A DNA stretch of 64,000 bases from Bacillota bacterium (GTDB lineage Bacteria; Bacillota; Sulfobacillia; JACIYH01): assembly GCA_040757085.1 (NCBI GenBank), contig JBFLXJ010000006.1, forward strand, positions 1 to 64,000. The letters run 5' to 3'. The position numbers and the translations under genes were made by a program. The notes under the pieces are model-generated. The model made no database searches. It worked only from the letters and a program-made list of their open reading frames with translations, and was not told where the DNA came from. Below, piece after piece: positions 1 through 64,000 of the stretch. The stretch's first letter is position 1; every line of letters starts with the position of its first letter.

Positions 1-1
1 C

Positions 2-1024
2 GTGGATGTGGTCGTTGAGTCGGCCCTGGCCAGCGTCAGGGATGTGCTGGGGGCGGAGTGGTGTGTGCTGCGGTTGCTCGATGAGGAGACGGGCGAGCTG
101 GTGCTGAAGGCGAGCGTGGGCATGGGTGCGGAGCTGCAGGCCAGGGCAGGCCGCGTCCGGCCCGAGGGTAGCCTGTTGGGCAAAGTGCTGGAGACGGGAG
201 AGCCCGTGGTGGTGGAAGACCTGGCCGCCGGCGGATTGGACATGCATCTGCCCTACTACTCGGCCGAGATGCGGGCGGTAGCCGTGGTGCCGGTGCGGGG
301 GGTGGGGAAGATTCTGGGCACATTGAAGGTTTATTCCCCCGTACCGCGGCGCTGGACTGAGGAAGAAGTGGGGTATTTGGGGACCATCGCGAGCCAGACC
401 GGGCTGGCTTTGGAGAACGCGCGTATTTACTCGGTGCTGCGCGAGTACTATCTGAATGCGGTGCGGGCGCTGGCGGCGGCCCTGGAGGCCAAGGATGTTT
501 ACACGCGGGGTCATTCCCAGCGGGTGGCGCGGTGGGCGCGGGCGTGCGCGCGCGTGCTGGGGCTTGGTGCTGAGGAGCAGGAGCAGGTGTACCTGGCGGG
601 GCTGTTGCATGATCTGGGCAAGATCGGTGTGCGCGAAGGCATTCTGCTCAAGCCGGGGCGTCTGGACGAGGAAGAAATGAAGGAGATGCAGGGTCACCCC
701 GTGGTGGGGGCTAAGATTTTAGAGCCGGCCAGGTTTCCGGCTGCGGTGATTGCTGCCGTGCGGCACCACCACGAAGACTACGGTGGCGGCGGTTATCCCG
801 CGGGGCTGGTGGGGGAGGAGATCCCCCTTCTGGCGCGGATCATCCGGGTGGCGGATGCTTACGATGCCATGACGTCGGCCAGGCCGTACCGGCAGGCTTT
901 CAGTGCCCAGCAGGCCCGGGAGGAACTGCGGCGGGGTGCGGGCAGGCAGTTTGATCCCCGGGTGGTGGACGCTTTCCTGCAGATTCCGGAAGAAGAAATA
1001 ATTGCCGATAGGGGGGTAGCCTGA
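2..1024 (+). CDS. GAF and HD-GYP domain phosphodiesterase (5' partial)
   Basis: The gene runs off the left edge, so the first GTG is only the first in-frame codon visible. Residues about 5-145 form a GAF sensor domain. The rest is an HD-GYP domain with HDLGKIG (His203-Asp204), a downstream HHHE stretch and the GYP triplet at 264-266, followed by DAYDAMTSARPYR. HD-GYP proteins hydrolyse cyclic di-GMP or related dinucleotides in the cytoplasm, and the motifs look intact. The GAF domain would bind a small molecule or be a signal input; its ligand cannot be read from sequence. It faces the convergent bioY gene 9 bp downstream of its stop. Upstream domains such as another sensor or transmembrane segment may lie outside the window. 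Confidence 0.9.
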   Translation: MDVVVESALASVRDVLGAEWCVLRLLDEETGELVLKASVGMGAELQARAGRVRPEGSLLGKVLETGEPVVVEDLAAGGLDMHLPYYSAEMRAVAVVPVRGVGKILGTLKVYSPVPRRWTEEEVGYLGTIASQTGLALENARIYSVLREYYLNAVRALAAALEAKDVYTRGHSQRVARWARACARVLGLGAEEQEQVYLAGLLHDLGKIGVREGILLKPGRLDEEEMKEMQGHPVVGAKILEPARFPAAVIAAVRHHHEDYGGGGYPAGLVGEEIPLLARIIRVADAYDAMTSARPYRQAFSAQQAREELRRGAGRQFDPRVVDAFLQIPEEEIIADRGVA

Positions 1025-1033
1025 TGCCTCCCG

Positions 1034-1591
1034 CTAGGTGGACCGCAGCTGGGTGAGGAGGCCCGCGGCCTCCAGCGAGCGCCGGGCGGGCACGGCCACG
1101 GCTGTGGCCAGCGCCAGCTTGAAGAGGTCCAGAGGGAGGTACGGGATCACACCTGCCCAGAGGGCCTTTGAAGGACTGAGGTGGAGCACGAGCGCAAGCT
1201 GGGTACATCCCACCGCGTACGTGGCAAGCAGGCAAAGGGCCATGCCGGCGGCAGTCCTCCCGTAGGCCGGTTGGCTCCTTCTCTCCACCACCTTACCCAG
1301 CAGGTAGGTACCCAGGACGAACCCGGTGAGGTAACCTCCCGACGGACCCAGGATGACGGCGGGGCCACTGCGCCCCTGGGCGAACACCGGTAGCCCGGCT
1401 GCACCGAGCAGGATGTAAGTGAGGATGGACAGCACTCCCAGGCGGCTGCCCAGGATGGCTCCCGCCAGGAACACCCCCAGCATTTGCCCGGTTATGGGTA
1501 CGGGGGATATGGGGATGGGAATGGACACCTGAGCGAGCACAGAGATGACGGCTGCAAAAAGAGCCGGTAGGGCGAGAACTCTTGCACGCAC
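1034..1591 (-). CDS. bioY: BioY biotin transporter substrate-binding protein
   Basis: A 185-residue, roughly six-helix membrane protein. It has the BioY hallmarks PITGQMLGVFLAGAILGSRLG near the N terminus and a glycine-rich GPSGGYLTGFVLGTYL motif. BioY is the S-component of the biotin ECF transporter and can work alone or with EcfA/EcfT. I place the start at the GTG at 1589-1591 because GGAGGAAT lies just upstream and the hydrophobic first helix follows at once; the open frame continues far upstream but reads as non-coding. No biotin synthesis gene is adjacent, which suggests a scavenging role. No BirA-type operator was recognised upstream. Confidence 0.9.
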   Translation of the reverse strand: MRARVLALPALFAAVISVLAQVSIPIPISPVPITGQMLGVFLAGAILGSRLGVLSILTYILLGAAGLPVFAQGRSGPAVILGPSGGYLTGFVLGTYLLGKVVERRSQPAYGRTAAGMALCLLATYAVGCTQLALVLHLSPSKALWAGVIPYLPLDLFKLALATAVAVPARRSLEAAGLLTQLRST

Positions 1592-1688
1592 CGTTATTCC
1601 TCCCGTCAGCAGGTACGCTTCCAGGCAGGCCTCCATGTGGCCGGCGTCAATGAGTTGTTCGTGAAACAGGGCGGGCGAACCTTCTCGA

Positions 1689-1708
1689 GGGAACCAGCCA
1701 CGGTTCCC
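1689..1708. repeat. Inverted repeat in the bioY/DUF1848 divergent spacer
   Basis: A perfect 7+6+7 inverted repeat (GGGAACC, six-base spacer, GGTTCCC) sits between the divergent bioY and DUF1848 genes. It could be an operator for either gene or a small hairpin. It does not match the BirA operator consensus of Firmicutes that I know. Confidence 0.4.
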
Positions 1709-1825
1709 CACGACGTGTCGAATCGTACGGGGGCCTTCTGCGGGGTTGACCGCGCCGCAGGGGGCCTTTCTCCCTGGGGCGAGGCGTGATAGGATGGGGA
1801 GTAGCCGAACGGTGGGTGGTTCGCG

Positions 1826-2710
1826 GTGATCATTAGCGCCAGCAGGCGAACGGATATCCCCAGGTTTTACAGCGAGTGGTTCATGGAGCAGATCCGTGCC
1901 GGGTACTGCAGCTATCCTAACCCGTTTAACCCCGCACGGCAGGTGCTGGTTTCCCTCCGGCCCGAAGATGTCGACGTGATCGTGTTCTGGACTAAGGATG
2001 CCGCGCCCCTCTTGCCCAAATTGCCGGAGCTGAGGGAGCGGGGCTACCGCTTTTACTTCCAATTTACGGTGAACGGGTATCCCCGTTTCCTGGAACCGGG
2101 TGTCCGTCCGCTCCGCGAGATACTCGACACCTTTGCCCGCCTGGCCGACCTGATCCGGCCTGCACCCGTGATCTGGCGGTATGACCCCATCGTCCTCAGC
2201 GACGCCACCGGGCCGGACTACCACCGTCGCCAATTCGAGAGGATTGCCGCTCGCCTGGCGGGCTTCACCCGGAGGGTAGTGGTCAGCGTGTTCGACGACT
2301 ACCGCCGCGCCGGTGCCCATCTGCGCCGGGCGGCGAAACGGGCCTCCGTGGGCCTCGTTCTTTCTGGGCCGGGCACCCCGGTCACGGATGCCCTGTTGCG
2401 AGACCTGGCCCAGATAGCGCGCGCAGCGGGACTGGATATCTTCAGTTGTGCAGAAGCCCGCGACCTGACTCCACTGGGCGTCCCTCCGGGTAAATGCATC
2501 GACGACCGCTTGATAAGGGAAACCTTCGGCATCCGGGCGAGCGGCAGGAAGGACCCCGGACAGCGCCCGGCCTGCCGGTGTGTCGAGAGCCGGGATATAG
2601 GTATCTACGGGACCTGCCACCACGGGTGCGCCTACTGTTACGCGCGCGGTTTCGCCGCACCACACCGTCCGCAGGGGACGGCGGCAGGGGCGCATGGGGT
2701 GGCCCAGTAG
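1826..2710 (+). CDS. DUF1848 family protein
   Basis: A 294-residue cytoplasmic protein with the typical DUF1848 opening (MIISASRRTDIPRFYSEWF), a central FWTKDAAPLL region and a C-terminal cysteine cluster (CRCVESRDIGIYGTCHHGC followed by YCYAR). The C-terminal Cys/His set is conserved in the family and looks able to bind a metal or Fe-S centre, although this is not the radical-SAM CxxxCxxC order. The biochemical function of DUF1848 is not established to my knowledge. The GTG start is followed directly by the family N terminus. It lies 20 bp upstream of the deacylase gene and could be co-transcribed with it. Confidence 0.85.
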   Translation: MIISASRRTDIPRFYSEWFMEQIRAGYCSYPNPFNPARQVLVSLRPEDVDVIVFWTKDAAPLLPKLPELRERGYRFYFQFTVNGYPRFLEPGVRPLREILDTFARLADLIRPAPVIWRYDPIVLSDATGPDYHRRQFERIAARLAGFTRRVVVSVFDDYRRAGAHLRRAAKRASVGLVLSGPGTPVTDALLRDLAQIARAAGLDIFSCAEARDLTPLGVPPGKCIDDRLIRETFGIRASGRKDPGQRPACRCVESRDIGIYGTCHHGCAYCYARGFAAPHRPQGTAAGAHGVAQ

Positions 2711-2730
2711 GGGTTCGGGAGGGACCGGGT

Positions 2731-4428
2731 GTGTATGACCTGATCATCGTGGGGGCCCTCGTCATCGACGGCACGGGTGGTCCCGCCTACTTCGCCGACG
2801 TTGCCGTGGCCGGCGGCAGAATAGTCAGGATCTCCAGGCGTCCGGCACCGCCCCGGGTTCAGGCCGGGGCAGGGCTGCAATATCCTTCCCGTGAGGACGC
2901 CGGTCCCGGAGCAGGACAGCCCTGGCCGGGCGCATGGTGCATCACCCAAGAAGGGCAGTCCTGGCCCGGCGCACGGAATGTGTTCGACGCGCGGGGATTG
3001 TGCCTGGCACCGGGGTTCATCGATATCCACAACCACTCCGATCTTACGATTCTTGCGGATCCGCGGGCGGAAAGCATGGTGAGCCAGGGAGTCACCACCG
3101 TGGTGGTGGGCAATTGTGGCTTCTCCCCGGCACCGTGGCCGGGACCGGAAGGGGGCGAGAATGCCGTCCTGATGCAGGAGGATGCTGCGTTCCTGGCGTG
3201 CGGGTTCGACGTGCCGTGGAGGTGGCGTTCTTTCGGTGACTACTTGCGCGCCGTGCAGGCCAGCCGGCCGGCGGTGAACGTGGTGGCCCTGGTAGGCCAC
3301 GGCGTCATCCGGGAGCAGGTGCTGGGCCGTGCCACTCGAGCTCCCGACCGGGCCGAGATGAGGCGGATGCAGGAAATCCTCGGGGATGCCATGGCGGACG
3401 GTGCGGCCGGCATGTCCTCCGGTCTCATCTATTACCCCGGTTGCTACGCTGGTACCGAGGAACTGGTGGAACTGGCACGCGTGGTGGCGCAGGCGGGGGG
3501 GGTTTACGCCTCCCACATCCGGGGAGAGGGCGAAACGCTGCTGGACGCCGTGGCGGAGGCAATCGGGATCGCCCGCCGGGCCGGTGTCTCCACCCAGATT
3601 TCCCACCTGAAGGCGGAAAGCCGATTCATGTGGGGCCGGCTGGGCGAGGCCCTGGCCATGATAGATGCTGCCCGCCAGGAAGGGCTGGCGGTGGACTGCG
3701 ATCAGTATCCCTACACCGCCTACAATACCTCGCTGGGAAGCTTCCTGCCCCCCCAGGTCATGGAAGGGGACTGGCGGAAGGTTCTTGCCTCGCGCCGGGG
3801 GAGGGAGGAAATCCGGCGTATCATGGCAGAGGGGACACCGGACTGGACGTCCTCGGTGCGCGGCATGGAATGGAGCGATTTCGTTGTGGACGGCACCGGA
3901 GACCCGTCCACCGACGGCAGGGACCTGGCGGCTCTTGCCTCCGGAAAGGACCAGGATGCCTGGACGCTCTTTTTCGACCTCCTGCTGGAGTACGGCCCCC
4001 ATGTGCGCGTAATCGGCCACGCCATGCACGAAGATGACGTGGCGAAGGCCGTGGCCCGGCCCGATGTGATGGTGGGGTCGGATGGTTACGCCCTGCCCCT
4101 GGAGGGAGACGGCCATCCCCATCCCCGCTCATTTGGCACTTTTCCGCGCGTTCTGGGGCGCTACAGCCGGGAGGAGGGGGTCATTTCCCTGGAAGCAGCC
4201 GTACGCAAGATGACGGGGCTACCCGCCGCGAAGCTGGGACTCCGGGACCGCGGCCTCGTGCACGAGGGATACTGGGCAGACCTGGTGTTGTTTGACCCTC
4301 ACCTTATCCAGGATACGGCCACCTTCGAACAGCCCTGGCAGCGCCCCCGCGGCATAGTGCATGTGCTGGTTAACGGGCAGCCGGCATCGGCACGCGCCGG
4401 ATGCGTTCTCTCCTCGACCCCCACCTGA
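2731..4428 (+). CDS. N-acyl-D-amino-acid deacylase / D-aminoacylase family amidohydrolase
   Basis: A 565-residue zinc amidohydrolase that probably removes acyl groups from N-acyl-D-amino acids. Metal-site elements are visible: FIDIHNHSD (HxH), GHGVIREQV, a central SHIRGEGE and a late GSDGYA, ending in the usual GLRDRGLVHEGYWADLVLFDP segment. Start is the GTG at 2731, in frame with GGGAGGGA upstream and immediately before the YDLIIVGALVIDGTG family opening; an upstream ATG at 2494 would lie inside the previous gene. Residues about 40-80 carry an extra Gly/Pro/Trp-rich segment built from a 39-bp imperfect duplication (GQPWPGA / GQSWPGA). A second paralogue lies at 43819-45522. Substrate stereochemistry and acyl group are inferred only. 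Confidence 0.85.
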   Translation: MYDLIIVGALVIDGTGGPAYFADVAVAGGRIVRISRRPAPPRVQAGAGLQYPSREDAGPGAGQPWPGAWCITQEGQSWPGARNVFDARGLCLAPGFIDIHNHSDLTILADPRAESMVSQGVTTVVVGNCGFSPAPWPGPEGGENAVLMQEDAAFLACGFDVPWRWRSFGDYLRAVQASRPAVNVVALVGHGVIREQVLGRATRAPDRAEMRRMQEILGDAMADGAAGMSSGLIYYPGCYAGTEELVELARVVAQAGGVYASHIRGEGETLLDAVAEAIGIARRAGVSTQISHLKAESRFMWGRLGEALAMIDAARQEGLAVDCDQYPYTAYNTSLGSFLPPQVMEGDWRKVLASRRGREEIRRIMAEGTPDWTSSVRGMEWSDFVVDGTGDPSTDGRDLAALASGKDQDAWTLFFDLLLEYGPHVRVIGHAMHEDDVAKAVARPDVMVGSDGYALPLEGDGHPHPRSFGTFPRVLGRYSREEGVISLEAAVRKMTGLPAAKLGLRDRGLVHEGYWADLVLFDPHLIQDTATFEQPWQRPRGIVHVLVNGQPASARAGCVLSSTPT

Positions 4429-4466
4429 GGGAATGACGTCTGCGGGGGCAGGGCAGAGGGGCCGGG

Positions 4467-5090
4467 TCATGTGCGGTGGAACGCGGCGAGCAGTATGAGG
4501 AGCAGTCCCGGGAGCACCGACGCCTGCCCCGGCAAGCAGGCGCGGGTCGAGGCACGCCCTATGGTTACGCCGGCGGCCACGAAGGCCGCGCAGCCCAGCG
4601 ACACCGTCACCACCACGTGGGCGGGAAACGCGAGCATCCCCGCTGCGAATCCTGCGCCGAAGGCGTCCAGGCCCAGGGCCAGACCCAGCAGGGCCGATTC
4701 ACCGGCGTCGATGCGACCCGACCTGTCGAGGTCGGCCGCCTCGGGATCGCGCAGGATTTGCACAACGATGCCCAGCGGGCGGAGGCGCCAGGTGGCGAGG
4801 GATGGCGTCCGTGCGCGGCGCAGGTACTGATGCCATCCCTGGTACACCTCCCACAACCCGACGGCAATCAGCAGGAGCCGCCCGAGGGTCGAGGCAACTG
4901 CCGCGTCCGTAGAGGTTCGGATGGACTGACCGGCCGCGATGGATGCGCTCATGAGAACCCCGGTGAGCAGGGCGATGACCAGGTACGCGGCAGGAGGTAA
5001 GCGAGTGCCCCTGATGCCGTAGGAGAGTCCTGCGCCCAGGCCGTCCAGGCTCAGGGCAATGGTCAGCAGTAATACCGGCCAATCCGGCAC
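4467..5090 (-). CDS. ytaF: YtaF-like sporulation membrane protein (MntP superfamily)
   Basis: A 207-residue polytopic protein with two similar halves of three helices each. Each half carries an acidic membrane motif: ALSLDGLGAG near the N terminus and GLALGLDAFGAG after the central loop. The central loop contains ADLDRSGRIDAGES, an EF-hand-like Asp-rich segment typical of YtaF and absent from plain MntP exporters. YtaF is linked to sporulation in Bacillus, where its molecular role is not well defined; the fold is shared with Mn2+ exporters. The GTG start at 5090 has GAGGTGA upstream. The gene is convergent with the deacylase. It is one of the better hints of an endospore-forming lineage. Confidence 0.82.
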   Translation of the reverse strand: MPDWPVLLLTIALSLDGLGAGLSYGIRGTRLPPAAYLVIALLTGVLMSASIAAGQSIRTSTDAAVASTLGRLLLIAVGLWEVYQGWHQYLRRARTPSLATWRLRPLGIVVQILRDPEAADLDRSGRIDAGESALLGLALGLDAFGAGFAAGMLAFPAHVVVTVSLGCAAFVAAGVTIGRASTRACLPGQASVLPGLLLILLAAFHRT

Positions 5091-5269
5091 GATCCGTCAC
5101 CTCGCTCACCTTCCCAGTATACGCGGCAGCCATCTCCCCCACTTTCCACTTTACCGCAGCATCGGCCGTCTGACCAGCAGGATTCCCGTGTGCCGCCGGG
5201 GAAACCCAGGTGTGACTGGATGCCGTCTGGAACTGTGGCAAGGTCGAGGCGGCCCGAAGGAGTGATACG

Positions 5270-6181
5270 ATGGCGGAACCGATGTTCAGAGGAGTGTTTG
5301 CGCCCATTCCCACACCCTTTGGGGAGGATGGAGAGATAGCGTACGGGGCCCTGCGGAAGAACCTGGACCGATGGGCGGCCACGCGTCTGGCGGGTCTGGT
5401 AGTGCTGGGGAGCAATGGGGAGTTTGCGCTCCTGGACCCCGATGAGAAGGAAGCCCTGGTGGGGTTCGTGCGCGAGCATTTCCCCGCTGACCGGCCCGTG
5501 ATCGCCGGTACCGGCTGTGAATCCACCCGGGCCACCATCCGTTTCACCAGGAGGGCGGCCCAGCTGGGGGCCGATGCGGCTTTGGTGCTCAACCCGTACT
5601 ATTACAAGGGCTCCATGACCGATGCGGCCCTGAAGCGGTTCTACCTGGATGTGGCGGAAGCATCCCCAATCCCGGTGATGGTCTACAACATGCCCGGGAA
5701 CACGGGCCTGAACCTTTCCAGCAGCCTGGTGGTGGAGCTGGCGCAGCACCCCAACATCGTGGGGGTGAAGGACAGTTCCGGGAACATCGTACAGATTTCC
5801 GAGATCGTGGCCGGGGCTCCGGAGGGATTTGCCGTTTTCGCGGGGTCGGGTAGTTTCCTCCTGCCCACCATCCTGATGGGCGGTGTGGGTGGCACGCTGG
5901 CGGTGGCCAACGTGTTGCCCGACGAGTGTGCCGGCATCGTTTCCATGGCCCAGGAGGGGCGGCTGGAGGAGGCCCGTTTGCTCCAGCTGAAGATACTGGC
6001 GGCCAACGCGGCCGTGACCAGCCGGTGGGGAGTCGCAGGCCTCAAGGCAGCCCTGGACATGATCGGCTATTACGGTGGTCCGCCCCGACCCCCGATTCTC
6101 CCCCTGGACGAGGCTGTGCGGGCCCAGTTGCGCACCATCCTCATACAGGCGGGCGCTCTGGCTGGCTGTAACGAGCACTGA
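5270..6181 (+). CDS. DapA-family class I aldolase, 4-hydroxy-2-oxoglutarate aldolase-like
   Basis: A 303-residue (beta/alpha)8 lyase. Lys167 in GVKDSSG is the expected Schiff-base lysine and Tyr139 in VYNMPGNTG the catalytic tyrosine. The oxyanion loop reads GSNGE, as in HOGA-type enzymes, rather than the GTTGE typical of true dihydrodipicolinate synthases. That favours cleavage of a 4-hydroxy-2-oxoacid (to pyruvate plus an aldehyde or glyoxylate) over lysine synthesis. Strong start: AAGGAG then ATG. The neighbours are an iron alcohol dehydrogenase, an SCP2-like protein and an aldehyde oxidoreductase, which suits an aldehyde-yielding aldolase. DapA or a 2-keto-3-deoxy-sugar aldolase remain alternatives. 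Confidence 0.85.
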   Translation: MAEPMFRGVFAPIPTPFGEDGEIAYGALRKNLDRWAATRLAGLVVLGSNGEFALLDPDEKEALVGFVREHFPADRPVIAGTGCESTRATIRFTRRAAQLGADAALVLNPYYYKGSMTDAALKRFYLDVAEASPIPVMVYNMPGNTGLNLSSSLVVELAQHPNIVGVKDSSGNIVQISEIVAGAPEGFAVFAGSGSFLLPTILMGGVGGTLAVANVLPDECAGIVSMAQEGRLEEARLLQLKILAANAAVTSRWGVAGLKAALDMIGYYGGPPRPPILPLDEAVRAQLRTILIQAGALAGCNEH

Positions 6182-6286
6182 TGGCGGCCAGAAGCAGGGA
6201 GCGGTGGCTGGGGCATCCCGTTTTCCGGCACAGGTTGGACAGGTGACTGCGCATGTGATGGGCGCGGGCAGAGGGGGGGCGAGGGG

Positions 6287-7489
6287 GTGCGAGAGGCCGT
6301 GTGGGACTTCTTCCAGTTTCAGTTGCCCACCCGCATCGTGGCGGGGATGCAGGCACTTTCCGGCCTGGGCGACGAGGTCCTGGGCCTGGCGGCGCGGGCC
6401 GATCAACGCTGCTGCGTGCTGCTGGTCACGGACCGGGACCTGGCAGGGGCCGAGCCCGTGCGGCTGGTGGTGGACTCTCTGCGGGGACGCGGGGTGGGGG
6501 TTGAGGTATTCGGGGAAGTGGCCCCCGACAGTTCGGTGGGCGTGGTACGGCGGGGTGCTGCGGCGTATCTGGAGGCAGGAGCCGAGGTACTGGTGGCGGT
6601 GGGAGGCGGTAGCAGCATCGACACCGCCAAGGCCATCAACATGATGGTGTCCACGGGGCAGGACATCCTGGACCTGCAGGGGGTGGGGGTACTGGATCGG
6701 CCCCTGCGTCCCCTGGTGGCCATCCCCACCACAGCGGGCACGGGCAGTGAGGTCACCTTTTTTGCCATGATCAGGGATCCTGACCTGGGCGAGAAGCTCC
6801 CCTTTGTGAGTGCGTACCTGGCTCCTCACCTGGCGGTCCTGGCTCCCCAACTGACGGTGGGAATGCCTCCCCTGCTGACGGCCACCACGGGTATCGATGC
6901 CCTTACCCACGCCGTCGAGGCTTTCCTTTCCGGCAATCGGGATCCTATCTCCGACGCCCTGGCCCTGAGGGCGGTGAGCCTGATCTGGCGAAATTTGCCC
7001 CGGGCCGTTCACTGCGGCACCGATCTTGAGGCGCGGGCCCATATGCAGGTGGCGGCCTGCCTGGCCGGCATGGCGTTCAATCATCCCATGGTGGGAGTGG
7101 TACACGCCCTTGCCCATGCCGTGGGCGGGCGCTACGGAGTGCCCCACGGTCTGGCCAACGCCATCTTCCTGCCCGAGGGGGTGCGCTTCAACCTGCCGGG
7201 TAACGAGGTGCGGCTGGTGGAGTTGGGCCGGGCCATGGGCCTGCCGGGCCTGCCGGCGGCGGAGGGGTACGGTGAGGCGGACATGGCGGAGGCGGCGGCC
7301 AGGGTGGTGGAGGAGACAGCCCGGTTCATAGATTCGCTGGGGATAAGGCGCAGCCTGCGGGCGGCGGGGGTGGGGGAAGAGGCGGTGCCGGTGGTGGCGG
7401 AACTGGCCCTTTCTGACGGGTCGCTTGCCGCCAACCCGCGCTGGCCCGAGTATCAGGACCTGGTGGCCATGGTGAGGTCTGTCCTGTAG
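6287..7489 (+). CDS. Iron-containing alcohol dehydrogenase
   Basis: A 400-residue group III dehydrogenase. The NAD(P) site is GGGSSIDTAKA and the substrate loop IPTTAGTGSE. The four metal ligands are all present: Asp204 and His208 (GIDALTHAVEAF), His273 (VVHALAHA) and His287 (PHGLAN). Their spacing matches FucO-type enzymes, so the protein should bind Fe2+ and interconvert an alcohol and an aldehyde or ketone. The GTG start is preceded by a G-rich stretch. It follows the aldolase by 105 bp and precedes the SCP2-like gene by 44 bp, so the four genes up to the AOR look like one unit. The physiological substrate is unknown. Confidence 0.92.
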   Translation: MREAVWDFFQFQLPTRIVAGMQALSGLGDEVLGLAARADQRCCVLLVTDRDLAGAEPVRLVVDSLRGRGVGVEVFGEVAPDSSVGVVRRGAAAYLEAGAEVLVAVGGGSSIDTAKAINMMVSTGQDILDLQGVGVLDRPLRPLVAIPTTAGTGSEVTFFAMIRDPDLGEKLPFVSAYLAPHLAVLAPQLTVGMPPLLTATTGIDALTHAVEAFLSGNRDPISDALALRAVSLIWRNLPRAVHCGTDLEARAHMQVAACLAGMAFNHPMVGVVHALAHAVGGRYGVPHGLANAIFLPEGVRFNLPGNEVRLVELGRAMGLPGLPAAEGYGEADMAEAAARVVEETARFIDSLGIRRSLRAAGVGEEAVPVVAELALSDGSLAANPRWPEYQDLVAMVRSVL

Positions 7490-7533
7490 CCATCCAATCC
7501 GATGGCCATCCCAATGCGAAGGGGGAAGTTTGC

Positions 7534-7947
7534 ATGCCGTATTTCAAGGACGCCGAGGACCTGTACGACCTGCTCGGAGGTCTTTTCCGACAGGGCCGGG
7601 AGCATCCCGACCTGGCACCCAAGGTGGCAGCTTCAAAGATCCTCATCCAGTTCCAGTATCAGGAGCCCGAGGCCGTGATCACCATCAACGCCAAGAATCC
7701 CCAGGAGCCGCCGCCCTATGACGTGATCTTGGGGCCCACCGACATCAAGCCCGACGTGGTCATGACCATGAAGGCGGACGTGGCCCACGAGTTCTGGTTG
7801 GGTAAGGTGAACCTGCTCACCGCTCTGGCCCGGCGCCAGATAGTGGCCCAGGGGCCGGTATCCGTGGCCATTAAACTGGTACCGGTCCTGGGACCGGCGT
7901 TCACCCTGTACCGGCAGTACCTGGAGCAGAAAGGCCGCCAGCCCTGA
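7534..7947 (+). CDS. SCP2 sterol-binding-like domain protein
   Basis: A 137-residue cytoplasmic protein that reads as a single SCP2-like domain. It has a beta-rich first half with ITINAKNPQEPPPYDVILG, then the helical end GKVNLLTALARRQIVAQGPV. Such domains bind hydrophobic ligands, and in bacteria they often accompany acyl or aldehyde metabolism. GGGGGAAG stands before the ATG. It sits between the alcohol dehydrogenase and the AOR, so it may present or sequester a hydrophobic aldehyde or acid; that is inference from position. Assignment rests on overall pattern rather than on a catalytic motif. Confidence 0.65.
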   Translation: MPYFKDAEDLYDLLGGLFRQGREHPDLAPKVAASKILIQFQYQEPEAVITINAKNPQEPPPYDVILGPTDIKPDVVMTMKADVAHEFWLGKVNLLTALARRQIVAQGPVSVAIKLVPVLGPAFTLYRQYLEQKGRQP

Positions 7948-8022
7948 GCGGCATTGCCATGATCGTGCGGGTGTCGCGGGCGGTGGCCCCGTCTTGAACC
8001 ACTCGGTGCGGAGGTGAGGCCG

Positions 8023-9957
8023 GTGACCGGTTACCACGGGCGGTACCTGGAAGTGGACCTGACCCGCGGACAGGTGGAGGTTCGTGCCTGGCCGTCAAGC
8101 TGGGCGGAGCGGTTCGTGGGAGGAAGTGGGCTGGGGGCGTGGCTCATTTACCAGGAGCTGGGGTCTGCCCTGGCCGGGCTGCATCCCCTGGAGGCGGCTT
8201 CTCCCCTGGTCTTCGCCACCGGCCCGCTCACCGGGAGCGGGCTCCCCGGCACGGCACGATCGGTGGTGTGCGCCCTGTCGCCCCTCACGGGGATCTGGGG
8301 GGAGGCCAACGCCGGCGGCAACTTCGGTCCTGCGCTCAGGTGGGCGGGGTGGGACGGTATCCTGATCCGGGGGCGGGCGGTGCGGCCCTGCTGGCTGGAG
8401 ATCACGGACCGAGGTGCCCAAATCCACCCCGGCGAGGATTTGTGGGGCCGGGACACTTACGAGACAACTTTGGCCCTGCTAGAGCGAGCCCCGCGGGGGT
8501 CGCTTGCCGCGGTGGGGTGTATCGGTCCCGCGGGGGAACGGCGGGCTCCCCTGGCGGCCATCATCCACAACCGGGGCCATGCCTTCGGCCGCACCGGCAT
8601 GGGGGCGGTCATGGGGAGCAAGAACCTGAAGGCCATCGCCGTGTGGGGCAGGACCCCGCCCCCGGTCGCCGATCCTGCCCTGTTCCGCGAAGTGCGGACC
8701 CGCATGCTGGAGAAGATCAGGGAGCACATTGTCACCCAGTCCCTTTCGTTCGCGGGCACCGCCAGTTCCATTGACCTGTCCAGCCTGAGCGGGGATTTGC
8801 CCGTACGCAACTGGTCCCGTCCCACCTGGGCGGGTGTGGAGGCCATAAATGCCACCAGTTACGAGTCCATCCTGGTGGGCAAGGAGAGTTGCTTCGGCTG
8901 CCCGGTGGGGTGCAAGCGCCGGGTGCGCGTGGGGCCGCCACAACCGGGACGACCCGGGGGCCCGTGGCAGGCGGAGGGGCCGGGGCCCGAGTACGAGACA
9001 CTGGCTGCGCTGGGAAGCCTGCTGGAGGTCGGCGACCTGGGTGCCATCGCCTGCGCCAACGAACTGTGTAACCGGGCGGGGCTGGACACCATCAGCCTGG
9101 GTGCCACGCTAGCCATGGCCACGGAGCTGGACGAGGTGGGGCTGCTCCCCCCGGAGATGACGGGGGGCCTCCGGTTGCGCTGGGGTGACGCCGCCGCCAT
9201 GGTGGAGGCGGTGCGCAGGGCGGCCGGGGGGGAGGGGCTGGGGAGATGGCTGGAGCAGGGGACGCGACGGCTGGCGGCCGCCCTGCTCGACCACCACGGC
9301 GGCCGGGGGGACGGGGTGGCGGCGGTCATCGGGGAGGCCGCCGTGCATGTCAAGGGGCTGGAAGTCCCCATGCACGACCCCCGGGCCAACCACGGCATGG
9401 CCCTGGCGTACGCCACCTCGTACCGCGGAGCCTGCCACGTTTCGGAGATCAACTACTTCCTGGAGCAGGGTGCCGCCACCATGCCCGGGCTCGGACTGGG
9501 AGAGCCTCTCCCCGGGCCGTCCGCCGGGGGCAAGGCTCCGGTGGTGGTGGCGGCACAGGACTTCACGGGATTGGCCTGCAACTGCCTGCTGTTCTGTTAC
9601 TTCATCCTGGTAGCCCTGGACGACACCGATGTTTGCCAGGCCGTGGAAGCCGTCACCGGTAGGGCGTGGACCGTGGGTGCATTGCGGGAAGCCGGGGAAC
9701 GGGTCTGGATGCTGAAACGGTTGATCAACACGGCTCGGGGCGTTACCCGCCGGGACGATCGCCTCCCGGCCCGGTTGCTGAGGGCGTTCGACGAGGGGCC
9801 CGTGGCGGGGTCAAGCCCCGACCTGGAGTCCATGCTCGATGAGTTTTACCGCCTGCGCGGCCTTGACGAGCAGGGGATACCCCGTCCCGAGACCCTGGCT
9901 CGCCTGGGCCTGGCCCTGGCCGGCCTTGGGCGGGCGGGGAGTCCGGAGGAGCGTTAG
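8023..9957 (+). CDS. Aldehyde:ferredoxin oxidoreductase family (first copy)
   Basis: A 644-residue tungstopterin enzyme that oxidises aldehydes to acids with ferredoxin, or the reverse. The N-terminal domain carries FVGGSGLGAWL and ATGPLTGSGLPGTARS and then GMGAVMGSKNLKAIAV. The [4Fe-4S] ligands are Cys290, Cys293, Cys297 and Cys519 or Cys521, close to the 288/291/295/494 set of Pyrococcus AOR. I chose the GTG at 8023 because GGAGG at 8010-8014 is spaced correctly from it; the GTG at 8014 overlaps that site. No dedicated ferredoxin gene is adjacent, unlike the second copy at 16146. It overlaps the convergent Ldh_2 gene by 4 bp. Confidence 0.93.
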   Translation: MTGYHGRYLEVDLTRGQVEVRAWPSSWAERFVGGSGLGAWLIYQELGSALAGLHPLEAASPLVFATGPLTGSGLPGTARSVVCALSPLTGIWGEANAGGNFGPALRWAGWDGILIRGRAVRPCWLEITDRGAQIHPGEDLWGRDTYETTLALLERAPRGSLAAVGCIGPAGERRAPLAAIIHNRGHAFGRTGMGAVMGSKNLKAIAVWGRTPPPVADPALFREVRTRMLEKIREHIVTQSLSFAGTASSIDLSSLSGDLPVRNWSRPTWAGVEAINATSYESILVGKESCFGCPVGCKRRVRVGPPQPGRPGGPWQAEGPGPEYETLAALGSLLEVGDLGAIACANELCNRAGLDTISLGATLAMATELDEVGLLPPEMTGGLRLRWGDAAAMVEAVRRAAGGEGLGRWLEQGTRRLAAALLDHHGGRGDGVAAVIGEAAVHVKGLEVPMHDPRANHGMALAYATSYRGACHVSEINYFLEQGAATMPGLGLGEPLPGPSAGGKAPVVVAAQDFTGLACNCLLFCYFILVALDDTDVCQAVEAVTGRAWTVGALREAGERVWMLKRLINTARGVTRRDDRLPARLLRAFDEGPVAGSSPDLESMLDEFYRLRGLDEQGIPRPETLARLGLALAGLGRAGSPEER

Positions 9958-11054
9958 AAGGGGAAGGGCCAGGGGACGCCCAGTTCGCGGCAGTTGTTCC
10001 TGATCTCCTCCAGCACCACCGCGTTAACCGGGATGCCCTCGCGGGCCCTTTCCTCCTCCGCCTCGAATTCTTTCTCTCCCGCCAGGTAGATGCGGTCCTG
10101 GCCTTCCTCCTTCGGGGAGTTCTTGAGTTCGCGGATGAATTGATCCAGGCGGGCCTTGAACTGGGCCGGGGGCATGATGGCGTCTATCTTGATGGCGGCG
10201 AAGAAGTGGCCCACGTTCGACGGCCGTCCCTGGGGATCACCGGGCGGAAAGACGTGGGTGAGGAAACCGGCTCCCGATAGCACTCCGCACAGGATGTCCA
10301 CCACGCTGGCCAGGCCGTATCCCTTGTAACCCGATGTTTCCGCCGGCCCTCCCAGAGGGAAAAGCCCGCCCCCGTGCAGGATGCGGTCGGGATTGTCGGT
10401 GGGTTTGCCCGCTTCGTCCGCTCCCCAGTGGGGCGGCACCTTATCCCGGCGCCGGCTGTACACTTCTATGCGACCGATGGGCACCACGCTGGTCGCCATG
10501 TCCAGCACGAAGGGGCGCTCCTCCCCGGCTGGGGCAGCCACGCTGATGGCGTTGGTGCCGATGATCCTCTTGCGCCCGTAGGTGGGGATCACCAGGGGCT
10601 GGCTGTTGGTCAGGGAGATGCCGATCATGTCGTGGGGCAGGGCCATCATGGCATAGTAACCGGCGATCCCGTAGTGGTTACTGTTGCGCACCAGGACGGC
10701 TGCCATCCCCACTTCCGCGGCCATCTCCAGGCACATGCGCATGGCGTGCACCCCAGCAACCTGGCCCATGCCGTTGTTGGCGTCCAGCACCGCCAGCCCC
10801 GCGCTGCGTTGTACCACCGTCACCTCTGTGCGGGGGTTTATCCGTCCAACCCGCAACCGGTTCAGGTAGTACGTATTCAGCCTTTGCACCCCATGGGATT
10901 CGATCCCCCGCAGATCCGCCCGGACCAGGACGTCAGCTATGATTTCCGCCTGGTCGGGGGGGACGTCGACCCGCTCCAGGATGCGGGCGACCAAGTCCTT
11001 CATCACCTGTGCGTCGACCCTGATGTATACGGGCTGGCTGGCTCCTTCGGCCAC
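9954..11054 (-). CDS. Malate/L-lactate dehydrogenase (Ldh_2) family oxidoreductase
   Basis: A 366-residue NAD(P)-dependent 2-hydroxyacid dehydrogenase of the family that includes malate, sulfolactate and ureidoglycolate dehydrogenases, unrelated to classical LDH. Recognisable are RGIESHGVQRL with the catalytic His, the NSNHYGIAGYYAM segment, TNSQPLVIPTYGRKRIIGTN and the late SGYKGYGLA motif. The start is GTG at 11054 with GGGGAGG seven bases upstream. Its stop overlaps that of the AOR gene tail to tail. The substrate cannot be told from sequence. It lies upstream of the Ni/Co transporter genes on the same strand but separated by about 90 bp, so co-expression is uncertain. Confidence 0.88.
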   Translation of the reverse strand: MAEGASQPVYIRVDAQVMKDLVARILERVDVPPDQAEIIADVLVRADLRGIESHGVQRLNTYYLNRLRVGRINPRTEVTVVQRSAGLAVLDANNGMGQVAGVHAMRMCLEMAAEVGMAAVLVRNSNHYGIAGYYAMMALPHDMIGISLTNSQPLVIPTYGRKRIIGTNAISVAAPAGEERPFVLDMATSVVPIGRIEVYSRRRDKVPPHWGADEAGKPTDNPDRILHGGGLFPLGGPAETSGYKGYGLASVVDILCGVLSGAGFLTHVFPPGDPQGRPSNVGHFFAAIKIDAIMPPAQFKARLDQFIRELKNSPKEEGQDRIYLAGEKEFEAEEERAREGIPVNAVVLEEIRNNCRELGVPWPFPF

Positions 11055-11140
11055 TGGTTTCGCCTCCCCTTACCGCGTTTGCTTTGGTTTTCGACACGGC
11101 CCCCGTTTCTCCTACCGGAAATGGCAGGGGCCGGCAACCG

Positions 11141-11449
11141 TCAGCAATGCCGGCCAGTACGATGGACCACGACCCGGGACAGCCACCACACCGCTGCGAA
11201 GGTCACCAGCACCCCGAGCAGGCCAGCGAGGGCCGTACTTGCGCCGCCCGGTACGCCCGGCAGGGAGTAGTCGGGGATCGGTGCCTGCAGCATGGTGATA
11301 GCTCTTCCCAAGAAGGCACAGTCCTCTGCCACCCGCTCCAGGCCGTCCGGCCAGGGGCACGCGATGGGCGCCAGCAGCAGGGCTACCAGGATGGCTGCGG
11401 CCAGGATCCACCAGTGCGTTTTTTCTGCCCCTTGATAGGAGTGCGTCAT
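11141..11449 (-). CDS. cbiN: CbiN-like PDGLE domain protein of a Ni/Co ECF transporter
   Basis: A 102-residue protein with two membrane helices, one near residues 12-28 and one near the C terminus, and an external loop holding PWPDGLERVAED. This is the PDGLE motif of CbiN/NikN-type accessory subunits, which touch CbiM and complete metal uptake. Its ATG overlaps the cbiM stop by 4 bp (ATGA-type coupling), so it is translated together with cbiM. The family splits into Co- and Ni-specific branches that I cannot separate here. Confidence 0.85.
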   Translation of the reverse strand: MTHSYQGAEKTHWWILAAAILVALLLAPIACPWPDGLERVAEDCAFLGRAITMLQAPIPDYSLPGVPGGASTALAGLLGVLVTFAAVWWLSRVVVHRTGRHC

Positions 11450-12093
11450 GACCGTATCCCTCCTGCCGCGGTTTCAGGTAGGCCGAGCAGAGCCGGGCGG
11501 ACGCGCGCCACGTAGGCCAGGACCGCCGTGGTGATGATCCCCTCGCCCAGCCCGATGAGGGCGTGCCACGACGCCATGGCCGGAACGGCCACCCGCAGCG
11601 GCACGGTGCCCGCTATGCCGAGTTCCAGGGCAGCGGCCAGTGCTGCTACCAGCACCGACAACCAGCTGGCCAGGAAAGCCGCTACCGGGTGGAATCCGGC
11701 GCCCCGTCGCAGCATCCGGTAGGTCAGGTGGGCGGTAAGGGTTCCTATCACCGCCATGTTGAAGACGTTTGCCCCGAGGGCGGTGACGCCTCCATCACCG
11801 AACAGCAACGCCTGGATTATCAGAACCGCCGTGAGGCTCAGGCTAGCCGCCCAAGGCCCGAAGAGGATAGTGATCAGGGCCCCTCCCAGCAGATGCCCCG
11901 AGGTGCCGCCCGCGATAGGGAAATTCACCATTTGGGCCGCAAAAACGAACGCGGACATGGCGGCCAGCACCGGGACCTGGCGTTCTTCCAGCTCCCTGCT
12001 CAGGCGCGAGGCTGCGTATCCCACGGCTCCCGCGCTCGCTACCGCTGTGCCGACCAGGGTCTTGGGGTCCAGAAAGCCGTCCGGAATGTGCAT
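11446..12093 (-). CDS. cbiM: CbiM Ni/Co ECF transporter substrate-binding membrane protein
   Basis: A 215-residue integral membrane S-component. The N terminus MHIPDGFL supplies the N-terminal amino group and His2 that coordinate Co2+ or Ni2+ in this family. The conserved MVNFPIAGGTSGHLLGGALI and later NVFNMAVIG segments are present. GGAGG precedes the ATG. The first 55 bp overlap the 3' end of the CbiQ-CbiO gene, so the three-gene unit 13610-11141 is tightly packed and read in the minus direction. The metal would go to a nickel enzyme or cobalamin synthesis; neither pathway is in the window. Confidence 0.92.
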   Translation of the reverse strand: MHIPDGFLDPKTLVGTAVASAGAVGYAASRLSRELEERQVPVLAAMSAFVFAAQMVNFPIAGGTSGHLLGGALITILFGPWAASLSLTAVLIIQALLFGDGGVTALGANVFNMAVIGTLTAHLTYRMLRRGAGFHPVAAFLASWLSVLVAALAAALELGIAGTVPLRVAVPAMASWHALIGLGEGIITTAVLAYVARVRPALLGLPETAAGGIRS

Positions 12094-13610
12094 CTTTTCG
12101 CCTCCTCGTCGAGGAAGTTGCCGGGGTCGATTCCGGGTGGTGTCAGAGTAACCGCCCAGGGCATGCGCAGCCGGGCACGCTCCACCAGGTTCGCATCTGC
12201 CAGCAGGCCGGGCGTGCCCGCCGCCAGTACCTCACCTCCTTCCAGCACCAGGATGCGGTCTGCCCAGGCCGCGGCCAGGTCCACGTCGTGGGTGGCCAGG
12301 ATGATGGTCTTGCCCGCGGCGCTCAGCGCCTCCAGGAAAGCCACCAGCTCAGTCTGGGTGGCGGGATCCAGGAAGGCGGTGGGTTCGTCCAGCACCAGGA
12401 TGGGGGGATCCATGGCGAGCACTCCCGCCAGGGCCACCCGGCGCTTCTGACCCAGCGATAGGTCCTGGACCGGTCGCTCGGCCAGGTGACTTATCCCCAG
12501 CTGGTCGAGGGCGCGCGCCACCGCCTCGGCCACGCGGGCGGGAGGCCAGCCCAGTTGCAGAGGGCCGAAGGCCACGTCGTCGGCCACCGTGGGGGCGATC
12601 ACCTGGTCGTCAGGATCCTGGAAGACAAAGCCCACCTGGGTCCTGGCCCAGTGGGAAGCTTCCCGGTCGAGGCGGCGTCCCCGTATGCGCACTTCACCGC
12701 GACCGGGCGAGAGCAAGCCGTTCAGGTGAAAGAGCAGGGTAGACTTGCCCGCTCCGTTGGGGCCCAGGATCGCCAGCCGGCTGCCCGGGCCCACGGTGAG
12801 GGATATCCCCTTGAGGACGAGCGGGCCGCCCGGGTAGGAAAACCAGAGATCCCGCACCTCCACCGCCATCTCACCCACCGCCACGGCTTCCTCCCCGCGG
12901 TGTGCGCTTTGCCTCTCCTCACCTGTGCGGGGACGGGGTACGGGTGGCACCTCACCCGGCAGGGGTCCTCCTGACCTGTACCCGCGCGCCACCATGGCCT
13001 GGTGGACCCGCTCCCCGCGATCCAGTGTGCGGAGCAGCGAGGCTCCGAGCAAACGTCCCAGCGTCCCCGCCGTGCGGGGATGGAGCACACTGCCCAGGTG
13101 GAACGCGCGGCAACCGAGAGCCCGCTGCATGCGCAGGATTTCGTGATGCACGAGGTCACCGTAGCGAACAGTACTGGCGATCAGGCTGGTGAGTACAGGG
13201 GGAACGCCCAGGTGGCGGAGGGTGCGCAGGATGCCCGTCCAGCCCACGATGCTGACCAGCAGCATCACAGCCAGGAGGGCGGAAACCATGCGCAGGGAGA
13301 GGATCAGCCCCTGGCCAAGCCCGGGAAGGGAGAAGTGCAGCAACGGGAATCGCACCTGCAGCGGGGCCACGAACGGGGGTGGTCCGGTGAGCCCCAGTAC
13401 CGCCGTGGTCGTGGCCCCCAGCAGAAGGGGGTATGCCAGCCGCCCCGTCAGGCACCGCCAGGAAAGGCCCCGCCACCGGCAGGCGGCCACGAGAAGGAGG
13501 GCCGCTCCTCCCAGCAACCCGGCATGATCCAGGTTCACCAGCACAACTATCAAGGCCAGGAAACCGGCTACCGGAATATTGCTTCGCGCCAGCCCGGGGA
13601 CCCCGACCAT
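12039..13610 (-). CDS. CbiQ-CbiO fusion: energy-coupling permease joined to ATPase
   Basis: A 523-residue single polypeptide carrying both coupling components. Residues 1-213 are CbiQ/EcfT: several helices and the two coupling helices with [10 protein letters not shown] and [11 protein letters not shown] (AxxxARG). A charged linker follows (about 214-247). Residues 248-490 are CbiO/EcfA: Walker [10 protein letters not shown] at 283-291, Q-loop [10 protein letters not shown], signature [13 protein letters not shown], Walker [13 protein letters not shown] and ATHDVD. In most genomes these are two genes, and normally two ATPase domains serve one T component. The ATG at 13610 has GGTGAGGG upstream. 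No internal stop or frameshift separates the domains. Confidence 0.9.
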
Positions 13611-13661
13611 ACCCTCACCGCCACCCGTATTGTAGCACGAACTTCCGGATGGTGCCACGTG

Positions 13662-13688
13662 CCTTGACGCCTCGCCCCTTGACGCCTC
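13662..13688. repeat. 12-bp direct repeat upstream of the cbiQO start
   Basis: CCTTGACGCCTC occurs at 13662-13673 and again at 13677-13688, a 15-bp period, in the spacer between cbiQO and the divergent subtilase gene. It may be a regulator site, for example for metal-responsive control. I could not match it to NikR, a cobalamin riboswitch or the NiCo riboswitch. Confidence 0.35.
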
Positions 13689-13852
13689 CTGAGCTGTGTT
13701 GCTCGTCCGCCGGCATATGGAGTGGTTTCTGCCACGGGGGAGGAATAATCTGGAGTATCAGCGAAGTATCAATCACCGATTGTGGGGTTGCCCTGAGCTT
13801 TCCCTCGCAGTTCGGGGGTAATCTGTCCATGCTAGATGGGAGGTGGCGAGAC

Positions 13853-15043
13853 ATGAGGCGCCCAGTGTGGTTGCTGGTCCTTGTCCTGCTTATGTGCGGC
13901 GTGTTCGTGGGCGGCGGGTGGGTGGCGGCTGCAACTCCGAGGGCCGCTTCTCCAGGGGCCGAGGGCCACCGGTACATCGTGGTGTTCCGGCCCGGGGTGC
14001 CCGCCGGAGAACAGCTGGCCGTGGCCCACCAGCACGGGGCCCGAGTTATCCACCGGTTGTGGGTGGTGAATGCCCTGGCCGTGGAATTCCCCTCCGTGGT
14101 CCCGCGCGCCCTGGCTTCCCATCCCTGGGTAGCCCGCGTGGAGGAGGATGCGCGGGCCTTTGCCCTGGCGCGCAAGCCACCGGCCCAGCCCGCGCAGCAA
14201 CTGCCGTGGGGAGTGGACCGCATCGATGCCGACCTGGCCTGGGCATCCTCGCGGGGCACGGGCGTCAAGGTGGCGATAGTGGACACCGGGATCGACAAGG
14301 ATCATCCCGACCTGGTGGACAACTTGAAGGGTGGCTACCTGGCCATCCAGACCGGTGTGTACAAGAGGAAGGGCCCTGACGGGTGGGACGATGATAACGG
14401 GCACGGCACCCACGTGGCCGGCATCGTGGCAGCCGTGGACAATACCATCGGCGTGGTGGGAGTTGCCCCGGAGGCCTGGCTCTACGGCGTCAAGGTGTTG
14501 GATCGCACCGGCTCCGGGTACTACTCCGACATCATCGAGGGAATTCAGTGGTGCATCGACAACGGCATGCAGGTCATCAACATGAGCCTGGGGGGTTCCA
14601 CGGACAGCCCGGCCCTGCATGACGCGGTCATTGCCGCATACAACAGCGGCATCACCATAGTCTGCGCTGCGGGCAACTCCGGCCCCGAGGAAGACACGGT
14701 GGCCTACCCAGCCCGCTACCCCGAAGTGATCGCCGTGGCGGCCACGGCGGCAGATGACTCGGTGCCCGACTTCTCGAGCCGGGGGCCGGAGGTGGATATA
14801 GCCGCGCCGGGCGTGAGCATCCTGTCCACCTGGAACGATGGCGGGTACGCGACCGCGAGCGGCACTTCCATGGCCAGCCCCCATGTGGCGGGTACGGTGG
14901 CTCTCTACCTGGCAGCCCAGGGGCCGGCGTCTCCCGACCAGGTACGCCAGCATCTGATGGCAACTGCTGAACCTCTGCCCTATCCGTCTACCTGGGTGGG
15001 AGCGGGGCTGGTGGACGCCCAGGCTGCGGTGGGTTCCCGCTGA
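13853..15043 (+). CDS. Secreted subtilisin-like serine protease (S8)
   Basis: A 396-residue preproenzyme. Residues 1-25 form a signal peptide (MRRPVW then a leucine/valine-rich core, AAA near the end). An I9-type propeptide follows (HRYIVVFRPGV onward, about 40-110). The catalytic domain has Asp144 (AIVDTGID), His184 (HGTHVAG), oxyanion Asn275 (CAAGNSG) and Ser339 (GTSMASPH). It should be exported, cleave its own propeptide and degrade extracellular protein, feeding the peptide and oxoacid pathways encoded further right. Start is the ATG at 13853 with GGGAGG nine bases before it; the open frame upstream is in the promoter region. A strong hairpin follows the stop. Confidence 0.95.
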   Translation: MRRPVWLLVLVLLMCGVFVGGGWVAAATPRAASPGAEGHRYIVVFRPGVPAGEQLAVAHQHGARVIHRLWVVNALAVEFPSVVPRALASHPWVARVEEDARAFALARKPPAQPAQQLPWGVDRIDADLAWASSRGTGVKVAIVDTGIDKDHPDLVDNLKGGYLAIQTGVYKRKGPDGWDDDNGHGTHVAGIVAAVDNTIGVVGVAPEAWLYGVKVLDRTGSGYYSDIIEGIQWCIDNGMQVINMSLGGSTDSPALHDAVIAAYNSGITIVCAAGNSGPEEDTVAYPARYPEVIAVAATAADDSVPDFSSRGPEVDIAAPGVSILSTWNDGGYATASGTSMASPHVAGTVALYLAAQGPASPDQVRQHLMATAEPLPYPSTWVGAGLVDAQAAVGSR

Positions 15044-15075
15044 CGCGATGTCCTGACCTTGCTTTGCACGCTGGG

Positions 15076-15106
15076 CAGGATGGCGGCCTCGCTGGCCGCC
15101 ATCCTG
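15076..15106 (+). terminator. GC-rich terminator-like hairpin after the subtilase
   Basis: A perfect 13-bp stem (CAGGATGGCGGCC / GGCCGCCATCCTG) with a 5-base loop begins 32 bases after the protease stop. Only CTGCTTTC follows, so there is no real U-tract. Confidence 0.6.
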
Positions 15107-15222
15107 CTGCTTTCGGGGTGGCCATCCCAGGCGGCTGCCCATTTTTTCGACAAGGGTAATCCGCTGTGGTTGGCGAAAGTCTCTGCATGTTTCCCGCAGC
15201 GGCCCGGTCGGGAGGGTGTTCC

Positions 15223-16149
15223 ATGTACGACTTGCGGATAGTGGTTGAAGAAGTGAGGGGTTTTTGCGATATGCCCATGCGTCCCGGTGATTATTGCGAG
15301 CTCCGGGGCAGCCGCCTGTCGATTCCTGATGGGCGCTACTTTTGCATGTGGGCGCTGCAGAGCGTTCTCCCCCTGTTGCCGGTGAAGCAGCGGCGCATAG
15401 CCGAGGAAAACGACTGGATCCCCCGGACCTTCCGGGTGACCTGTCCGGATCCGGACGGTATGGTGATCCTCCGCATCGAGCAACTGGATGCCCGCGACCG
15501 GTCGCCCGTCGACCAACCGGGTGCACGGGGCGACTCGGCGGTCGAGCGACCGGCTCCAACTGGCCGGACGCTGGTCGAGCAGCCGAACGCGCGCCAGTGG
15601 ACTCCCGCCGAGGGGAACGAAAGGGGGCCGCTTCCCCGGATGCTGGTCAACAGCCGGATGTGTTCCGGCTGCCGGTCCTGTGAGCTGGCCTGCAGCTACA
15701 GGCACGAGGGAGTTTTTGCCCCTTCCCTCTCGCGTATCACGGTGAGAAAGGATGAGGTCGGGGGGGCGGACGAGCCCGTGGTGTGCCGTCAGTGCGGGGT
15801 GGCGCGGTGTGTGCAGGTGTGTCCCTGCGGTGCCCTGGCCCGCAACCCCCGGACGGGTGCGGTGCGGGTGGATGCCGGGTTGTGCATGCGGTGTGGAGAT
15901 TGCGTGGCGGCCTGTCCCTTCGGGGCCATCAGGATTCACCCCGACACCGCCCTTCCTCTCATCTGTGACCTGTGTGAGGGGGATCCTGCCTGTGTGGGCA
16001 GGTGCGCCACCGGGGCCCTGCGCTACGGCAGGGCAGGCGACCTCCGGCACGCGGCTGCGACCGGGCCGGGGGTGGCTGGTGAGGCGACTGCGGGTAGACG
16101 CAGGGACGGCGGTGCTGCTGAGTGCGAAGCCGGGGGTCAGGTGAAATGA
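15223..16149 (+). CDS. TIGR04076 domain fused to a four-cluster ferredoxin, AOR partner
   Basis: A 308-residue fusion. Residues 1-90 match the TIGR04076 family pattern: a short beta-strand start, GFCDMPMRPGDYCELRG, CMWALQSVLPLLP and TCPDPDGMVILRIEQL. A Pro/Arg-rich linker (about 90-140) leads to a DmsB/HycB-like ferredoxin with four cysteine sets: CSGCRSCELAC starting at Cys147, CRQCGVARCVQVCP, CMRCGDCVAACP and CDLCEGDPACVGRC. The ATG at 15223 has GGAGGG upstream; a longer frame starts at 15166 without a site. Its stop overlaps the AOR start (ATGA), so it is very likely the electron-carrying partner of that enzyme. The TIGR04076 function is unknown, and this fusion is unusual to me. Confidence 0.85.
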   Translation: MYDLRIVVEEVRGFCDMPMRPGDYCELRGSRLSIPDGRYFCMWALQSVLPLLPVKQRRIAEENDWIPRTFRVTCPDPDGMVILRIEQLDARDRSPVDQPGARGDSAVERPAPTGRTLVEQPNARQWTPAEGNERGPLPRMLVNSRMCSGCRSCELACSYRHEGVFAPSLSRITVRKDEVGGADEPVVCRQCGVARCVQVCPCGALARNPRTGAVRVDAGLCMRCGDCVAACPFGAIRIHPDTALPLICDLCEGDPACVGRCATGALRYGRAGDLRHAAATGPGVAGEATAGRRRDGGAAECEAGGQVK

Positions 16150-18062
16150 GCGCACGGTGGGGATGTGGATACGCTGGCCGGGTACTGCTGGTGGACCTGA
16201 CCGCCGGTCGGAGCACCATCGAGCCGCTTGACCACGGGGTGGCGCGCCGGTTCCTGGGCGGACGGGGCCTCAACATGCGGGTCCTGTACGATGAGGTCAC
16301 CCCCGGGGTGCATCCCCTGTCACCGGAAAACCGGCTTATGTTTGCGACTGGCCCCCTGGTGGGCACCCACTTTCCGGGAGCCTGCCGCGTCAACGTGAGT
16401 GCGCGTTCCCCGCTCACCGGCATCCTGGGTGATAGCAACGCGGGCGGCTTTTTTGGCCCGGAACTCAAGTACGCCGGTTTCGATCAGGTGATCATCCAGG
16501 GCCGGGCTCCGCGGCCGGTATATCTGTTCATCACCGACGAGGGTGCTCATCTGCGCCCGGCAGAGCACCTGTGGGGCCTGGACGTATGGGAAACCCAGCA
16601 GGCCATCAGGTCCGAACTGGGTGATGAGGGAGTGCAGGTGGGAGTGGCAGGTCCGGCGGCCGAAAACGGGGTGCTTTTCGCGGGGGTATTCTTCAACCTG
16701 GCCCGTCCGGCCGCCCGCACCGGGATGGGGACGGTGATGGCGAGCAAGAACCGCAAGGCGGTGGCGGTGAGGGGCAGGGGGATGGTCAGGGTCGCCGACC
16801 CTGCCGCCTTCGCCTCCCTGGTGGGCACCGCCGATGCCGCCATATTCGCGCACCCGGAATACGATGCCCGCCGCCGGCTGGGCACCACCCGCCTGGTGCG
16901 TGCCCTCCACGGCCTGGGCTGCCTCGCCAGCTTCCACTTCCGCACCGGTTGCTTCCCCGGGGTGGACCGGGTGTCCGGGGAGCGTCTTGCTGCCACCTAC
17001 CGCGTGAAGGGCAAGGCCTGCTTCGGGTGTACCATCCCCTGCAGCCGTTTCTTCCGCATAGAATCGGGGCCCTTCGCGGGCCTGGCCAGCGAGGGACCCG
17101 AATTCGAGGGCCTGGCGGGGTTCTCGTCCCGGGTGGGGAACGACGACCTGGCGGTTGCACTGCGGGCCATAGATATGTGCAATCGTTACGGGATGGACGT
17201 CATCTCCGCTTCGGAGGCGATTTCCTTCGTGATGGAGTTGGGCGAAGCCGGCCTGGTGAGTTCCCGTGAAGCGGACGGGCTGGATCTGCGCTGGGGAAAC
17301 GCTAACACCATCCTGGCCCTTCTCGAAAAAATCTGCCGTCGGGAAGGGATCGGGGATGTCCTGGCCGGCGGGGTGCGCCGGGCGGCCGAACTGATCGGGC
17401 GCGGGAGCGAGCGGTACGCCATGCATGTCAAAGGCCTGGAGGTATTCCAGGCCGATCCCCGCGGGATCAAGGGTTACGCCCTGGGTGTGGCAGTGGCCAG
17501 CCGGGGAGGGGATCATCTGCGCTCCGAGCCCTGGTTCGAGCTCACCGGTGATAGCGAGGAAGCCACGCGCCGCTTCGGAGAGGCGGAGGCGGCGCAGCGC
17601 CTGTCTCCGCGGGGCAAGGGCAGGCTGGTCAAGTACTACGAGGAACGGTGCGCGCTGGCGGACTGTCTGCAGGTGTGCAAGAATACCCTGGTTAACATGG
17701 AGATTCTTCCCTACGACCAGGCCGCCTGCATACTGGCTGCTGCGACGGGCTGGGAATTCTCGGAGGAGGAACTGCAAGCATCCTGCGAGCGACTGGTCAA
17801 CCTGGAGCGCTGCTACAACGCTCGCCTGGGTCTGGGGCGGGCAGACGACACCCTGCCCGATCGCTTCACCCGGGAGCCGCTCCCTCCCGACAGCGGGCCG
17901 TCGGCGGGCAGCGTGGTGGAACTCGACCAGATGCTGGACGAATACTACCTCGCCCGGGGCTGGGATTTGTCCACCGGGCTTCCCAAGGGAGAGACGTTGT
18001 CCCGTCTGGGCCTGGAGATATCTGTCAATCCCGGCGCCGCCGCACCGGGCGGGTGCAGTTAA
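16146..18062 (+). CDS. Aldehyde:ferredoxin oxidoreductase family (second copy)
   Basis: A 638-residue tungstopterin oxidoreductase, clearly diverged from the copy at 8023. It has GRVLLVDLTAG, FLGGRGLNMRVLYDE, MFATGPLVGT and GMGTVMASKNRKAVAVRG. The [4Fe-4S] cluster ligands are Cys292, Cys295, Cys299 and a late Cys507 or Cys511. It is translationally coupled to the ferredoxin fusion in front, giving an operon of the AOR plus electron-transfer subunit type known from some anaerobic bacteria. The MFS transporter follows 19 bp after the stop and may import or export the aldehyde-related acid. The actual aldehyde substrate is not deducible. Confidence 0.93.
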   Translation: MSARWGCGYAGRVLLVDLTAGRSTIEPLDHGVARRFLGGRGLNMRVLYDEVTPGVHPLSPENRLMFATGPLVGTHFPGACRVNVSARSPLTGILGDSNAGGFFGPELKYAGFDQVIIQGRAPRPVYLFITDEGAHLRPAEHLWGLDVWETQQAIRSELGDEGVQVGVAGPAAENGVLFAGVFFNLARPAARTGMGTVMASKNRKAVAVRGRGMVRVADPAAFASLVGTADAAIFAHPEYDARRRLGTTRLVRALHGLGCLASFHFRTGCFPGVDRVSGERLAATYRVKGKACFGCTIPCSRFFRIESGPFAGLASEGPEFEGLAGFSSRVGNDDLAVALRAIDMCNRYGMDVISASEAISFVMELGEAGLVSSREADGLDLRWGNANTILALLEKICRREGIGDVLAGGVRRAAELIGRGSERYAMHVKGLEVFQADPRGIKGYALGVAVASRGGDHLRSEPWFELTGDSEEATRRFGEAEAAQRLSPRGKGRLVKYYEERCALADCLQVCKNTLVNMEILPYDQAACILAAATGWEFSEEELQASCERLVNLERCYNARLGLGRADDTLPDRFTREPLPPDSGPSAGSVVELDQMLDEYYLARGWDLSTGLPKGETLSRLGLEISVNPGAAAPGGCS

Positions 18063-18081
18063 GGAGATGCGAGAGGGGGGC

Positions 18082-19407
18082 ATGCCCCATCCGACGGCGG
18101 TGAGGCGGGCGGTGCCGACGGGCCGGCGGGTCCTGCGCGCCGGACTTGCGGGCTGGCGGGTGCTGGTGGTGCTGTTTTTCACCGGCTGGGTCATAATGTA
18201 CGCCAACCGCACCATCCTGTCCGCAGCCATGAGACTGCTCGAACAGGAGTGGTCGCTGGGCCACACCGAACTGGGCCTGATCAATTCGGCCTTTTTTCTG
18301 GCGTATGCCCTCATGCAGGTTCCGGCCGGAGTCCTGGGTGACCTGGTGTCCCGCCGCCTGGTGTTGCTGGCGGGGTGGTTCGTGCATGCGGGGGGCACCC
18401 TGGCCAGTGCCCTGTCACCCGGCCTGGGTCTCTTTACGGTTGCGCGAGTTGCCACGGGCCTGGGCCAGGGCAGCTATTATTCGACGCAGTACGCCCTGGC
18501 AACTGCTGCTGTCCCGCCGGAACGCCGGGCGAGGGCCCTGGCCCTCATCAACGCGGGCATGAGCGCGGGCATCCTGGCGGGCTGGGGAGCAGGGGCCCTG
18601 GTGCTATATCGCTGGCACGTCCCGTGGCGCGCCGTCTTCCTGATCCTGGCAGTGTTCACTGCCGGTCTGGGCGTCCTTATGACGGCCCTGGTCCGTGAAG
18701 ACCGTTCGGCAGCAAGTGCGCTGGCGGGGGACGCCACCAGCGGTGGGTCGGTGCCGGAGCGGTCGCTGCGTCCGGCCAAGGGGGTTGCGGTAAGGCCCAC
18801 GAGACGCGTTCTTCTCCTGGCATCCGGCACTTCCTTTTGCAGCATGTACGCGTTCTATGTCCTCTTGACCTGGCTGCCGTTCTACCTGCAGGTTGCACGC
18901 CGCCTGGAAGGCACCGAGGCCGGCCTGGTGGCTGCCCTGGTGCCGCTGCTATCGGTGCCGGCGTCGCTGCTGGCAGCCGCCTGGGCGGACCGGCCCGGCC
19001 GGGAAAGCGGGGTGCGGAGGGCAGCAGCCCTGGTGGTGCTGCTCCCGGCCGCGGCGCTGGCCGTGCTCATGGTGGGGCTTGTTCCCGGCCGCATAGCTCT
19101 GTACGGTGGTGTGGTGTTGTACGGTCTGACGGGCAAGCTGGTGGTGGATCCCTTGCTGGTGGCAGAGGTGGCCGCTGCCACGCCCCGGGAAGCGTATGCC
19201 AGCGCCTTCGGGATACTCAACCTGGCCTCCACGGTGCCCACCTTCCTCGCCCCTGCGGTAACAGGATGGTTGGCTGACCTCACCGGTCACTTCGGGGGGG
19301 CCTTCATCGTAGCCGCCGTGCTGCTCGGCATCGGTACCATCACCGCCGCGGTCCTGGCGGGGTCCGGTGCGCCCCGCCCTGGCAAGAGCAGGTCGAGGCG
19401 GAAGTGA
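18082..19407 (+). CDS. MFS transporter
   Basis: A 441-residue protein with twelve predicted membrane helices. Helices 2-3 are linked by GVLGDLVSRRLVLLAG, the MFS loop 2-3 motif, and a basic loop (RPAKGVAVRPTRR) separates the halves. The overall pattern resembles anion:cation symporters or oxalate/formate-type carriers of small organic acids. Two starts are possible: ATG at 18067, with AAGGAG directly against it, or ATG at 18082 with GAGGGGGG before it; I prefer 18082. It is the last gene of the ferredoxin-AOR unit. The substrate is unknown but probably an organic acid used or made by the AOR. Confidence 0.85.
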   Translation: MPHPTAVRRAVPTGRRVLRAGLAGWRVLVVLFFTGWVIMYANRTILSAAMRLLEQEWSLGHTELGLINSAFFLAYALMQVPAGVLGDLVSRRLVLLAGWFVHAGGTLASALSPGLGLFTVARVATGLGQGSYYSTQYALATAAVPPERRARALALINAGMSAGILAGWGAGALVLYRWHVPWRAVFLILAVFTAGLGVLMTALVREDRSAASALAGDATSGGSVPERSLRPAKGVAVRPTRRVLLLASGTSFCSMYAFYVLLTWLPFYLQVARRLEGTEAGLVAALVPLLSVPASLLAAAWADRPGRESGVRRAAALVVLLPAAALAVLMVGLVPGRIALYGGVVLYGLTGKLVVDPLLVAEVAAATPREAYASAFGILNLASTVPTFLAPAVTGWLADLTGHFGGAFIVAAVLLGIGTITAAVLAGSGAPRPGKSRSRRK

Positions 19408-19470
19408 GCGCTGCGCTGGCGGGTTGCTGCCCTGCTGAAGCAGCGGCCGTCACTACAGGGGGCGAATCTC

Positions 19471-20040
19471 ATGACTGAGGGTCACAAGTGGTTGCTCCTG
19501 GTCTACAAGATCCCGCCCGAACCTTCACGGTACCGGGTGGCCGTTTGGCGGCGCTTGAAGGGAGCAGGGGCCGTCTACCTGCAGAACTCGGTCTGCGTCC
19601 TCCCGGATTCTGAGGCCAACCGTGACCTGTTCGGGGCCGTGGCCAGGGAGATCGAGGCCGCAGGCGGCGAAAGCTTGATGTTCCTGGCTGAAGCCTCAGA
19701 TCCCGCGGAGCAGGAGAGGGTGGTCGCGCGGTTCAACAGCGAGCGCGATGCGGAATACGGGGAGTTCCTCGAGCAGTGCGCGGCGTTTCTGGAGGAAATA
19801 CGTCGGGAAACCGAACGCCGGAACTTCACGTTTGGGGAACTGGAGGAAAACGACGAGAACCTCGAGAGACTGCGCGGTTGGCTGGGAAAGATTGAGGGGC
19901 GGGACTTCTTCGGTGCGGCGAGAGCACAAGAAGCCCGGGCGCGCCTGGGGGAGTGCCGGGAGGCCCTGGAGGCTTTTGCGGCGAGGATCTATGCGGCCAG
20001 CGAGGGGCAGGAGGTTGCGGGAGGCCGGGCGCCCGGGTAA
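19471..20040 (+). CDS. ChrB N-terminal domain-like protein
   Basis: A 189-residue soluble protein matching the N-terminal domain of chromate-resistance protein ChrB: a start of KWLLLVYKIPPEPSRYRVA, then VWRRLKGAGAVYLQNSVCVLP. The second half is highly charged and helical with a coiled-coil look (residues about 85-160). In proteobacteria ChrB regulates chrA; here no ChrA chromate exporter and no C-terminal ChrB domain is seen, so a link to chromate is doubtful. Such stand-alone copies occur in anaerobic Firmicutes and their function is not known to me. It is convergent with the PadR operon across a strong hairpin. Confidence 0.75.
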   Translation: MTEGHKWLLLVYKIPPEPSRYRVAVWRRLKGAGAVYLQNSVCVLPDSEANRDLFGAVAREIEAAGGESLMFLAEASDPAEQERVVARFNSERDAEYGEFLEQCAAFLEEIRRETERRNFTFGELEENDENLERLRGWLGKIEGRDFFGAARAQEARARLGECREALEAFAARIYAASEGQEVAGGRAPG

Positions 20041-20059
20041 GGCCGAACCGGCAGGTGAC

Positions 20060-20092
20060 GAGCAGGCTCCGGGGTTGCTCCGGAGCCTGCTC
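20060..20092. terminator. Bidirectional terminator-like hairpin
   Basis: A perfect 13-bp stem (GAGCAGGCTCCGG / CCGGAGCCTGCTC) with a 7-base loop lies between the convergent ChrB-like gene and the PadR operon. It has no U-tract on either side, like several other hairpins in this window. Confidence 0.6.
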
Positions 20093-20109
20093 CAATCTCA
20101 CGGTGTCGC

Positions 20110-20301
20110 TTAACCTTCGGTCTCCATGGCACGCAGTTCCTTCTCTACCTGGGCGGCTTCGGCCCTGAGTTCCTCCAGGTAGCGGCGCAGCCGCTCCACC
20201 CGCTCCTCGCGACTGAGGAAGCGCCGGTGGAAGTGGCCACCCCCACAGCACGTGTGCCAGGCGTGCCCGTGGTGGCGCGTGGCGGTTTGGCAACAGGACA
20301 T
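20110..20301 (-). CDS. Small Cys/His-rich coiled-coil protein, PadR partner
   Basis: A 63-residue protein. The first 25 residues are rich in Cys and His (MSCCQTATRHHGHAWHTCCG), enough for a small metal site. The remainder is a charged amphipathic helix (REERVERLRRYLEELRAEA) suited to a coiled coil. The ATG at 20301 follows one base after the PadR stop, and the GGGAGGTG site lies in the 3' end of the PadR gene, so the two are co-translated. Small proteins with a Cys- or Gly-rich head and helical tail are common beside PadR genes in anaerobes (DUF5320-like); identity with that family is a guess. Confidence 0.7.
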   Translation of the reverse strand: MSCCQTATRHHGHAWHTCCGGGHFHRRFLSREERVERLRRYLEELRAEAAQVEKELRAMETEG

Positions 20302-20302
20302 T

Positions 20303-20734
20303 TCATTCACCTCCCTCCCTTGTTCCTTCGTCACTGCCTGCGTGGGGAGCGGGTTTGCCCAAGATGCGGCGATACCGCTCCAGGTAAGATTCCAGGCGCT
20401 GTCGCTGCTGGTCCACGTCGGAGGCCCAGGCGTGGAGCAGTTCCCTTCCCGAATCGGTGAGCCGGTAGAGGCGCCGGGCAGGACCGCTTCCTTCCATGTC
20501 CCAGGTTGAAGTTGCCAGGCCGTCCTCCTCCATGCGGCGGAGGTTCCGGTACACCGTCCCCGCGTCCGGATAACTGCCGGCACCCATGACTTCACTCAGG
20601 CGTTCCATGAGCTCGTAGCCGTGGGCCGGCCTTTCCTCCAGCAACAACAGGAGCCACGCCTCAAGAAATCTCTCGCCCCGTCGGGGACGGCACCCGCACT
20701 CCCCGTGTCGGTGATCAGACTGCTCATCGCACAA
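20303..20734 (-). CDS. PadR family transcriptional regulator
   Basis: A 143-residue regulator. The winged helix spans about residues 20-100 with LEAWLLLLLEERPAHGYEL, GTVYRNLRRMEEDGL and RLYRLTDSGREL. A helical C-terminal dimerisation segment ends the protein. The N terminus is Cys/His-rich (MCDEQSDHRHGECGC), unusual for PadR, and resembles that of the small protein encoded next. The start is a TTG at 20734 with GAGGAGG eight bases upstream. A near-consensus promoter and a palindromic operator just upstream suggest autorepression, the rule in this family. The inducing ligand is unknown; a metal is possible given the two Cys/His-rich N termini. Confidence 0.88.
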   Translation of the reverse strand: MCDEQSDHRHGECGCRPRRGERFLEAWLLLLLEERPAHGYELMERLSEVMGAGSYPDAGTVYRNLRRMEEDGLATSTWDMEGSGPARRLYRLTDSGRELLHAWASDVDQQRQRLESYLERYRRILGKPAPHAGSDEGTREGGE

Positions 20735-20773
20735 GGGTATCGCCTCCTCGGCCGTGGGCCATTTATATGCAGG

Positions 20774-20787
20774 TCACATATACGTGA
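20774..20787. promoter_or_regulatory. Likely PadR operator
   Basis: TCACATATACGTGA is a 14-bp palindrome with 12 of 14 symmetric positions. It covers the predicted transcription start of the PadR promoter, as expected for an autorepressor site. Confidence 0.6.
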
Positions 20788-20791
20788 TGAC

Positions 20792-20820
20792 ATTATATAC
20801 CGACCCGGGCGTGGAGTCAA
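20792..20820 (-). promoter_or_regulatory. Sigma-70-type promoter of the padR operon
   Basis: On the minus strand TTGACT (20820-20815) and TATAAT (20797-20792) are separated by exactly 17 bp. The transcript would start near 20785, giving a leader of about 50 bases before the TTG start of PadR. Confidence 0.75.
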
Positions 20821-20953
20821 CTACGGGCGTATTCCCGGGTGCCGGCCGGTTGCCTGACACGGGCCGCTCGGCTTTCGAGCTTGCGAACGCCTGACGTGTG
20901 AGGCGCGAGGAGAGTCCCCTCTTGTGTCGAAGAGAACAAGGGGGGATGCGGTC

Positions 20954-21682
20954 ATGGGGGAAGCCGTACCCGGGCGATGCAGCAACTGTCCGGCGGCGTT
21001 GCCGGGCCGGCCCTTCGACTTCGTGGTCACAGGCGGCTACGTGGAACCCCTCGCCAGTTGTTCCCTGTTGCGTAATTACCGGGCGGGCCAGTTCATCCTG
21101 CGGGAGGGGGAACCGGCAGACGGACTGTACGTACTGCGCAAAGGGCTGGTCCGCATCTTCCTGCTCGACGAAGAGGGCCGGGAGCACACCATGCGGTTCG
21201 CGCATCCCGGCGATGTGATAGGTGGGTGTCAGTTCACCGGCAGGCGCCGGTTCAACTGCTATAGCGTGGTGGCGGTCAGCGACGCTGAGGTATGTCACTT
21301 CCCGGTGGCGTCCCACGGTGAACTGCTGGGACGCTGTCCGGAGCTTGCCCGCGCCCTGCTCGATGTGATGGCGGGCCTGCTGGACGAGTCTTACGTGCGC
21401 CTGCGGGAGCTGGCCAGCACCAACTGCCGGCAGCGCCTGGCCCGCTTGCTGGTGCGGCTCGCCGAGAGCCATATCGCTGGCGATGAGCAGCACCGCGGTC
21501 CGGATGAGCCGGTAACCATCCAGCTCCACCGCCAGCGGATGGCAGACATCCTGGGGGTCACCAAGGAGACGGCAGTCCGGGCCCTGTCGTCCCTGAAGGT
21601 AGCTGGCCTGGTAGAAACGCACGGGCGGGCCATCGTGATCAGGGACCTGCCCGCGCTGCGTCGCTTTTGCGGTCTTGGCTGA
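20954..21682 (+). CDS. FNR-like Crp/Fnr family regulator, possible [4Fe-4S] sensor
   Basis: A 242-residue regulator with an N-terminal Cys motif (Cys9-x2-Cys12, plus Cys36), a cAMP-binding-like beta roll (about 35-125) and a helix-turn-helix (HRQRMADILGVTKETAVRAL). Cys114 lies in EVCHFPV, which lines up with the VCEIPF segment holding Cys122 of E. coli FNR, a ligand of its oxygen-labile cluster. Together these make Fe-S sensing plausible, though the third N-terminal ligand is spaced differently from FNR. I chose the ATG at 20954, which follows GGGGGG with eight bases; a GTG at 20924 is also open. A good FNR box lies before the next operon, its likely target. Confidence 0.85.
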   Translation: MGEAVPGRCSNCPAALPGRPFDFVVTGGYVEPLASCSLLRNYRAGQFILREGEPADGLYVLRKGLVRIFLLDEEGREHTMRFAHPGDVIGGCQFTGRRRFNCYSVVAVSDAEVCHFPVASHGELLGRCPELARALLDVMAGLLDESYVRLRELASTNCRQRLARLLVRLAESHIAGDEQHRGPDEPVTIQLHRQRMADILGVTKETAVRALSSLKVAGLVETHGRAIVIRDLPALRRFCGLG

Positions 21683-21699
21683 GATCCCGCCGTTCTGCT

Positions 21700-21735
21700 C
21701 AACGGTACCCGCCGGGGGGTGCCCGTTGATCTTTT
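21700..21735 (+). terminator. Probable Rho-independent terminator after the FNR-like gene
   Basis: Arms CAACGG (21700-21705) and CCGTTG (21723-21728), with additional ACCC/GGGT pairing inside, are followed by ATCTTTTGTT. It is one of the few hairpins in the window with a U-run. Confidence 0.5.
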
Positions 21736-21789
21736 GTTGGGACGGTGCAGTCTATGGGTATGATACCGGGGTGGCGGCGCACCGGCAAA

Positions 21790-21831
21790 TTGACATTGAT
21801 CAATGAGCCCCGTTCTCGTGCGTGCTATCCT
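21790..21831 (+). promoter_or_regulatory. FNR box and extended -10 promoter
   Basis: TTGAC-ATTG-ATCAA at 21790-21803 matches the FNR consensus TTGAT-N4-ATCAA at 9 of 10 positions. TATCCT at 21826-21831 preceded by TGC gives an extended -10 element. With a start about seven bases downstream, the box centre falls at -41.5, the class II activator position. It precedes the oxidase-like and ctaB genes. Confidence 0.65.
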
Positions 21832-21944
21832 TCAGGCAGCGCCACGCCACCCAAACGTATACCACCGGGGCGGGCGGAGTGCCCCGGGACGGCCCCTTGC
21901 CGGTTTCTCGCGGTGGCGCGTGTGGCAGGGCAGGAGGTGATGGG

Positions 21945-23402
21945 ATGTCAGGACTCGGCAAGCGGCTCCATTACCTGTTCGCGACCACGCACGGTCTGCT
22001 GCTGATGGCCACCGCCTGGGACGCCCTGCTGGTGGCTGTGCTCTCCACGCTTTCCGGACCCCTCCTTGAACTGGGGATCGCGGCTGCCCTTCCCTTTCGG
22101 TTGGTGGAGGGAGAGGCGGTGGGGCGCAAGATCATGCTCTACCACTCCCTGGCCATGCCCTTCGTGGCAGCCATCACCTACCTGATCCTGGATCTGGTGC
22201 CCACCAGTCCCTGGCACGTGCGTACCGTGCGCACCGCCGCCACGGTCGGGTACATGGTGAGCAGCCTGGCCGGGCTGGCCTTTGCTTACCTGGTCCGCAG
22301 CTGGATCCTGCACGGTCTCTTCGTCGCCGGCCTCGTTCTCATGTTTTATGCCGGGGTGGTGCTGGCCCACGGGCTTTGGCCGCCCCGTCACCCGAACCCC
22401 CATCCCGCCTATGCCCGGTGGGGCAGGATTTCCCTGGAGCGGGTGGCCTTCTTCACGGTGACCGTGCTCACCCTCGGTTCAGCCGCCCTGGGTGCGGGCG
22501 CGGGGGCCTACTTCGGTAACGGATTCGAGGCATTCCTGGCTGAGGATGCCATCCGGGCACCGCACCACACGGTGGCCCAGCTGGCCGTCATCGGGCACCT
22601 GCACATCATGCTGGCTCTGATTGCGGTGGCCATCATGCTCCTGGTGGGACGCTACCTGGACTTCAAGGGTCCCCTGCACCGTGTGGCCATGCCCATAGCC
22701 ATCGCGGGCAGCACCATCATGGCGCTGGCGTGCTGGTCGGTGATGGTGTGGGAAGCAGCGCACAAGGCCATCTACGTCGGTGCGGCCCTGGTACTGCCGG
22801 CCGCCCTCCTTCTGGTGATATACGGATGGTGGGAGGCTGCGCGCGGGGCGGCCCCCGGCCGGCGGCTGGCGGCCGTGGCGGGTGATCCCCTGTACTTTGG
22901 CATGCTGTTTCAACAGGTGTTTGTCAACTTCGTGGTGACGTTCCCCGGGATGTCCGTGGCCTTCAACCTGGACGATTACTTCCGGGTTATCCCCGCTGAG
23001 TACGAGCGCCGCTTCCTGAGCGGTCACTGGCACGTGCTGGCCGCACTCTGCGCTACGATCATGATCTTTCTGGTGGCGGACTACCTGGGGCAGCAGGGAT
23101 GGATCCGCCGTGCCCTGGGATGGGGCGTACTGGTGGGTGGCGACCTCGCCTTCACCTTCGCCGTGGTGTACATGTTCGGGCCGCCCGGGGTCGACGTGAC
23201 GTGGACGTGGTGGTTCATCGACGCGGGCCTGGGGACGTTCCTGGTGGTGTTGGCCATTTTCCTGGGGTGGCGCCTGGTGGACCTCCTCCGGGTCCGGGGC
23301 GACTGGTCGCGCCACCTGGCGCTGGCTGCGGCTTCCGCGCGGGGGATTAGCGAGCCGCGGTCGGCGGTTGCCGGGTCGGAATCTGCGGGGTGGCAGGCAT
23401 GA
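21945..23402 (+). CDS. Heme-copper-oxidase-like polytopic membrane protein
   Basis: A 485-residue protein with about twelve predicted membrane helices. Its pattern is reminiscent of subunit I of heme-copper oxidases or NO reductases. Histidines fall in membrane segments: His16, His67, His207-His208 (APHHTVAQL), His218/His220 (GHLHIML) and His361/His363 (GHWHVLAAL). These could bind hemes and perhaps a metal, but the canonical order of the oxidase ligands, including the HxxxY of the copper site, is not seen. GGAGGTGATGGG precedes the ATG at 21945. The next gene encodes heme O synthase and overlaps slightly, which supports a heme protein. It might reduce O2 or NO, or be a non-catalytic heme carrier; this remains open. 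Confidence 0.6.
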   Translation: MSGLGKRLHYLFATTHGLLLMATAWDALLVAVLSTLSGPLLELGIAAALPFRLVEGEAVGRKIMLYHSLAMPFVAAITYLILDLVPTSPWHVRTVRTAATVGYMVSSLAGLAFAYLVRSWILHGLFVAGLVLMFYAGVVLAHGLWPPRHPNPHPAYARWGRISLERVAFFTVTVLTLGSAALGAGAGAYFGNGFEAFLAEDAIRAPHHTVAQLAVIGHLHIMLALIAVAIMLLVGRYLDFKGPLHRVAMPIAIAGSTIMALACWSVMVWEAAHKAIYVGAALVLPAALLLVIYGWWEAARGAAPGRRLAAVAGDPLYFGMLFQQVFVNFVVTFPGMSVAFNLDDYFRVIPAEYERRFLSGHWHVLAALCATIMIFLVADYLGQQGWIRRALGWGVLVGGDLAFTFAVVYMFGPPGVDVTWTWWFIDAGLGTFLVVLAIFLGWRLVDLLRVRGDWSRHLALAAASARGISEPRSAVAGSESAGWQA

Positions 23403-24343
23403 ACGGGGGCAATACCGTGGTGGCGGTCCCGACCGGCGCGGGCGCGGGGAGGGTGCGGCGGGCAAGCCGGGCGGTGGCCATGGTGGAAGCTACCAAGCTC
23501 CGCTCGGTAGTGCTCCTCACCTTCGTGGGATTGGCAGCGGGAATCTACGTGCTGTTCACCGTGGTACCCCCGGGTGAGCGCTCACGGGCATCGTCGCGTC
23601 TGTTGCTGAGCACGCTGGCGGTGCTCGCAGGGAGCATGGGGACAAATGCCATCACCGGTTACATCGATCGCCGCATGGACGCCACCATGGCACGCACGCG
23701 GCACCGTCCCATCCCTTCGGGGCGCCTGGCACCCGGAGAGAGCTTGGGGCTGGGCGTGGGACTGGTCGCAGCAGCTACTATGCTGACCGTCCTGACCGGG
23801 CATCTCTGGAGCACCATCTGGCTGTTATTCGGGGTGGCCGACGTGGCCCTGGTTTACAACGGCTGGTCCAAGCCCAGGACCGCGTGGAACGTCATCCTGG
23901 GGTCCCCGGGGGGAGGGGCGCCGGTCATGGTGGTGACGGCTGGCGTAACCGGCCAGGCGGCTAGCCCGGCAGCACTGTTGCTGGCGGCCCTGGTGGTGGC
24001 GTGGACGCCCATCCACGTGTGGAGCCTGGCCATCCGGTACGTCGATGATTACCGGCGGGCAGGGGTGCCCATGCTGCCCGTGGCCATAGGGGTGGAAAAG
24101 GCCTCCCGCTGTGTGGGTTGGACCGCCGTGGGCCTGTGTGCGCTGGCATCGGCCCTGCCCGCCGTGGTCCGACTGGGTGCGGTCGGCACCCTGCTGCTGG
24201 CAGCCATGCAGCTTCCGGTGCTCGCCATGAGTGTAGCGGTTATGCTGCGGCCCACCCCGGAACGGGCGTGGCTGCTCTTCAAGCTGAGTAGTCCGTACCT
24301 GGCTGGCCTCTTCCTGCTCGTGGCCATCCGCCCTGTAATTTGA
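23399..24343 (+). CDS. ctaB: Protoheme IX farnesyltransferase (heme O synthase)
   Basis: An approximately 315-residue UbiA-fold membrane prenyltransferase. The first Asp-rich motif reads NAITGYIDRRMDATMARTRH followed by RP, which is the CtaB form, and the second is IRYVDDYRRAGVPMLPV, also CtaB-like rather than UbiA or MenA. It would convert protoheme to heme O for a terminal oxidase. Its start lies within the last bases of the oxidase-like gene (ATG at 23399), so the two are co-translated. No ctaA (heme A synthase) is seen. Finding heme O synthesis beside ferredoxin-based anaerobic genes suggests micro-oxic respiration or oxygen/NO detoxification. Confidence 0.88.
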   Translation: MNGGNTVVAVPTGAGAGRVRRASRAVAMVEATKLRSVVLLTFVGLAAGIYVLFTVVPPGERSRASSRLLLSTLAVLAGSMGTNAITGYIDRRMDATMARTRHRPIPSGRLAPGESLGLGVGLVAAATMLTVLTGHLWSTIWLLFGVADVALVYNGWSKPRTAWNVILGSPGGGAPVMVVTAGVTGQAASPAALLLAALVVAWTPIHVWSLAIRYVDDYRRAGVPMLPVAIGVEKASRCVGWTAVGLCALASALPAVVRLGAVGTLLLAAMQLPVLAMSVAVMLRPTPERAWLLFKLSSPYLAGLFLLVAIRPVI

Positions 24344-24399
24344 TTACGCCGGCGGACCAGCTGACCACGCCCGCTGCCACGGGGATCTGCTCATTGGTG

Positions 24400-24423
24400 C
24401 GGGCCAGGCGTGCACCTGGCCCG
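24400..24423 (+). terminator. Terminator-like hairpin after ctaB
   Basis: Arms CGGGCCAGG and CCTGGCCCG form a perfect 9-bp stem with a 6-base loop, 57 bases after the ctaB stop. There is no U-tract. Confidence 0.45.
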
Positions 24424-24444
24424 GGCGTGAAGGAATGAGCAGGC

Positions 24445-25767
24445 GTGGTGCATAACACCTGTTTTGCGGCCTTGGCCGCAACGAGACCGCCTGCGGGGCA
24501 GGCGAGGGTGGGGGGATGCAAGCTGGACCGTGGTGAGGCGGCCCTGAGCGGAGAGGGGAGGGCCAAGGAGATCCTGCGACAGGAGGTTGACAGGCTGGCA
24601 CCGGCCCTGGAGGATCTTTCCCGGTTCATCCATTCTCATCCCGAAGAGGGCCTTCGGGAGGTCCGGGCCAAAGAGCGCCTGGTGGAATTGTTGGCTCGAG
24701 AGGGCTTCGCGGTGGGCCCGGGGCCGGAGGAGCTGCCCACCTCCTTTGTTGCCCGGTACTGTGTGCCACCGGGTAACCCGCAGGTGGCGTTCCTGGCGGA
24801 ATACGACGCCCTGCCCGGGTTGGGCCACGCGTGCGGGCACAATCTGATTGCCGCGGTAGCCGTGGGTGCGGCCACTGCGGTCCGGCGGGTGATGGAGCGG
24901 TTCGGAACCGCGGGAACAGTGCTGGTGTTTGGTACCCCGGCTGAGGAAGGAGCAGTTGACGATGCCGGGGGGAAGGTGTATTTCGTCGAAAGCGGGTTTT
25001 TCCGGGGGGTCGATGCTGCCCTGATGGCTCACCCCTCCTCGCGCAACGCACTGGGTGAATCATCGACGGGTCGGGTGGCGCTGGAGATTACTTTCCACGG
25101 GAAGGCCGCGCACGCTGCCGGTTCGCCCCACGAAGGGATCAATGCCCTCGATGCTGCCATCCTGACCTTCAATGCCTGGAATGCCCTGCGCCAGCACCTG
25201 AAGGAGGAGGCCCGCATCCACGGCATCATCGCCGAAGGGGGAAGGGCGCCCAACATCATTCCCGACCGGGCCCGCATCCGCATGTACGTGCGCGCCCGCG
25301 ATCCCGCCTACCTGGAAGAGGTGGAGCGGCGGGTCAGGGAGTGTGCGCAGGGCGCGGCCCAGGCCACTGGTGCCCGGGTGGAGTTCCGCTACACGGCACG
25401 TACGTACCAGAGTGTGCTGCCCAACCGGACACTGGCCCGGCTGTACGCGGAGAACCTGGCCGCCCTGGGGATTTCGCTGGAACCGCCGGAACCGAGAGGC
25501 GGGGGTGGCTCCACGGATGCGGGGAACGTGAGCCGGGTGGTGCCTCTCATCCATCCTTACTTCGCCATCTGCGCGCCGGGGATCCCCGGACACAGTCCCG
25601 AGTTTGCCGCAGCCGCTGCCAGCAAAGAGGCCCACCGGGCCATGCTCAACACGGCCAAGGCACTGGCCATGACCGCCTGGGATCTCTTCTCCAGGCCCGG
25701 GTTGCTCCGAGACGCCTGGGCGGAACTGGGAGGTAAGAACGGGAAGGCAGTCCATTGGAGCACCTGA
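24445..25767 (+). CDS. M20 family amidohydrolase (AbgB/ACY1L2-like)
   Basis: A 440-residue zinc peptidase/amidohydrolase. The clearest signature is FLAEYDALPGLGHACGHNL, with metal ligands in the Asp and His residues, then GTPAEEGAVDD with the catalytic Glu pair, a dimerisation domain with GKAAHAAGSPHEG, and the late GHSPEFAAAAAS. The subgroup resembles p-aminobenzoyl-glutamate hydrolase subunit B and amidohydrolases of acylated amino acids. The N terminus is uncertain: the GTG at 24445 has no strong site and about the first 35 residues look non-conserved. No AbgA partner is adjacent. A role in peptide or acyl-amino-acid breakdown fits the neighbouring deacylases. Confidence 0.85.
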   Translation: MVHNTCFAALAATRPPAGQARVGGCKLDRGEAALSGEGRAKEILRQEVDRLAPALEDLSRFIHSHPEEGLREVRAKERLVELLAREGFAVGPGPEELPTSFVARYCVPPGNPQVAFLAEYDALPGLGHACGHNLIAAVAVGAATAVRRVMERFGTAGTVLVFGTPAEEGAVDDAGGKVYFVESGFFRGVDAALMAHPSSRNALGESSTGRVALEITFHGKAAHAAGSPHEGINALDAAILTFNAWNALRQHLKEEARIHGIIAEGGRAPNIIPDRARIRMYVRARDPAYLEEVERRVRECAQGAAQATGARVEFRYTARTYQSVLPNRTLARLYAENLAALGISLEPPEPRGGGGSTDAGNVSRVVPLIHPYFAICAPGIPGHSPEFAAAAASKEAHRAMLNTAKALAMTAWDLFSRPGLLRDAWAELGGKNGKAVHWST

Positions 25768-25835
25768 CCGTCAGAGGCCGGAACCCCGGGCGGAGCAGAC
25801 CGCCCGGCGCGGGTGGTTCAGGAGGGGCTCCGTGA

Positions 25836-25841
25836 TATAAT
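25836..25841 (+). promoter_or_regulatory. Extended -10 element just before moxR
   Basis: TATAAT preceded by TGA (TGN-type extended -10) ends only nine bases before the moxR ATG at 25851. The predicted start near 25848 leaves almost no leader, and an in-frame stop (25833-25835) rules out an earlier start codon. Confidence 0.6.
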
Positions 25842-25850
25842 GGACCTGCC

Positions 25851-26795
25851 ATGGATTTGCAGGAGTGGGCCCGCCGCGTAGAGGACAATGTGGCGAAGGT
25901 CATGGTGGGCAAGCGGGAGGCCATCCGCCGGATCATCATCGCCCTGTTATGCCGGGGGCACGTCCTGATCGAGGACGTACCGGGGCTGGGCAAGACCACC
26001 CTGGTGCGGGCACTGGCACGATCCCTGGGGTGCGAATTCCGGCGCATCCAGTTCACCCCTGACCTCCTGCCCGCGGACATCACAGGGACCACCGTGTTCG
26101 ACCAGGCCCGGCGGGAGTTTGTGTTCCGCCCCGGGCCGTTGATGGGGCAGATCATCCTGGCCGACGAGATCAACCGGGCTTCGCCCAAGACCCAGTCCAG
26201 CCTGCTGGAGGCGATGGAGGAGCGCCAGGTGACGGTGGACGGGGTGAGCCACCGCCTTCCGGAGCCGTTCATGGTGCTGGCCACCCAAAATCCCATCGAA
26301 TACGAGGGTACTTTCCCGTTGCCGGAAGCCCAGCTTGACAGGTTCATTCTGCGCATCCGCCTGGGATATCCCAGTCAGTCCGAGGAGGTGGCCATCCTCG
26401 AGCGGCTGGCCGGGTGCCATCCCCTGGACGAACTGGAACCCGTCACCTCCGCGGCTGAGGTCCTGACCGCAGCGGGCCAACTGGCCGCCGTCTACGTGGA
26501 TGATTCCATCAAGGATTACATAGCCCGGCTGGCCCGGCGCAGCCGGGAGCTGCCCGAGGTCTACCTGGGGGTGAGCCCGCGGGCTTCCCTGGCCCTGTTC
26601 CGTACTGCCCGGGCCCTGGCGGCCATATCGGGGCGGGGTTACGTTCTGCCCGATGATGTGAAGGAAATGGCGCCCTCGGTGCTGGCCCACCGTCTCATCT
26701 TGCGTCCGGAAGCACGACTTGACGGTACCGTACCGGAAGATGTGGTGAGCCGGTTACTGACGCAGGTTCCCGTCCCCCTACCCCACAGGGGGTGA
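25851..26795 (+). CDS. MoxR family AAA+ ATPase
   Basis: A 314-residue AAA+ protein. Walker A is at residues 41-50 ([10 protein letters not shown]), Walker B is [20 protein letters not shown], and sensor 1 is [20 protein letters not shown]. MoxR proteins act as chaperones for VWA- or DUF58-containing partners and the partner is encoded next. The ATG has no ribosome-binding site in range (AGGAGG is about 22 bases away) and a TATAAT lies 10-15 bases upstream, so the mRNA is probably leaderless. It begins a three-gene operon with DUF58 and transglutaminase genes, a conserved trio in many bacteria. Confidence 0.92.
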
Positions 26796-26811
26796 TCGCA
26801 CGCCGGTACTG

Positions 26812-28017
26812 GTGGACCGGAGGGCCATTTATTTGTTGGCGTTGGGTATCGGCCTGGCCGTTTTCGTGGGTGGACGGCCATTTGCCGTGCTGGCCAACGC
26901 CTTCGTGCTGCTCCTCGGGGTGATGTGGCTCTGGGTGCGGTTGTCGCTGGGTAACCTGAGCGTCTACCTGGAGCCGGAGCGGCCGGTACTCACCACCTGC
27001 GACCGGACCGTCCTGCGGTTGCGCCTCAATAACGAAGGATTCCTCCCCATTCCCCGGGTTGAAATACGGGGCGTGCCCGGTTGCCGTCCTCGCCTGGAGG
27101 ACCGCTTGCAGGGGCGCGTGCCCGCACTGGGGACCTCCAGCGCGGCTTTGGGGCCCCTGATCCTGCCGCGGGGGACGTACCGCCTGGGGCCGCTCCACGT
27201 CAGCGTGCGCGACCCGCTGGGGCTGTGGCAGGCAGAGACCACGGCAACGGGAGATCGCGTCACCGTGTACCCGCGCGTGTTGCCCGTGGAGGCGCCCCCC
27301 GTGGCGCCGGGGAGGTCATTCGGGCGCATTCGCACCAGGCGTCCCAGTCAGGAGGACTTCGCCAACCTGGTGGAGGTGCGGGCCTTTCGGCCGGGTGACA
27401 ATCCGCGCCTGATCGACTGGAAGGCCACCGCCCGCAGGGGGTCCTGGCAGGTGCGGGTGCTGGAAGAGGGTGCGGTACCGGAAGTGTGGATCTTCCTGGA
27501 TCCCGCCGGGGAGCCGGCGGTGGAACTGGCGGCATCCCTGGCCAGGTGGTTGCTATTGCACGGTTCCGTGGTGGGTATGGTGGGCCAGGGAGATCCTCCC
27601 GTGGAGGTGGGGCCGGGCAGGGGAGAGGGCAAGTGGCGCGAGGTCATGCAGGCCCTGCTGCGGGTGCAGGGGACCGGGATGCCCCTGGGTGAGGTGTTGG
27701 GGGCGCGGTTGGCCTCTCTCCCCAGGGGGTGCACCGTGATGGCCCTCACCCCCGAACTCGACGGCGTCCTGTTCGACCGTCTGTTGCGTGCTCGCCATCA
27801 GGGCATGGGCGCCTGCCTGGTGCTGGTGTTACCCCGGGATCCTGTATGGCGGCAGGCGGCCTACCTGCAGGAACACGGCGTCGGCGTGCTGGTGGCCCGG
27901 GTGGTGGGGGATCCCCCCCGCTGGCGGCTTTCCCCTTCGGGTGTGGCGGAGGCGGGCGGGCATCCCGCCGGCGGGGAGGCTCGGTCGGCTGCCGCTGGCG
28001 GGGAGGTGGGCCCGTGA
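26812..28017 (+). CDS. DUF58 domain protein
   Basis: A 401-residue protein with two closely spaced N-terminal membrane helices (residues about 5-45), then an extracytoplasmic beta-rich portion and the DUF58 signature FRPGDNPRLIDWKATARRG, which forms the metal-site-like part of a degenerate VWA fold. It is the usual partner of MoxR. It starts with a GTG (26812) only 16 bp after the moxR stop and without a clear ribosome-binding site, so translation may be coupled. The C-terminal 40 residues are Gly/Ala-rich with repeated PAGG-type sequence. The function of the trio is unclear in general; envelope assembly or stress tolerance are suggested in other organisms. Confidence 0.88.
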   Translation: MDRRAIYLLALGIGLAVFVGGRPFAVLANAFVLLLGVMWLWVRLSLGNLSVYLEPERPVLTTCDRTVLRLRLNNEGFLPIPRVEIRGVPGCRPRLEDRLQGRVPALGTSSAALGPLILPRGTYRLGPLHVSVRDPLGLWQAETTATGDRVTVYPRVLPVEAPPVAPGRSFGRIRTRRPSQEDFANLVEVRAFRPGDNPRLIDWKATARRGSWQVRVLEEGAVPEVWIFLDPAGEPAVELAASLARWLLLHGSVVGMVGQGDPPVEVGPGRGEGKWREVMQALLRVQGTGMPLGEVLGARLASLPRGCTVMALTPELDGVLFDRLLRARHQGMGACLVLVLPRDPVWRQAAYLQEHGVGVLVARVVGDPPRWRLSPSGVAEAGGHPAGGEARSAAAGGEVGP

Positions 28018-30242
28018 ACCTCCTGTTGCTGGTCGGGCTGGGGTATGCTGCCCTGGTGGCACTGACGCGGTGCCTGCTGCTGGCCATGGGTCACGGGCAT
28101 TCCTGGCCCGTCCTGCTGGGAGTGGCCCTGGGGCAGTGTCTGCTGGCAGCCGGGCTGGCCTTCCGAACGCGGCATACCGCGGTCTTCTTGGGTATCCTGG
28201 CGGCAATGGTGGCCACCCTGGGTGTCCATGCAGGTGTACGGCGGGTAGTGGCCGGGGCGGGCTCCTGGGTTCGAAGTGCAGTGGCCGCCCTTACGGAGTG
28301 GATGCAGGGCATACCTCCCGTCCTCACCCCGGATCTGGTGTGGGCGGGGGCGATACTGCCTCCCTTGCTGGTGGCGGTGGTCGTGCTGGCGTTCTGCGCG
28401 CGTCGTCGTGACCCCTTCTGGCCTCTGGCCACCGGGGCGCTGATCCCGGTGCTGGGATGGTTCTCCTTTTTCGACCGCGGCCTCGATTACCTCTGCGTAT
28501 ACATCGTGCTGGCGATGGGCTGGCTGGCTGCCTGGCGCAACCTCACGCCCGCGCGTAGCGGGCCGGGGTTGAGTGAGCGTCTGACGGGCGTGCGGGCAGC
28601 GGCCTGGGCAGTGCTGGTGACCTCGCTTGTTCTGGTAGCGGCCCGGGGATTACCTTCTTACCCGGTGGTGTCCCCGGGTCGGCTGGCGGAGAGGTTGCTG
28701 GAAGCTGTCCCCGGCCTGGGCAGGCTGCGAGGGACGTCTGCCGCTGGGCCGGTAGGATTTAACCCCAACGCGCGCCATCTCGGGGGTGCGGTCTCGTCCG
28801 GGACGGGAGTGGCCCTGCATGTACTAATCTCGCGGGCGCAAGTACAACCTGGGTCGGCGCGGGTTCCACTACCGCGGCGCCTATATCTGCGGGGTACGGT
28901 GGAAAGCCTGTACGCAGGGAAGGGCTGGCGGGACAGTGCGGAGAGGTTCGCTATGCCCCGGGACTCCAATTCGACCGACTGGATGAGGCGTTTGGGAGAG
29001 GTGCCGTCTGCGTTCTGGCTCGATGTGGAACTGGAGGTCCGGCGGCACCTTCCTTATCTTTACCTCTTTGCGCCCTGGATCCCCGTGCAGGTCGGCTCGG
29101 AAACGTTCGCCACTGCGGACATGGAACTGACCTCTTCTCGGCCGAAGGGGAGCTACACCGTACGCGCCCGGGTGCCGCTGCATAGTGCTGCCGAGCTGAA
29201 TCGCCCCGGGCAGGAAGACAGTCCCCGATGGGGTATGTACCTGCAACTCCCTCCCTCTGTCCCCAGCGAAGTCGCAGAGCTGGCACGGCGGGTTACGGCG
29301 GGTGCGGATACTGCTTTTGAGAAGGCAAAGGCCATCGAGTACTATCTCCGTGTCACCTACCCTTATGACACCGAAGTGCCCCGTCCGGCCCGGGGAGAGG
29401 ATTTTGTGGCCGACTTTCTGTTTGATCTCAAGCGTGGTTATTGCGTCCATCACTCTACCGCTATGGCGGTGATGCTGCGCACCCTGGGGGTTCCCACCCG
29501 GTGGGTGCAGGGGTTCGTCATCGATCTGGACACGGGCAGGTGGATAGAAGTGCCCAGTTCTTCCGCCCACGCCTGGGTGGAAGTTTACATCCCCGATTGC
29601 GGGTGGGTGACGTTCGATCCCACTCCCCGCTATCCGGTCCCCGAGCGCGAATACGTCCCCGCCCCGGTCATAACCGTCCCCGAAAGAGACACGCCCGACC
29701 GTCCCTGGTCCCGCCCGGGTGCATTCCCCGGGCGGTGGGGGCTTGAGGAAGAACCGGGGCAGCCGCCCGTTACCTCGCCTGCCTCCGGAGGATCGGGGGT
29801 GCCCTGGCTGAAGGCGGTTGCGGCCGTGGTGCTTCTGGGTGCAGCCGCTCCGGGCGGGCGTCTCGCTTACCGCCTGGCCTGGCTGTGGCGTCAGCACCGG
29901 CCCCTGGCGGGCGAATCACCGCGCGCGTTCGTACTGCGCCAGTACCGGCTGATGGAGTACTATCTGGCCCTGGCTGGGGTGGTCAGGCAGTCCTGGCAGA
30001 CTCCCCGGGAATTCCTGCGGGAATTTGCCCCTCGTCTGGAGGGGGAGGTGCGCGCTGCCCTGAGCCACCTCACGGCTGCCGTGGAGGAGGCCGCCTACGG
30101 CCCGCGGCCGCAACCCGCTGCCGCAGACCACGCCGACCTGGTATGGGAGGTGCGGGTGGTGGGGGCCTGGGTGCGCCGGAAGTTGGGTCCGTGGCAGTGG
30201 TTGCGCTGGTTGACATTTGTCTCCTCTCATCCGCGGTCATGA
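28014..30242 (+). CDS. TgpA-like membrane transglutaminase with C-terminal DUF4129
   Basis: A 742-residue protein. The N-terminal 230 residues contain about seven membrane helices. An extracytoplasmic region precedes a transglutaminase-like domain with the triad Cys477 (KRGYCVHHSTAMAVMLR), His519 (SAHAWVEVY) and Asp535 (VTFDPTP). A further membrane helix lies near residues 600-620, and a DUF4129-like cytoplasmic tail ends the protein (SPRAFVLRQYRLMEYYL). The GTG start at 28014 overlaps the DUF58 stop and has GGGAGGTGGG upstream. An essential homologue, TgpA, is known in Pseudomonas aeruginosa. The triad looks intact, so cysteine-protease or transamidase activity on the outer face of the membrane is likely. 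It overlaps the convergent dacF-like gene by 6 bp. Confidence 0.9.
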   Translation: MNLLLLVGLGYAALVALTRCLLLAMGHGHSWPVLLGVALGQCLLAAGLAFRTRHTAVFLGILAAMVATLGVHAGVRRVVAGAGSWVRSAVAALTEWMQGIPPVLTPDLVWAGAILPPLLVAVVVLAFCARRRDPFWPLATGALIPVLGWFSFFDRGLDYLCVYIVLAMGWLAAWRNLTPARSGPGLSERLTGVRAAAWAVLVTSLVLVAARGLPSYPVVSPGRLAERLLEAVPGLGRLRGTSAAGPVGFNPNARHLGGAVSSGTGVALHVLISRAQVQPGSARVPLPRRLYLRGTVESLYAGKGWRDSAERFAMPRDSNSTDWMRRLGEVPSAFWLDVELEVRRHLPYLYLFAPWIPVQVGSETFATADMELTSSRPKGSYTVRARVPLHSAAELNRPGQEDSPRWGMYLQLPPSVPSEVAELARRVTAGADTAFEKAKAIEYYLRVTYPYDTEVPRPARGEDFVADFLFDLKRGYCVHHSTAMAVMLRTLGVPTRWVQGFVIDLDTGRWIEVPSSSAHAWVEVYIPDCGWVTFDPTPRYPVPEREYVPAPVITVPERDTPDRPWSRPGAFPGRWGLEEEPGQPPVTSPASGGSGVPWLKAVAAVVLLGAAAPGGRLAYRLAWLWRQHRPLAGESPRAFVLRQYRLMEYYLALAGVVRQSWQTPREFLREFAPRLEGEVRAALSHLTAAVEEAAYGPRPQPAAADHADLVWEVRVVGAWVRRKLGPWQWLRWLTFVSSHPRS

Positions 30243-31601
30243 CCGTCGTCTGCCCATGGTTCTCGCCCACGGTTTCCGGGGCTTGGGAGCTATTCCTCGG
30301 CCGGGGCGCGGGCGAAACCGGGGTGGCGGTGCCCATCCCCCGCGGGTCCGTGATACCGGCCATTTCTGCAACCGGCGCTGCCGCCTGGTCCTGACCACCA
30401 CATATATAGTTGCCAGGAACGGCAATGCCCACAGCCACGTTCTCAAGCGCGAAGGCGGCGACACGGCCTCGGCTGCGACCACGGGAATGATCACCGGGGG
30501 GATATCCGGGCAGCGTACCTCCGCTTGGCCGACCCGCTGACCGGCGGCCAGGGGCGCCCGCAGCCCGGGCTCCCAGCTGGTCGCGACCTGTGGTTTCGGA
30601 GCAGCGCTTTCCCACCGGGCAAGGGGTACAACCACGTCCCGGCCTGCCGCTCCCACCAGCGTCCTGCCCGAGGGCAGGGTCAGCGTCCCCAGGGTTTCCC
30701 CTGCTCGCACGATGGTGACGGGACGGTAGTTAGCGAACGCGTAATCGAAGAGGGTGCGGACGTCGTCCCAGAATCCCCTCCCCGCTTTGAGGAGGACCAC
30801 CACCACTTCCATACCGTCCTTCCGGGCGGAGGCCGCCACGCAGTGACCGGCCGCCTGGGTGTAGCCGGTCTTCACCCCCGTGGCCACGTACCCGGAATCG
30901 CCCCCGTTTTGCCACAACAGTCGGTTCTCGGTGTACAGCTTCCTGGTCGTTTCCCTGGCCGGCCACGGCATCTCCCACTGCCTGGTCCCCACCACTTCTC
31001 GGAAAGCAGGGTTCTTCATGGCGTGCGCGCTTATCAGGGCCAGGTCGCGGGCAGTGGTGTAGTGGCCGGGTGCGTCCAGCCCGTGCGGATTGGCGAAGCA
31101 CGTGCGGGTGGCTCCCAGGGCGTGGGCCCGTTCGTTCATGAGCCGGGCAAACTCCTTTTCTGACCCGGCCAGGTGCTCCGCGATGGCGATGGCGGCGTCG
31201 TTTGCCGATCGCAGCATAAGGGCGTACAGCAGGTCGCGCAGGGTCTGCCTCTCTCCCTCGTCGAGGTACACCCGGCTCCCCTCGACCCGGCTGGCGTGGC
31301 GGCTGATCGTTACCACGTCTTGCAGGTTCCCCTGCTCCATGGCCACAAGGGCGGTCATGATCTTGGTGGTGCTGGCCGGGCGGAGCGGGAGGTCCGGGTT
31401 GCGCGTGTAAAGAATGCGAAATGACGCGGCGTCCATGACACATACGGCTTCTGCGTCCACGGCCGGCCAGCCCTGGGCCCGCACCACCGGGGTGGTGGCC
31501 GCGGCAACAGTCACGATGCCGGCCACCATAACTGCACAGGCCAGCAAACTGCCGATGCCCGCTCCCCGCCCGGTTTCCTTCAGCCTGACGACCGCCTGCA
31601 C
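30237..31601 (-). CDS. D-alanyl-D-alanine carboxypeptidase (DacF-like PBP)
   Basis: About 454 residues. A signal peptide (core GSLLACAVMVAGIVTVAAA, end VVRAQG) precedes an S11 peptidase domain with all three motifs: SxxK (ASTTKIM), SxN (RSANDA) and KTG (GVKTGYT). It trims the terminal D-Ala of peptidoglycan side chains outside the membrane. After the PBP5-type C-terminal beta domain it carries a true membrane helix (LWALPFLATIYVVV) and a basic tail rather than the usual amphipathic anchor, as in sporulation-type DacF/DacB proteins. The start is uncertain: GTG at 31601 is nearest to the signal peptide; another GTG at 31673 has AGGA upstream. Confidence 0.9.
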   Translation of the reverse strand: MQAVVRLKETGRGAGIGSLLACAVMVAGIVTVAAATTPVVRAQGWPAVDAEAVCVMDAASFRILYTRNPDLPLRPASTTKIMTALVAMEQGNLQDVVTISRHASRVEGSRVYLDEGERQTLRDLLYALMLRSANDAAIAIAEHLAGSEKEFARLMNERAHALGATRTCFANPHGLDAPGHYTTARDLALISAHAMKNPAFREVVGTRQWEMPWPARETTRKLYTENRLLWQNGGDSGYVATGVKTGYTQAAGHCVAASARKDGMEVVVVLLKAGRGFWDDVRTLFDYAFANYRPVTIVRAGETLGTLTLPSGRTLVGAAGRDVVVPLARWESAAPKPQVATSWEPGLRAPLAAGQRVGQAEVRCPDIPPVIIPVVAAEAVSPPSRLRTWLWALPFLATIYVVVRTRRQRRLQKWPVSRTRGGWAPPPRFRPRPGRGIAPKPRKPWARTMGRRRS

Positions 31602-31852
31602 GCCCAGAGGTTCGCAACGCTCTGGTCGCTTCGGGTTCGCTCTTCCTGCCAACACGCCCCTGTACAGCTTCACCCGGATCCTGGTCGGTCTGCCTCGGTA
31701 GTGAATAGTCGCCCGTGATACTGCCGCATCGGTGCCATGATACTGCGGGAGTACCTCGCCGGCAAGATGGGCATTCGGGGCAGGTTGAGAGGAGCCCCGG
31801 CCTATCCCGGCGAAATGATGTCTCAGTTCTGGGAGGCGGGAGGGAACCACCG

Positions 31853-32638
31853 GTGAGCCCGGTCACAGCCACTAAGAGTCGAGTCCAGTCAGTGAGCAAA
31901 GCCCTCAGAGTGCTGGAAGTGCTGGCGGACTGTCCTCGTGGCGAGATGGGCATCTCGGAGGTAGCGCGGGTGCTGGGGTGGCACCGAACCACCGCATATC
32001 GTTTCATGCAGACGCTGGTGGAGGAAGGTTACGTGCAGTACCTGCCGGCCGGGGAACGTTACCGCCTTACCTTCAAACTGGTGGGACTGGCCAACCGCAT
32101 GGTGAACCGGCTCGACATCCGGCAGGTGGCGCGCCCCCACCTGGTGCTTTTGGTGCAAAGGTGGCAGATCAACGCCCATCTGGCAGTGCTAGAGGACGGA
32201 GAAGTTGTGTTCATCGACCGCCTGGAATGCAGCAAGCCGTTGCGCACCCACTTCCACATCGGCCGCAGGGCACCGGCCCACGCCACCGCGGTGGGCAAGG
32301 TCCTGCTGGCCGATCTGGAGGGGGAGGCATTGCTGGAGATCATCCGCAAGCGGGGATTGCGGCGGTTTACCCCGCTCACCGTGTGCGAAGAGGAAGCGTT
32401 GTTACGGGAACTGGACGAGGTGCGGGTGCTGGGTTACGCGGTGGACCGCGGCGAGCACAACCATGACGTAGCCTGCGTAGCCGCCCCTGTCCGGGACATG
32501 ACGGGGCGCGCGGTGGCCGGTATCAGCCTTTCCGGCTCGGTTTCCGAGATCCTCGGGCAGGACATAGCGGCCATGGGGCAGTCGGTGCGGGAGGCCGCCA
32601 AGCAGATATCTGCCGACCTGGGCTGGCAAGGATCCTGA
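31853..32638 (+). CDS. IclR family transcriptional regulator
   Basis: A 261-residue regulator. A winged helix occupies residues 10-70 (SVSKALRVLEVLADC, MGISEVARVLGWHRTTAYR) and an IclR effector domain follows, with APAHATAVGKVLLADL and the late AAPVRDMTGRAVAGISLSG, where small organic acids bind. The start is a GTG at 31853 after GGGAGGGA. It stands alone upstream of, and in the same direction as, the oxoacid oxidation cluster starting at 32912, and is probably its regulator, with a hydroxy- or oxoacid as effector. The repeats in the 270-bp spacer are candidate sites. Confidence 0.9.
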   Translation: MSPVTATKSRVQSVSKALRVLEVLADCPRGEMGISEVARVLGWHRTTAYRFMQTLVEEGYVQYLPAGERYRLTFKLVGLANRMVNRLDIRQVARPHLVLLVQRWQINAHLAVLEDGEVVFIDRLECSKPLRTHFHIGRRAPAHATAVGKVLLADLEGEALLEIIRKRGLRRFTPLTVCEEEALLRELDEVRVLGYAVDRGEHNHDVACVAAPVRDMTGRAVAGISLSGSVSEILGQDIAAMGQSVREAAKQISADLGWQGS

Positions 32639-32691
32639 CGGTACCAGCGTAACTGCCGGGCCCCCTTGCTTGCCGGTGGGGCCAGAGGGGA

Positions 32692-32762
32692 GTTGTTTGC
32701 CCGTGCCGCCCGTATGGGCAGGCCGGGCTGTTCCGTTTTGTTAGTTGAGATGTTGTTTGCCC
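32692..32762. repeat. Two copies of an 11-bp direct repeat before korA
   Basis: GTTGTTTGCCC occurs at 32692-32702 and 32752-32762, exactly 60 bp apart, in the spacer between the IclR gene and korA. A 5+3+5 inverted repeat AAGAA-GGA-TTCTT follows at 32763-32775, and a TAGAAT that could be a -10 lies at 32786-32791. These are candidate operator and promoter elements for the cluster. Confidence 0.4.
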
Positions 32763-32911
32763 AAGAAGGATTCTTCGCCCCGGTGTAGAATAGTACGTGC
32801 GGTAAACGCACTCCCTGTGCGCATACCGCCCCGGCACCTTCAGGTCAGCAGGAATCATTCTGAGGGCGCCTGCGCGGTGGGCGGGATAGCAGGTTCTTGG
32901 AGGCGAGACGG

Positions 32912-34060
32912 TTGGCTGGGAGATCACCGGAAGTGAGGATCATACAGGGCAACGAGGCCTGTGTGGAGGGCGCGATCGTCGCGGGTTGCCGGTTTTTTGC
33001 CGGATATCCCATCACGCCTGCGTCTGAGATTGCCGAACTCATGTCCAGGCGGCTGCCCCAGGTAGGGGGCGTTTTTATGCAAATGGAGGACGAGCTGGCG
33101 AGTGTCTGCGCGGTCATAGGCGCTTCCTGGGGCGGGGTGAAGGCGTGCACCGCCTCATCGGGACCCGGCATCAGCCTGATGCAGGAGGGAGTGGGCTATG
33201 CGGCCGAAACCGAAACCCCCTGCGTCATCATCAACGTCATGCGGGGCGGGCCGGCCACGGGGCAACCCACCCTTCCCTCCCAGCAGGACATCATGCAGGC
33301 CAGGTTCGGGAGCCACGGTGACTACGAGATCATAGCCGTGGCTCCTTCTTCTGCACAGGAGGCTTTCGACCTCACGGTCAAGGCGTTCAACCTGGCGGAG
33401 ATCTACCGGGTGCCGGTATACGTGCTGTCGGACGAGATAGTGGGGCACACCCGGGAGAAGGTGCTGCTCGACCCGGGGGTAGAGGTGATCCCCCGCAAGC
33501 GCCCGCCCAGAGAGGGGTACCTGCCGTACCGGCCGGGGCCGGATGGGCTGCTTCCGGGCATGCCCGCCTTCAACGAGGGCTACCGGCTGCTGGTCGACGG
33601 GCAACTCCACGACGAAACCGGCAACCGGGTGGGCCACGACCCGGAGGCCAGCGCCCGCCTGGTGCGGCGCCTGTGTGAGAAGATAACGTCCCGCGTGGAC
33701 GAGCTCACTGACGTGGAGGAACTTTTCCTGGAAGATGCCCAGGCGGTGGTGGTCTGTTACGGCAGTTCTGCCCGGCCGGCCCTGGAGGCCGTGTACGCCG
33801 CCAGGGAGCAGGGTATACCGGCGGGGATATTCCGTCTGCGCGTCCTGTTCCCGTTCCCGGCCAGGCGGCTGGCCGCCCTGGCCCGGCGTGTGCGGGCTTT
33901 GCTGGTGCCAGAGATGAACGTGGGGAAGCTGGTGCTCGAGGTGGAGCGGGTGGCGGGGGGTGCTCAGGTGGTGAGCCTGCCCAAGCTGGGAGGAGCCCTG
34001 CACACTCCGGAGGAGATACTGGACGCCATCACCTCCGTCCTCAAGGAAGGTGGTCGATGA
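32912..34060 (+). CDS. korA: 2-oxoacid:ferredoxin oxidoreductase, alpha subunit
   Basis: A 382-residue alpha subunit with the expected opening (GNEACVEGAIVAGCRFFAGY then PITPASEIAE) and MRGGPATGQPTLPSQQDI. With beta, gamma and delta it oxidatively decarboxylates a 2-oxoacid to acyl-CoA and reduces ferredoxin in the cytoplasm. The PxTPxSE pattern is shared by 2-oxoglutarate (KorA) and branched-chain (VorB) types; the SucCD-like genes downstream favour 2-oxoglutarate or a similar dicarboxylate. I chose the TTG at 32912, eight bases after GGAGG; the TTG at 32897 lacks a site. Its stop overlaps korB by 4 bp. It is the first gene of a cluster running to 43050. Confidence 0.9.
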   Translation: MAGRSPEVRIIQGNEACVEGAIVAGCRFFAGYPITPASEIAELMSRRLPQVGGVFMQMEDELASVCAVIGASWGGVKACTASSGPGISLMQEGVGYAAETETPCVIINVMRGGPATGQPTLPSQQDIMQARFGSHGDYEIIAVAPSSAQEAFDLTVKAFNLAEIYRVPVYVLSDEIVGHTREKVLLDPGVEVIPRKRPPREGYLPYRPGPDGLLPGMPAFNEGYRLLVDGQLHDETGNRVGHDPEASARLVRRLCEKITSRVDELTDVEELFLEDAQAVVVCYGSSARPALEAVYAAREQGIPAGIFRLRVLFPFPARRLAALARRVRALLVPEMNVGKLVLEVERVAGGAQVVSLPKLGGALHTPEEILDAITSVLKEGGR

Positions 34061-34872
34061 TGCACCCGTTGGGAGAGAAGTACCTGCGCAAGCATACCCT
34101 GCCCACCATCTTCTGCCCCGGCTGCGGTGACGGCACGGTGCTGTCTGCTTTCCTGCGGGCCGTGGACGAGCTGGACATCGGTGAGCAGCTCGCCCTGGTG
34201 GGCGGGATCGGGTGCTCTGGTTGGATTCCCGTGTACGTGAACGCAGACACCCTGCACGTCCTGCACGGAAGGGCCATCCCCTTTGCCACCGGACTGAAAG
34301 TGACCAGGCCGGAGCGGAAGGTGGTGGTTTTCACCGGCGACGGTGACTGCCTGGCCATCGGGGGAAACCATTTTATCCACGCGTGCCGGCGCAACATCGG
34401 TATGACGGTGGTGATGCTGAATAACGCCATTTACGGCATGACTGGAGGACAGGTGGCTCCCACCTCGCCTTATCAGGCCCGCACCCAGACTTCGCCCTAC
34501 GGGAACCCGGAGATGCCATTCGATGCGTGCCGGCTGGCCATCGCGTCCGGTGCCACCTACGTGGCTCGCTGGACCTCCGGTCATCCGCGCCAGCTGACAC
34601 GGGCCTTCAAGGAGGCCATCCTGCATCCCGGCTTTGCCTTTATCGAGGTGCTCACCCAGTGCCCCACCCAGACCGGCCGCTACATGAAGGGGGGGCTGGA
34701 CGCGCCTGCCTTGCTGAAAGACATCCGGGCCGGGGTAGTGGGGAAAGAAAGGGCCGCTTCGATGTCGCCCGAAGAACTGGCCGGCAAAGTGCAGATCGGC
34801 ACCCTGCACCGCGAGGTCCGGCTGGAGTTCACCGAGGCTCTGCGCCAGCTGACGGAAGGTGATGGCAAATGA
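34057..34872 (+). CDS. korB: 2-oxoacid:ferredoxin oxidoreductase, beta subunit
   Basis: A 271-residue thiamine-diphosphate subunit. The N-terminal FCPGCGDGTVL supplies cluster/TPP region cysteines and the TPP motif GDGDCLAIGGNHFIHACRRN plus NNAIYGMTGGQ is complete. YMKGGLDAP and the C-terminal helix follow KorB/VorA rather than pyruvate-type enzymes. ATGA overlap with korA and a 4-bp overlap with the delta ferredoxin gene indicate strict co-translation. Confidence 0.92.
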   Translation: MMHPLGEKYLRKHTLPTIFCPGCGDGTVLSAFLRAVDELDIGEQLALVGGIGCSGWIPVYVNADTLHVLHGRAIPFATGLKVTRPERKVVVFTGDGDCLAIGGNHFIHACRRNIGMTVVMLNNAIYGMTGGQVAPTSPYQARTQTSPYGNPEMPFDACRLAIASGATYVARWTSGHPRQLTRAFKEAILHPGFAFIEVLTQCPTQTGRYMKGGLDAPALLKDIRAGVVGKERAASMSPEELAGKVQIGTLHREVRLEFTEALRQLTEGDGK

Positions 34873-35093
34873 AGATCCCCTGCATCGATGAGACCTGGTG
34901 CAAGGGTTGCGGGCTTTGCATCTCCGAGTGTCCGCGTCAGGTCCTGGGGTGGTCGGGGAAGCGCAACCGCAAGGGCTACAACCTGCCCGCGGCCCTTGAG
35001 CCTCAAAAGTGTAACGCTTGCCGGTTGTGCGAACTGATCTGCCCCGACCTGGCCATCTACGTGGAGGAGGAAGAGCAGTGCGCAAAGAGGTGA
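34869..35093 (+). CDS. korD: 2-oxoacid:ferredoxin oxidoreductase, delta (ferredoxin) subunit
   Basis: A 74-residue 2[4Fe-4S] protein with CKGCGLCISECP and CNACRLCELICP. It shuttles electrons from the TPP site to free ferredoxin. The gene order alpha-beta-delta-gamma differs from the more frequent delta-alpha-beta-gamma. It overlaps the gamma gene by 16 bp. Confidence 0.92.
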   Translation: MKIPCIDETWCKGCGLCISECPRQVLGWSGKRNRKGYNLPAALEPQKCNACRLCELICPDLAIYVEEEEQCAKR

Positions 35094-35614
35094 GGATCGC
35101 CGGTTTCGGCGGGCAGGGGGTGATCCTGGCCGGCATCGTGGTTGCTCACGCCGCTGGCGTCTACGAGGGCAAGGAGGTAGCCCAGACCCAGTCGTACGGT
35201 CCCGAGGCCCGCGGGGGAGCGGCCCGCTGCGACGTGGTGATTTCCGATGAGCGCATCCTGTACCCCAAGGTCAGGAAGCCCCACTCCTTGCTGTGCATGT
35301 CCCAGCCGGCTCTCGACCGTTACGGGAGCGAATGCGACGAGCAGTGCCTGCTGGTCCTGGACTCCACCCTGGTGGAGAACTGGCCCCGGGGTGGGCGGGT
35401 GGCGCTGGTGCCCGCGACTTCCATTGCCGAAGGCGAACTCGGCAACCGCATGGCCGCCAACATGGTCATGCTGGGCGCGCTGGCCCGGGCGGGGGGCGTG
35501 GTTACCCTGGACTCCTTGCGCCGGGCGGTGGGCGATGTGGTTTCTCCTCGCTTCCGGGAACTGAACCTGCGGGCGCTGGAAGCCGGGTACGAAAGGGTGA
35601 GGACGGAGCCGTGA
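35078..35614 (+). CDS. korC: 2-oxoacid:ferredoxin oxidoreductase, gamma subunit
   Basis: A 178-residue gamma subunit with the CoA-related opening VRIAGFGGQGVILAG, then QTQSYGPEARGGAARCDVV, both typical of this family. The GTG at 35078 lies inside the korD gene and follows GGAGGAGG. Its stop overlaps the GTG of the SucC-like gene (GTGA), so the whole Kor set and the ligase are one translational chain. Confidence 0.92.
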   Translation: MRKEVRIAGFGGQGVILAGIVVAHAAGVYEGKEVAQTQSYGPEARGGAARCDVVISDERILYPKVRKPHSLLCMSQPALDRYGSECDEQCLLVLDSTLVENWPRGGRVALVPATSIAEGELGNRMAANMVMLGALARAGGVVTLDSLRRAVGDVVSPRFRELNLRALEAGYERVRTEP

Positions 35615-36765
35615 ACCTGCTGGAGTATCAGGGCAAGCGTATCCTGGCCGCCCGGGGGATCAACGTTCCCCGCGGGCAGGTGGCCCGCACGGCTGAGGAA
35701 GCTGAAAATGCCGCGGCCGAACTGGGTGTGCCCGTGGTGGTCAAGGCCCAGGTGAGGAGCGGCAAACGGGGGAAGGCGGGGGGAGTCCTTCCGGCCGATA
35801 CCCCGGCCAGGGCCCGGGAGGCGGCCGAGCGCATTTTGGGCATGGAAATCGGCGGTCACCGGGTGGAGGCCGTACTGGTGGAGGAGAAGCTCTCCATCGC
35901 CCGGGAGCTTTACGCGGGTATCACCGTCAGCCCGCGGGATCGGGCGGCGGTGCTCATGTTCACATGCCAGGGGGGCATGGACGTGGAGGAGGTGGCCGCC
36001 CGCTCGCCGCAGGCGATCGTTTCCCTGCCCGTGGACGGGGTCAGGCCCGTGTGGCGCCACCAGATCCTAGAATTGGTCAAGCGGGCAGGGCTGGAAGGAG
36101 AAGCGCTGGGCCAGGTAACGGGTACCCTGGGGCAGCTGGTGCGTACCTTCCTGGAGCTGGATGCCACCACGGCGGAGATCAACCCCCTGGTGGTCACCGC
36201 GGACGGCCGGGTGGTGGCGGCAGACGCCAAGCTGGTGATCGACGATGCCGCCCTCTTCCGGCACCCGGAACTGGGTAAGGAGGCCGCCCCGGTGGGGGAT
36301 CCCCTGGAGGCCATGGCCAGGCAGGCCCGTCTGGCCTACGTGCGTCTTCCCGGGGGTAACGTGGGGGTCATCGCGGGAGGGGCGGGTCTTGCCCTGGCCA
36401 CCATGGACACCGTGTTTGCCCTGGGAGGCAGGCCGGCCAACTTCCTCGACGTAGGGGGAGGGGTGTCCCAGGAGGGCATGGCTACCGCCCTGAGGGTGGT
36501 GGCCCGCACCCCCGGCGTGGAGGGGATCGTCATTAACGTCTTCGGCGGCATCAACAACTGCGAGATCATGGCCCGGGGTATCGCCCAGGTGCTGGACGAG
36601 GACGGGATTTCCGTGCCCCTGGTAGTCAAGATGCGCGGGCACTCGCAGGAGGAAGGATGGGCCATCCTGGCCCGGAGGGGCGTGGAGGTGGTCAAGTACG
36701 GTACCACGGGCGAGGCCGTGGCCCGGCTCCTTGAACTGATGAACAAGAACGGGGAGAGGACGTAA
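35611..36765 (+). CDS. sucC: Succinyl-CoA synthetase beta subunit-like
   Basis: A 384-residue ATP-grasp subunit, about the usual 388. It begins NLLEYQGKRILAARGI and has VVKAQVRSGKRGKAGGV, AEINPLVV with the Mg-binding Glu/Asn, and the C-terminal FLDVGGGVSQEGMATAL and NVFGGINNCE nucleotide/CoA region. With the alpha subunit it converts acyl-CoA plus NDP and phosphate into the acid plus NTP. Coupling to kor makes a substrate-level phosphorylation unit. The substrate could be succinyl-CoA or a related acyl-CoA such as malyl-CoA; MtkA-type ligases look similar. Confidence 0.88.
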   Translation: MNLLEYQGKRILAARGINVPRGQVARTAEEAENAAAELGVPVVVKAQVRSGKRGKAGGVLPADTPARAREAAERILGMEIGGHRVEAVLVEEKLSIARELYAGITVSPRDRAAVLMFTCQGGMDVEEVAARSPQAIVSLPVDGVRPVWRHQILELVKRAGLEGEALGQVTGTLGQLVRTFLELDATTAEINPLVVTADGRVVAADAKLVIDDAALFRHPELGKEAAPVGDPLEAMARQARLAYVRLPGGNVGVIAGGAGLALATMDTVFALGGRPANFLDVGGGVSQEGMATALRVVARTPGVEGIVINVFGGINNCEIMARGIAQVLDEDGISVPLVVKMRGHSQEEGWAILARRGVEVVKYGTTGEAVARLLELMNKNGERT

Positions 36766-36770
36766 GCGAG

Positions 36771-37649
36771 ATGGCCATTCTGGTGAACCAGGACACCCAC
36801 GTGATCATCCAGGGCATCACCGGCACGCAAGGAAGCTACCACGCCGCTCGCATGCTGGAGTACAACGTCAAGCTGGTGGGCGGAGTGGTTCCCGGGCGGG
36901 GAGGTCGCCAGGTGGAGGGGGTGCCCGTGTTCGACACGGTGGCTGAGGCATGCGCGGCCGCCAGGGTGGATGCCTCCCTGGTGCTGGTACCGCCCCCCTT
37001 CGTGCTGGAGGCGGCTGCCGAGGCCATCGAATGCGGTATTCCCCTCGTGGTCGTGATCACCGAACACGTTCCCGTGCTCGATTCCATGCGGCTGGTCGCG
37101 CTGGCCCGCCAGCGCGGGGTGCGGGTCGTTGGGCCCAACACCATAGGCGTCATCAGCCCGGGCAAGAGCAAGGTGGGCATCATGCCGGGGTACATTTACA
37201 GCCCCGGCCCGGTAGGGATCGTGTCCCGGAGCGGAACCCTGACCCACGAGGTGGCCTCCAACCTCACCTTCCGGGGCATCGGGCAATCGACCTGCGTGGG
37301 GATAGGGGGAGACCCCATCGTGGGTACCACCTTCGTGGAGGTGCTGGAACTGTTCCGGCACGATCCCGAGACGGAAGCAGTGGTGCTGATAGGGGAAATA
37401 GGGGGAGGTGCGGAGGAAGAAGCAGCCGAGTACCTGCGGGCGGGATATCCCAAGCCGGTGCTGGCTTTCATCGCCGGCCAGACTGCCCCTCCCGAGAAGC
37501 GCATGGGCCATGCCGGCGCCATCGTGCAGGGAAGCAGCGGTACTGCGGCTGCCAAGATGCAGCGGCTGAAGGAAGCGGGAGTCAGGGTGGCCTCCACCCT
37601 GGATGGTATCCTGGACGAAGTGAAGGCCGTGCTGTCGCACGTGGCCTGA
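36771..37649 (+). CDS. sucD: Succinyl-CoA synthetase alpha subunit-like
   Basis: A 292-residue CoA-binding and phospho-histidine subunit. It has TGTQGSYHAARMLEYN, VGPNTIGVISPGKSKVGIMP, VSRSGTLTHEVA and the active-site His in RMGHAGAI, all as in SucD. It starts 5 bp after the beta gene. Together with the upstream Kor complex it would conserve the oxidation energy as ATP or GTP. Confidence 0.9.
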   Translation: MAILVNQDTHVIIQGITGTQGSYHAARMLEYNVKLVGGVVPGRGGRQVEGVPVFDTVAEACAAARVDASLVLVPPPFVLEAAAEAIECGIPLVVVITEHVPVLDSMRLVALARQRGVRVVGPNTIGVISPGKSKVGIMPGYIYSPGPVGIVSRSGTLTHEVASNLTFRGIGQSTCVGIGGDPIVGTTFVEVLELFRHDPETEAVVLIGEIGGGAEEEAAEYLRAGYPKPVLAFIAGQTAPPEKRMGHAGAIVQGSSGTAAAKMQRLKEAGVRVASTLDGILDEVKAVLSHVA

Positions 37650-37662
37650 CAGGAGGGAGAAG

Positions 37663-39069
37663 ATGCGCAACAAGTGGGTGACCATCGTAAGCATCGTGCT
37701 CACCCTCGTGGCCTTGTGGGCTCTGAACTGGTCGACGCCCGGACTTGAGGCCAAGGGACGCATTCCCCTGGTGGTGTTCCTGTGGTCGGTTGCCCTGTGG
37801 ATACTGCGGCCCATCCCGGAGTACCTCACGGCCATACTGGGTGCGGCGGTCATGATCTTCCTCAAGGTGCCCGGCAAGGAAGTGCTGGGCGGCTTTGCCG
37901 ACCCCGTGTGGTGGATGGTGACCTTCGCCTGCATCCTGGGTGCAGCCATCGCCACCACCGGCCTGGGACGGCGGATTGCCTACACCATCATGGATAAGCT
38001 GGGCACCAGCCCCCTGCGGCTTCTGTACGGGACCACCATGACGAACAACGTGCTGGCTCCCTTCACCCCTTCCAACACGGCCCGCGGCGCCATCCTCTAC
38101 GGGGTGACGGAAGGCATCTGCGAAGCCCTGGGCCTGAAGGCAGGGGAGAAGAAGGGCGACCATACCCTGACCCTGGCTAACCTCTATATCAACACCACCA
38201 ACACCAACATGTTCCTCACCGCCATGGGCGGAAACGCTCTGTTCGTGTCGCTCCTGGACAAGATGACCGGGCACCGCGTGGTGTGGAGCGACTGGTTCAT
38301 CGCCGCTTTCGTACCCATGCTCCCGGTAGTGCTCATCCTCCCCTATATCGTCTACCGCCTGTTCCCGCCCCAGGAGAGCGAATGGGTGCGGGGCCGGGAG
38401 TTCGTGCGCGAGCAGGTATCCCGCCTGGGTGCTCCCAGCCGGGCGGAGAAGGCCACTCTGGTCATCATGCTGGTGACCCTGGCTCTGTGGGCAACCGAGC
38501 TCCTCCATAAGGTGCCTTCCACCACCGTGTCCTTCTTCATGGCCATCATGCTCCTGTTCCCCGGAATAGGCGCGGTGAGCTGGAAAGACGTGGAGAAGCA
38601 CATGCCGTGGCCCATGCTCATATGGTTGGGATTCGCCATGGGCATGGCCGGCGTGGTGAACTCCACCGGCGGCTTCAAGTGGCTGGTAGGCCGCTTCTTC
38701 GCCTCCTCACCCTGGGTGCAGTCCCTGGAATTCGCCCCGTTCATGCTGGTGGTGATCCTGGCCATCATCTTCATTCACCCGCTGTTCTCTGGCATGAACG
38801 CCATGGGCATGATCATGATCCCGGTGGTGGTGCAGCTGGCCACCGCCCGTGGGTTCGATCCCTTTGTGGCCGGATTCCTGGCCACGCTGGCCGTGACCAC
38901 GGCCGCCTTCTTCCTGCCCTTCAACAGCGCTCCCAACCTCATCTTCTATGGGTCGGGGCGCTTTGAGGTGACAGACCTGCTCAAGGGGGCCATACCCCTG
39001 GCGCTGCTGATCGCAGCGGCCCTGGTGGGTGCCCTCTACCTGTGGTGGCCGCTGATCGGCCTGCTCTGA
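37663..39069 (+). CDS. DASS family (SLC13/CitT-type) divalent anion transporter
   Basis: A 468-residue carrier with about eleven to twelve membrane helices and two re-entrant hairpin regions. The first hairpin keeps the sodium/substrate motif SNT (FTPSNTARGAIL); the second, near SGMNAMGMIMIP, does not show SNT. Family members move di- and tricarboxylates or sulfate with Na+ or in exchange. Placed between the ligase and the LarA-like gene, it probably imports the hydroxy- or oxo-dicarboxylate oxidised by the cluster, or exchanges it for succinate. GGAGGGAGA precedes the ATG. A second DASS gene, at 53958, is diverged. Confidence 0.9.
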   Translation: MRNKWVTIVSIVLTLVALWALNWSTPGLEAKGRIPLVVFLWSVALWILRPIPEYLTAILGAAVMIFLKVPGKEVLGGFADPVWWMVTFACILGAAIATTGLGRRIAYTIMDKLGTSPLRLLYGTTMTNNVLAPFTPSNTARGAILYGVTEGICEALGLKAGEKKGDHTLTLANLYINTTNTNMFLTAMGGNALFVSLLDKMTGHRVVWSDWFIAAFVPMLPVVLILPYIVYRLFPPQESEWVRGREFVREQVSRLGAPSRAEKATLVIMLVTLALWATELLHKVPSTTVSFFMAIMLLFPGIGAVSWKDVEKHMPWPMLIWLGFAMGMAGVVNSTGGFKWLVGRFFASSPWVQSLEFAPFMLVVILAIIFIHPLFSGMNAMGMIMIPVVVQLATARGFDPFVAGFLATLAVTTAAFFLPFNSAPNLIFYGSGRFEVTDLLKGAIPLALLIAAALVGALYLWWPLIGLL

Positions 39070-39102
39070 TCCCAGGATAAATGGTCGCCGGAGGTGATGG
39101 CC

Positions 39103-40311
39103 GTGAAGAGTCCCGTGGTGGTGCCCGTCCGGCAGGATATCCCCGCTGACAGGGTGGACGACCTCGAGCGAACGCTGGTGGAAGGGCTTGAGCGAGCGGG
39201 GGTCTGGCGCCGCATCCGTCCCGGGCTGCGGGTGGCCATCACCTCCGGGTCCCGGGGATTCTCTTACAACGTGACCGTCCTGCGTACTGTGGTGGCGGAG
39301 CTTAAATCCCGGGGTGCGGAGCCCTTCATATTTCCCGCCATGGGCAGCCACGGGGGGAGCACCGCCGAAGGGCAGGAGCGGGTGCTCCGGGACCTGGGCA
39401 TCACGCCCGAGTCGGTGGGTGCACCCATCCGGTCCTGCATGGAAGTGGTTCAGCTGGGGACGACCGCGAGCGGGATGCCTGTTTTCTGTGACCGGCTGGC
39501 CTACGAGGCGGATGCTATCGTGCTGTTCAACCGGGTGAAACCCCACACCGCCTTCCGGGGACCGGTAGAGAGCGGCCTGGTAAAGATGGCGGTGGTGGGT
39601 ATGGGCAAGCGCCACGGGGCGGAAGCGGCTCACCGGGCGGGTTTGAGTTCACAGGTATTGCTGGAAGGCTTCCAGCTGGTGAGGGAGAAAGCGCGTCTCT
39701 TGTGCGGGATTGCCACGGTGGAGAACTTCCGGGAGGAGGCGGCGGAACTGCAGGTCCTCCTCCCGGAGGAGATTCCCGAGCGCGAGCCCCTCTTGCTCCA
39801 GAAGGCCTGGCACTATTTGCCCCGCCTGCCTTTCGACCAGCTGGACGTCCTGGTGGTGGACCGCATGGGCAAGGACATCAGCGGTACGGGGATGGACGTC
39901 AACGTCATCGGCATCCACCGGCGCATAGGCGGAACCGGCTTGCCCGACATCCGCACCATAGTGGTGCTCGATCTGACGCCTGCCACCCACGGAAATGCCC
40001 TGGGGGTGGGATTTGCCGACCTGGTCCCGCGGCGGCTGGTGGACAAGATCGACTTTGGGGTCACTTACGCCAACGTCATCACCACCGGTTTTTACGGCAG
40101 CGGCAAAGTCCCGGTAACCCTGCCGACGGCCAGGGAGGCGGTGGAGGTAGCGCTGAGGCCATTCGAGCCTGACGCCGTTCGCCTGGTGCGCATCCGGGAC
40201 ACCAAACACCTGGATACCCTCTGGGTATCGCAGGCGTTGCTGCCGGAGGTGGAGGCCAATCCCCACCTGCACGTCGTGGGCGATCCCCAGCCGCTGGACA
40301 TAGAGGAGTGA
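39103..40311 (+). CDS. LarA-like (DUF2088) domain protein
   Basis: A 402-residue protein of the lactate-racemase/DUF2088 superfamily. Visible are IFPAMGSHGGSTAEGQ, FNRVKPHTAFRGPVESGL with KMAVVGMGKRHGA, and DRMGKDISGTGMD. LarA interconverts 2-hydroxyacid stereoisomers using a nickel-pincer cofactor. This copy is a distant relative, so racemisation is inference. It is placed directly before an FAD hydroxyacid dehydrogenase, where a racemase would make both enantiomers usable. The start is ambiguous between GTG 39094, ATG 39097 and GTG 39103; the last has GGAGG at 8 bases. No larB/larC/larE genes for the cofactor are seen. Confidence 0.75.
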   Translation: MKSPVVVPVRQDIPADRVDDLERTLVEGLERAGVWRRIRPGLRVAITSGSRGFSYNVTVLRTVVAELKSRGAEPFIFPAMGSHGGSTAEGQERVLRDLGITPESVGAPIRSCMEVVQLGTTASGMPVFCDRLAYEADAIVLFNRVKPHTAFRGPVESGLVKMAVVGMGKRHGAEAAHRAGLSSQVLLEGFQLVREKARLLCGIATVENFREEAAELQVLLPEEIPEREPLLLQKAWHYLPRLPFDQLDVLVVDRMGKDISGTGMDVNVIGIHRRIGGTGLPDIRTIVVLDLTPATHGNALGVGFADLVPRRLVDKIDFGVTYANVITTGFYGSGKVPVTLPTAREAVEVALRPFEPDAVRLVRIRDTKHLDTLWVSQALLPEVEANPHLHVVGDPQPLDIEE

Positions 40312-40318
40312 CGTAGTT

Positions 40319-41719
40319 TTGAAAGAGATCGTCAAGCGTGAGTTGCTGGACATCGTGGGTGAAGATCGGTTCTTCGATGACGATCTCGACCGTTTCACCT
40401 ACTCGTACGACGGCTCGTTCTTGCCTCTCGTGCCTCCTCATCTGCCCGAAGCCGTGGTGCAGCCCCGGTCTGCAGAAGAGGTGGCTGCCGTCCTGCGTGT
40501 TTGCCATGCGCACGGTGTACCCGTGGTCCCCCGGGGGGCGGGCAGCGGACGTACCGGGGGCTCGGTTCCGGTCGCGGGGGGCGTGGTCCTTTCTCTCCAG
40601 CGCATGAACCGCATCCTGGACCTGGACGAAGGGAACATGATGGCCCTGGTCGAGCCCGGGGTGGTGACGTTCGATTTCTGCCAGGCCATGGAAAGGAAGG
40701 GGTTTTTCTACCCTCCCGACCCGGCGTCCTGGAAGTTCTGCACCCTGGGGGGAAACGTGGCGGAGAACGCCGGTGGGGCCCGGGCTGTCAAGTACGGGGT
40801 GACCCGCGATTACGTCATGGGACTTCAGGTGGTGCTGGCGGACGGGCGGGTGATCGAGACCGGAGGAAAGGCGGTGAAGAACGTCACCGGGTACGACCTC
40901 ACCCGCCTCTTCGTGGGCTCGGAAGGGACGCTGGGGGTCATCACCCGTATCCTGCTCCGGTTGTTGCCCCTCCCCCCGGCCAAGAAGACCCTGCTCCTTT
41001 GCTTTGGGTCGGTCGATGCCGCGTCCACGGCGGTAGTGCGCATGATCCAGGCTGGGGTGATTCCAGCGGCTGCCGAACTGATGGACAGGGTAAGCATAGA
41101 TGCGGTGGCCCGGGCGCATCCGGTACACGTCCCGGCGGGCACCGAGGCGGCCGTGCTGGTTGACATCGACGGGGAGCCCGAAGTCCTGGTGCCTCAGGCC
41201 CGGCGGGTGGTGGCTGTAGCGCGCGAGGCAGGGGCGATCGAGATCAGGGAGGCCGCTGATGACGCCGAGGCGGATGCCCTGTGGCTCCTGCGCCGCGCCA
41301 TGGGGCCGGCAGTGGCAGCGATGGCTCCCAACAAGATAGGCGAGGACATCGCCGTACCCCGCACCGTCGTCCCCGAGATGATCCGGAGACTGCAGGATAT
41401 CGGGAGGCGTTACGGGTTTACCATCGCCATTTTCGGGCATGCGGGGGACGGCAACCTCCATCCCTCCATCCTCACCGACCTGAGCCAGGAGGGCAACCAG
41501 GAGAAAGCAGATGCCGCCGTCGCGGAGGTTTTCCGCGCGGCGCTGGAGCTGGGCGGCACCCTTTCCGGGGAGCACGGCATCGGCATCACCAAGCTGCCCT
41601 TCATCACCGACGCCCTCGGCGAGGCGCAGGTAGACGTGTTGAAATCCATAAAGAGAGCCCTGGATCCCAAGGGCATCCTCAATCCTGGCAAGATCTTTTC
41701 TGGGGGCGCCGAGCGTTGA
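40319..41719 (+). CDS. glcD: GlcD-like FAD-linked 2-hydroxyacid dehydrogenase
   Basis: A 466-residue VAO/PCMH-type flavoprotein. FAD-binding segments are VVPRGAGSGRTGGSVPV and CTLGGNVAENAGG, followed by FVGSEGTLGVITRI. Metal/substrate histidines of the C-terminal domain are in FGHAGDGNLHPSI and SGEHGIGITK. It oxidises a 2-hydroxyacid (D-lactate, glycolate, D-2-hydroxyglutarate) to the 2-oxoacid. A TTG at 40319 is the likely start, about ten bases after GAGGAG. Its stop overlaps the TTG start of the Fe-S partner gene. Supplying a 2-oxoacid to the kor genes upstream is the obvious role. Confidence 0.9.
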   Translation: MKEIVKRELLDIVGEDRFFDDDLDRFTYSYDGSFLPLVPPHLPEAVVQPRSAEEVAAVLRVCHAHGVPVVPRGAGSGRTGGSVPVAGGVVLSLQRMNRILDLDEGNMMALVEPGVVTFDFCQAMERKGFFYPPDPASWKFCTLGGNVAENAGGARAVKYGVTRDYVMGLQVVLADGRVIETGGKAVKNVTGYDLTRLFVGSEGTLGVITRILLRLLPLPPAKKTLLLCFGSVDAASTAVVRMIQAGVIPAAAELMDRVSIDAVARAHPVHVPAGTEAAVLVDIDGEPEVLVPQARRVVAVAREAGAIEIREAADDAEADALWLLRRAMGPAVAAMAPNKIGEDIAVPRTVVPEMIRRLQDIGRRYGFTIAIFGHAGDGNLHPSILTDLSQEGNQEKADAAVAEVFRAALELGGTLSGEHGIGITKLPFITDALGEAQVDVLKSIKRALDPKGILNPGKIFSGGAER

Positions 41720-43050
41720 CCGCAGTCGATGAACTGGCACAAATCGTGGGACAGTGCGACCGTTGCGGTGCCTGTCAGGCAGTGTGTCCTCTCTTCGAGT
41801 GCTTGGGGAAAGAGGCCACGGTCGCCAGAGGCAAGCTGGCCATCCTGCGTGCTTTCCTGGCGGGCGGTCTGGGGGCCGATCCCGTGCCCGTGTCGCGGGC
41901 TCTTGACCTGTGCCTGTTGTGCCACGCCTGTGCTGCCAACTGCCCCAGCAAGGTGAAGGCCCCGCGCGCTGTCCTCCTGGGTCGAGCCGCGTTGGCACGG
42001 TCGGTGACGCCTCCCCGCCTGGTGCGGGCGGTGGACGCGGCCCTGGCCCGCCCGGGGGTGCTGGCCCTGGCCGGCCTGCTGATGCGGGCCTACCACAACG
42101 CGCGGGTGTACCGGCTACTGAAGGGCACGGGAGTCCTGGGACTGGTCAGGGCCCTGGTAGGGGAGGCCATGGACTTTCTGCCTCCGCCGGGGGGGGTACC
42201 TGAGTCGAGGTCATCCGCTGTGGCAGCGGGCTCGTCGGGGGCGGCGGGCCGGAGGATGGCAGCCGGGGGCACCGCCCGGGGCAAAGTCCACTACTTCGCG
42301 GGTTGCATGATGAAAACGTTGTACCCGCACGTGAGCCGGGCCACCATCTCTCTGCTGGAAGCGGCCGGCTACCAGGTGGAAGTACCACCGGCGAGATGCT
42401 GCGGGCTGCCCTTGCTGGCGCACGGGCAGCTTGAGGAGGCACGGCGGCTGGCTTCCCAGAACGTGGCCATTTTCCGCGACGCTGAAATGGTGGTGACCGA
42501 CTGCGCCAGTTGCGGGGCGAGCCTCAAAGATTACGGCTGGTTGCTTGGATCTGACCCCGTCTGGCGAGTACAGGCCGGGGAGTTCGCCGGCAAGGTGCGG
42601 GACGTCTCGGAGTTCCTGCTCGGGGTGAGAACAGGGGAGGCGGCCCCTGCCGCCGGGCGGGGATGCCAGGTGGACGGTCGCTGGTCTCAACTGAGAGTTA
42701 CGTATCACGACCCCTGCCACCTCGTGCGGGGCCAGAAAATCAAGGCCCCTCCCCGTGAACTGGTGCGCGCGACGGGAGTGCAGTTTGTGGAGATGGCAGG
42801 GGCGGATACCTGCTGCGGTGGTGGCGGCAGCTTCCACCTGGTTCATCGCGATGTGTCCCAGCGTATCCTGGAGCGCAAGATCAGGGCGGCCGAGGAGACG
42901 GGTGCCCAGTTGCTCCTGACTGCCTGTCCCGGCTGTCTCATGCAGTTACAGTACGGGGTGCACCGGGCAGGGATCTCGCTGCGGGTGATGCACCTGGTCG
43001 AGTTCTTGCTTGCAGTGGAGCCCAGCTTGATTGGGGCGGGGCCTGGTTAA
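41716..43050 (+). CDS. glcF: GlcF-like Fe-S subunit with two CCG domains
   Basis: A 444-residue protein. Two [4Fe-4S] motifs stand at the N terminus (CDRCGACQAVCP and CLLCHACAANCP), and two CCG (HdrB-type) domains follow: YFAGC, RCCGLPLL, DCASCGA and then YHDPCHL, DTCCGGGG, CPGCLMQL. It takes electrons from the GlcD flavin and hands them to a quinone or another carrier. It starts with a TTG overlapping the glcD stop, so the pair is translated together. A Ser/Ala/Gly-rich spacer (residues about 155-190) joins its halves. It ends the cluster. Confidence 0.9.
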   Translation: MTAVDELAQIVGQCDRCGACQAVCPLFECLGKEATVARGKLAILRAFLAGGLGADPVPVSRALDLCLLCHACAANCPSKVKAPRAVLLGRAALARSVTPPRLVRAVDAALARPGVLALAGLLMRAYHNARVYRLLKGTGVLGLVRALVGEAMDFLPPPGGVPESRSSAVAAGSSGAAGRRMAAGGTARGKVHYFAGCMMKTLYPHVSRATISLLEAAGYQVEVPPARCCGLPLLAHGQLEEARRLASQNVAIFRDAEMVVTDCASCGASLKDYGWLLGSDPVWRVQAGEFAGKVRDVSEFLLGVRTGEAAPAAGRGCQVDGRWSQLRVTYHDPCHLVRGQKIKAPPRELVRATGVQFVEMAGADTCCGGGGSFHLVHRDVSQRILERKIRAAEETGAQLLLTACPGCLMQLQYGVHRAGISLRVMHLVEFLLAVEPSLIGAGPG

Positions 43051-43136
43051 GTAGATGGCTTAAGTAGAGATTGCTCGTGAGCATGTCCCCAACGGGGCGA
43101 CGCACCCCTCCTTACCCCGGCGTTGTCCCACCCCCT

Positions 43137-43164
43137 TGACCTCTCCCGCACGAATGCCATAAGC
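43137..43164 (+). promoter_or_regulatory. Weak promoter candidate
   Basis: TTGACC followed after 16 bp by CATAAG resembles a sigma-70 promoter (4 of 6 in the second box), ahead of the small membrane-protein gene. A 9-bp direct repeat TTAAGTAGA at 43047-43055 and 43060-43068 lies just upstream. Confidence 0.3.
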
Positions 43165-43191
43165 ATGGGATGAGGCCCCAGGGCCTGGAAG

Positions 43192-43656
43192 GTGGGGAGG
43201 ACGGTGCGGGGGTGGAGGAGGGGTTTGCTATTATTGCCTCTCGTTGTTCTGGTGGCCAGCAGCTGGCTGGTCATGCGGGCCGGTCGCCTGGCCGAAGAGG
43301 CTAGAGCACTTCCTGCCGGCGCCCGGCCTGCGAGTGATCGGTGTACGCTGGAGGCCGAGCGAAGGGTTCTGGTGTTGGAGTGCGAGGCTGCTGGTCTGCT
43401 CGCGCTGGACGGAGGGGCCGAGCAGCGTTGGGCATCCGGCCTGGGACCGCTCCCGCGGGCGGTGGGCAGGTTGCTTTCCTCGCCGGGACTGTCCGGATAC
43501 GACCGGGTGGTAGTGGTAGTTTGGGGCATGGAGCCAGGACCTCTGCACATCACCGTGGGGAAAGCGGATTTGGTGGCCTGGCGACAGGGGGCGCTCACCC
43601 TGGAAGAGTTCTTCAGCCGGTGGCAGCTGGAATGGAGCGGGAAGCCACCCGAGTGA
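43192..43656 (+). CDS. Uncharacterised membrane-anchored protein
   Basis: About 154 residues. A basic N terminus (VRGWRRG) precedes one membrane helix (LLLLPLVVLVASSWLVM), and the rest looks extracytoplasmic, with two cysteines (CTLEAERRVLVLECEAAG) that could form a disulfide. I do not recognise a family. The start is either GTG 43192 or GTG 43204, which is preceded too closely by GGAGG. It stands alone between the glcF gene and the second deacylase gene. Codon pattern and lack of a competing frame favour a real gene, but it is unconfirmed. Confidence 0.5.
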   Translation: MGRTVRGWRRGLLLLPLVVLVASSWLVMRAGRLAEEARALPAGARPASDRCTLEAERRVLVLECEAAGLLALDGGAEQRWASGLGPLPRAVGRLLSSPGLSGYDRVVVVVWGMEPGPLHITVGKADLVAWRQGALTLEEFFSRWQLEWSGKPPE

Positions 43657-43818
43657 GCAGTCGTGCGAGTCCGGGCAGGAATTTTCACTGCCGCTGTAGA
43701 ATGGCTGGGTTATTAAAAGCAAGGTGCAAATAGGACGGTGGTGGGATCCCTGGGTTCCCGGGTGGCGCCTCGGACGGGCGGCCGGTGGCGTGCGGGCTGA
43801 CGGCGGGAGGTGTGCGGG

Positions 43819-45522
43819 ATGCTGGACGTGCTCATCAAGAATGCACGGGTGGTGGATGGTTCGGGTAATCCCTGGTTCTGGGGCGAGGTAGGGCTGCAGG
43901 CGGGCAGGGTGGCGGTGGTTTCCCGCCGGGCCCTGGAGCTGCCGGCGGGGCGCGTCATCGACGCCGGGGGCATGGTACTGTGTCCCGGCTTCATCGATCT
44001 GCACAGCCACTCCGACTACACCATCTGGGTACATAATCGGGCCGAGAGCGCGCTGCGCATGGGTGTGACCACGGAAGCGGTCGGGCAGTGTGGCAGCACC
44101 GTGCACACCTTCTGTGGGGAAGAAGTGCGGGGCCGCATCCGCCTGGCCATGGCCCAGTCCGCCACGGTGGCACCGGCTGAGGTCGAGGTGGAGTGGCAGA
44201 GCCTCTCCGAATGGCGGGCGGCGCTCGCGTCCCGGGGAACGGGCATAAACCTGGCTCCTTTCATCGGTCACGGGACTGTGCGGGAGTCGGTGCTGGGCGT
44301 GGAGGGCAAGGGTGGCGAGCGAACCCACCCCACCCCGGAGGAAATGGACGCGATGAAGGCCCTGGTCCGCCGGGGGATGGAGGAGGGTGCATTCGGGATT
44401 TCCACGGGGCTGCGGTACGCGCCGGGGCGGAATGCGTTCACTGAAGAGGTGGTGGCCCTGGCGGCGGTGGCGGCTGAATACGGAGGGGTGCACACCTCCC
44501 ACATCCGCAGTGAGGAAGAGTATCTGGTTTCAGCGGTCAAGGAACTGATAGTCGTTAGCCGGGAAGCGCGCATCCCGGCGTGCGTGTCCCACCACAAGGC
44601 CGCGCTGCCTGAAAACTGGGGCAAGGTTTTCGAGACGATCCGGCTGCTGGCCCGGGCGCGGGACGAGGGTGCCGAGGTGATCTGTGACGTATACCCCTGG
44701 ACGCTGGCCCGGCAGGCGAACCTGGGGATATGGTTCGCGGGACACGTCCTCTCCTCCGAGGCGAGTGCGGTCGAGCGCGAGGGGCTGCTGGCGAGCGTCA
44801 GGGACGACGCCCGCTGGGAAGAAGTGAAGCGTAGGGCCAGGACGGGGTTCGAGAGGGAGGTGGAGCTGAACCGTGAGCGGCGCCGGGTTCTGGCGCAAAA
44901 GGGTGTGATGGTGCCCGACATCTGGGATCCGGAGACCTTCGATTACATAGTGTGGTCTCCTTCCCATCCGGAACTTGAGGGCCAGAACTTCCGGGGAGTG
45001 GCGGCGGCACTGGGGGAAGGGGATTACTGGGATGCGGTGCGCCGGGTGTACCTTGATGACGAAGGGTTCACCCAGGTGGCGGCCGGAGGGATGGCGGAGG
45101 AAGACGTGCTGCACGTGCTGAAGTGGCCGTGGTCTGCCGTCTCCACGGACGGGTTCGTGCTTGACGTCCCTCCCGACCTGGGCCGGCCCGACTGCGGGGT
45201 CCATCCCCGTCAGTACGGCACCTATCCCAGGGTCCTGGGCCACTACGTGCGGGAACGCGGTGTTCTCAGGCTGGAGGAGGCCATCCGCAAGATGACGTCC
45301 CTGCCCGCCCAATTCCTGGGGTTGCGGGATCGGGGACTGGTGCGGGAGGGCATGTGGGCTGACCTGGTGATATTCGACCCGGACGCTGTGGCCTGCACCG
45401 CCACCCACCGCGAACCGGCGCGGAACCCGGTGGGCATTGCGTACGTGTTCGTGAACGGGCAGGTAGTGATGGATGGCGGCCGGCACACGGGTGTGCTGGC
45501 GGGGCGGGTGCTGTCCCGGTGA
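43819..45522 (+). CDS. N-acyl-D-amino-acid deacylase family amidohydrolase (second copy)
   Basis: A 567-residue paralogue of the enzyme at 2731. Metal-site motifs are FIDLHSHSDYT, GHGTVRESVLG, HTSHIRSEEEY and STDGFVLD, and it ends with GLRDRGLVREGMWADLVIF. The usual central catalytic Cys/Lys region (CVSHHKAALPENW) is present. It lacks the 39-bp duplication of the first copy. ATG 43819 follows GGGAGG. Located before two opine-dehydrogenase-like genes and the IorAB/ACD genes, it may release amino acids from N-acylated or N-carboxyalkyl compounds for oxidation; that is inference from context. Confidence 0.85.
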   Translation: MLDVLIKNARVVDGSGNPWFWGEVGLQAGRVAVVSRRALELPAGRVIDAGGMVLCPGFIDLHSHSDYTIWVHNRAESALRMGVTTEAVGQCGSTVHTFCGEEVRGRIRLAMAQSATVAPAEVEVEWQSLSEWRAALASRGTGINLAPFIGHGTVRESVLGVEGKGGERTHPTPEEMDAMKALVRRGMEEGAFGISTGLRYAPGRNAFTEEVVALAAVAAEYGGVHTSHIRSEEEYLVSAVKELIVVSREARIPACVSHHKAALPENWGKVFETIRLLARARDEGAEVICDVYPWTLARQANLGIWFAGHVLSSEASAVEREGLLASVRDDARWEEVKRRARTGFEREVELNRERRRVLAQKGVMVPDIWDPETFDYIVWSPSHPELEGQNFRGVAAALGEGDYWDAVRRVYLDDEGFTQVAAGGMAEEDVLHVLKWPWSAVSTDGFVLDVPPDLGRPDCGVHPRQYGTYPRVLGHYVRERGVLRLEEAIRKMTSLPAQFLGLRDRGLVREGMWADLVIFDPDAVACTATHREPARNPVGIAYVFVNGQVVMDGGRHTGVLAGRVLSR

Positions 45523-45601
45523 TGCCGGTGGCCGCGGGCACGCCGGTGCCGGAGGCGTGGTTGATCGGGCTAACTGATCTGGTGAAGTGGAGGTGTTGGG
45601 G

Positions 45602-46696
45602 ATGGGCAAGGCGGTAGCTGTACTGGGCGGGGGTCATGGCGGGCACTGCATGGCAGCTGATCTGGCGCTGGCGGGTTACCAGGTGAACTTTTACGAGGTG
45701 CCAGAGTTTGCCGCCCGCGTGGAGAAGGTGCTGAAGTCGGGTGAGATCAAGCTCACGGGGATCGGGCGGCAGGGCGTGGCCAGGCTGAACACAGCTACCA
45801 CCGACATGGGGGAGGCCCTTGCGGGAGTAGACCTGATCAATATCGTGGTACCCGCATATGCCCACGGGCGCTTCTTCCGGGAGATGTTGCCTTACCTGCG
45901 GGACGGGCAAACGGTGGTGTTGTGGGCGGCAGATTTCGGTTCGCTGGAACTGTGGCATTTCTTGCGCCAGAACGCTCCCGGCTTGCGGGTGCGCATAGTG
46001 GAGGCCAATACGTTGCCATACGGGACGCGCATGGTGGAGCCGGGATGGGTCGATCTACCCCTGATGGCGACGCTGGTTACGGCGGCCGCCCTGCCGGCGG
46101 TGGAGAACGAGGAGGTGCTCCCGGCGTTACGGCAGTGCTTCCCGGTGGTGCGGCCAGCCGACGATGTGCTGTCGTGCGCGTTCAGCAATCCCAACCCCAT
46201 CGTGCATCCCCCCGGGTCGCTCCTCAACGTGGGTCGCATCCAGTTCAGTGGTGGAGACTTTTACATGTACCGGGAAGGTATAACGGAGGCCGTGGCGCGT
46301 GTGATCCGCCGGGTGTTCGCCGAGGTGAAGGCGGTGGCGCAAGCCTACGGCACATCGGTGATAGAGTATGAGGAACGCGATTTCAATACCACGGGCAGCA
46401 TCATGGCGGTCGCATTCCAGGCGCCGTTCGATACTCTGGGGGTAATCGCCAGGATCAAGGGACCCAGTTCCATATACGACCGGTACATCACGGAGGACCT
46501 GCCGCAGGGTCTGGTTCCTATTGCGCAACTGGGGCGGAAGGCGGGCGTTGCCACGCCGGTGACCGACGCTATCGTTTCCCTGGGGGCAGCCGTGTGCGGG
46601 CGGGATTTCTGGTCGGAGGGTAGGACTCTGGCTAAGCTGGGCGTAGAGGGCCTGTCGGTGGAGGAGATCAGGCGGCTCGTCAGACAGGGCCTGTGA
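45602..46696 (+). CDS. Opine/octopine dehydrogenase-like oxidoreductase (first)
   Basis: A 364-residue protein. The Rossmann motif VAVLGGGHGGHCMAADLALAG at the N terminus binds NAD(P). The C-terminal NAD/NADP octopine/nopaline dehydrogenase domain includes SNPNPIVHPPGSLLNVG and GPSSIYDRYITEDLPQGLVP; the His in NPIVHP is the family's catalytic His. These enzymes reversibly join an amino acid and a 2-oxoacid by reductive condensation. The ATG at 45602 follows GGAGG by nine bases. It converges with a second family member at 46857-47924. Catabolic use would yield an amino acid and an oxoacid, which fits the Ior genes to the right. Confidence 0.88.
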   Translation: MGKAVAVLGGGHGGHCMAADLALAGYQVNFYEVPEFAARVEKVLKSGEIKLTGIGRQGVARLNTATTDMGEALAGVDLINIVVPAYAHGRFFREMLPYLRDGQTVVLWAADFGSLELWHFLRQNAPGLRVRIVEANTLPYGTRMVEPGWVDLPLMATLVTAAALPAVENEEVLPALRQCFPVVRPADDVLSCAFSNPNPIVHPPGSLLNVGRIQFSGGDFYMYREGITEAVARVIRRVFAEVKAVAQAYGTSVIEYEERDFNTTGSIMAVAFQAPFDTLGVIARIKGPSSIYDRYITEDLPQGLVPIAQLGRKAGVATPVTDAIVSLGAAVCGRDFWSEGRTLAKLGVEGLSVEEIRRLVRQGL

Positions 46697-46737
46697 CAAT
46701 CGGGTGGCACGACGGTTGCCCTGAAAGGGAGGGGTAG

Positions 46738-46803
46738 GGGCAGGGGTAGGGGAAGCCCGGTCTGGCCTTGGTGGTCCATGAGGCTGGGCTGCCGCCCCTG
46801 CCC
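46738..46803. terminator. Nested hairpin between convergent opine-dehydrogenase genes
   Basis: Outer arms GGGCAGGGG (46738-46746) and CCCCTGCCC (46795-46803) enclose inner arms AGCCC (46754-46758) and GGGCT (46786-46790). The position between two convergent genes suits a bidirectional terminator. It has no U-tract. Confidence 0.4.
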
Positions 46804-46856
46804 TCCCTATTCCACTTCGCAAATCCATACCAGGCCGGACCACAACCCCTGCCGGT

Positions 46857-47924
46857 TCACTCGAGCCTGGCGGTCAGTTCGGCGGCCGTTATGCCGGTAA
46901 GGCCAAGCCGCTCAATTGTTCGGCCCTGAGACCACATGTCACATCCCAGGAGGGCCGAAACCAGGGTCACCACTGAATCTATTACGGGAGTGGGAACGCC
47001 GGCAACCTTTGCCAGAGAAGAGTACAATACCAAACCCATCGGCACGTCCTCGGTGAGATAACGTTCCGAAAGGCTCTTCGGACCCTTCATCTTGCGGCCT
47101 GCCTCAATTCCTTCGTAGCCGAACTGGTCCACAAAAACCCGCCCGACTTCTTCCGGCAATTCACAGTGAGGAGGTCCAAGTCCGAATGCCTCTCGCACCC
47201 GAACCCTCTCCTGATCGAGCGCACGCATGACCTTCCACACGGAGGGCGTCATCGCCTCACGGTAAAGCCAGAACTCGCCCCCGGAGAACTCGATCCTGCT
47301 TGCACTGAGGAGAGTCGGCACCGGATGCACGCACGGGTTGGTGTTATTGAGGGCGACGTCCAGGATGTTCCTGGCCGGTGCTATCTCCGGGTAGAGCTGC
47401 TTGAGCACCGCAGCCGCGGCTTCCGTACGTCGTGCAGGGTACGCGGCGAACGGGTTGAAGATGGCGCGGATGTGCACCGCGACCTCATTTTCCCCGCTCA
47501 TCCTGCACCCGTACGGGAGCGTAGAGGTCTCCCCCAGCGTTATATCTTTCCTTACTCCCATCTCCTCGAGCACTCTGCCAAAGACGTACGAGCCAAACCC
47601 ACCCGGGATCAAGAAGACGTACTGGCCGTCTTCCAGGTGCGGTCCGCACATTCTCGCTATGGATTCCTGGGCGAACGCGGGTACAATCACGAGCACTACT
47701 TCGGCTCCCGAAATCGCTTCCTCTGGATCGTGAGTTGCCACCCGCAGCTTGGCCAGTCCTTGTCTGCTCACTCCGCTGATCTTGATTTCCCCTGTCTCCC
47801 GGATCTTTTTAAAGGACTCCGCGAACTGGGGGACTTGAAAGAGCCTTACTTCGTGCCCCGCCAAAGCCATGTCAGCCGCAGCCGCTACTCCGCCGTGCCC
47901 TGCACCCAAAACCGCAACCTTCAT
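46857..47924 (-). CDS. Opine/octopine dehydrogenase-like oxidoreductase (second)
   Basis: A 355-residue relative of the gene at 45602, with MKVAVLGAGHGGVAAAADMAL, ETSTLPYGCRM, NNTNPCVHPVPTLL (catalytic His) and GPKSLSERYLTEDVPMGLV. The two proteins share an architecture but differ throughout, so this is an old duplication or separate acquisition rather than a recent repeat. The ATG at 47924 has GAGGAGGTG about ten bases upstream. It is transcribed toward the first copy and away from iorA, so a divergent control region lies between it and iorA. Confidence 0.88.
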   Translation of the reverse strand: MKVAVLGAGHGGVAAAADMALAGHEVRLFQVPQFAESFKKIRETGEIKISGVSRQGLAKLRVATHDPEEAISGAEVVLVIVPAFAQESIARMCGPHLEDGQYVFLIPGGFGSYVFGRVLEEMGVRKDITLGETSTLPYGCRMSGENEVAVHIRAIFNPFAAYPARRTEAAAAVLKQLYPEIAPARNILDVALNNTNPCVHPVPTLLSASRIEFSGGEFWLYREAMTPSVWKVMRALDQERVRVREAFGLGPPHCELPEEVGRVFVDQFGYEGIEAGRKMKGPKSLSERYLTEDVPMGLVLYSSLAKVAGVPTPVIDSVVTLVSALLGCDMWSQGRTIERLGLTGITAAELTARLE

Positions 47925-48241
47925 GCTGACTAACACCTCCTCGTTAGCGCTGTTCTCCTGAACAGAACACCGTTGCGTGGCGCGTGCCCTATTTCGCCGG
48001 CGGCCCGCAAAAATCCTCCTGCGTCACCACCTGGCCGCATCTCGAAGAAGGAATCTCCTTTAATGCCGCCTAATATTAAAAGGGGACGCGGTTCCTCCTG
48101 ATGGAACGCCATCCTTGGTGGAACGCTAGGCCGATGGCCAACTCTCGCGCGGTTGGTATCCTGGCGCTTTTGAGCGGGTTCTCAGCCCCGGAGGGTGGCG
48201 TCCCGCCTGTCGGTTAACCAGCGCCGAGCGGAGGTGAACCA
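47925..48241. other. 317-bp divergent control region between opine-DH and iorA
   Basis: No gene is seen. The region contains a perfect 6+4+6 palindrome CTGTTC-TCCT-GAACAG (47950-47965), a second inverted repeat GTTCC-N7-GGAAC (48091-48107), and a direct repeat GGAACGC at 48103 and 48120. A notably AT-rich patch near 48058-48081 includes an imperfect inverted repeat (CCTTTAAT / ATTAAAAGG) and TAATAT, a possible -10 on either strand. The shared GTTC...GAAC core suggests one dimeric regulator. GGAGGTGA precedes the iorA ATG. Confidence 0.5.
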
Positions 48242-50065
48242 ATGCCGACGAACAGCACGCTGGAGCAGGCGGTGGTACTTTTATCCGGCAACGAAGCCAT
48301 CGCCCGGGGCGCTTACGAGGCTGGGGTGGCAGTGGCAGCTGGTTACCCCGGTACCCCCAGCACCGAAATCATCGAAGCACTGGTGAGGTACCCAGACATA
48401 TGGGTCCAGTGGTCCCCAAACGAGAAGGTGGCCCTGGAGGTGGTCATAGGGGCGTCCTTCGCGGGCGCTCGCACCCTGGTGGCGATGAAGCACGTCGGGC
48501 TGAACGTGGCCGCCGACCCCTTCCTGACCTTTTGCTATATGTCCACAAACGGCGGCACCGTCATCGTGTCTGCGGATGACCCGGGCATGCACTCGTCGCA
48601 AAACGAACAGGACAACCGCCAGTACGGTCGTATGGCCCGTACTCCGGTGCTGGTGCCTTCCGACAGCCAGGAGGCAAAGAGCTTTACGGAAGCTGCTTTC
48701 GACATTTCCGAGCGGTTTGCCACCCCTGTCATCCTGCGCAGCACCACCCGCCTGTCCCATGGCCGCAGCCCGGTCAAACTGGGGGTGAGGAAGGAAGCGG
48801 CACGCCGTCTGGCGTTTGAACGCAACCCGGAGCGGTTTGTCACGCTGCCCGCTCACGCCCGCAGTTGGCACCCGCGCGTGGAAGAGCGGCTCGACGCTCT
48901 CCGCCAGTTCGCGGAGGACTGCCCCTTCAACAGGCTGGAGTGGGGCAGCAAGGAAATCGGATTCGTCACCGGCGGAGTCGCGTATCAGTACGTGAAGGAG
49001 GCGTTCCCGGAAGCCTCGGTGCTGAAGCTGGGCCTTGCCTACCCCATACCCCGGGAGCTGATCCGCAGATTTGCCTCTGAGGTGAGGTACCTGTTCGTGG
49101 TGGAGGAAGGCGACCCATTCTGGGAGGAACTCATCCTGGCCCAGGGGGTTAAGGTCGCCGGGCAGGGAGTTGCCGGGCCGTGCGTGTTCCCGCGGGTGGG
49201 CGAACTTTCGGTGGAGATCGTGCGCAGTGCGGTGAAAGAGTTCCTGGGCGCCGGTAGCGCTTCTGCCTCAGCGGGCGACCGGCAGGCTCGGGCAGGAAAA
49301 GGCGCGGCCGAAACGGTTTCGCTGCCGGCGCGGCCTCCCGTGCTCTGCCCGGGGTGCCCGCACCGGGGCGTCTTTTACGTCCTGGCCAAGCACCACCTCA
49401 TCGCCACCGGCGACATAGGTTGCTATACCCTGGGGGCAGCTCCTCCCTTCAACAACATCGATACCTGCACCTGCATGGGATCATCTATAGGGCACGCTCT
49501 CGGACTGGAAAAGGCACTCGGACGGGAATTCTCGCGCAGGGCGGTGGCGGTGATCGGGGACTCCACGTTCGTCCACTCCGGCATCGCTCCCCTCATCGAC
49601 GTGGTCTACAACCGGGGTACCGTCACCGTGATCATCCTGGACAACGGTACCACCGCCATGACGGGACATCAGGGGCACCCCGCTTCCGGCTGGGATGCCC
49701 GCCGGCAGCCGGCCCCGCGCATCGACCTGGAAGCCCTGTGCCGTGCGTGCGGGGTGAACGACGTCCAGGTGGTTGACTCCTACGACCTCAAGGCGGTAGA
49801 GAGGGCGATCAAGGCGGCGGTGGCCCGCGAGGAACCGTCGGTGGTCATCGCCCGGCGCCCGTGCGTCCTGCTTCCGGGTATGCGCAAGCCGCCCATCCGG
49901 TTCCTCCCCGAAAAGTGCATTGACTGCGGGGCGTGCTTCCGCTTAGGCTGCCCTGCACTGGAGAAAAACGGCAGGCGGCCCCGGCTCAACGAGGTGCTGT
50001 GCACGGGTTGCCTCATGTGCGTACAGCTCTGCAAACCGGGGGCCCTGATAGCTCAGGAGGCTTGA
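48242..50065 (+). CDS. iorA: Indolepyruvate:ferredoxin oxidoreductase, alpha subunit
   Basis: A 607-residue fused alpha/beta-type subunit. It begins with LLSGNEAIARGAYEAGVAVA and GYPGTPSTEI, has MHSSQNEQDNRQYGRMA, and carries the TPP motif GDSTFVHSGIAPLIDVVYN with NGTTAMTGHQGHPASG. The C terminus holds two Fe-S motifs (CIDCGACFRLGC and CTGCLMCVQLC). Arylpyruvates from Trp, Phe or Tyr are oxidised to arylacetyl-CoA with ferredoxin reduction. ATG 48242 follows GGAGGTGA. The iorB and ADP-forming acyl-CoA synthetase genes follow, so energy is recovered as ATP. Confidence 0.95.
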   Translation: MPTNSTLEQAVVLLSGNEAIARGAYEAGVAVAAGYPGTPSTEIIEALVRYPDIWVQWSPNEKVALEVVIGASFAGARTLVAMKHVGLNVAADPFLTFCYMSTNGGTVIVSADDPGMHSSQNEQDNRQYGRMARTPVLVPSDSQEAKSFTEAAFDISERFATPVILRSTTRLSHGRSPVKLGVRKEAARRLAFERNPERFVTLPAHARSWHPRVEERLDALRQFAEDCPFNRLEWGSKEIGFVTGGVAYQYVKEAFPEASVLKLGLAYPIPRELIRRFASEVRYLFVVEEGDPFWEELILAQGVKVAGQGVAGPCVFPRVGELSVEIVRSAVKEFLGAGSASASAGDRQARAGKGAAETVSLPARPPVLCPGCPHRGVFYVLAKHHLIATGDIGCYTLGAAPPFNNIDTCTCMGSSIGHALGLEKALGREFSRRAVAVIGDSTFVHSGIAPLIDVVYNRGTVTVIILDNGTTAMTGHQGHPASGWDARRQPAPRIDLEALCRACGVNDVQVVDSYDLKAVERAIKAAVAREEPSVVIARRPCVLLPGMRKPPIRFLPEKCIDCGACFRLGCPALEKNGRRPRLNEVLCTGCLMCVQLCKPGALIAQEA

Positions 50066-50068
50066 ACC

Positions 50069-50701
50069 ATGGTGGAAGTGACATCCCGCAGCCGGCCGGA
50101 ACGCATAGACAACGTCGTCATCGCCAGCGTCGGTGGCCAGGGCGGCATTCTGGCCACCCGTATCCTTGCCTCCCTGTTCCTCAACCAGGGCTGGGAGGTC
50201 AAGACCTCGGAAGTACACGGCATGGCCCAGCGAGGAGGTAGCGTGGAAACTCATGTGCGCCGCGGCCAGAGGGTGCATTCGCCCCTCGTCCCGCGGGGGG
50301 AAGCGGATCTCCTCCTGGCCCTCGAGCAGTTGGAGGGCCTGCGCTACCTGCCCTGGCTGCGTCCGGGCGGGCTGTGCGTTTGCAGCACCGAACGCATCGC
50401 CCCCGTGAGCGTGACCCTGGGGAACCAGGCGTATCCGGGCGAGATCAGGGAGACCCTGGGGCAAACGGTGGGTACCCTTGTATGGGTGGATGCCCTGGGG
50501 ATCGCCCGGGAGGCGGGGAACGTACGTGCCGCAAATGTTGCGCTCCTGGGTGCTCTGTCCCCGTTCATCGACGCGTCCGAGCAGGAGTGGCAGGAAGCCA
50601 TTTGGGCCGACCTTCCTGAGCGTGTGCGTGCGGTGAACCTGGCTGCCTTCCGGATGGCCAGGGAACTCACCACCGCCGAGATGGGGAGGGGAAAGGCATG
50701 A
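50069..50701 (+). CDS. iorB: Indolepyruvate:ferredoxin oxidoreductase, beta subunit
   Basis: A 210-residue gamma-type subunit with VVIASVGGQGGILATRIL and EVHGMAQRGGSVETHVR, both diagnostic of IorB. It begins 3 bp after iorA with GGAGG upstream and ends overlapping the next ATG by 4 bp. Confidence 0.95.
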   Translation: MVEVTSRSRPERIDNVVIASVGGQGGILATRILASLFLNQGWEVKTSEVHGMAQRGGSVETHVRRGQRVHSPLVPRGEADLLLALEQLEGLRYLPWLRPGGLCVCSTERIAPVSVTLGNQAYPGEIRETLGQTVGTLVWVDALGIAREAGNVRAANVALLGALSPFIDASEQEWQEAIWADLPERVRAVNLAAFRMARELTTAEMGRGKA

Positions 50702-52197
50702 GGGGCCTGGACGCCTTCTTTGCCCCGCGCACGGTGGCGGTGGTGGGGGCATCGCGCGACCCGACGAAAATAGGGCACCTGGTGTTGCAGTACCTTTTGG
50801 AGAGCGAGGCCCGGGTTTTTCCCGTGAACCCTTCCGCCAGCGAGATACTCGGGCAGCCGTGCTACCCCGACCTGGCCTCCATCCCCGCAGAGGTGGACCT
50901 GGCGGTGCTGGCGGTGCCTGCCCCGGCCACGGTAACCATGGTCCGGGAGTGCGTGAAAAAGGGCGTCAGGGCGATAATCGCCCAGGCGTCGGGGTTCGGT
51001 GAAACTGGAGAGGAAGGCAGGCGGCTGGAACGCGAGATCAAGGAAATACTCGCCGCCGCGCCCGGCGGGCGGCGCCCCCGCCTTCTGGGGCCCAATACCC
51101 TGGGAGTGTACGTCCCCGCACGGAGGCTGGACACCACGTTTACGGTGCGGGAACGCAGCCCCCGGCCGGGCCCCGGCGACATAGCATTCATATCTCAGAG
51201 CGGTGCCACCGCCGTGTGCATCATGGAAGCCGCCGCATCCATGGGGGTGGGCCTCTCCGCGTTCGTGGGTATCGGGAACAAGCTGGACGTGGACGAGAAC
51301 GAGCTGCTCGATTACTTCGCCGCCGACCCCTCCACGCGCGCTATCGCCATGTATCTGGAGAGCTTCAGCGATGGGCGTGGCTTCCTCGAGAGGTGCCGCC
51401 GTATCACCCCCCGCAAGCCGGTGGTGGTCCTCAAAGCCGGCCGGTCGGCATCGGGGGCAAAAGCCGCTGCCTTGCACACCGGGTCACTGGCCGGCTCCGA
51501 TCGCGTGGTAGAGGGAGCGCTCCGCCAGGTAGGAGCCTGCCGCGCCTACGATGAGGAAGAGCTCGTGGACCTGGCCCGGGCCCTGGGCCACGGCCGCCCC
51601 CTGGCTGGCAAGCGAGTTGCCGTACTCACCACTGCCGGGGGCCTGGGTGTGATCCTCACCGACCTGCTCGAATCCCCGGACCGGGGAGCGGGATTGGAAC
51701 TGGCCACCATATCTGAGCAGGGCAAGGCCCGCCTGCGGTCCCTGCTCGTCCCCTTCGCCTCCGTGCATAACCCCATCGACCTCACGGCAAACGCGAGCAA
51801 CGAGCATTATGCCGCCAGCCTGGAGGTACTGGAGGCGGAAGAAGGAGTAGACGCCATCCTGTGCGTGATGCAGTTTCAGAGCCCATACGTGGACGACCGA
51901 TTGGCTCGGACCATCGTAGACTGGTTCCACTGTGGTCCCAAGCCGATGGTGGTGGTGTCCATCGGGGGTGAACTGTCCCAGCGCGGTTTGCGGCAGGTGG
52001 TGGAGGCTCGGGTCCCCGCCTATCCCTCCTTGTGGAGGGCAGCGCGTGCGCTGGCCGCCCTGTACGAGCGGGGTCGCTACCTGGCCCGGTGCGGAATCGA
52101 GCTCGTCCGACCCGAAGAGACCGCTGGCCGGGAATACGTGGCGGCTACCACCACACCGGCCACCGGCCCAAACCACGGAGGGTCTGACCATGAGTGA
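50698..52197 (+). CDS. ADP-forming acyl-CoA synthetase, alpha subunit
   Basis: A 499-residue CoA-binding subunit (acetate/aryl-acetate:CoA ligase, ADP-forming). It opens with VAVVGASRDPTKIGHLV, has GPNTLGVYVP, ISQSGATAV and the phospho-histidine His260 in ALHTGSLAGSD. It converts arylacetyl-CoA or acyl-CoA + ADP + Pi to acid + ATP together with the beta subunit encoded next. It is translationally coupled to iorB (ATGA) and to the beta gene. Such Ior-ACD coupling is known functionally from Thermococcales; here the genes are adjacent in what appears to be a bacterium. Confidence 0.92.
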   Translation: MRGLDAFFAPRTVAVVGASRDPTKIGHLVLQYLLESEARVFPVNPSASEILGQPCYPDLASIPAEVDLAVLAVPAPATVTMVRECVKKGVRAIIAQASGFGETGEEGRRLEREIKEILAAAPGGRRPRLLGPNTLGVYVPARRLDTTFTVRERSPRPGPGDIAFISQSGATAVCIMEAAASMGVGLSAFVGIGNKLDVDENELLDYFAADPSTRAIAMYLESFSDGRGFLERCRRITPRKPVVVLKAGRSASGAKAAALHTGSLAGSDRVVEGALRQVGACRAYDEEELVDLARALGHGRPLAGKRVAVLTTAGGLGVILTDLLESPDRGAGLELATISEQGKARLRSLLVPFASVHNPIDLTANASNEHYAASLEVLEAEEGVDAILCVMQFQSPYVDDRLARTIVDWFHCGPKPMVVVSIGGELSQRGLRQVVEARVPAYPSLWRAARALAALYERGRYLARCGIELVRPEETAGREYVAATTTPATGPNHGGSDHE

Positions 52198-52876
52198 CGC
52201 CAGGCAGCAAATACGGAGTGGTCATCCCCTGGCCGAGCACCAGGTCAAGGAATTGCTCGCCGGCTACGGGGTCTCGGTACCCGCACGCGTCGTACTGGCT
52301 CCCGGCGCCGGAGACCTTATCCCCAGCCTGCCATTCCCCTACCCCGTGGTGGTAAAAGTATCCGACCCAGAAATCCTGCACAAGACGGACCTGGGGGGCG
52401 TGCGCCTGGGAATCCGTGATGAGGCGGAACTGGAGCAGGCCCTGACGGAGATGAGGGCCAGGTTCCCAGGGAAGGTCCTCATGGTGGAGGCCCAGGAACC
52501 CCCCGGCGTGGAAGCGATCGTGGGTCTGATCCACGACCCCACCTTTGGCCCGTCCGTCATGCTCGGTGTGGGCGGAGTCTTCACCGAACTGTACCAGGAC
52601 GTAGCATTCCGCGTGGTGCCGATTACGGAGGCCGACGCCCGCGACATGATCTCCCAGCTACGTGCCCGCCGCCTGTTCGAGGGATTTCGCGGCATCAGGG
52701 CCAGCCAGGAAGCCCTGGTTTCCGTATTGTGCGCTGTGTCCCGCCTGGCGGAAGAACTGGGATCTTACATCGAGCAAATGGACCTTAATCCCGTGATCGT
52801 CCACGCCGACCGTGCGGTGGTCGTGGACGCCAAGCTGCGAGTAGCAGACAAGCGGACTGCTTCTTACGGCGCTTAG
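52190..52876 (+). CDS. ADP-forming acyl-CoA synthetase, beta subunit (ATP-grasp)
   Basis: A 228-residue ATP-grasp subunit. It shows VVVKVSDPEILHKTDLGGVRL, the nucleotide/phosphate loop, GPSVMLGVGGVFTELYQDVAF, and the Mg-binding end EQMDLNPVIV. The length is normal for a free-standing ACD beta. The ATG at 52190 overlaps the alpha stop by 8 bp. It ends the ior-acd operon. Confidence 0.92.
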   Translation: MSDARQQIRSGHPLAEHQVKELLAGYGVSVPARVVLAPGAGDLIPSLPFPYPVVVKVSDPEILHKTDLGGVRLGIRDEAELEQALTEMRARFPGKVLMVEAQEPPGVEAIVGLIHDPTFGPSVMLGVGGVFTELYQDVAFRVVPITEADARDMISQLRARRLFEGFRGIRASQEALVSVLCAVSRLAEELGSYIEQMDLNPVIVHADRAVVVDAKLRVADKRTASYGA

Positions 52877-52907
52877 GTACGCGACCGCGCGCGTGGCGCG
52901 GGGGCGA

Positions 52908-52947
52908 GAGTTGGCGCAGGCACAAGGGCAGGAGTTGGCGCAGGCAC
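52908..52947. repeat. 16-bp tandem direct repeat upstream of a Crp-type regulator
   Basis: GAGTTGGCGCAGGCAC occurs exactly at 52908-52923 and 52932-52947, a 24-bp period, between the ACD beta gene and the regulator at 52979. It is too regular for chance and may be an operator pair or a slipped duplication. Confidence 0.55.
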
Positions 52948-52978
52948 GCCGAACTCATACCGTGGGGCAGCTTTCGCC

Positions 52979-53680
52979 ATGGTCGATGGGAGACGCGTCC
53001 TGGAGCGCTGGACAGACGAGCAGGTCTGGGAGATACCGCTGACGCTCGACGAGCAGGAAGAGAACGCCTTCTGCCGGAAGGCTACCCGCGTATTTTACCC
53101 TCGCGGGCACGTGATCTTCGCTCCGGGCGACGAAGCGGGACGCGTCTATTTTATCCACACGGGCGTGGTGAAGATTTGCTGGCTGTCGCCCCGCGGCCAC
53201 GCAGTTACCATGGCTATCCGCTATCCCAGGGAGCTGTTCGGCCTGGCAGAAGCTCTGTGCTGCCTGGACAGGAAGTGTTACGCCCAGGCCCTCGAGAACA
53301 CCGAATGCTATGTGATTCGGAGGCCCGAGTTCGAGCTGTTGTTGAGAGAAGAGCCAGATCTCTGTTTGAAGGTGGCCCGGGTGCTGGCAGCAAGGCTCAG
53401 GCAGGCCCAGCTGAGCATTTGTGATTTCGTGCGCTATCAGGTGCCGGCCCGGCTGGCTCTGCTGTTGCTCCGGCTGGCATACCAGCACGGGACCCCCAGC
53501 AAAGAGGGGATAGAACTCCGCTGGAGCTTGACCCATCAGGAGATCGCGTTTATGGTGGGAGCTTCGCGGCAGAGCGTGACCTCTGCCTTTAACGCATTCA
53601 AGAAGCACAGGCTGATCCGTGTGGAGCGCGACCGCGTACAGATTCTCAATCCGCAGGCTCTTGCGGAATGGATAACCTGA
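52979..53680 (+). CDS. Crp/Fnr family transcriptional regulator
   Basis: A 233-residue regulator. The effector domain (about 30-140) contains FYPRGHVIFAPGDEAGRVYFI and a Cys-rich loop LAEALCCLDRKCYAQALENTEC. The DNA-binding helix-turn-helix is LTHQEIAFMVGASRQSVTSAF near the C terminus. It lacks the FNR N-terminal Cys pair of the regulator at 20954, so a different signal is likely; the CC...C...C loop might bind a metal, heme or redox ligand. It stands directly before the DASS/Apr-like/Hdr genes and is their probable regulator. A palindrome at 53763-53779 lies between. Confidence 0.85.
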   Translation: MVDGRRVLERWTDEQVWEIPLTLDEQEENAFCRKATRVFYPRGHVIFAPGDEAGRVYFIHTGVVKICWLSPRGHAVTMAIRYPRELFGLAEALCCLDRKCYAQALENTECYVIRRPEFELLLREEPDLCLKVARVLAARLRQAQLSICDFVRYQVPARLALLLLRLAYQHGTPSKEGIELRWSLTHQEIAFMVGASRQSVTSAFNAFKKHRLIRVERDRVQILNPQALAEWIT

Positions 53681-53762
53681 GCCGCGCTGTTGCAGGCGCG
53701 GAGGAAGAGAGCTGCGGCAGGCAAGTCGGGTCGTGCCTCCGCGGCAGCTACTGACGGCTGGG

Positions 53763-53779
53763 CGACAGATCTTCTGTCG
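53763..53779. promoter_or_regulatory. Perfect palindrome, candidate operator
   Basis: CGACAGA-TCT-TCTGTCG is a perfect 7+3+7 inverted repeat in the 277-bp spacer between the Crp-type gene and the DASS carrier. It is unlike the classical TGTGA-N6-TCACA or FNR boxes. The nearby TTGTTT-N16-TGATAA (about 53896-53925) is a weak promoter candidate. Confidence 0.4.
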
Positions 53780-53957
53780 TCCATATGACTATCTGGGGGT
53801 CAGGTTCGGGACAGAAAAGGCGGGCCTCCCGTGGTACCGTACCCTCGAGAATCATTTCACAAGGAAAGGGGGGACCGCGGGGCGGGCTGCAAGTTGTTTC
53901 GCTCGGACAGCTGATTGATAACCGGGTACACCTCACACCACGGGAGGTGAGCTAAAG

Positions 53958-55409
53958 GTGCCGGAGCATGAGGATAAGGAAGGAATTCAACAGCGGAGGC
54001 GCGTTACAGCGCTGATAGCGGCATTTCTGTTGTTGTTCGGCCTGCACTTCGCTCCGCCTCTAGCAGGCTTGAAGCCCCAGGGGCAAACGGTCCTGGGCGT
54101 TTTCCTGTGGTTCATCGTCTGCATGATATTCGACGCACTCCCCAAGGCCGTTATCGGGCTGGGGGCCCCCATGCTGGTGGTGGTACTGGCCAGGTTCAAG
54201 ATAGCCGATGCATTCTCGGCATTCACGGGTAACGAGTTCTTTCTGGCTGCCGGAGCCTTCGTGTACGCCGCGATCATGATGGGCACCCCACTGGGGAGGC
54301 GCATAGCACTGGGGATAACCAACGCCCTGCGTTCCACGCGGGCAACCAGGATTTTGCTGGGCCTGTCGCTGTCGGATGTGGCCATAGGCGGGGTTCTGCC
54401 CACGGTCAGCGAAACCGCGCTATTCCTTCCCATAGCCCAGGGTGTGACGTCGCTGATGCGGGGGAAAGAGGATTTGCCGGAAAGCCGGCGGATACGCACT
54501 GCCCTGCTGCTCACGATCACTGGCCTGGTGCCTCTCTTCACAGGTCCGCTCATCCTGACCAGTCACTTCCCCAACATCATGCTGGTGGGAAACCTTGCCG
54601 ATACCCAGCACATCTACCTTTCCTGGGCAGACTGGTTTCTACTCAACCTGCCCCTCTGGGGTTTGCTGCCTATCCTGTACTTCTACGTGGTACGCTACTT
54701 CCGGCTCAGCGGTCTGGAAATCCCGGGGGCTGACGTAGAACTACCCAAGATGAAGAAAGAACTGGGGAGGATCACTTGGCCGGAAATTTGGGCTCTTGCC
54801 TGCCTGTCATTAGGGCTTTTCCTGTGGATCACCGAAGGTACTCTCCACAGCGTGAAGACGGGTATGGTGGCCTTGATAGTCGTAATGCTGGCATTTCTGC
54901 CCTTCGGAAGGCTGAACTTCGACCAGATATCGCGCTACATCATGTGGGATGTCTGGGTCCTCCTGGGCGGGGCAATCTCGCTGGGCGACGTGCTGTACAA
55001 GTCGGGGGTAGCGGGGTGGCTGTCTGGGTTCGTCGTAAATCCCCTCAAGGCTGCAGGTGCTCTCCCCCCGCTCGTGGTCCTCGTGATCCTGGTGTTTGGT
55101 TTCCACATAGCGAGGGCCGGTATCGTCAGCGCTGTGGCCACGGGAGCAGTGTTCATTCCCCTAACCATCGGCATAGCTAAGCAACTGGGCTTCAGCGTTT
55201 TGCCGTTCGCGCTCATCACCATAAACTGCTTGAGCTATGCCTTCTTTCTGCCCATTTCCATCACTGCGTTCCTGATAGCCTGGGGTGCGTCGGGCACGTC
55301 CGGATGGGAAGCCATCAAGTTCGGAGTACCCCTCTCCATCATCGCCAACCTGTACGTGATCTTCGTACAGAGTGGTTGGCTGGCCCTTCTCGGCTACCCG
55401 CTCCGATGA
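53958..55409 (+). CDS. DASS family divalent anion transporter (diverged second copy)
   Basis: A 483-residue carrier with about twelve helices, alignable with SLC13/CitT/VcINDY. The two hairpin-tip motifs are altered: the position of the first SNT reads SET (VSETALFLPIA) and the second reads SAV (IVSAVATGAVFIP). SNT Ser/Asn residues hold Na+ and substrate in VcINDY, so ion coupling or substrate may differ. It could carry a dicarboxylate, sulfate or another oxyanion. The GTG start at 53958 follows GGGAGGTGA. It is the first gene of the Apr-like/Hdr operon and probably brings in that pathway's substrate. A hairpin overlaps its 3' end. Confidence 0.85.
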   Translation: MPEHEDKEGIQQRRRVTALIAAFLLLFGLHFAPPLAGLKPQGQTVLGVFLWFIVCMIFDALPKAVIGLGAPMLVVVLARFKIADAFSAFTGNEFFLAAGAFVYAAIMMGTPLGRRIALGITNALRSTRATRILLGLSLSDVAIGGVLPTVSETALFLPIAQGVTSLMRGKEDLPESRRIRTALLLTITGLVPLFTGPLILTSHFPNIMLVGNLADTQHIYLSWADWFLLNLPLWGLLPILYFYVVRYFRLSGLEIPGADVELPKMKKELGRITWPEIWALACLSLGLFLWITEGTLHSVKTGMVALIVVMLAFLPFGRLNFDQISRYIMWDVWVLLGGAISLGDVLYKSGVAGWLSGFVVNPLKAAGALPPLVVLVILVFGFHIARAGIVSAVATGAVFIPLTIGIAKQLGFSVLPFALITINCLSYAFFLPISITAFLIAWGASGTSGWEAIKFGVPLSIIANLYVIFVQSGWLALLGYPLR

Positions 55410-55419
55410 AGGGGTAGCC
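55392..55419 (+). terminator. Stem-loop at the end of the DASS gene
   Basis: GGCTACCC (55392-55399) and GGGTAGCC (55412-55419) form a perfect 8-bp stem around the stop codon. TTT only comes nine bases later, so it may be a partial terminator or an mRNA-stabilising hairpin between the carrier and the flavoprotein gene. Confidence 0.4.
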
Positions 55420-55494
55420 AGGAAGGCTGTTTCCGCGCGCGGCCGGAGCGCACGTTCCGTCGTGTGCCCATCCAACTGATAGGAGGGAAGGCAA

Positions 55495-57255
55495 ATGGCT
55501 GCTAAGCTGCCCACCAGTCTGGAAGAGGTCCCGGAGGTGATTCTGGAGACAGATCTGCTGATAATCGGCGCGGGCAATGCCGGATGTTTTGCCGCCATCG
55601 AGGCCAAGAAGCTTAATCCCAAGCTGAAAGTAACCCTGATCGAGAAGGCGCACATAGATCGCAGCGGTTGTTTGGCCGCCGGGATGGACGCCTTCAATGC
55701 CTACATCAAGAAGGGCCGCACCGTTGAAGAGTTCGTCCGCTGGAGCAGAAGCCAGGCGGGAGGGCTGATCAGGGAAGACCTGACCCTGAGCCTGGCAGAG
55801 GTGCTGAACCAACCCGTCGAAGAGTGGGAGAGATGGGGGCTCCCCATCGATTACGAGGAAGAAGGGGACGAGTACCATACTCGCGGCAAATGGGACATCA
55901 CCATCAAGGGATCGGAGATGAAGGTGATCCTGGCCGAGAAGGTGCGGGAACACGGCTGTGAGGTGCTCAACCGGGTGGTGGCCACCAATTACCTGATGGA
56001 CGGAGACCGGGTGGTGGGTGCCATGGGGTTTGGCGTCAGGGATGGCAAGTTCTACGCCATCAAGGCCAAGGCCACCATCGTTTCTACCGGGGGCGCAGCC
56101 GGCATATACAAGCCGTACAACGCCGACGGCATCGACAGCCACCACCAGCTCTGGTACTGCCCCTTCAACGTGGGGACCGGATACGCCATGGGGATCAGGG
56201 CCGGGGCCGAGATGACCACCTTCGAGATGCGCTGGTGTGCAACACGCACCAAGGATTACAACGGACCCATCGACACCATATCCGTAGGGTACAAGACCCC
56301 CATGATCAATGCCAAGGGGGAAAAGATCCTCGAGGAGCGCTACGCCCACCTGGGGGGAGACGCCGCACCCCGGTTTATCCGGGCCAACCTGCCCATGGAG
56401 GAGTGGCTGGCCGGAAGGGGTCCTTGTTACGTCGACACCAGGGGAATGTCCCCCGAGCAGGTGCGGGACATGAAAATCGATTACCTGAACGAAAGGCCCT
56501 CCTTCGTGCTCTTCTTGGCCGCGCGGGGTCAGGATGTCAGCAAGGAGCCTATCGAGATATACGGCAGTGATCCCTACATCGTGGGAGGCCATACCGCCAG
56601 CGGATACTGGGTGGATATCAAGCGAAGCACCACGTTGCCCGGCCTTTTCGCAGCAGGAGATGTGGCCGGCGGCTGCCCCAACAAGTTCGTGAGCGGGTGT
56701 GCTGCCGAAGGCATGCTGGCCGCTCGCGGCGCCCTGGAGTTCATCGAGAAGCGCCCCCACCCCGTCACCATCGACATGACCCAGATTGCCGGAGAGAAGG
56801 CCAGGGTATTTGCCCCGGCGATCCGTCAGGTCACCGATGGGGACGGAATCATCCCCAAGGAAATGGAAGAGCGGATGCAGCGCCTGATGGATGAATATGC
56901 GGGAGGCGTTCACCAGTTCTTCCGGATGAACCGCGAGGGCCTGGAATATGCCTTGAAACACCTGCGCATTTTGAAAGACCAGACCAGGTACCTCATCGCC
57001 CGCGATCTCCACGAACTCATGGAAGCCCATGAGGTGATAGATCGGCTGGACGTGGCCGAGGTCCTGATCCATCACCTGATGTTCCGCGAGGAGACCAGGT
57101 GGCCGGGTTGGCAGACCAGAACCGACTTCCCGGAGCGTAACGATGAGAGGTTCGATTGCTTCGTTAACTCCCGGCGTGATCCCGCCACCGGTGAAATACA
57201 GGTGTTCACAAGGCCATACGAGCAAATAGTGCCGGGGGACCGGTACCAGCCGTAG
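55495..57255 (+). CDS. AprA-like flavoprotein (APS reductase alpha family)
   Basis: A 586-residue FAD enzyme. The FAD motif is LLIIGAGNAGCFAAIEA (about 21-37). It is closer to adenylylsulfate reductase alpha than to SdhA/FrdA: RSGCLAAGMDAFNAYI mirrors the AprA SGAVAQGLSAINTY stretch, and the C terminus has RWPGWQTRTDFPERNDERF. Arg251 (ATRTKDYNGP) and His366 (VGGHTASG) sit where AprA has its substrate Arg and His. The segment around TTFEMRWCATRTKDY differs from AprA. GGAGGGAAG precedes the ATG. The AprB-like gene follows, the reverse of the usual aprB-aprA order, and no sat is present, so APS may not be the substrate. Confidence 0.8.
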   Translation: MAAKLPTSLEEVPEVILETDLLIIGAGNAGCFAAIEAKKLNPKLKVTLIEKAHIDRSGCLAAGMDAFNAYIKKGRTVEEFVRWSRSQAGGLIREDLTLSLAEVLNQPVEEWERWGLPIDYEEEGDEYHTRGKWDITIKGSEMKVILAEKVREHGCEVLNRVVATNYLMDGDRVVGAMGFGVRDGKFYAIKAKATIVSTGGAAGIYKPYNADGIDSHHQLWYCPFNVGTGYAMGIRAGAEMTTFEMRWCATRTKDYNGPIDTISVGYKTPMINAKGEKILEERYAHLGGDAAPRFIRANLPMEEWLAGRGPCYVDTRGMSPEQVRDMKIDYLNERPSFVLFLAARGQDVSKEPIEIYGSDPYIVGGHTASGYWVDIKRSTTLPGLFAAGDVAGGCPNKFVSGCAAEGMLAARGALEFIEKRPHPVTIDMTQIAGEKARVFAPAIRQVTDGDGIIPKEMEERMQRLMDEYAGGVHQFFRMNREGLEYALKHLRILKDQTRYLIARDLHELMEAHEVIDRLDVAEVLIHHLMFREETRWPGWQTRTDFPERNDERFDCFVNSRRDPATGEIQVFTRPYEQIVPGDRYQP

Positions 57256-57309
57256 TTCGGTGGCCCAGCGTCGCAGAAGGCAAACCACGGGCGTGGGAGG
57301 GAACGGAAA

Positions 57310-57633
57310 ATGCCGCCCAGAGTCAATGTGGAAAAGTGCGACGGGTGCAAGGCAGAAAAGGAACCCTTGTGCGAGCAGATATGTCCAGGGGACCTGATGA
57401 CCCTGAACAGGGAGACCAACAAGGCGTACTGCAGGTCTCCCCGGGATTGCTGGGACTGTATGTCCTGCGTCAAGATATGCCCCCAGGGGGCGCTGGAAAC
57501 CAGGTTGCCCTATCAATTGGGCTACTACCGTGCCAGGCTCATTCCTCTCATGGGCACCAACAAGATCACCTGGACCTGCGTAGACATTCACGGCCAGGCA
57601 GAACGGTTCGTGGTCAAGGTCCGCAACGAGTAA
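57310..57633 (+). CDS. AprB-like ferredoxin subunit
   Basis: A 107-residue protein. It opens PRVNVEKCDGCKAEKEPLCEQ then ICPGDLM and continues with CWDCMSCVKICPQGALETR, the two-cluster pattern of APS reductase beta including the insertion between the first Cys pair and the third Cys. The C-terminal PLMGTNKITWTCVD corresponds to the AprB tail that wraps the alpha subunit, though it is shorter than in true AprB (about 145). It should carry electrons between the flavoprotein and the Hdr subunits. The start follows GGGAGGGAACGG. It ends before a strong hairpin. Confidence 0.85.
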   Translation: MPPRVNVEKCDGCKAEKEPLCEQICPGDLMTLNRETNKAYCRSPRDCWDCMSCVKICPQGALETRLPYQLGYYRARLIPLMGTNKITWTCVDIHGQAERFVVKVRNE

Positions 57634-57650
57634 CTGCGTGAAGGGGCAAG

Positions 57651-57695
57651 GGGTTGGGCAGGGTCCGGCCTGGGCGGGAGGATGCTGCCCAACCC
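57651..57695 (+). terminator. Intercistronic 11-bp stem-loop
   Basis: GGGTTGGGCAG (57651-57661) pairs perfectly with CTGCCCAACCC (57685-57695) across a 23-base loop. It lies between the AprB-like and HdrA-like genes. No U-tract follows, so attenuation or RNA processing is as likely as full termination. Confidence 0.45.
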
Positions 57696-57755
57696 TCAGC
57701 CATTCTAACAGGACCGCCCCCATGAACCGGCGTGCGGGGCAGGGAGGAAGTCCAA

Positions 57756-60101
57756 GTGGGTATCGGCATATACGTTTGCCAGTGTAACGGACAAGTGTCT
57801 ACAATCATCGATACCGCCCGGCTGGCGGATACCATGCGCCGGGCCAGGGGGGTTGCCATATCTGTAGACCACCCCTGCTTATGCAGCCCTTCCGGAGTCG
57901 AATTGATCAAGCGCGGCATCAGCGAGGGCAATATAGATAGGATTATCCTGGCCGGTTGCTCCCCGCGCGTGCACGAAGAAACTTTCAAGAGAGCAGTGCA
58001 AGAGGCTGGACTGAACCAGCATCTCGTGGAACGCTGCAACATCAGGGAACAGTGCGCGTGGCCCCACGCTGGCGAGCCGGAAGCTGCCGCCCGGAAGGCT
58101 CGAGTTTTGCTCGGAATGTCCCTGGCCCGCGTGCGCCTGCTGGAGGCGTTAATGCCGGTAAAGTACCCCTCGGTGAACAGGGCACTGGTGCTGGGGGCGG
58201 GGATAGCGGGACTGAGCGCAGCCGCTGACCTGGCAGCAGCCGGGGTCGAGGTGGCCGTGGTCGAGAAGCAGCCTTACGTGGGCGGGCGCGTGGTGGGGTT
58301 TCACAAGTATTTCCCCAGGATGTGTCCGCCCCAGTGCGGGGTGGATTTCCTGCTCCAGAAACTTCGGGCCGATCCCAGGGTGACCTTCTACACCCAGGCC
58401 GAGCTGGAAGGCATCGCGGGATGCCCGGGAAACTTCCAGGTTGACCTGGTAATACGACCCAGGTTCGTGGCGCCGGAAAGATGCACGGCCTGTGGTGTGT
58501 GCGCCGACGTGTGCCCCGTCCAGGTACCCAACCCCTTCGACTTCGGTCGCAGCGCTCGCAAAGCAGTATACCTTCCCCACGCCATGGCATACCCGCGGAG
58601 CCACGTGGTTGATAGGGCAAAGTGCCTGCCGGGGTGCGATTCGTGCAGCAAGATCTGCCCGACGGGGGCCATCTGCCTCGAGCAGCAGGAAGATCGGGTG
58701 CGGATAAACGTGGGAGCCGTACTGGTCGCTACCGGCTGGGAACCTTTTGAGGCGTCGCTGGTCGAGCAGTATGGATACGGACGTTACCCCGATGTAGTGA
58801 CCAACGTGGAGTTCGAGAGATTGGCCTCGCCCAACGGGCCCACCGGAGGAAGGATGGTTCGCCTTTCCAGTGGCGAGCCGATCAAGAGTATAGCATTCTT
58901 ACAATGTGTCGGCAGCCGTGACTCGGAACATCTGCCCTATTGCTCCCAAATCTGCTGCACGGTCACCCTCAAGCAGATCGCATACGTGCGGGAAGCGTGC
59001 CCCGATGCCTCAATTTATGTATTCTACATGGACATGCGGGCGGTGGGTGACTACGAGCTCATGTACAGGGACGCCCAGGAGAGGCTGGGTGCTACCTTCA
59101 TCCGGGGGAATCCCTCCGAAGTGGTGGAGGACCCCAGGTCGAAACAGCTCGTGGTTCGGGCAGAAGACACCCTGTCAGGGCGGCAGGTCCAATTTCTGGC
59201 GGACATGGTGGTCCTGGCCACCGGCATGAAACCCGACCCCGGATTGGGCAAGATACTACACGCCCTCGACCTCTCCCCGGAAGGGACCCAGTTTGCCGGC
59301 GGTCACGTTCAGTGTTTCCCCTTTGAGCTCCAGCGCACGGGCATTTACGCAGCCGGGTCCTGCCAGGGGCCCATGGATGTGGCCACGGCGGTGAAAAGTG
59401 CGGGCGGAGCGGCCATGAAGGCCATGCCGGTATTACGCGGGGAGATCGAGATCCCGCCGGCTGTCCCGGTCATCGACAAGACAAAGTGCGACAAGTGCAA
59501 GCGCTGCATGGAGGAATGCCCCTTTGGCGCCTGGTACTGGGACGACACCGGATACCCTGCTCCGGACCTGGCCAAATGTCGCCAGTGCGGGATCTGTCAG
59601 GGCGGCTGCCCCATGCGCGCCATCTCCCTCAAGAACTTCACCATCAAGCAGGTGGCCAGCATGATCGAGGCGGTGGACGCCTCATTTCCCGGGAAGGAAC
59701 AACCTGTTGTTCTGGCGTTCCTGTGTGCTAACGATGCCTATCCCTGCGCCGACCTGGCCGGTCAGAAGGGCTACTCATACCCGCCCAACGTGCTCAGCAT
59801 CCGGGTACCGTGCGCGGGTTCTGTGAACGTAGCGTGGGTCACCGATGCCCTCACCAGCGGCATAGACGGCGTGATCATATGCGGCTGCAGTGCGGATCAG
59901 TGCCATTTCGTGCGCGGCAGCGACCTGGCCAGAACCAGGCTGGAAAACATGAGGGAGACGCTGCAGCGTATGCTGATCGAACCGGAGCGCGTTCGCATGG
60001 CGACCCTGGCCATCAACGATCCGGAAGCCTACGTGCGGTTGCTACAAGAATTCGTCACCGACCTCCGGCGCCTGGGCCCGAGCCCCTTTAAGGTGACCTG
60101 A
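57756..60101 (+). CDS. hdrA: HdrA-like flavoprotein fused to MvhD (QmoB-type)
   Basis: A 781-residue fusion. Residues 1-140 are the HdrA N-terminal Cys-bearing domain (YVCQCNGQVSTII). FAD motif VLGAGIAGLSAAADL starts near 144. Fe-S motifs are CTACGVCADVCP (about 243), CLPGCDSCSKICP (289), CDKCKRCMEECP (578) and CRQCGICQGGCP (608). From about 650 an MvhD domain follows (FLCANDAYPC, CGCSADQCHF). QmoB of sulfate reducers has this HdrA-MvhD layout. HdrA flavins bifurcate electrons in methanogens. The GTG at 57756 follows GGAGG by eight bases. A second HdrA (QmoA) is absent. HdrC and HdrB genes follow. Confidence 0.9.
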   Translation: MGIGIYVCQCNGQVSTIIDTARLADTMRRARGVAISVDHPCLCSPSGVELIKRGISEGNIDRIILAGCSPRVHEETFKRAVQEAGLNQHLVERCNIREQCAWPHAGEPEAAARKARVLLGMSLARVRLLEALMPVKYPSVNRALVLGAGIAGLSAAADLAAAGVEVAVVEKQPYVGGRVVGFHKYFPRMCPPQCGVDFLLQKLRADPRVTFYTQAELEGIAGCPGNFQVDLVIRPRFVAPERCTACGVCADVCPVQVPNPFDFGRSARKAVYLPHAMAYPRSHVVDRAKCLPGCDSCSKICPTGAICLEQQEDRVRINVGAVLVATGWEPFEASLVEQYGYGRYPDVVTNVEFERLASPNGPTGGRMVRLSSGEPIKSIAFLQCVGSRDSEHLPYCSQICCTVTLKQIAYVREACPDASIYVFYMDMRAVGDYELMYRDAQERLGATFIRGNPSEVVEDPRSKQLVVRAEDTLSGRQVQFLADMVVLATGMKPDPGLGKILHALDLSPEGTQFAGGHVQCFPFELQRTGIYAAGSCQGPMDVATAVKSAGGAAMKAMPVLRGEIEIPPAVPVIDKTKCDKCKRCMEECPFGAWYWDDTGYPAPDLAKCRQCGICQGGCPMRAISLKNFTIKQVASMIEAVDASFPGKEQPVVLAFLCANDAYPCADLAGQKGYSYPPNVLSIRVPCAGSVNVAWVTDALTSGIDGVIICGCSADQCHFVRGSDLARTRLENMRETLQRMLIEPERVRMATLAINDPEAYVRLLQEFVTDLRRLGPSPFKVT

Positions 60102-60138
60102 GCGTTCGAGTTCGGTACCTGGACTGGGGAGAGAGCAG

Positions 60139-60690
60139 ATGCATATCTCGGCCATCAATGGATGGCAGCAGCTTCTGGACGCAGAGACCTGGCGTCAAGT
60201 GCGATCCTGTTACCAGTGCGGAAGATGCACGGGCGGTTGTCCGCTGGCGTTCGCCATGGCTCATACCCCTCGTGTTCTGATCCGTATGCTCCAGCTGGGC
60301 CTTGTCGCGGAGGCATTGAACTCCAACACCCTGTGGCTCTGCGCGAGTTGTTACAGTTGCTCGGTAACCTGCCCGCGAGGAATCGACCTCACCGGGTTGA
60401 TGTACCGTCTGAGGCAGCTGGCTGCGGCCAGAGGTGTGAGGAACGAGAGCGTGTGGTTCTACTGCGAGTTTCTGGCTGACCTGAGTAAACGAGGAATCAT
60501 CCACGAGTTGGGGTTGATGCTAGCCTACGCGCGCAGGGTCGGTCCAAAATCGCTGCTGCGACACGCCGGCCTGGGGGTACACATGATTTCGGGAAGAAAA
60601 CTGAGGCTGAGGCCGCGCTGCCTCCTCGACCGGGAAGCCTTTGCCCGCGTGGCTGGCGATATCCTCGGCGGTCAGGGACGGTGCCAATAG
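60139..60690 (+). CDS. hdrC: HdrC-like Fe-S subunit
   Basis: A 183-residue protein with two [4Fe-4S] motifs, CYQCGRCTGGCP and CASCYSCSVTCPRG, and the typical helical stretch VLIRMLQLGLVAEAL between them. It connects HdrA with HdrB electrically. It lacks the membrane cytochrome b domain of QmoC, so the complex is expected to be soluble. Gene spacing to hdrA is 37 bp; ATG 60139 follows GGGGAGAG. Confidence 0.92.
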   Translation: MHISAINGWQQLLDAETWRQVRSCYQCGRCTGGCPLAFAMAHTPRVLIRMLQLGLVAEALNSNTLWLCASCYSCSVTCPRGIDLTGLMYRLRQLAAARGVRNESVWFYCEFLADLSKRGIIHELGLMLAYARRVGPKSLLRHAGLGVHMISGRKLRLRPRCLLDREAFARVAGDILGGQGRCQ

Positions 60691-60692
60691 CC

Positions 60693-61538
60693 ATGGAGTA
60701 CCAGTACTTTCCCGGGTGTTCTTTGCACGGGACGGCCAGAGAATACGATCTTTCCCTGAGGGCCGTGGCGGCCTCGCTGGGGCTGGTGTTACACGAATTG
60801 GCAGACTGGAATTGCTGCGGGGCAACCGCGGCCCGCTCGCTGAACGAGTCGCTGGCGCTGTTCCTGGCCGCGCGAAATCTGGCTATGGCTGAGCGGGGAC
60901 CCGGGCCCTTGCTGGTCCCCTGCAACCTGTGCTATAGCAACCTGGCCATTGCTGCCCACTCCCTCGGTCACGAGAGCTTGAGGAAGCGCACCAACGCCGC
61001 CCTGGATAACCTTGGGCTCGCGTACTCGGGCAACGCCACGGTGGTCCACCCGCTGCAAGCTCTGATGCGCGATGTAGGGCCGGAACGCATCGCCTCGTGC
61101 GTAACGCGTCCTCTGCGTGGTCTCAAGGTGGCCTGTTATTACGGATGCCTCCTCACACGCCCCCGCTACGCCAGTATTCAGCAGTCCAACTTCAATCCGG
61201 TGTGGCTGGACAACCTCGTCCTCGCCGTGGGTGGTTCGGCAGTAGCGTTTTCGAGCAAGACCAGGTGCTGCGGAGGCCCCCTGCTGATGACCCATCCCGA
61301 GGCCGCAGCCCGCGCGTCAGGAAGGATCCTCGAGGAAGCCCGCGACATGGGTGCCCAGTGCATTGCTGTGACCTGTCCTATGTGCTACATGAGCCTTTCC
61401 GCCAGCCAGACAGGTCTCCTCAAGCGCTCACACCGCAAATACCGGATCGCGGTGCTGTATTTCACCCAGCTCCTCGGCCTTGCGTTGGGAATAAGTCCGC
61501 GGGAACTCGGCTTGCCGAGCAGGATCATGCCGCTCTGA
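60693..61538 (+). CDS. hdrB: HdrB-like subunit with two CCG domains
   Basis: A 281-residue protein. It starts MEYQYFPGCSLHG in the standard HdrB way and contains both cluster-binding CCG sets: NCCGATAAR with PCNLCYSN, and CYYGCLL, TRCCGGPLL with CPMCYMS. In methanogen HdrB these hold two noncubane [4Fe-4S] clusters that cleave heterodisulfides. The physiological electron acceptor or donor here may be a disulfide, or the protein may just relay electrons to the Apr-like pair, as proposed for HdrBC in Gram-positive sulfate reducers. A GTG at 60681 inside hdrC is an alternative start with a better site. Confidence 0.92.
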   Translation: MEYQYFPGCSLHGTAREYDLSLRAVAASLGLVLHELADWNCCGATAARSLNESLALFLAARNLAMAERGPGPLLVPCNLCYSNLAIAAHSLGHESLRKRTNAALDNLGLAYSGNATVVHPLQALMRDVGPERIASCVTRPLRGLKVACYYGCLLTRPRYASIQQSNFNPVWLDNLVLAVGGSAVAFSSKTRCCGGPLLMTHPEAAARASGRILEEARDMGAQCIAVTCPMCYMSLSASQTGLLKRSHRKYRIAVLYFTQLLGLALGISPRELGLPSRIMPL

Positions 61539-61597
61539 GCACGCGGGCGGCCAGAGTTCGCCGCGTGGTCACCGGAAAGCCCCGCAGGTGGCGGCAG

Positions 61598-62521
61598 CTA
61601 CCTGGTCTGGGTGGGGGGCAGGTTGGGCATCGCGCGGAGACGGGCCACGCGGGCTCGCAGACCCCCCAGATGCATCTCGATGGTGCGGTTATCCTGTGAC
61701 AGAACCCATATCCGGTAGCGCAGGACAGCGCACTGCCTGCCCAGGACAGCCCTCTCCTTCGCGAGTTGGTTCCGGTCGAGGCTGGCCAATCGTCCCAGGG
61801 CAAACGCACACGTCAGTGCGTTTCGCAGGGCCACGGCCTCATCCCACCCTTTCTGCTGGCACAACTCGCGCAATGTGGCTTGGATATATGCAACGGTGTC
61901 AGGTTCGTCGAACCGGACCGGGGTCAAGATCAGGCGTGGCACGGTTGTTGAATCTGCTCGGGGCCCTTTGGGTTCCGCACCCGCCAGCTTGCTGTGCTCC
62001 CTCACTCCCCACCCCTTCACCCGCCCGGCGGCCAGCGTTTCTGCCAGTGCCTCGAGTTCGTGCTCTTGTTGCTCGAGTTCCTGCTGTTCGTGCTCGAGGT
62101 GCAACGCTTGCGCAGCGAGGGCCGCATATTCTACCTGGCCTTCCACGTAATCACGTGCATCGCCGTGCAGGCGAAGTTCGTCCGTATCCAGCAGCCAGGT
62201 GGCTCCACGCTCAAGGGCTTGTTTCAGGGCGGCTGGCGTCAGCCCAGTGACCCACTCGGATACCTCAGGGAGCAACTCCACGCAGGCAGGCAATCTGTGG
62301 CACCCCACTTTGCAAAATGGCTCCTGGCGCACAAGCCAGGAGCCATCAGTTGCGAAGTCGCAACATACAGCGAGCCCCATCGCTGGTTTGTCTTTTGGGT
62401 TAGAATTCGCTCCCGGGTTGGGCTTCTCCTGCCAGGCCAGCTCGAGTGGGGCTCGCCCGCGGAGCCCAGCCTCCGCGACGCTTTCGGCCCCGCCTGAAAA
62501 CGTGAGCACCGGCTGCTCCAC
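61598..62521 (-). CDS. Uncharacterised coiled-coil protein
   Basis: Up to 307 residues; I do not recognise the family. A central Glu/Gln/Leu-rich segment (HLEHEQQELEQQEHELEALA) is a clear coiled coil, and the C-terminal half is charged and helical. The start is doubtful. The frame opens at GTG 62521, 19 bp after the upstream membrane-protein gene, but a perfect inverted repeat at 62317-62346 lies inside the first third, so the true start may be downstream of it, for example a GTG near 62280. No membrane segment is seen. It may share a transcript with the gene at 62540. Confidence 0.5.
   Translation of the reverse strand: MEQPVLTFSGGAESVAEAGLRGRAPLELAWQEKPNPGANSNPKDKPAMGLAVCCDFATDGSWLVRQEPFCKVGCHRLPACVELLPEVSEWVTGLTPAALKQALERGATWLLDTDELRLHGDARDYVEGQVEYAALAAQALHLEHEQQELEQQEHELEALAETLAAGRVKGWGVREHSKLAGAEPKGPRADSTTVPRLILTPVRFDEPDTVAYIQATLRELCQQKGWDEAVALRNALTCAFALGRLASLDRNQLAKERAVLGRQCAVLRYRIWVLSQDNRTIEMHLGGLRARVARLRAMPNLPPTQTR
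62317..62346 (-). repeat. Perfect 11-bp inverted repeat, hairpin or terminator
   Basis: ATGGCTCCTGG and CCAGGAGCCAT are separated by 8 bases. On the minus strand TTTT overlaps and follows the second arm, so it could terminate the transcript from the upstream gene at 62540-63529. It lies within the open frame of the coiled-coil protein. Confidence 0.5.
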
Positions 62522-62539
62522 CGGGTTGCGCCCTGGACT

Positions 62540-63529
62540 TCACGAGTTTCGGGCGACGCCGGATGCAACCGGCGCCGTCCTGCGCCGGACGAGGGCCGGC
62601 GCGAGGAGCAGGGCGAGGCCGGCCGCCAGCGTAAGTAGCCCTGCGGTCTGCTCCATTCCCATGATTCCCTGCGCCTCGATCTCCAGCCACCGTTGCAGCA
62701 AGACGCCTGCCGGCGAAGGGGACGTTCCGGCAGCGGCCAGGTATCGGCCGAGCAGGGGTTGGCCTGCCATGGCCAGCACCACGGATCCCAGGCCAGCTAC
62801 GAGCGTGGTGATGCCCAGCCAGGTGGCTGTAGCCCGGGAACGCCTGCACACCAGCCCCACGAGCAGGGCAGTGACTGCTGCGACCACGGCGGCGGCCGGG
62901 ATCGCCAGCGAAACTGCGCGGACGGCGGGGCGCCATTTCCCCAGCAACTCTTCCACATCTCTGATCTCCGCTATCGATGCCGCCGACCAGCTGTCGGGCG
63001 TTCGCGACACCAGCTTGCGGAGGTTCTCCGAGACACGCCGGTCTATCTTGGCAGCACCCAGGAAATCGAGTGCTGCCGCCTTCGGTTCCCGCAAATCAAT
63101 GGAAACATCGAGGGCGGGTGTACGGCCGTGCAGGTACGAAAGCAGCCCGCCGATTGCGCCATCGAGTTGCTCCTTGACCCACTGTGGGGACACGGCATGG
63201 GTGAGGCAGTCCTCCACCAGTCGGGCCACCTCTTGTGGCTGGGCTCCTTTGCCGATCTGGCGGGCGACTTCCTGGGCCACCTGGGTGGCGACGGCTGCCG
63301 AGAGCAGCGGGGCCAAGTTGGCTTTTTCCACTGCGGTGGAATGGAAGGAGGGGTTCAGTACGGTCCGGCTGATGACCAGGGCTGCCTGGCCGCACAGGAG
63401 AACCACCAGCAGGACCGCGCTCAGCCCGAACAGGGTGAGAACCCTGGCCAGGCGGCGGGGCCGGCCGGGGAGTACCCACATGATGGCCAAAGCCACCAAC
63501 ACCGCCATTACGATGCCACCCAGCACCAT
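62540..63529 (-). CDS. Uncharacterised multi-spanning membrane protein
   Basis: A 329-residue protein. Two N-terminal helices (MVLGGIVMAVLVALAIMWVL, then LTLFGLSAVLLVVLLCG) precede a soluble domain of about 150 residues (roughly 50-205), which is probably outside, then three C-terminal helices ending in a basic tail. I recognise no family. The ATG follows GGGAGGAATG on the minus strand. Its neighbour upstream is the phosphatidylserine decarboxylase gene, 120 bp away; an envelope role would fit but is a guess. Confidence 0.65.
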   Translation of the reverse strand: MVLGGIVMAVLVALAIMWVLPGRPRRLARVLTLFGLSAVLLVVLLCGQAALVISRTVLNPSFHSTAVEKANLAPLLSAAVATQVAQEVARQIGKGAQPQEVARLVEDCLTHAVSPQWVKEQLDGAIGGLLSYLHGRTPALDVSIDLREPKAAALDFLGAAKIDRRVSENLRKLVSRTPDSWSAASIAEIRDVEELLGKWRPAVRAVSLAIPAAAVVAAVTALLVGLVCRRSRATATWLGITTLVAGLGSVVLAMAGQPLLGRYLAAAGTSPSPAGVLLQRWLEIEAQGIMGMEQTAGLLTLAAGLALLLAPALVRRRTAPVASGVARNS

Positions 63530-63649
63530 CGATCATTCCTCCCTCCCCGGCCCTTGTGATATGCATAGGGCGAACGCGGCCACCACATCGCCTCGATCGC
63601 GCTGCCAGCTATCTTCTGCCAGTGTTTTCCCGTCCGCCGGTCCATTATA

Positions 63650-64000
63650 TCACGAATTGCGGTTGAGCGATGGCAAATAGTGGGCTTGGCTATGTGGGGA
63701 AGTGGGGTCCGCACGGCGGGCGATGATGCTGAGGGAACCGTACACCTGCATCCCGGGCCGGGCAATGACGGCAACGTGGGGATCGGGGATGATCACGTCC
63801 ACCTGGGATCCGCGGCTGATGAAGGAGAGCTTCTGTCCGGCGGCCACCTCCTCCCCCGGCTGCACGAAGCAGCGGATCTTGTTCACGAAGCGGTCGGCGA
63901 TCTCGACCAGCCACAGGTCGCCCTCATTTGCGGTCAGCCGCAGGGTGAGGCGTTCGTTTTCCAGGTGGTGGCGTTTCCCCATGAGGTCGACGGCCCGGCG
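63650..64000 (-). CDS. psd: Phosphatidylserine decarboxylase (5' partial)
   Basis: The C-terminal part (at least 115 residues) of a short, archaeal-type PSD; the start lies beyond the right edge. It shows ENERLTLRLTA, VEIADRFVNKIRCFV, then the self-cleavage region FISRGSQVDVIIP, where the Ser of RGS becomes the pyruvoyl group of the alpha chain, and RPGMQVYGSLSII near the end. The product makes phosphatidylethanolamine (or an archaetidyl equivalent) at the membrane. The usual FGS is here RGS, a small variation. A pssA gene is often adjacent and may lie just outside. Confidence 0.85.
   Translation of the reverse strand, partial: RRAVDLMGKRHHLENERLTLRLTANEGDLWLVEIADRFVNKIRCFVQPGEEVAAGQKLSFISRGSQVDVIIPDPHVAVIARPGMQVYGSLSIIARRADPTSPHSQAHYLPSLNRNS

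Follow-up and report, generated by a model that had tools for sequence, protein, structure and literature searches.

What does a cysteine-bearing Crp/Fnr-family regulator control when the gene that follows it encodes a large membrane protein of a family that standard family libraries miss? This arrangement occurs in a 64,000-nucleotide stretch of DNA from a Bacillota bacterium (hereafter, the window), where the following features succeed one another:

20954–21682, + strand: Crp/Fnr-family regulator, 242 amino acids (cNMP_binding 4e-19, HTH_Crp_2 1.4e-16)
21790–21803, + strand: box TTGACATTGATCAA, FNR/HcpR1-type, centre 21796.5 (pattern search; kept upstream of homologous operons)
21823–21831, + strand: extended -10 TGC-TATCCT, predicted start ~21838 (sequence geometry, comparative register)
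21945–23402, + strand: heme-copper-oxidase-fold (HCO-fold) membrane protein, 485 amino acids, 12 transmembrane helices (AlphaFold2, Foldseek, 87-member alignment)
23399–24343, + strand: CtaB-like (heme o synthase-like) UbiA-family prenyltransferase (PF01040, 7.4e-38)

A ribosome-binding site, AGGAGGTG, precedes the ATG of the HCO-fold gene, which shares a 4-bp overlap (ATGA) with the CtaB-like gene. At 19471–20734, adjoining the regulator gene, we found a ChrB N-terminal-domain gene, a small His/Cys-rich ORF and a PadR regulator gene, the last on the opposite strand. Elsewhere in the window (15166–16149), a TIGR04076-family domain is fused to a 4Fe-4S dicluster ferredoxin, with an aldehyde ferredoxin oxidoreductase gene directly downstream.

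A conserved box in class II register

Box TTGACATTGATCAA is the sole TTGAY-N4-RTCAA match in the window, where 0.06 would be expected and 5 of 100 shuffles contained the pattern. Across the host genome, the same pattern occurs 8 times, versus 3 in a reversed control; a one-mismatch genome scan returned 35 matches against 42 in its control and was dropped. The hexamer of the extended -10, TGCTATCCT, begins 23 nt after the box, which places the box centre at -41.5 if the hexamer begins at -12. The sequence-only reading had placed the box 41.5 bp ahead of a start derived from this extended -10, and both the coordinates and the spacing agree with the sequence geometry. Taken alone, the window geometry is suggestive and the host genome count weak.

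What makes the suggestive geometry firm is the register of the box among relatives. We gathered homologues of the HCO-fold protein from 101 related genomes, 11 of which were positive, and from public genome contigs, where 266 matching stretches revealed a widespread family and 80 relatives were kept; the cultivable Thermanaerothrix daxensis is one of the carriers. In the box-bearing loci, a -10-like hexamer follows the box at an offset of 23 nt in 21 cases and of 24 nt in 7. Of the 24 boxes that lie before homologous operons outside the host genus, and that are not fully independent because some come from one genome or phylum, 15 have a TANNNT at offset 23 and 3 have it at offset 24, while the largest count in 500 shuffled trials was 5. 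The extended form TGNTANNNT is in register at 12 of these 24 boxes (largest shuffled count, 2). Of the 11 full module loci in relatives, 8 have the box close to their HCO-like gene, as do many loci in Chloroflexota, and the -10 register after the box is conserved across Bacillota and Chloroflexota. In relatives the box typically reads TTGAC-N4-GTCAA, from which the window box differs by a single G-to-A change in the right half-site, and most of these boxes match the HcpR1 motif TTGACnnnnGTCAA exactly.

The predicted geometry and the comparative register together give the layout of a class II Crp/Fnr-activated promoter, that is, a box near -41.5 over the -35 region. The class II-type arrangement claimed earlier is thus borne out for the predicted start, being conserved across genera and phyla, and, judged from these sequence comparisons, TTGACATTGATCAA is a real, conserved regulatory site and a class II-type operator.

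The regulator is a divergent relative of FNR

Both PF00027 and PF13545 score above cut-off in the 20954–21682 regulator. Alignment to Escherichia coli FNR confirmed the N-terminal CxxC and the Cys122 equivalent that had been read from the sequence: Cys9-x2-Cys12 aligns with FNR Cys20/Cys23, and Cys114 with Cys122. The same alignment gave no counterpart of the third FNR cysteine, Cys29, and showed FNR Ser212 replaced by Val, two points that the sequence-only reading omitted. In the recognition helix (VTKETAVRAL), the equivalents of Glu209 and Arg213 are kept alongside this Val. The FNR family score is 61.6 bits, against a cut-off of 228. The window regulator shares Cys9, Cys12, Cys92, Cys102 and Cys114 with all four of its nearest homologues, while more distant Bacillota regulators carry a CxxC-x8-C pattern and often lose Cys114. 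The label of an FNR-like sensor thus holds for the Crp/Fnr domains, the CxxC and the Cys122 equivalent; it does not extend further because one of the four cluster cysteines is missing, Cys92 and Cys102 are conserved instead, and the family score is far below the FNR cut-off. Given the cysteine pattern of this regulator and its relatives, redox or NO sensing is plausible.

Of the related genomes' 11 full module loci, 9 contain a homologue of the regulator. The Chloroflexota operons are adjoined by another Crp/Fnr regulator, which is cysteine-free and sits ahead of the same box, a point against the mechanism proposed below. Only one more Crp/Fnr-like protein turned up in the host, and it has no Glu/Arg pair for recognition. 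On this ground we rejected the window's other Crp/Fnr gene (52979–53680; recognition helix GASRQSVTSAF) as box binder; that gene adjoins ior and acyl-CoA synthetase-like genes. A second local regulator of a congener is reduced in the host to a 69-residue remnant.

A predicted heme-copper-oxidase fold with an altered set of histidines

An AlphaFold2 model of the 485-residue protein (pTM 0.85) displayed 12 membrane helices and, in Foldseek, matched heme-copper oxidases along its whole length, with cbb3 subunit I as the best structural match (VIA; Z 24.8, rmsd 3.7 Å, 392 residues). Sequence-profile searches in Pfam, NCBIfam and the PDB gave no match for the protein, and none of the 13 family members tested matched Pfam COX1. 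A profile-profile comparison with qNOR, cbb3 and aa3 of the same genomes, for which the template profiles were shallow, yielded nothing significant.

In the 87-member alignment, His67, His123, His218, His220, His273, His361 and His363 are invariant or nearly so. Five histidines fall on canonical ligand positions (GR-x5-H, GH, AH and GHxH), an assignment made by helix order and motif from the sequence, with cbb3 motifs taken from general knowledge and one cbb3 sequence. The first residue of the canonical His-His pair is Ala272, Ala in 98% of the family, which leaves the family short of the six canonical histidines, and His123 and His220 are additional invariant histidines beyond those positions. 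At the helix VI position of the FeB glutamate in NOR, the family conserves no glutamate, which counts against an NO-reducing role. The description of the target as heme oxidase-like stands at the level of the fold but not beyond it, and the predicted heme-protein target is supported. We consider the target, on this modeled fold, to represent a new heme-copper-like family with a putative catalytic activity. Our search of the open-access literature turned up no description of an HCO-fold/CtaB-like operon. In-frame TGA codons noted in homologues proved to be normal terminal stop codons.

Heme supply and nitrogen-oxide enzymes accompany the operon

The CtaB-like protein belongs to PF01040 by score, and its best NCBIfam matches are heme o synthase models (TIGR01473, 174 bits; cut-off 210). 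Such a gene is found in 78 of the 87 loci of the HCO-fold family, as is a SUMF1-type gene (PF03781 for the one member tested), and a small membrane-protein gene is found in 70. Most loci encode the SUMF1-type protein as a separate lipoprotein, while in several Bacillota (L036, L030 and L032) this domain is fused to the C terminus of the HCO-fold protein; the SUMF1-type gene is missing from the operon of the host genus.

Exact boxes also precede other genes. On host contig C17, a box lies upstream of a gene for a 7-helix membrane protein that partners the 21945 operon in relatives; its structure model is confident, with PDB matches only to generic 7-helix bundles. On contig C23, a box lies upstream of the genes ahbD-ahbC-ahbA-ahbB: the first encodes a radical-SAM protein whose closest resemblance is to AhbD, the second is AhbC-like, and AhbA and AhbB score above curated cut-offs. 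Congeners share both the box before the 7-helix gene and that before the AhbDCAB heme-b operon, and each of the three genus members keeps the ahbD box. In other genera, the box precedes CtaB-like genes (two genera; L145 and L147) and HemL (L142). These recurrences place the heme biosynthesis genes in the same predicted regulon as the HCO-fold operon. Further exact matches in the host and other genomes sit within coding sequence or ahead of unrelated genes; with several boxes inside coding sequence, the bare pattern is not specific and not every match is functional. Two further exact boxes in the host are only possibly functional: one (G000:C20:23798; L005) precedes a short zinc-ribbon ORF with an aldehyde ferredoxin oxidoreductase gene behind it, the other (G000:C28:63808; L007) a Cas6-like gene.

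Congener modules have NrfA and a protein with a nitrite/sulfite reductase domain as neighbors; one congener also has qNOR there. Among the 101 genomes, qNOR-type proteins, assigned by score and frame length, occur in 7 of 11 module genomes versus 10 of 90 others, and NrfA in 4 of 11 versus 6 of 90. Either one is present in 9 of 11 module genomes versus 14 of 90 others (p 1.6e-5, a statistic that ignores phylogeny). O2-reducing COX1 showed no association with the module in the same 101 genomes (5/11 versus 43/90, p 1). Because the module co-occurs with qNOR or NrfA and not with O2 reductases, a nitrogen-oxide role is favored over an oxygen role for the operon.

In the host itself, we found no COX1-family oxidase and no cytochrome bd, leaving the CtaB-like enzyme with no other evident client. 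The host also has no qNOR, and its own NrfA is a pseudogene fragment, which counts against the nitrogen-oxide reading. A decayed second copy of the locus is located on host contig C17 (L035:8348-9557; G000:C17:334549-335161). It comprises a truncated HCO-fold gene with an intact box, broken NrfA fragments and the 69-residue Crp/Fnr remnant; next to it, the gene for the 7-helix protein is intact and has a box of its own.

A proposed mechanism and its alternatives

We infer that a dimer of the neighboring cysteine-bearing Crp/Fnr regulator, which may sense redox state or NO through a cluster or otherwise, binds TTGAC-N4-(G/A)TCAA centered at -41.5, overlapping the -35 region. The bound regulator would recruit RNA polymerase to the extended -10 and switch on the 21945–24343 operon. 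In the host, the same box would co-activate the 7-helix membrane-protein gene (C17) and the siroheme-to-heme-b operon (C23), so that hemes b and o would be produced along with the heme protein. The HCO-fold protein would be a divergent fold member nearest cbb3/NOR, with His67 and His363 as putative low-spin ligands, His361 as the putative high-spin ligand, and a modified B-site formed by His218, His273 and perhaps His220. It would most likely reduce or detoxify nitric oxide, or otherwise serve nitrogen-oxide metabolism. We judge this explanation as a whole, from class II operator and adjacent regulator to heme co-supply and an HCO-fold protein acting on NO or a nitrogen oxide, to be reasonably probable. 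More tentative, and somewhat short of an even call, is its generalization: that Chloroflexota, Bacillota, Aminicenantes and others harbor undescribed heme-copper-fold enzymes with a non-canonical B-site (Ala-His and extra histidines), that these enzymes act on NO or some other oxide of nitrogen, and that a conserved class II regulon of the Crp/Fnr type induces them together with their heme supply.

Alternatively, the locus could reflect microoxic oxidase control of the kind that FixK/FNR exert on cbb3, with a [4Fe-4S] oxygen-sensing regulator and an operon encoding a high-affinity oxygen reductase or an oxygen-detoxifying protein in an anaerobe. The nearest fold match, the regulator's CxxC and Cys122 equivalent, and the FNR-type class II promoter would all fit such a scheme. 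Yet the family conserves no tyrosine where cbb3 has one in helix VII and has none of the HPEVY type in helix VI, the His-His pair has lost one His to Ala, the module is not associated with O2-reducing oxidases, and the motif is that of HcpR1 for NO (PMC1274295); we therefore hold oxygen control to be unlikely. We are rather doubtful, too, that the HCO-fold protein is no terminal reductase at all but a heme-bearing membrane protein for electron transfer, sensing or assembly, working with the 7-helix protein and the SUMF1-type lipoprotein. The non-canonical histidine set, the SUMF1-type lipoprotein and small membrane proteins that constantly accompany the HCO-fold protein, and an operon without a cytochrome c or CuA subunit are what one would expect of such a protein, but the family keeps both GHxH histidines and, in helices II and VI, the ligand positions found in catalytic members, and a dedicated CtaB-like gene is retained across most loci. 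Extremely improbable is a box that is a chance palindrome, with the regulator acting elsewhere: the pattern counts in the host, including matches within genes, would allow it, but the exact -10 register at 15 of 24 sites outside the genus and the conservation of the box before homologous operons in two phyla argue strongly against it.

Relation to known systems

The locus resembles E. coli FNR and its class II promoters in the Crp/Fnr domains, the CxxC, the Cys122 equivalent, the TTGA half-sites and the -41.5 centre. It differs in the absent Cys29 equivalent, in Ser212 and Val208 being replaced by Val and Lys, in the score far below the FNR cut-off, and in a half-site of TTGAC instead of the TTGAT of E. 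coli FNR. The nitrosative-stress motif TTGACnnnnGTCAA of HcpR1 in delta-proteobacteria and cyanobacteria controls hcp, frdX and norB (PMC1274295), and the likeness to HcpR1/DNR regulons lies in this box consensus (HcpR1) and in targets of nitrogen-oxide metabolism. HcpR and DNR lack FNR-type cysteines, whereas the window regulator has the CxxC and the Cys122 equivalent, and the target here is an unrecognized HCO-fold operon together with heme biosynthesis.

With cbb3 oxidase (CcoN) and c/q-type NOR, the HCO-fold family shares the 12-helix fold, the helix II His, the helix VI GH, the helix X GHxH and Crp/Fnr-type regulation. Unlike them, it shows no HMM-detectable sequence similarity, has Ala first in the His-His pair and the extra invariant His123 and His220, and has no conserved Glu or Tyr at known catalytic positions. 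In nir clusters, a NirV/SUMF1-type protein is encoded beside a nitrogen-oxide redox protein. Similarly, in relatives of the host a SUMF1-type protein is encoded beside, or fused with, the HCO-fold protein; the difference is that its partner here is the HCO-fold family and that the operon of the host genus has none.

The site that was first read from sequence alone proved to be a phylogenetic footprint, one that links heme supply with a widespread family of membrane proteins. If the HCO-fold protein reduces NO, NO turnover would have been overlooked in many anaerobic Chloroflexota and Bacillota because gene surveys seek COX1-type reductases. If it has another function, its altered metal site within a heme-copper fold would still bear on the diversification of the superfamily. 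A 26%-identical paralogue subfamily (L034:8173-9444), in a locus without CtaB or regulator homologue, keeps all seven histidines.
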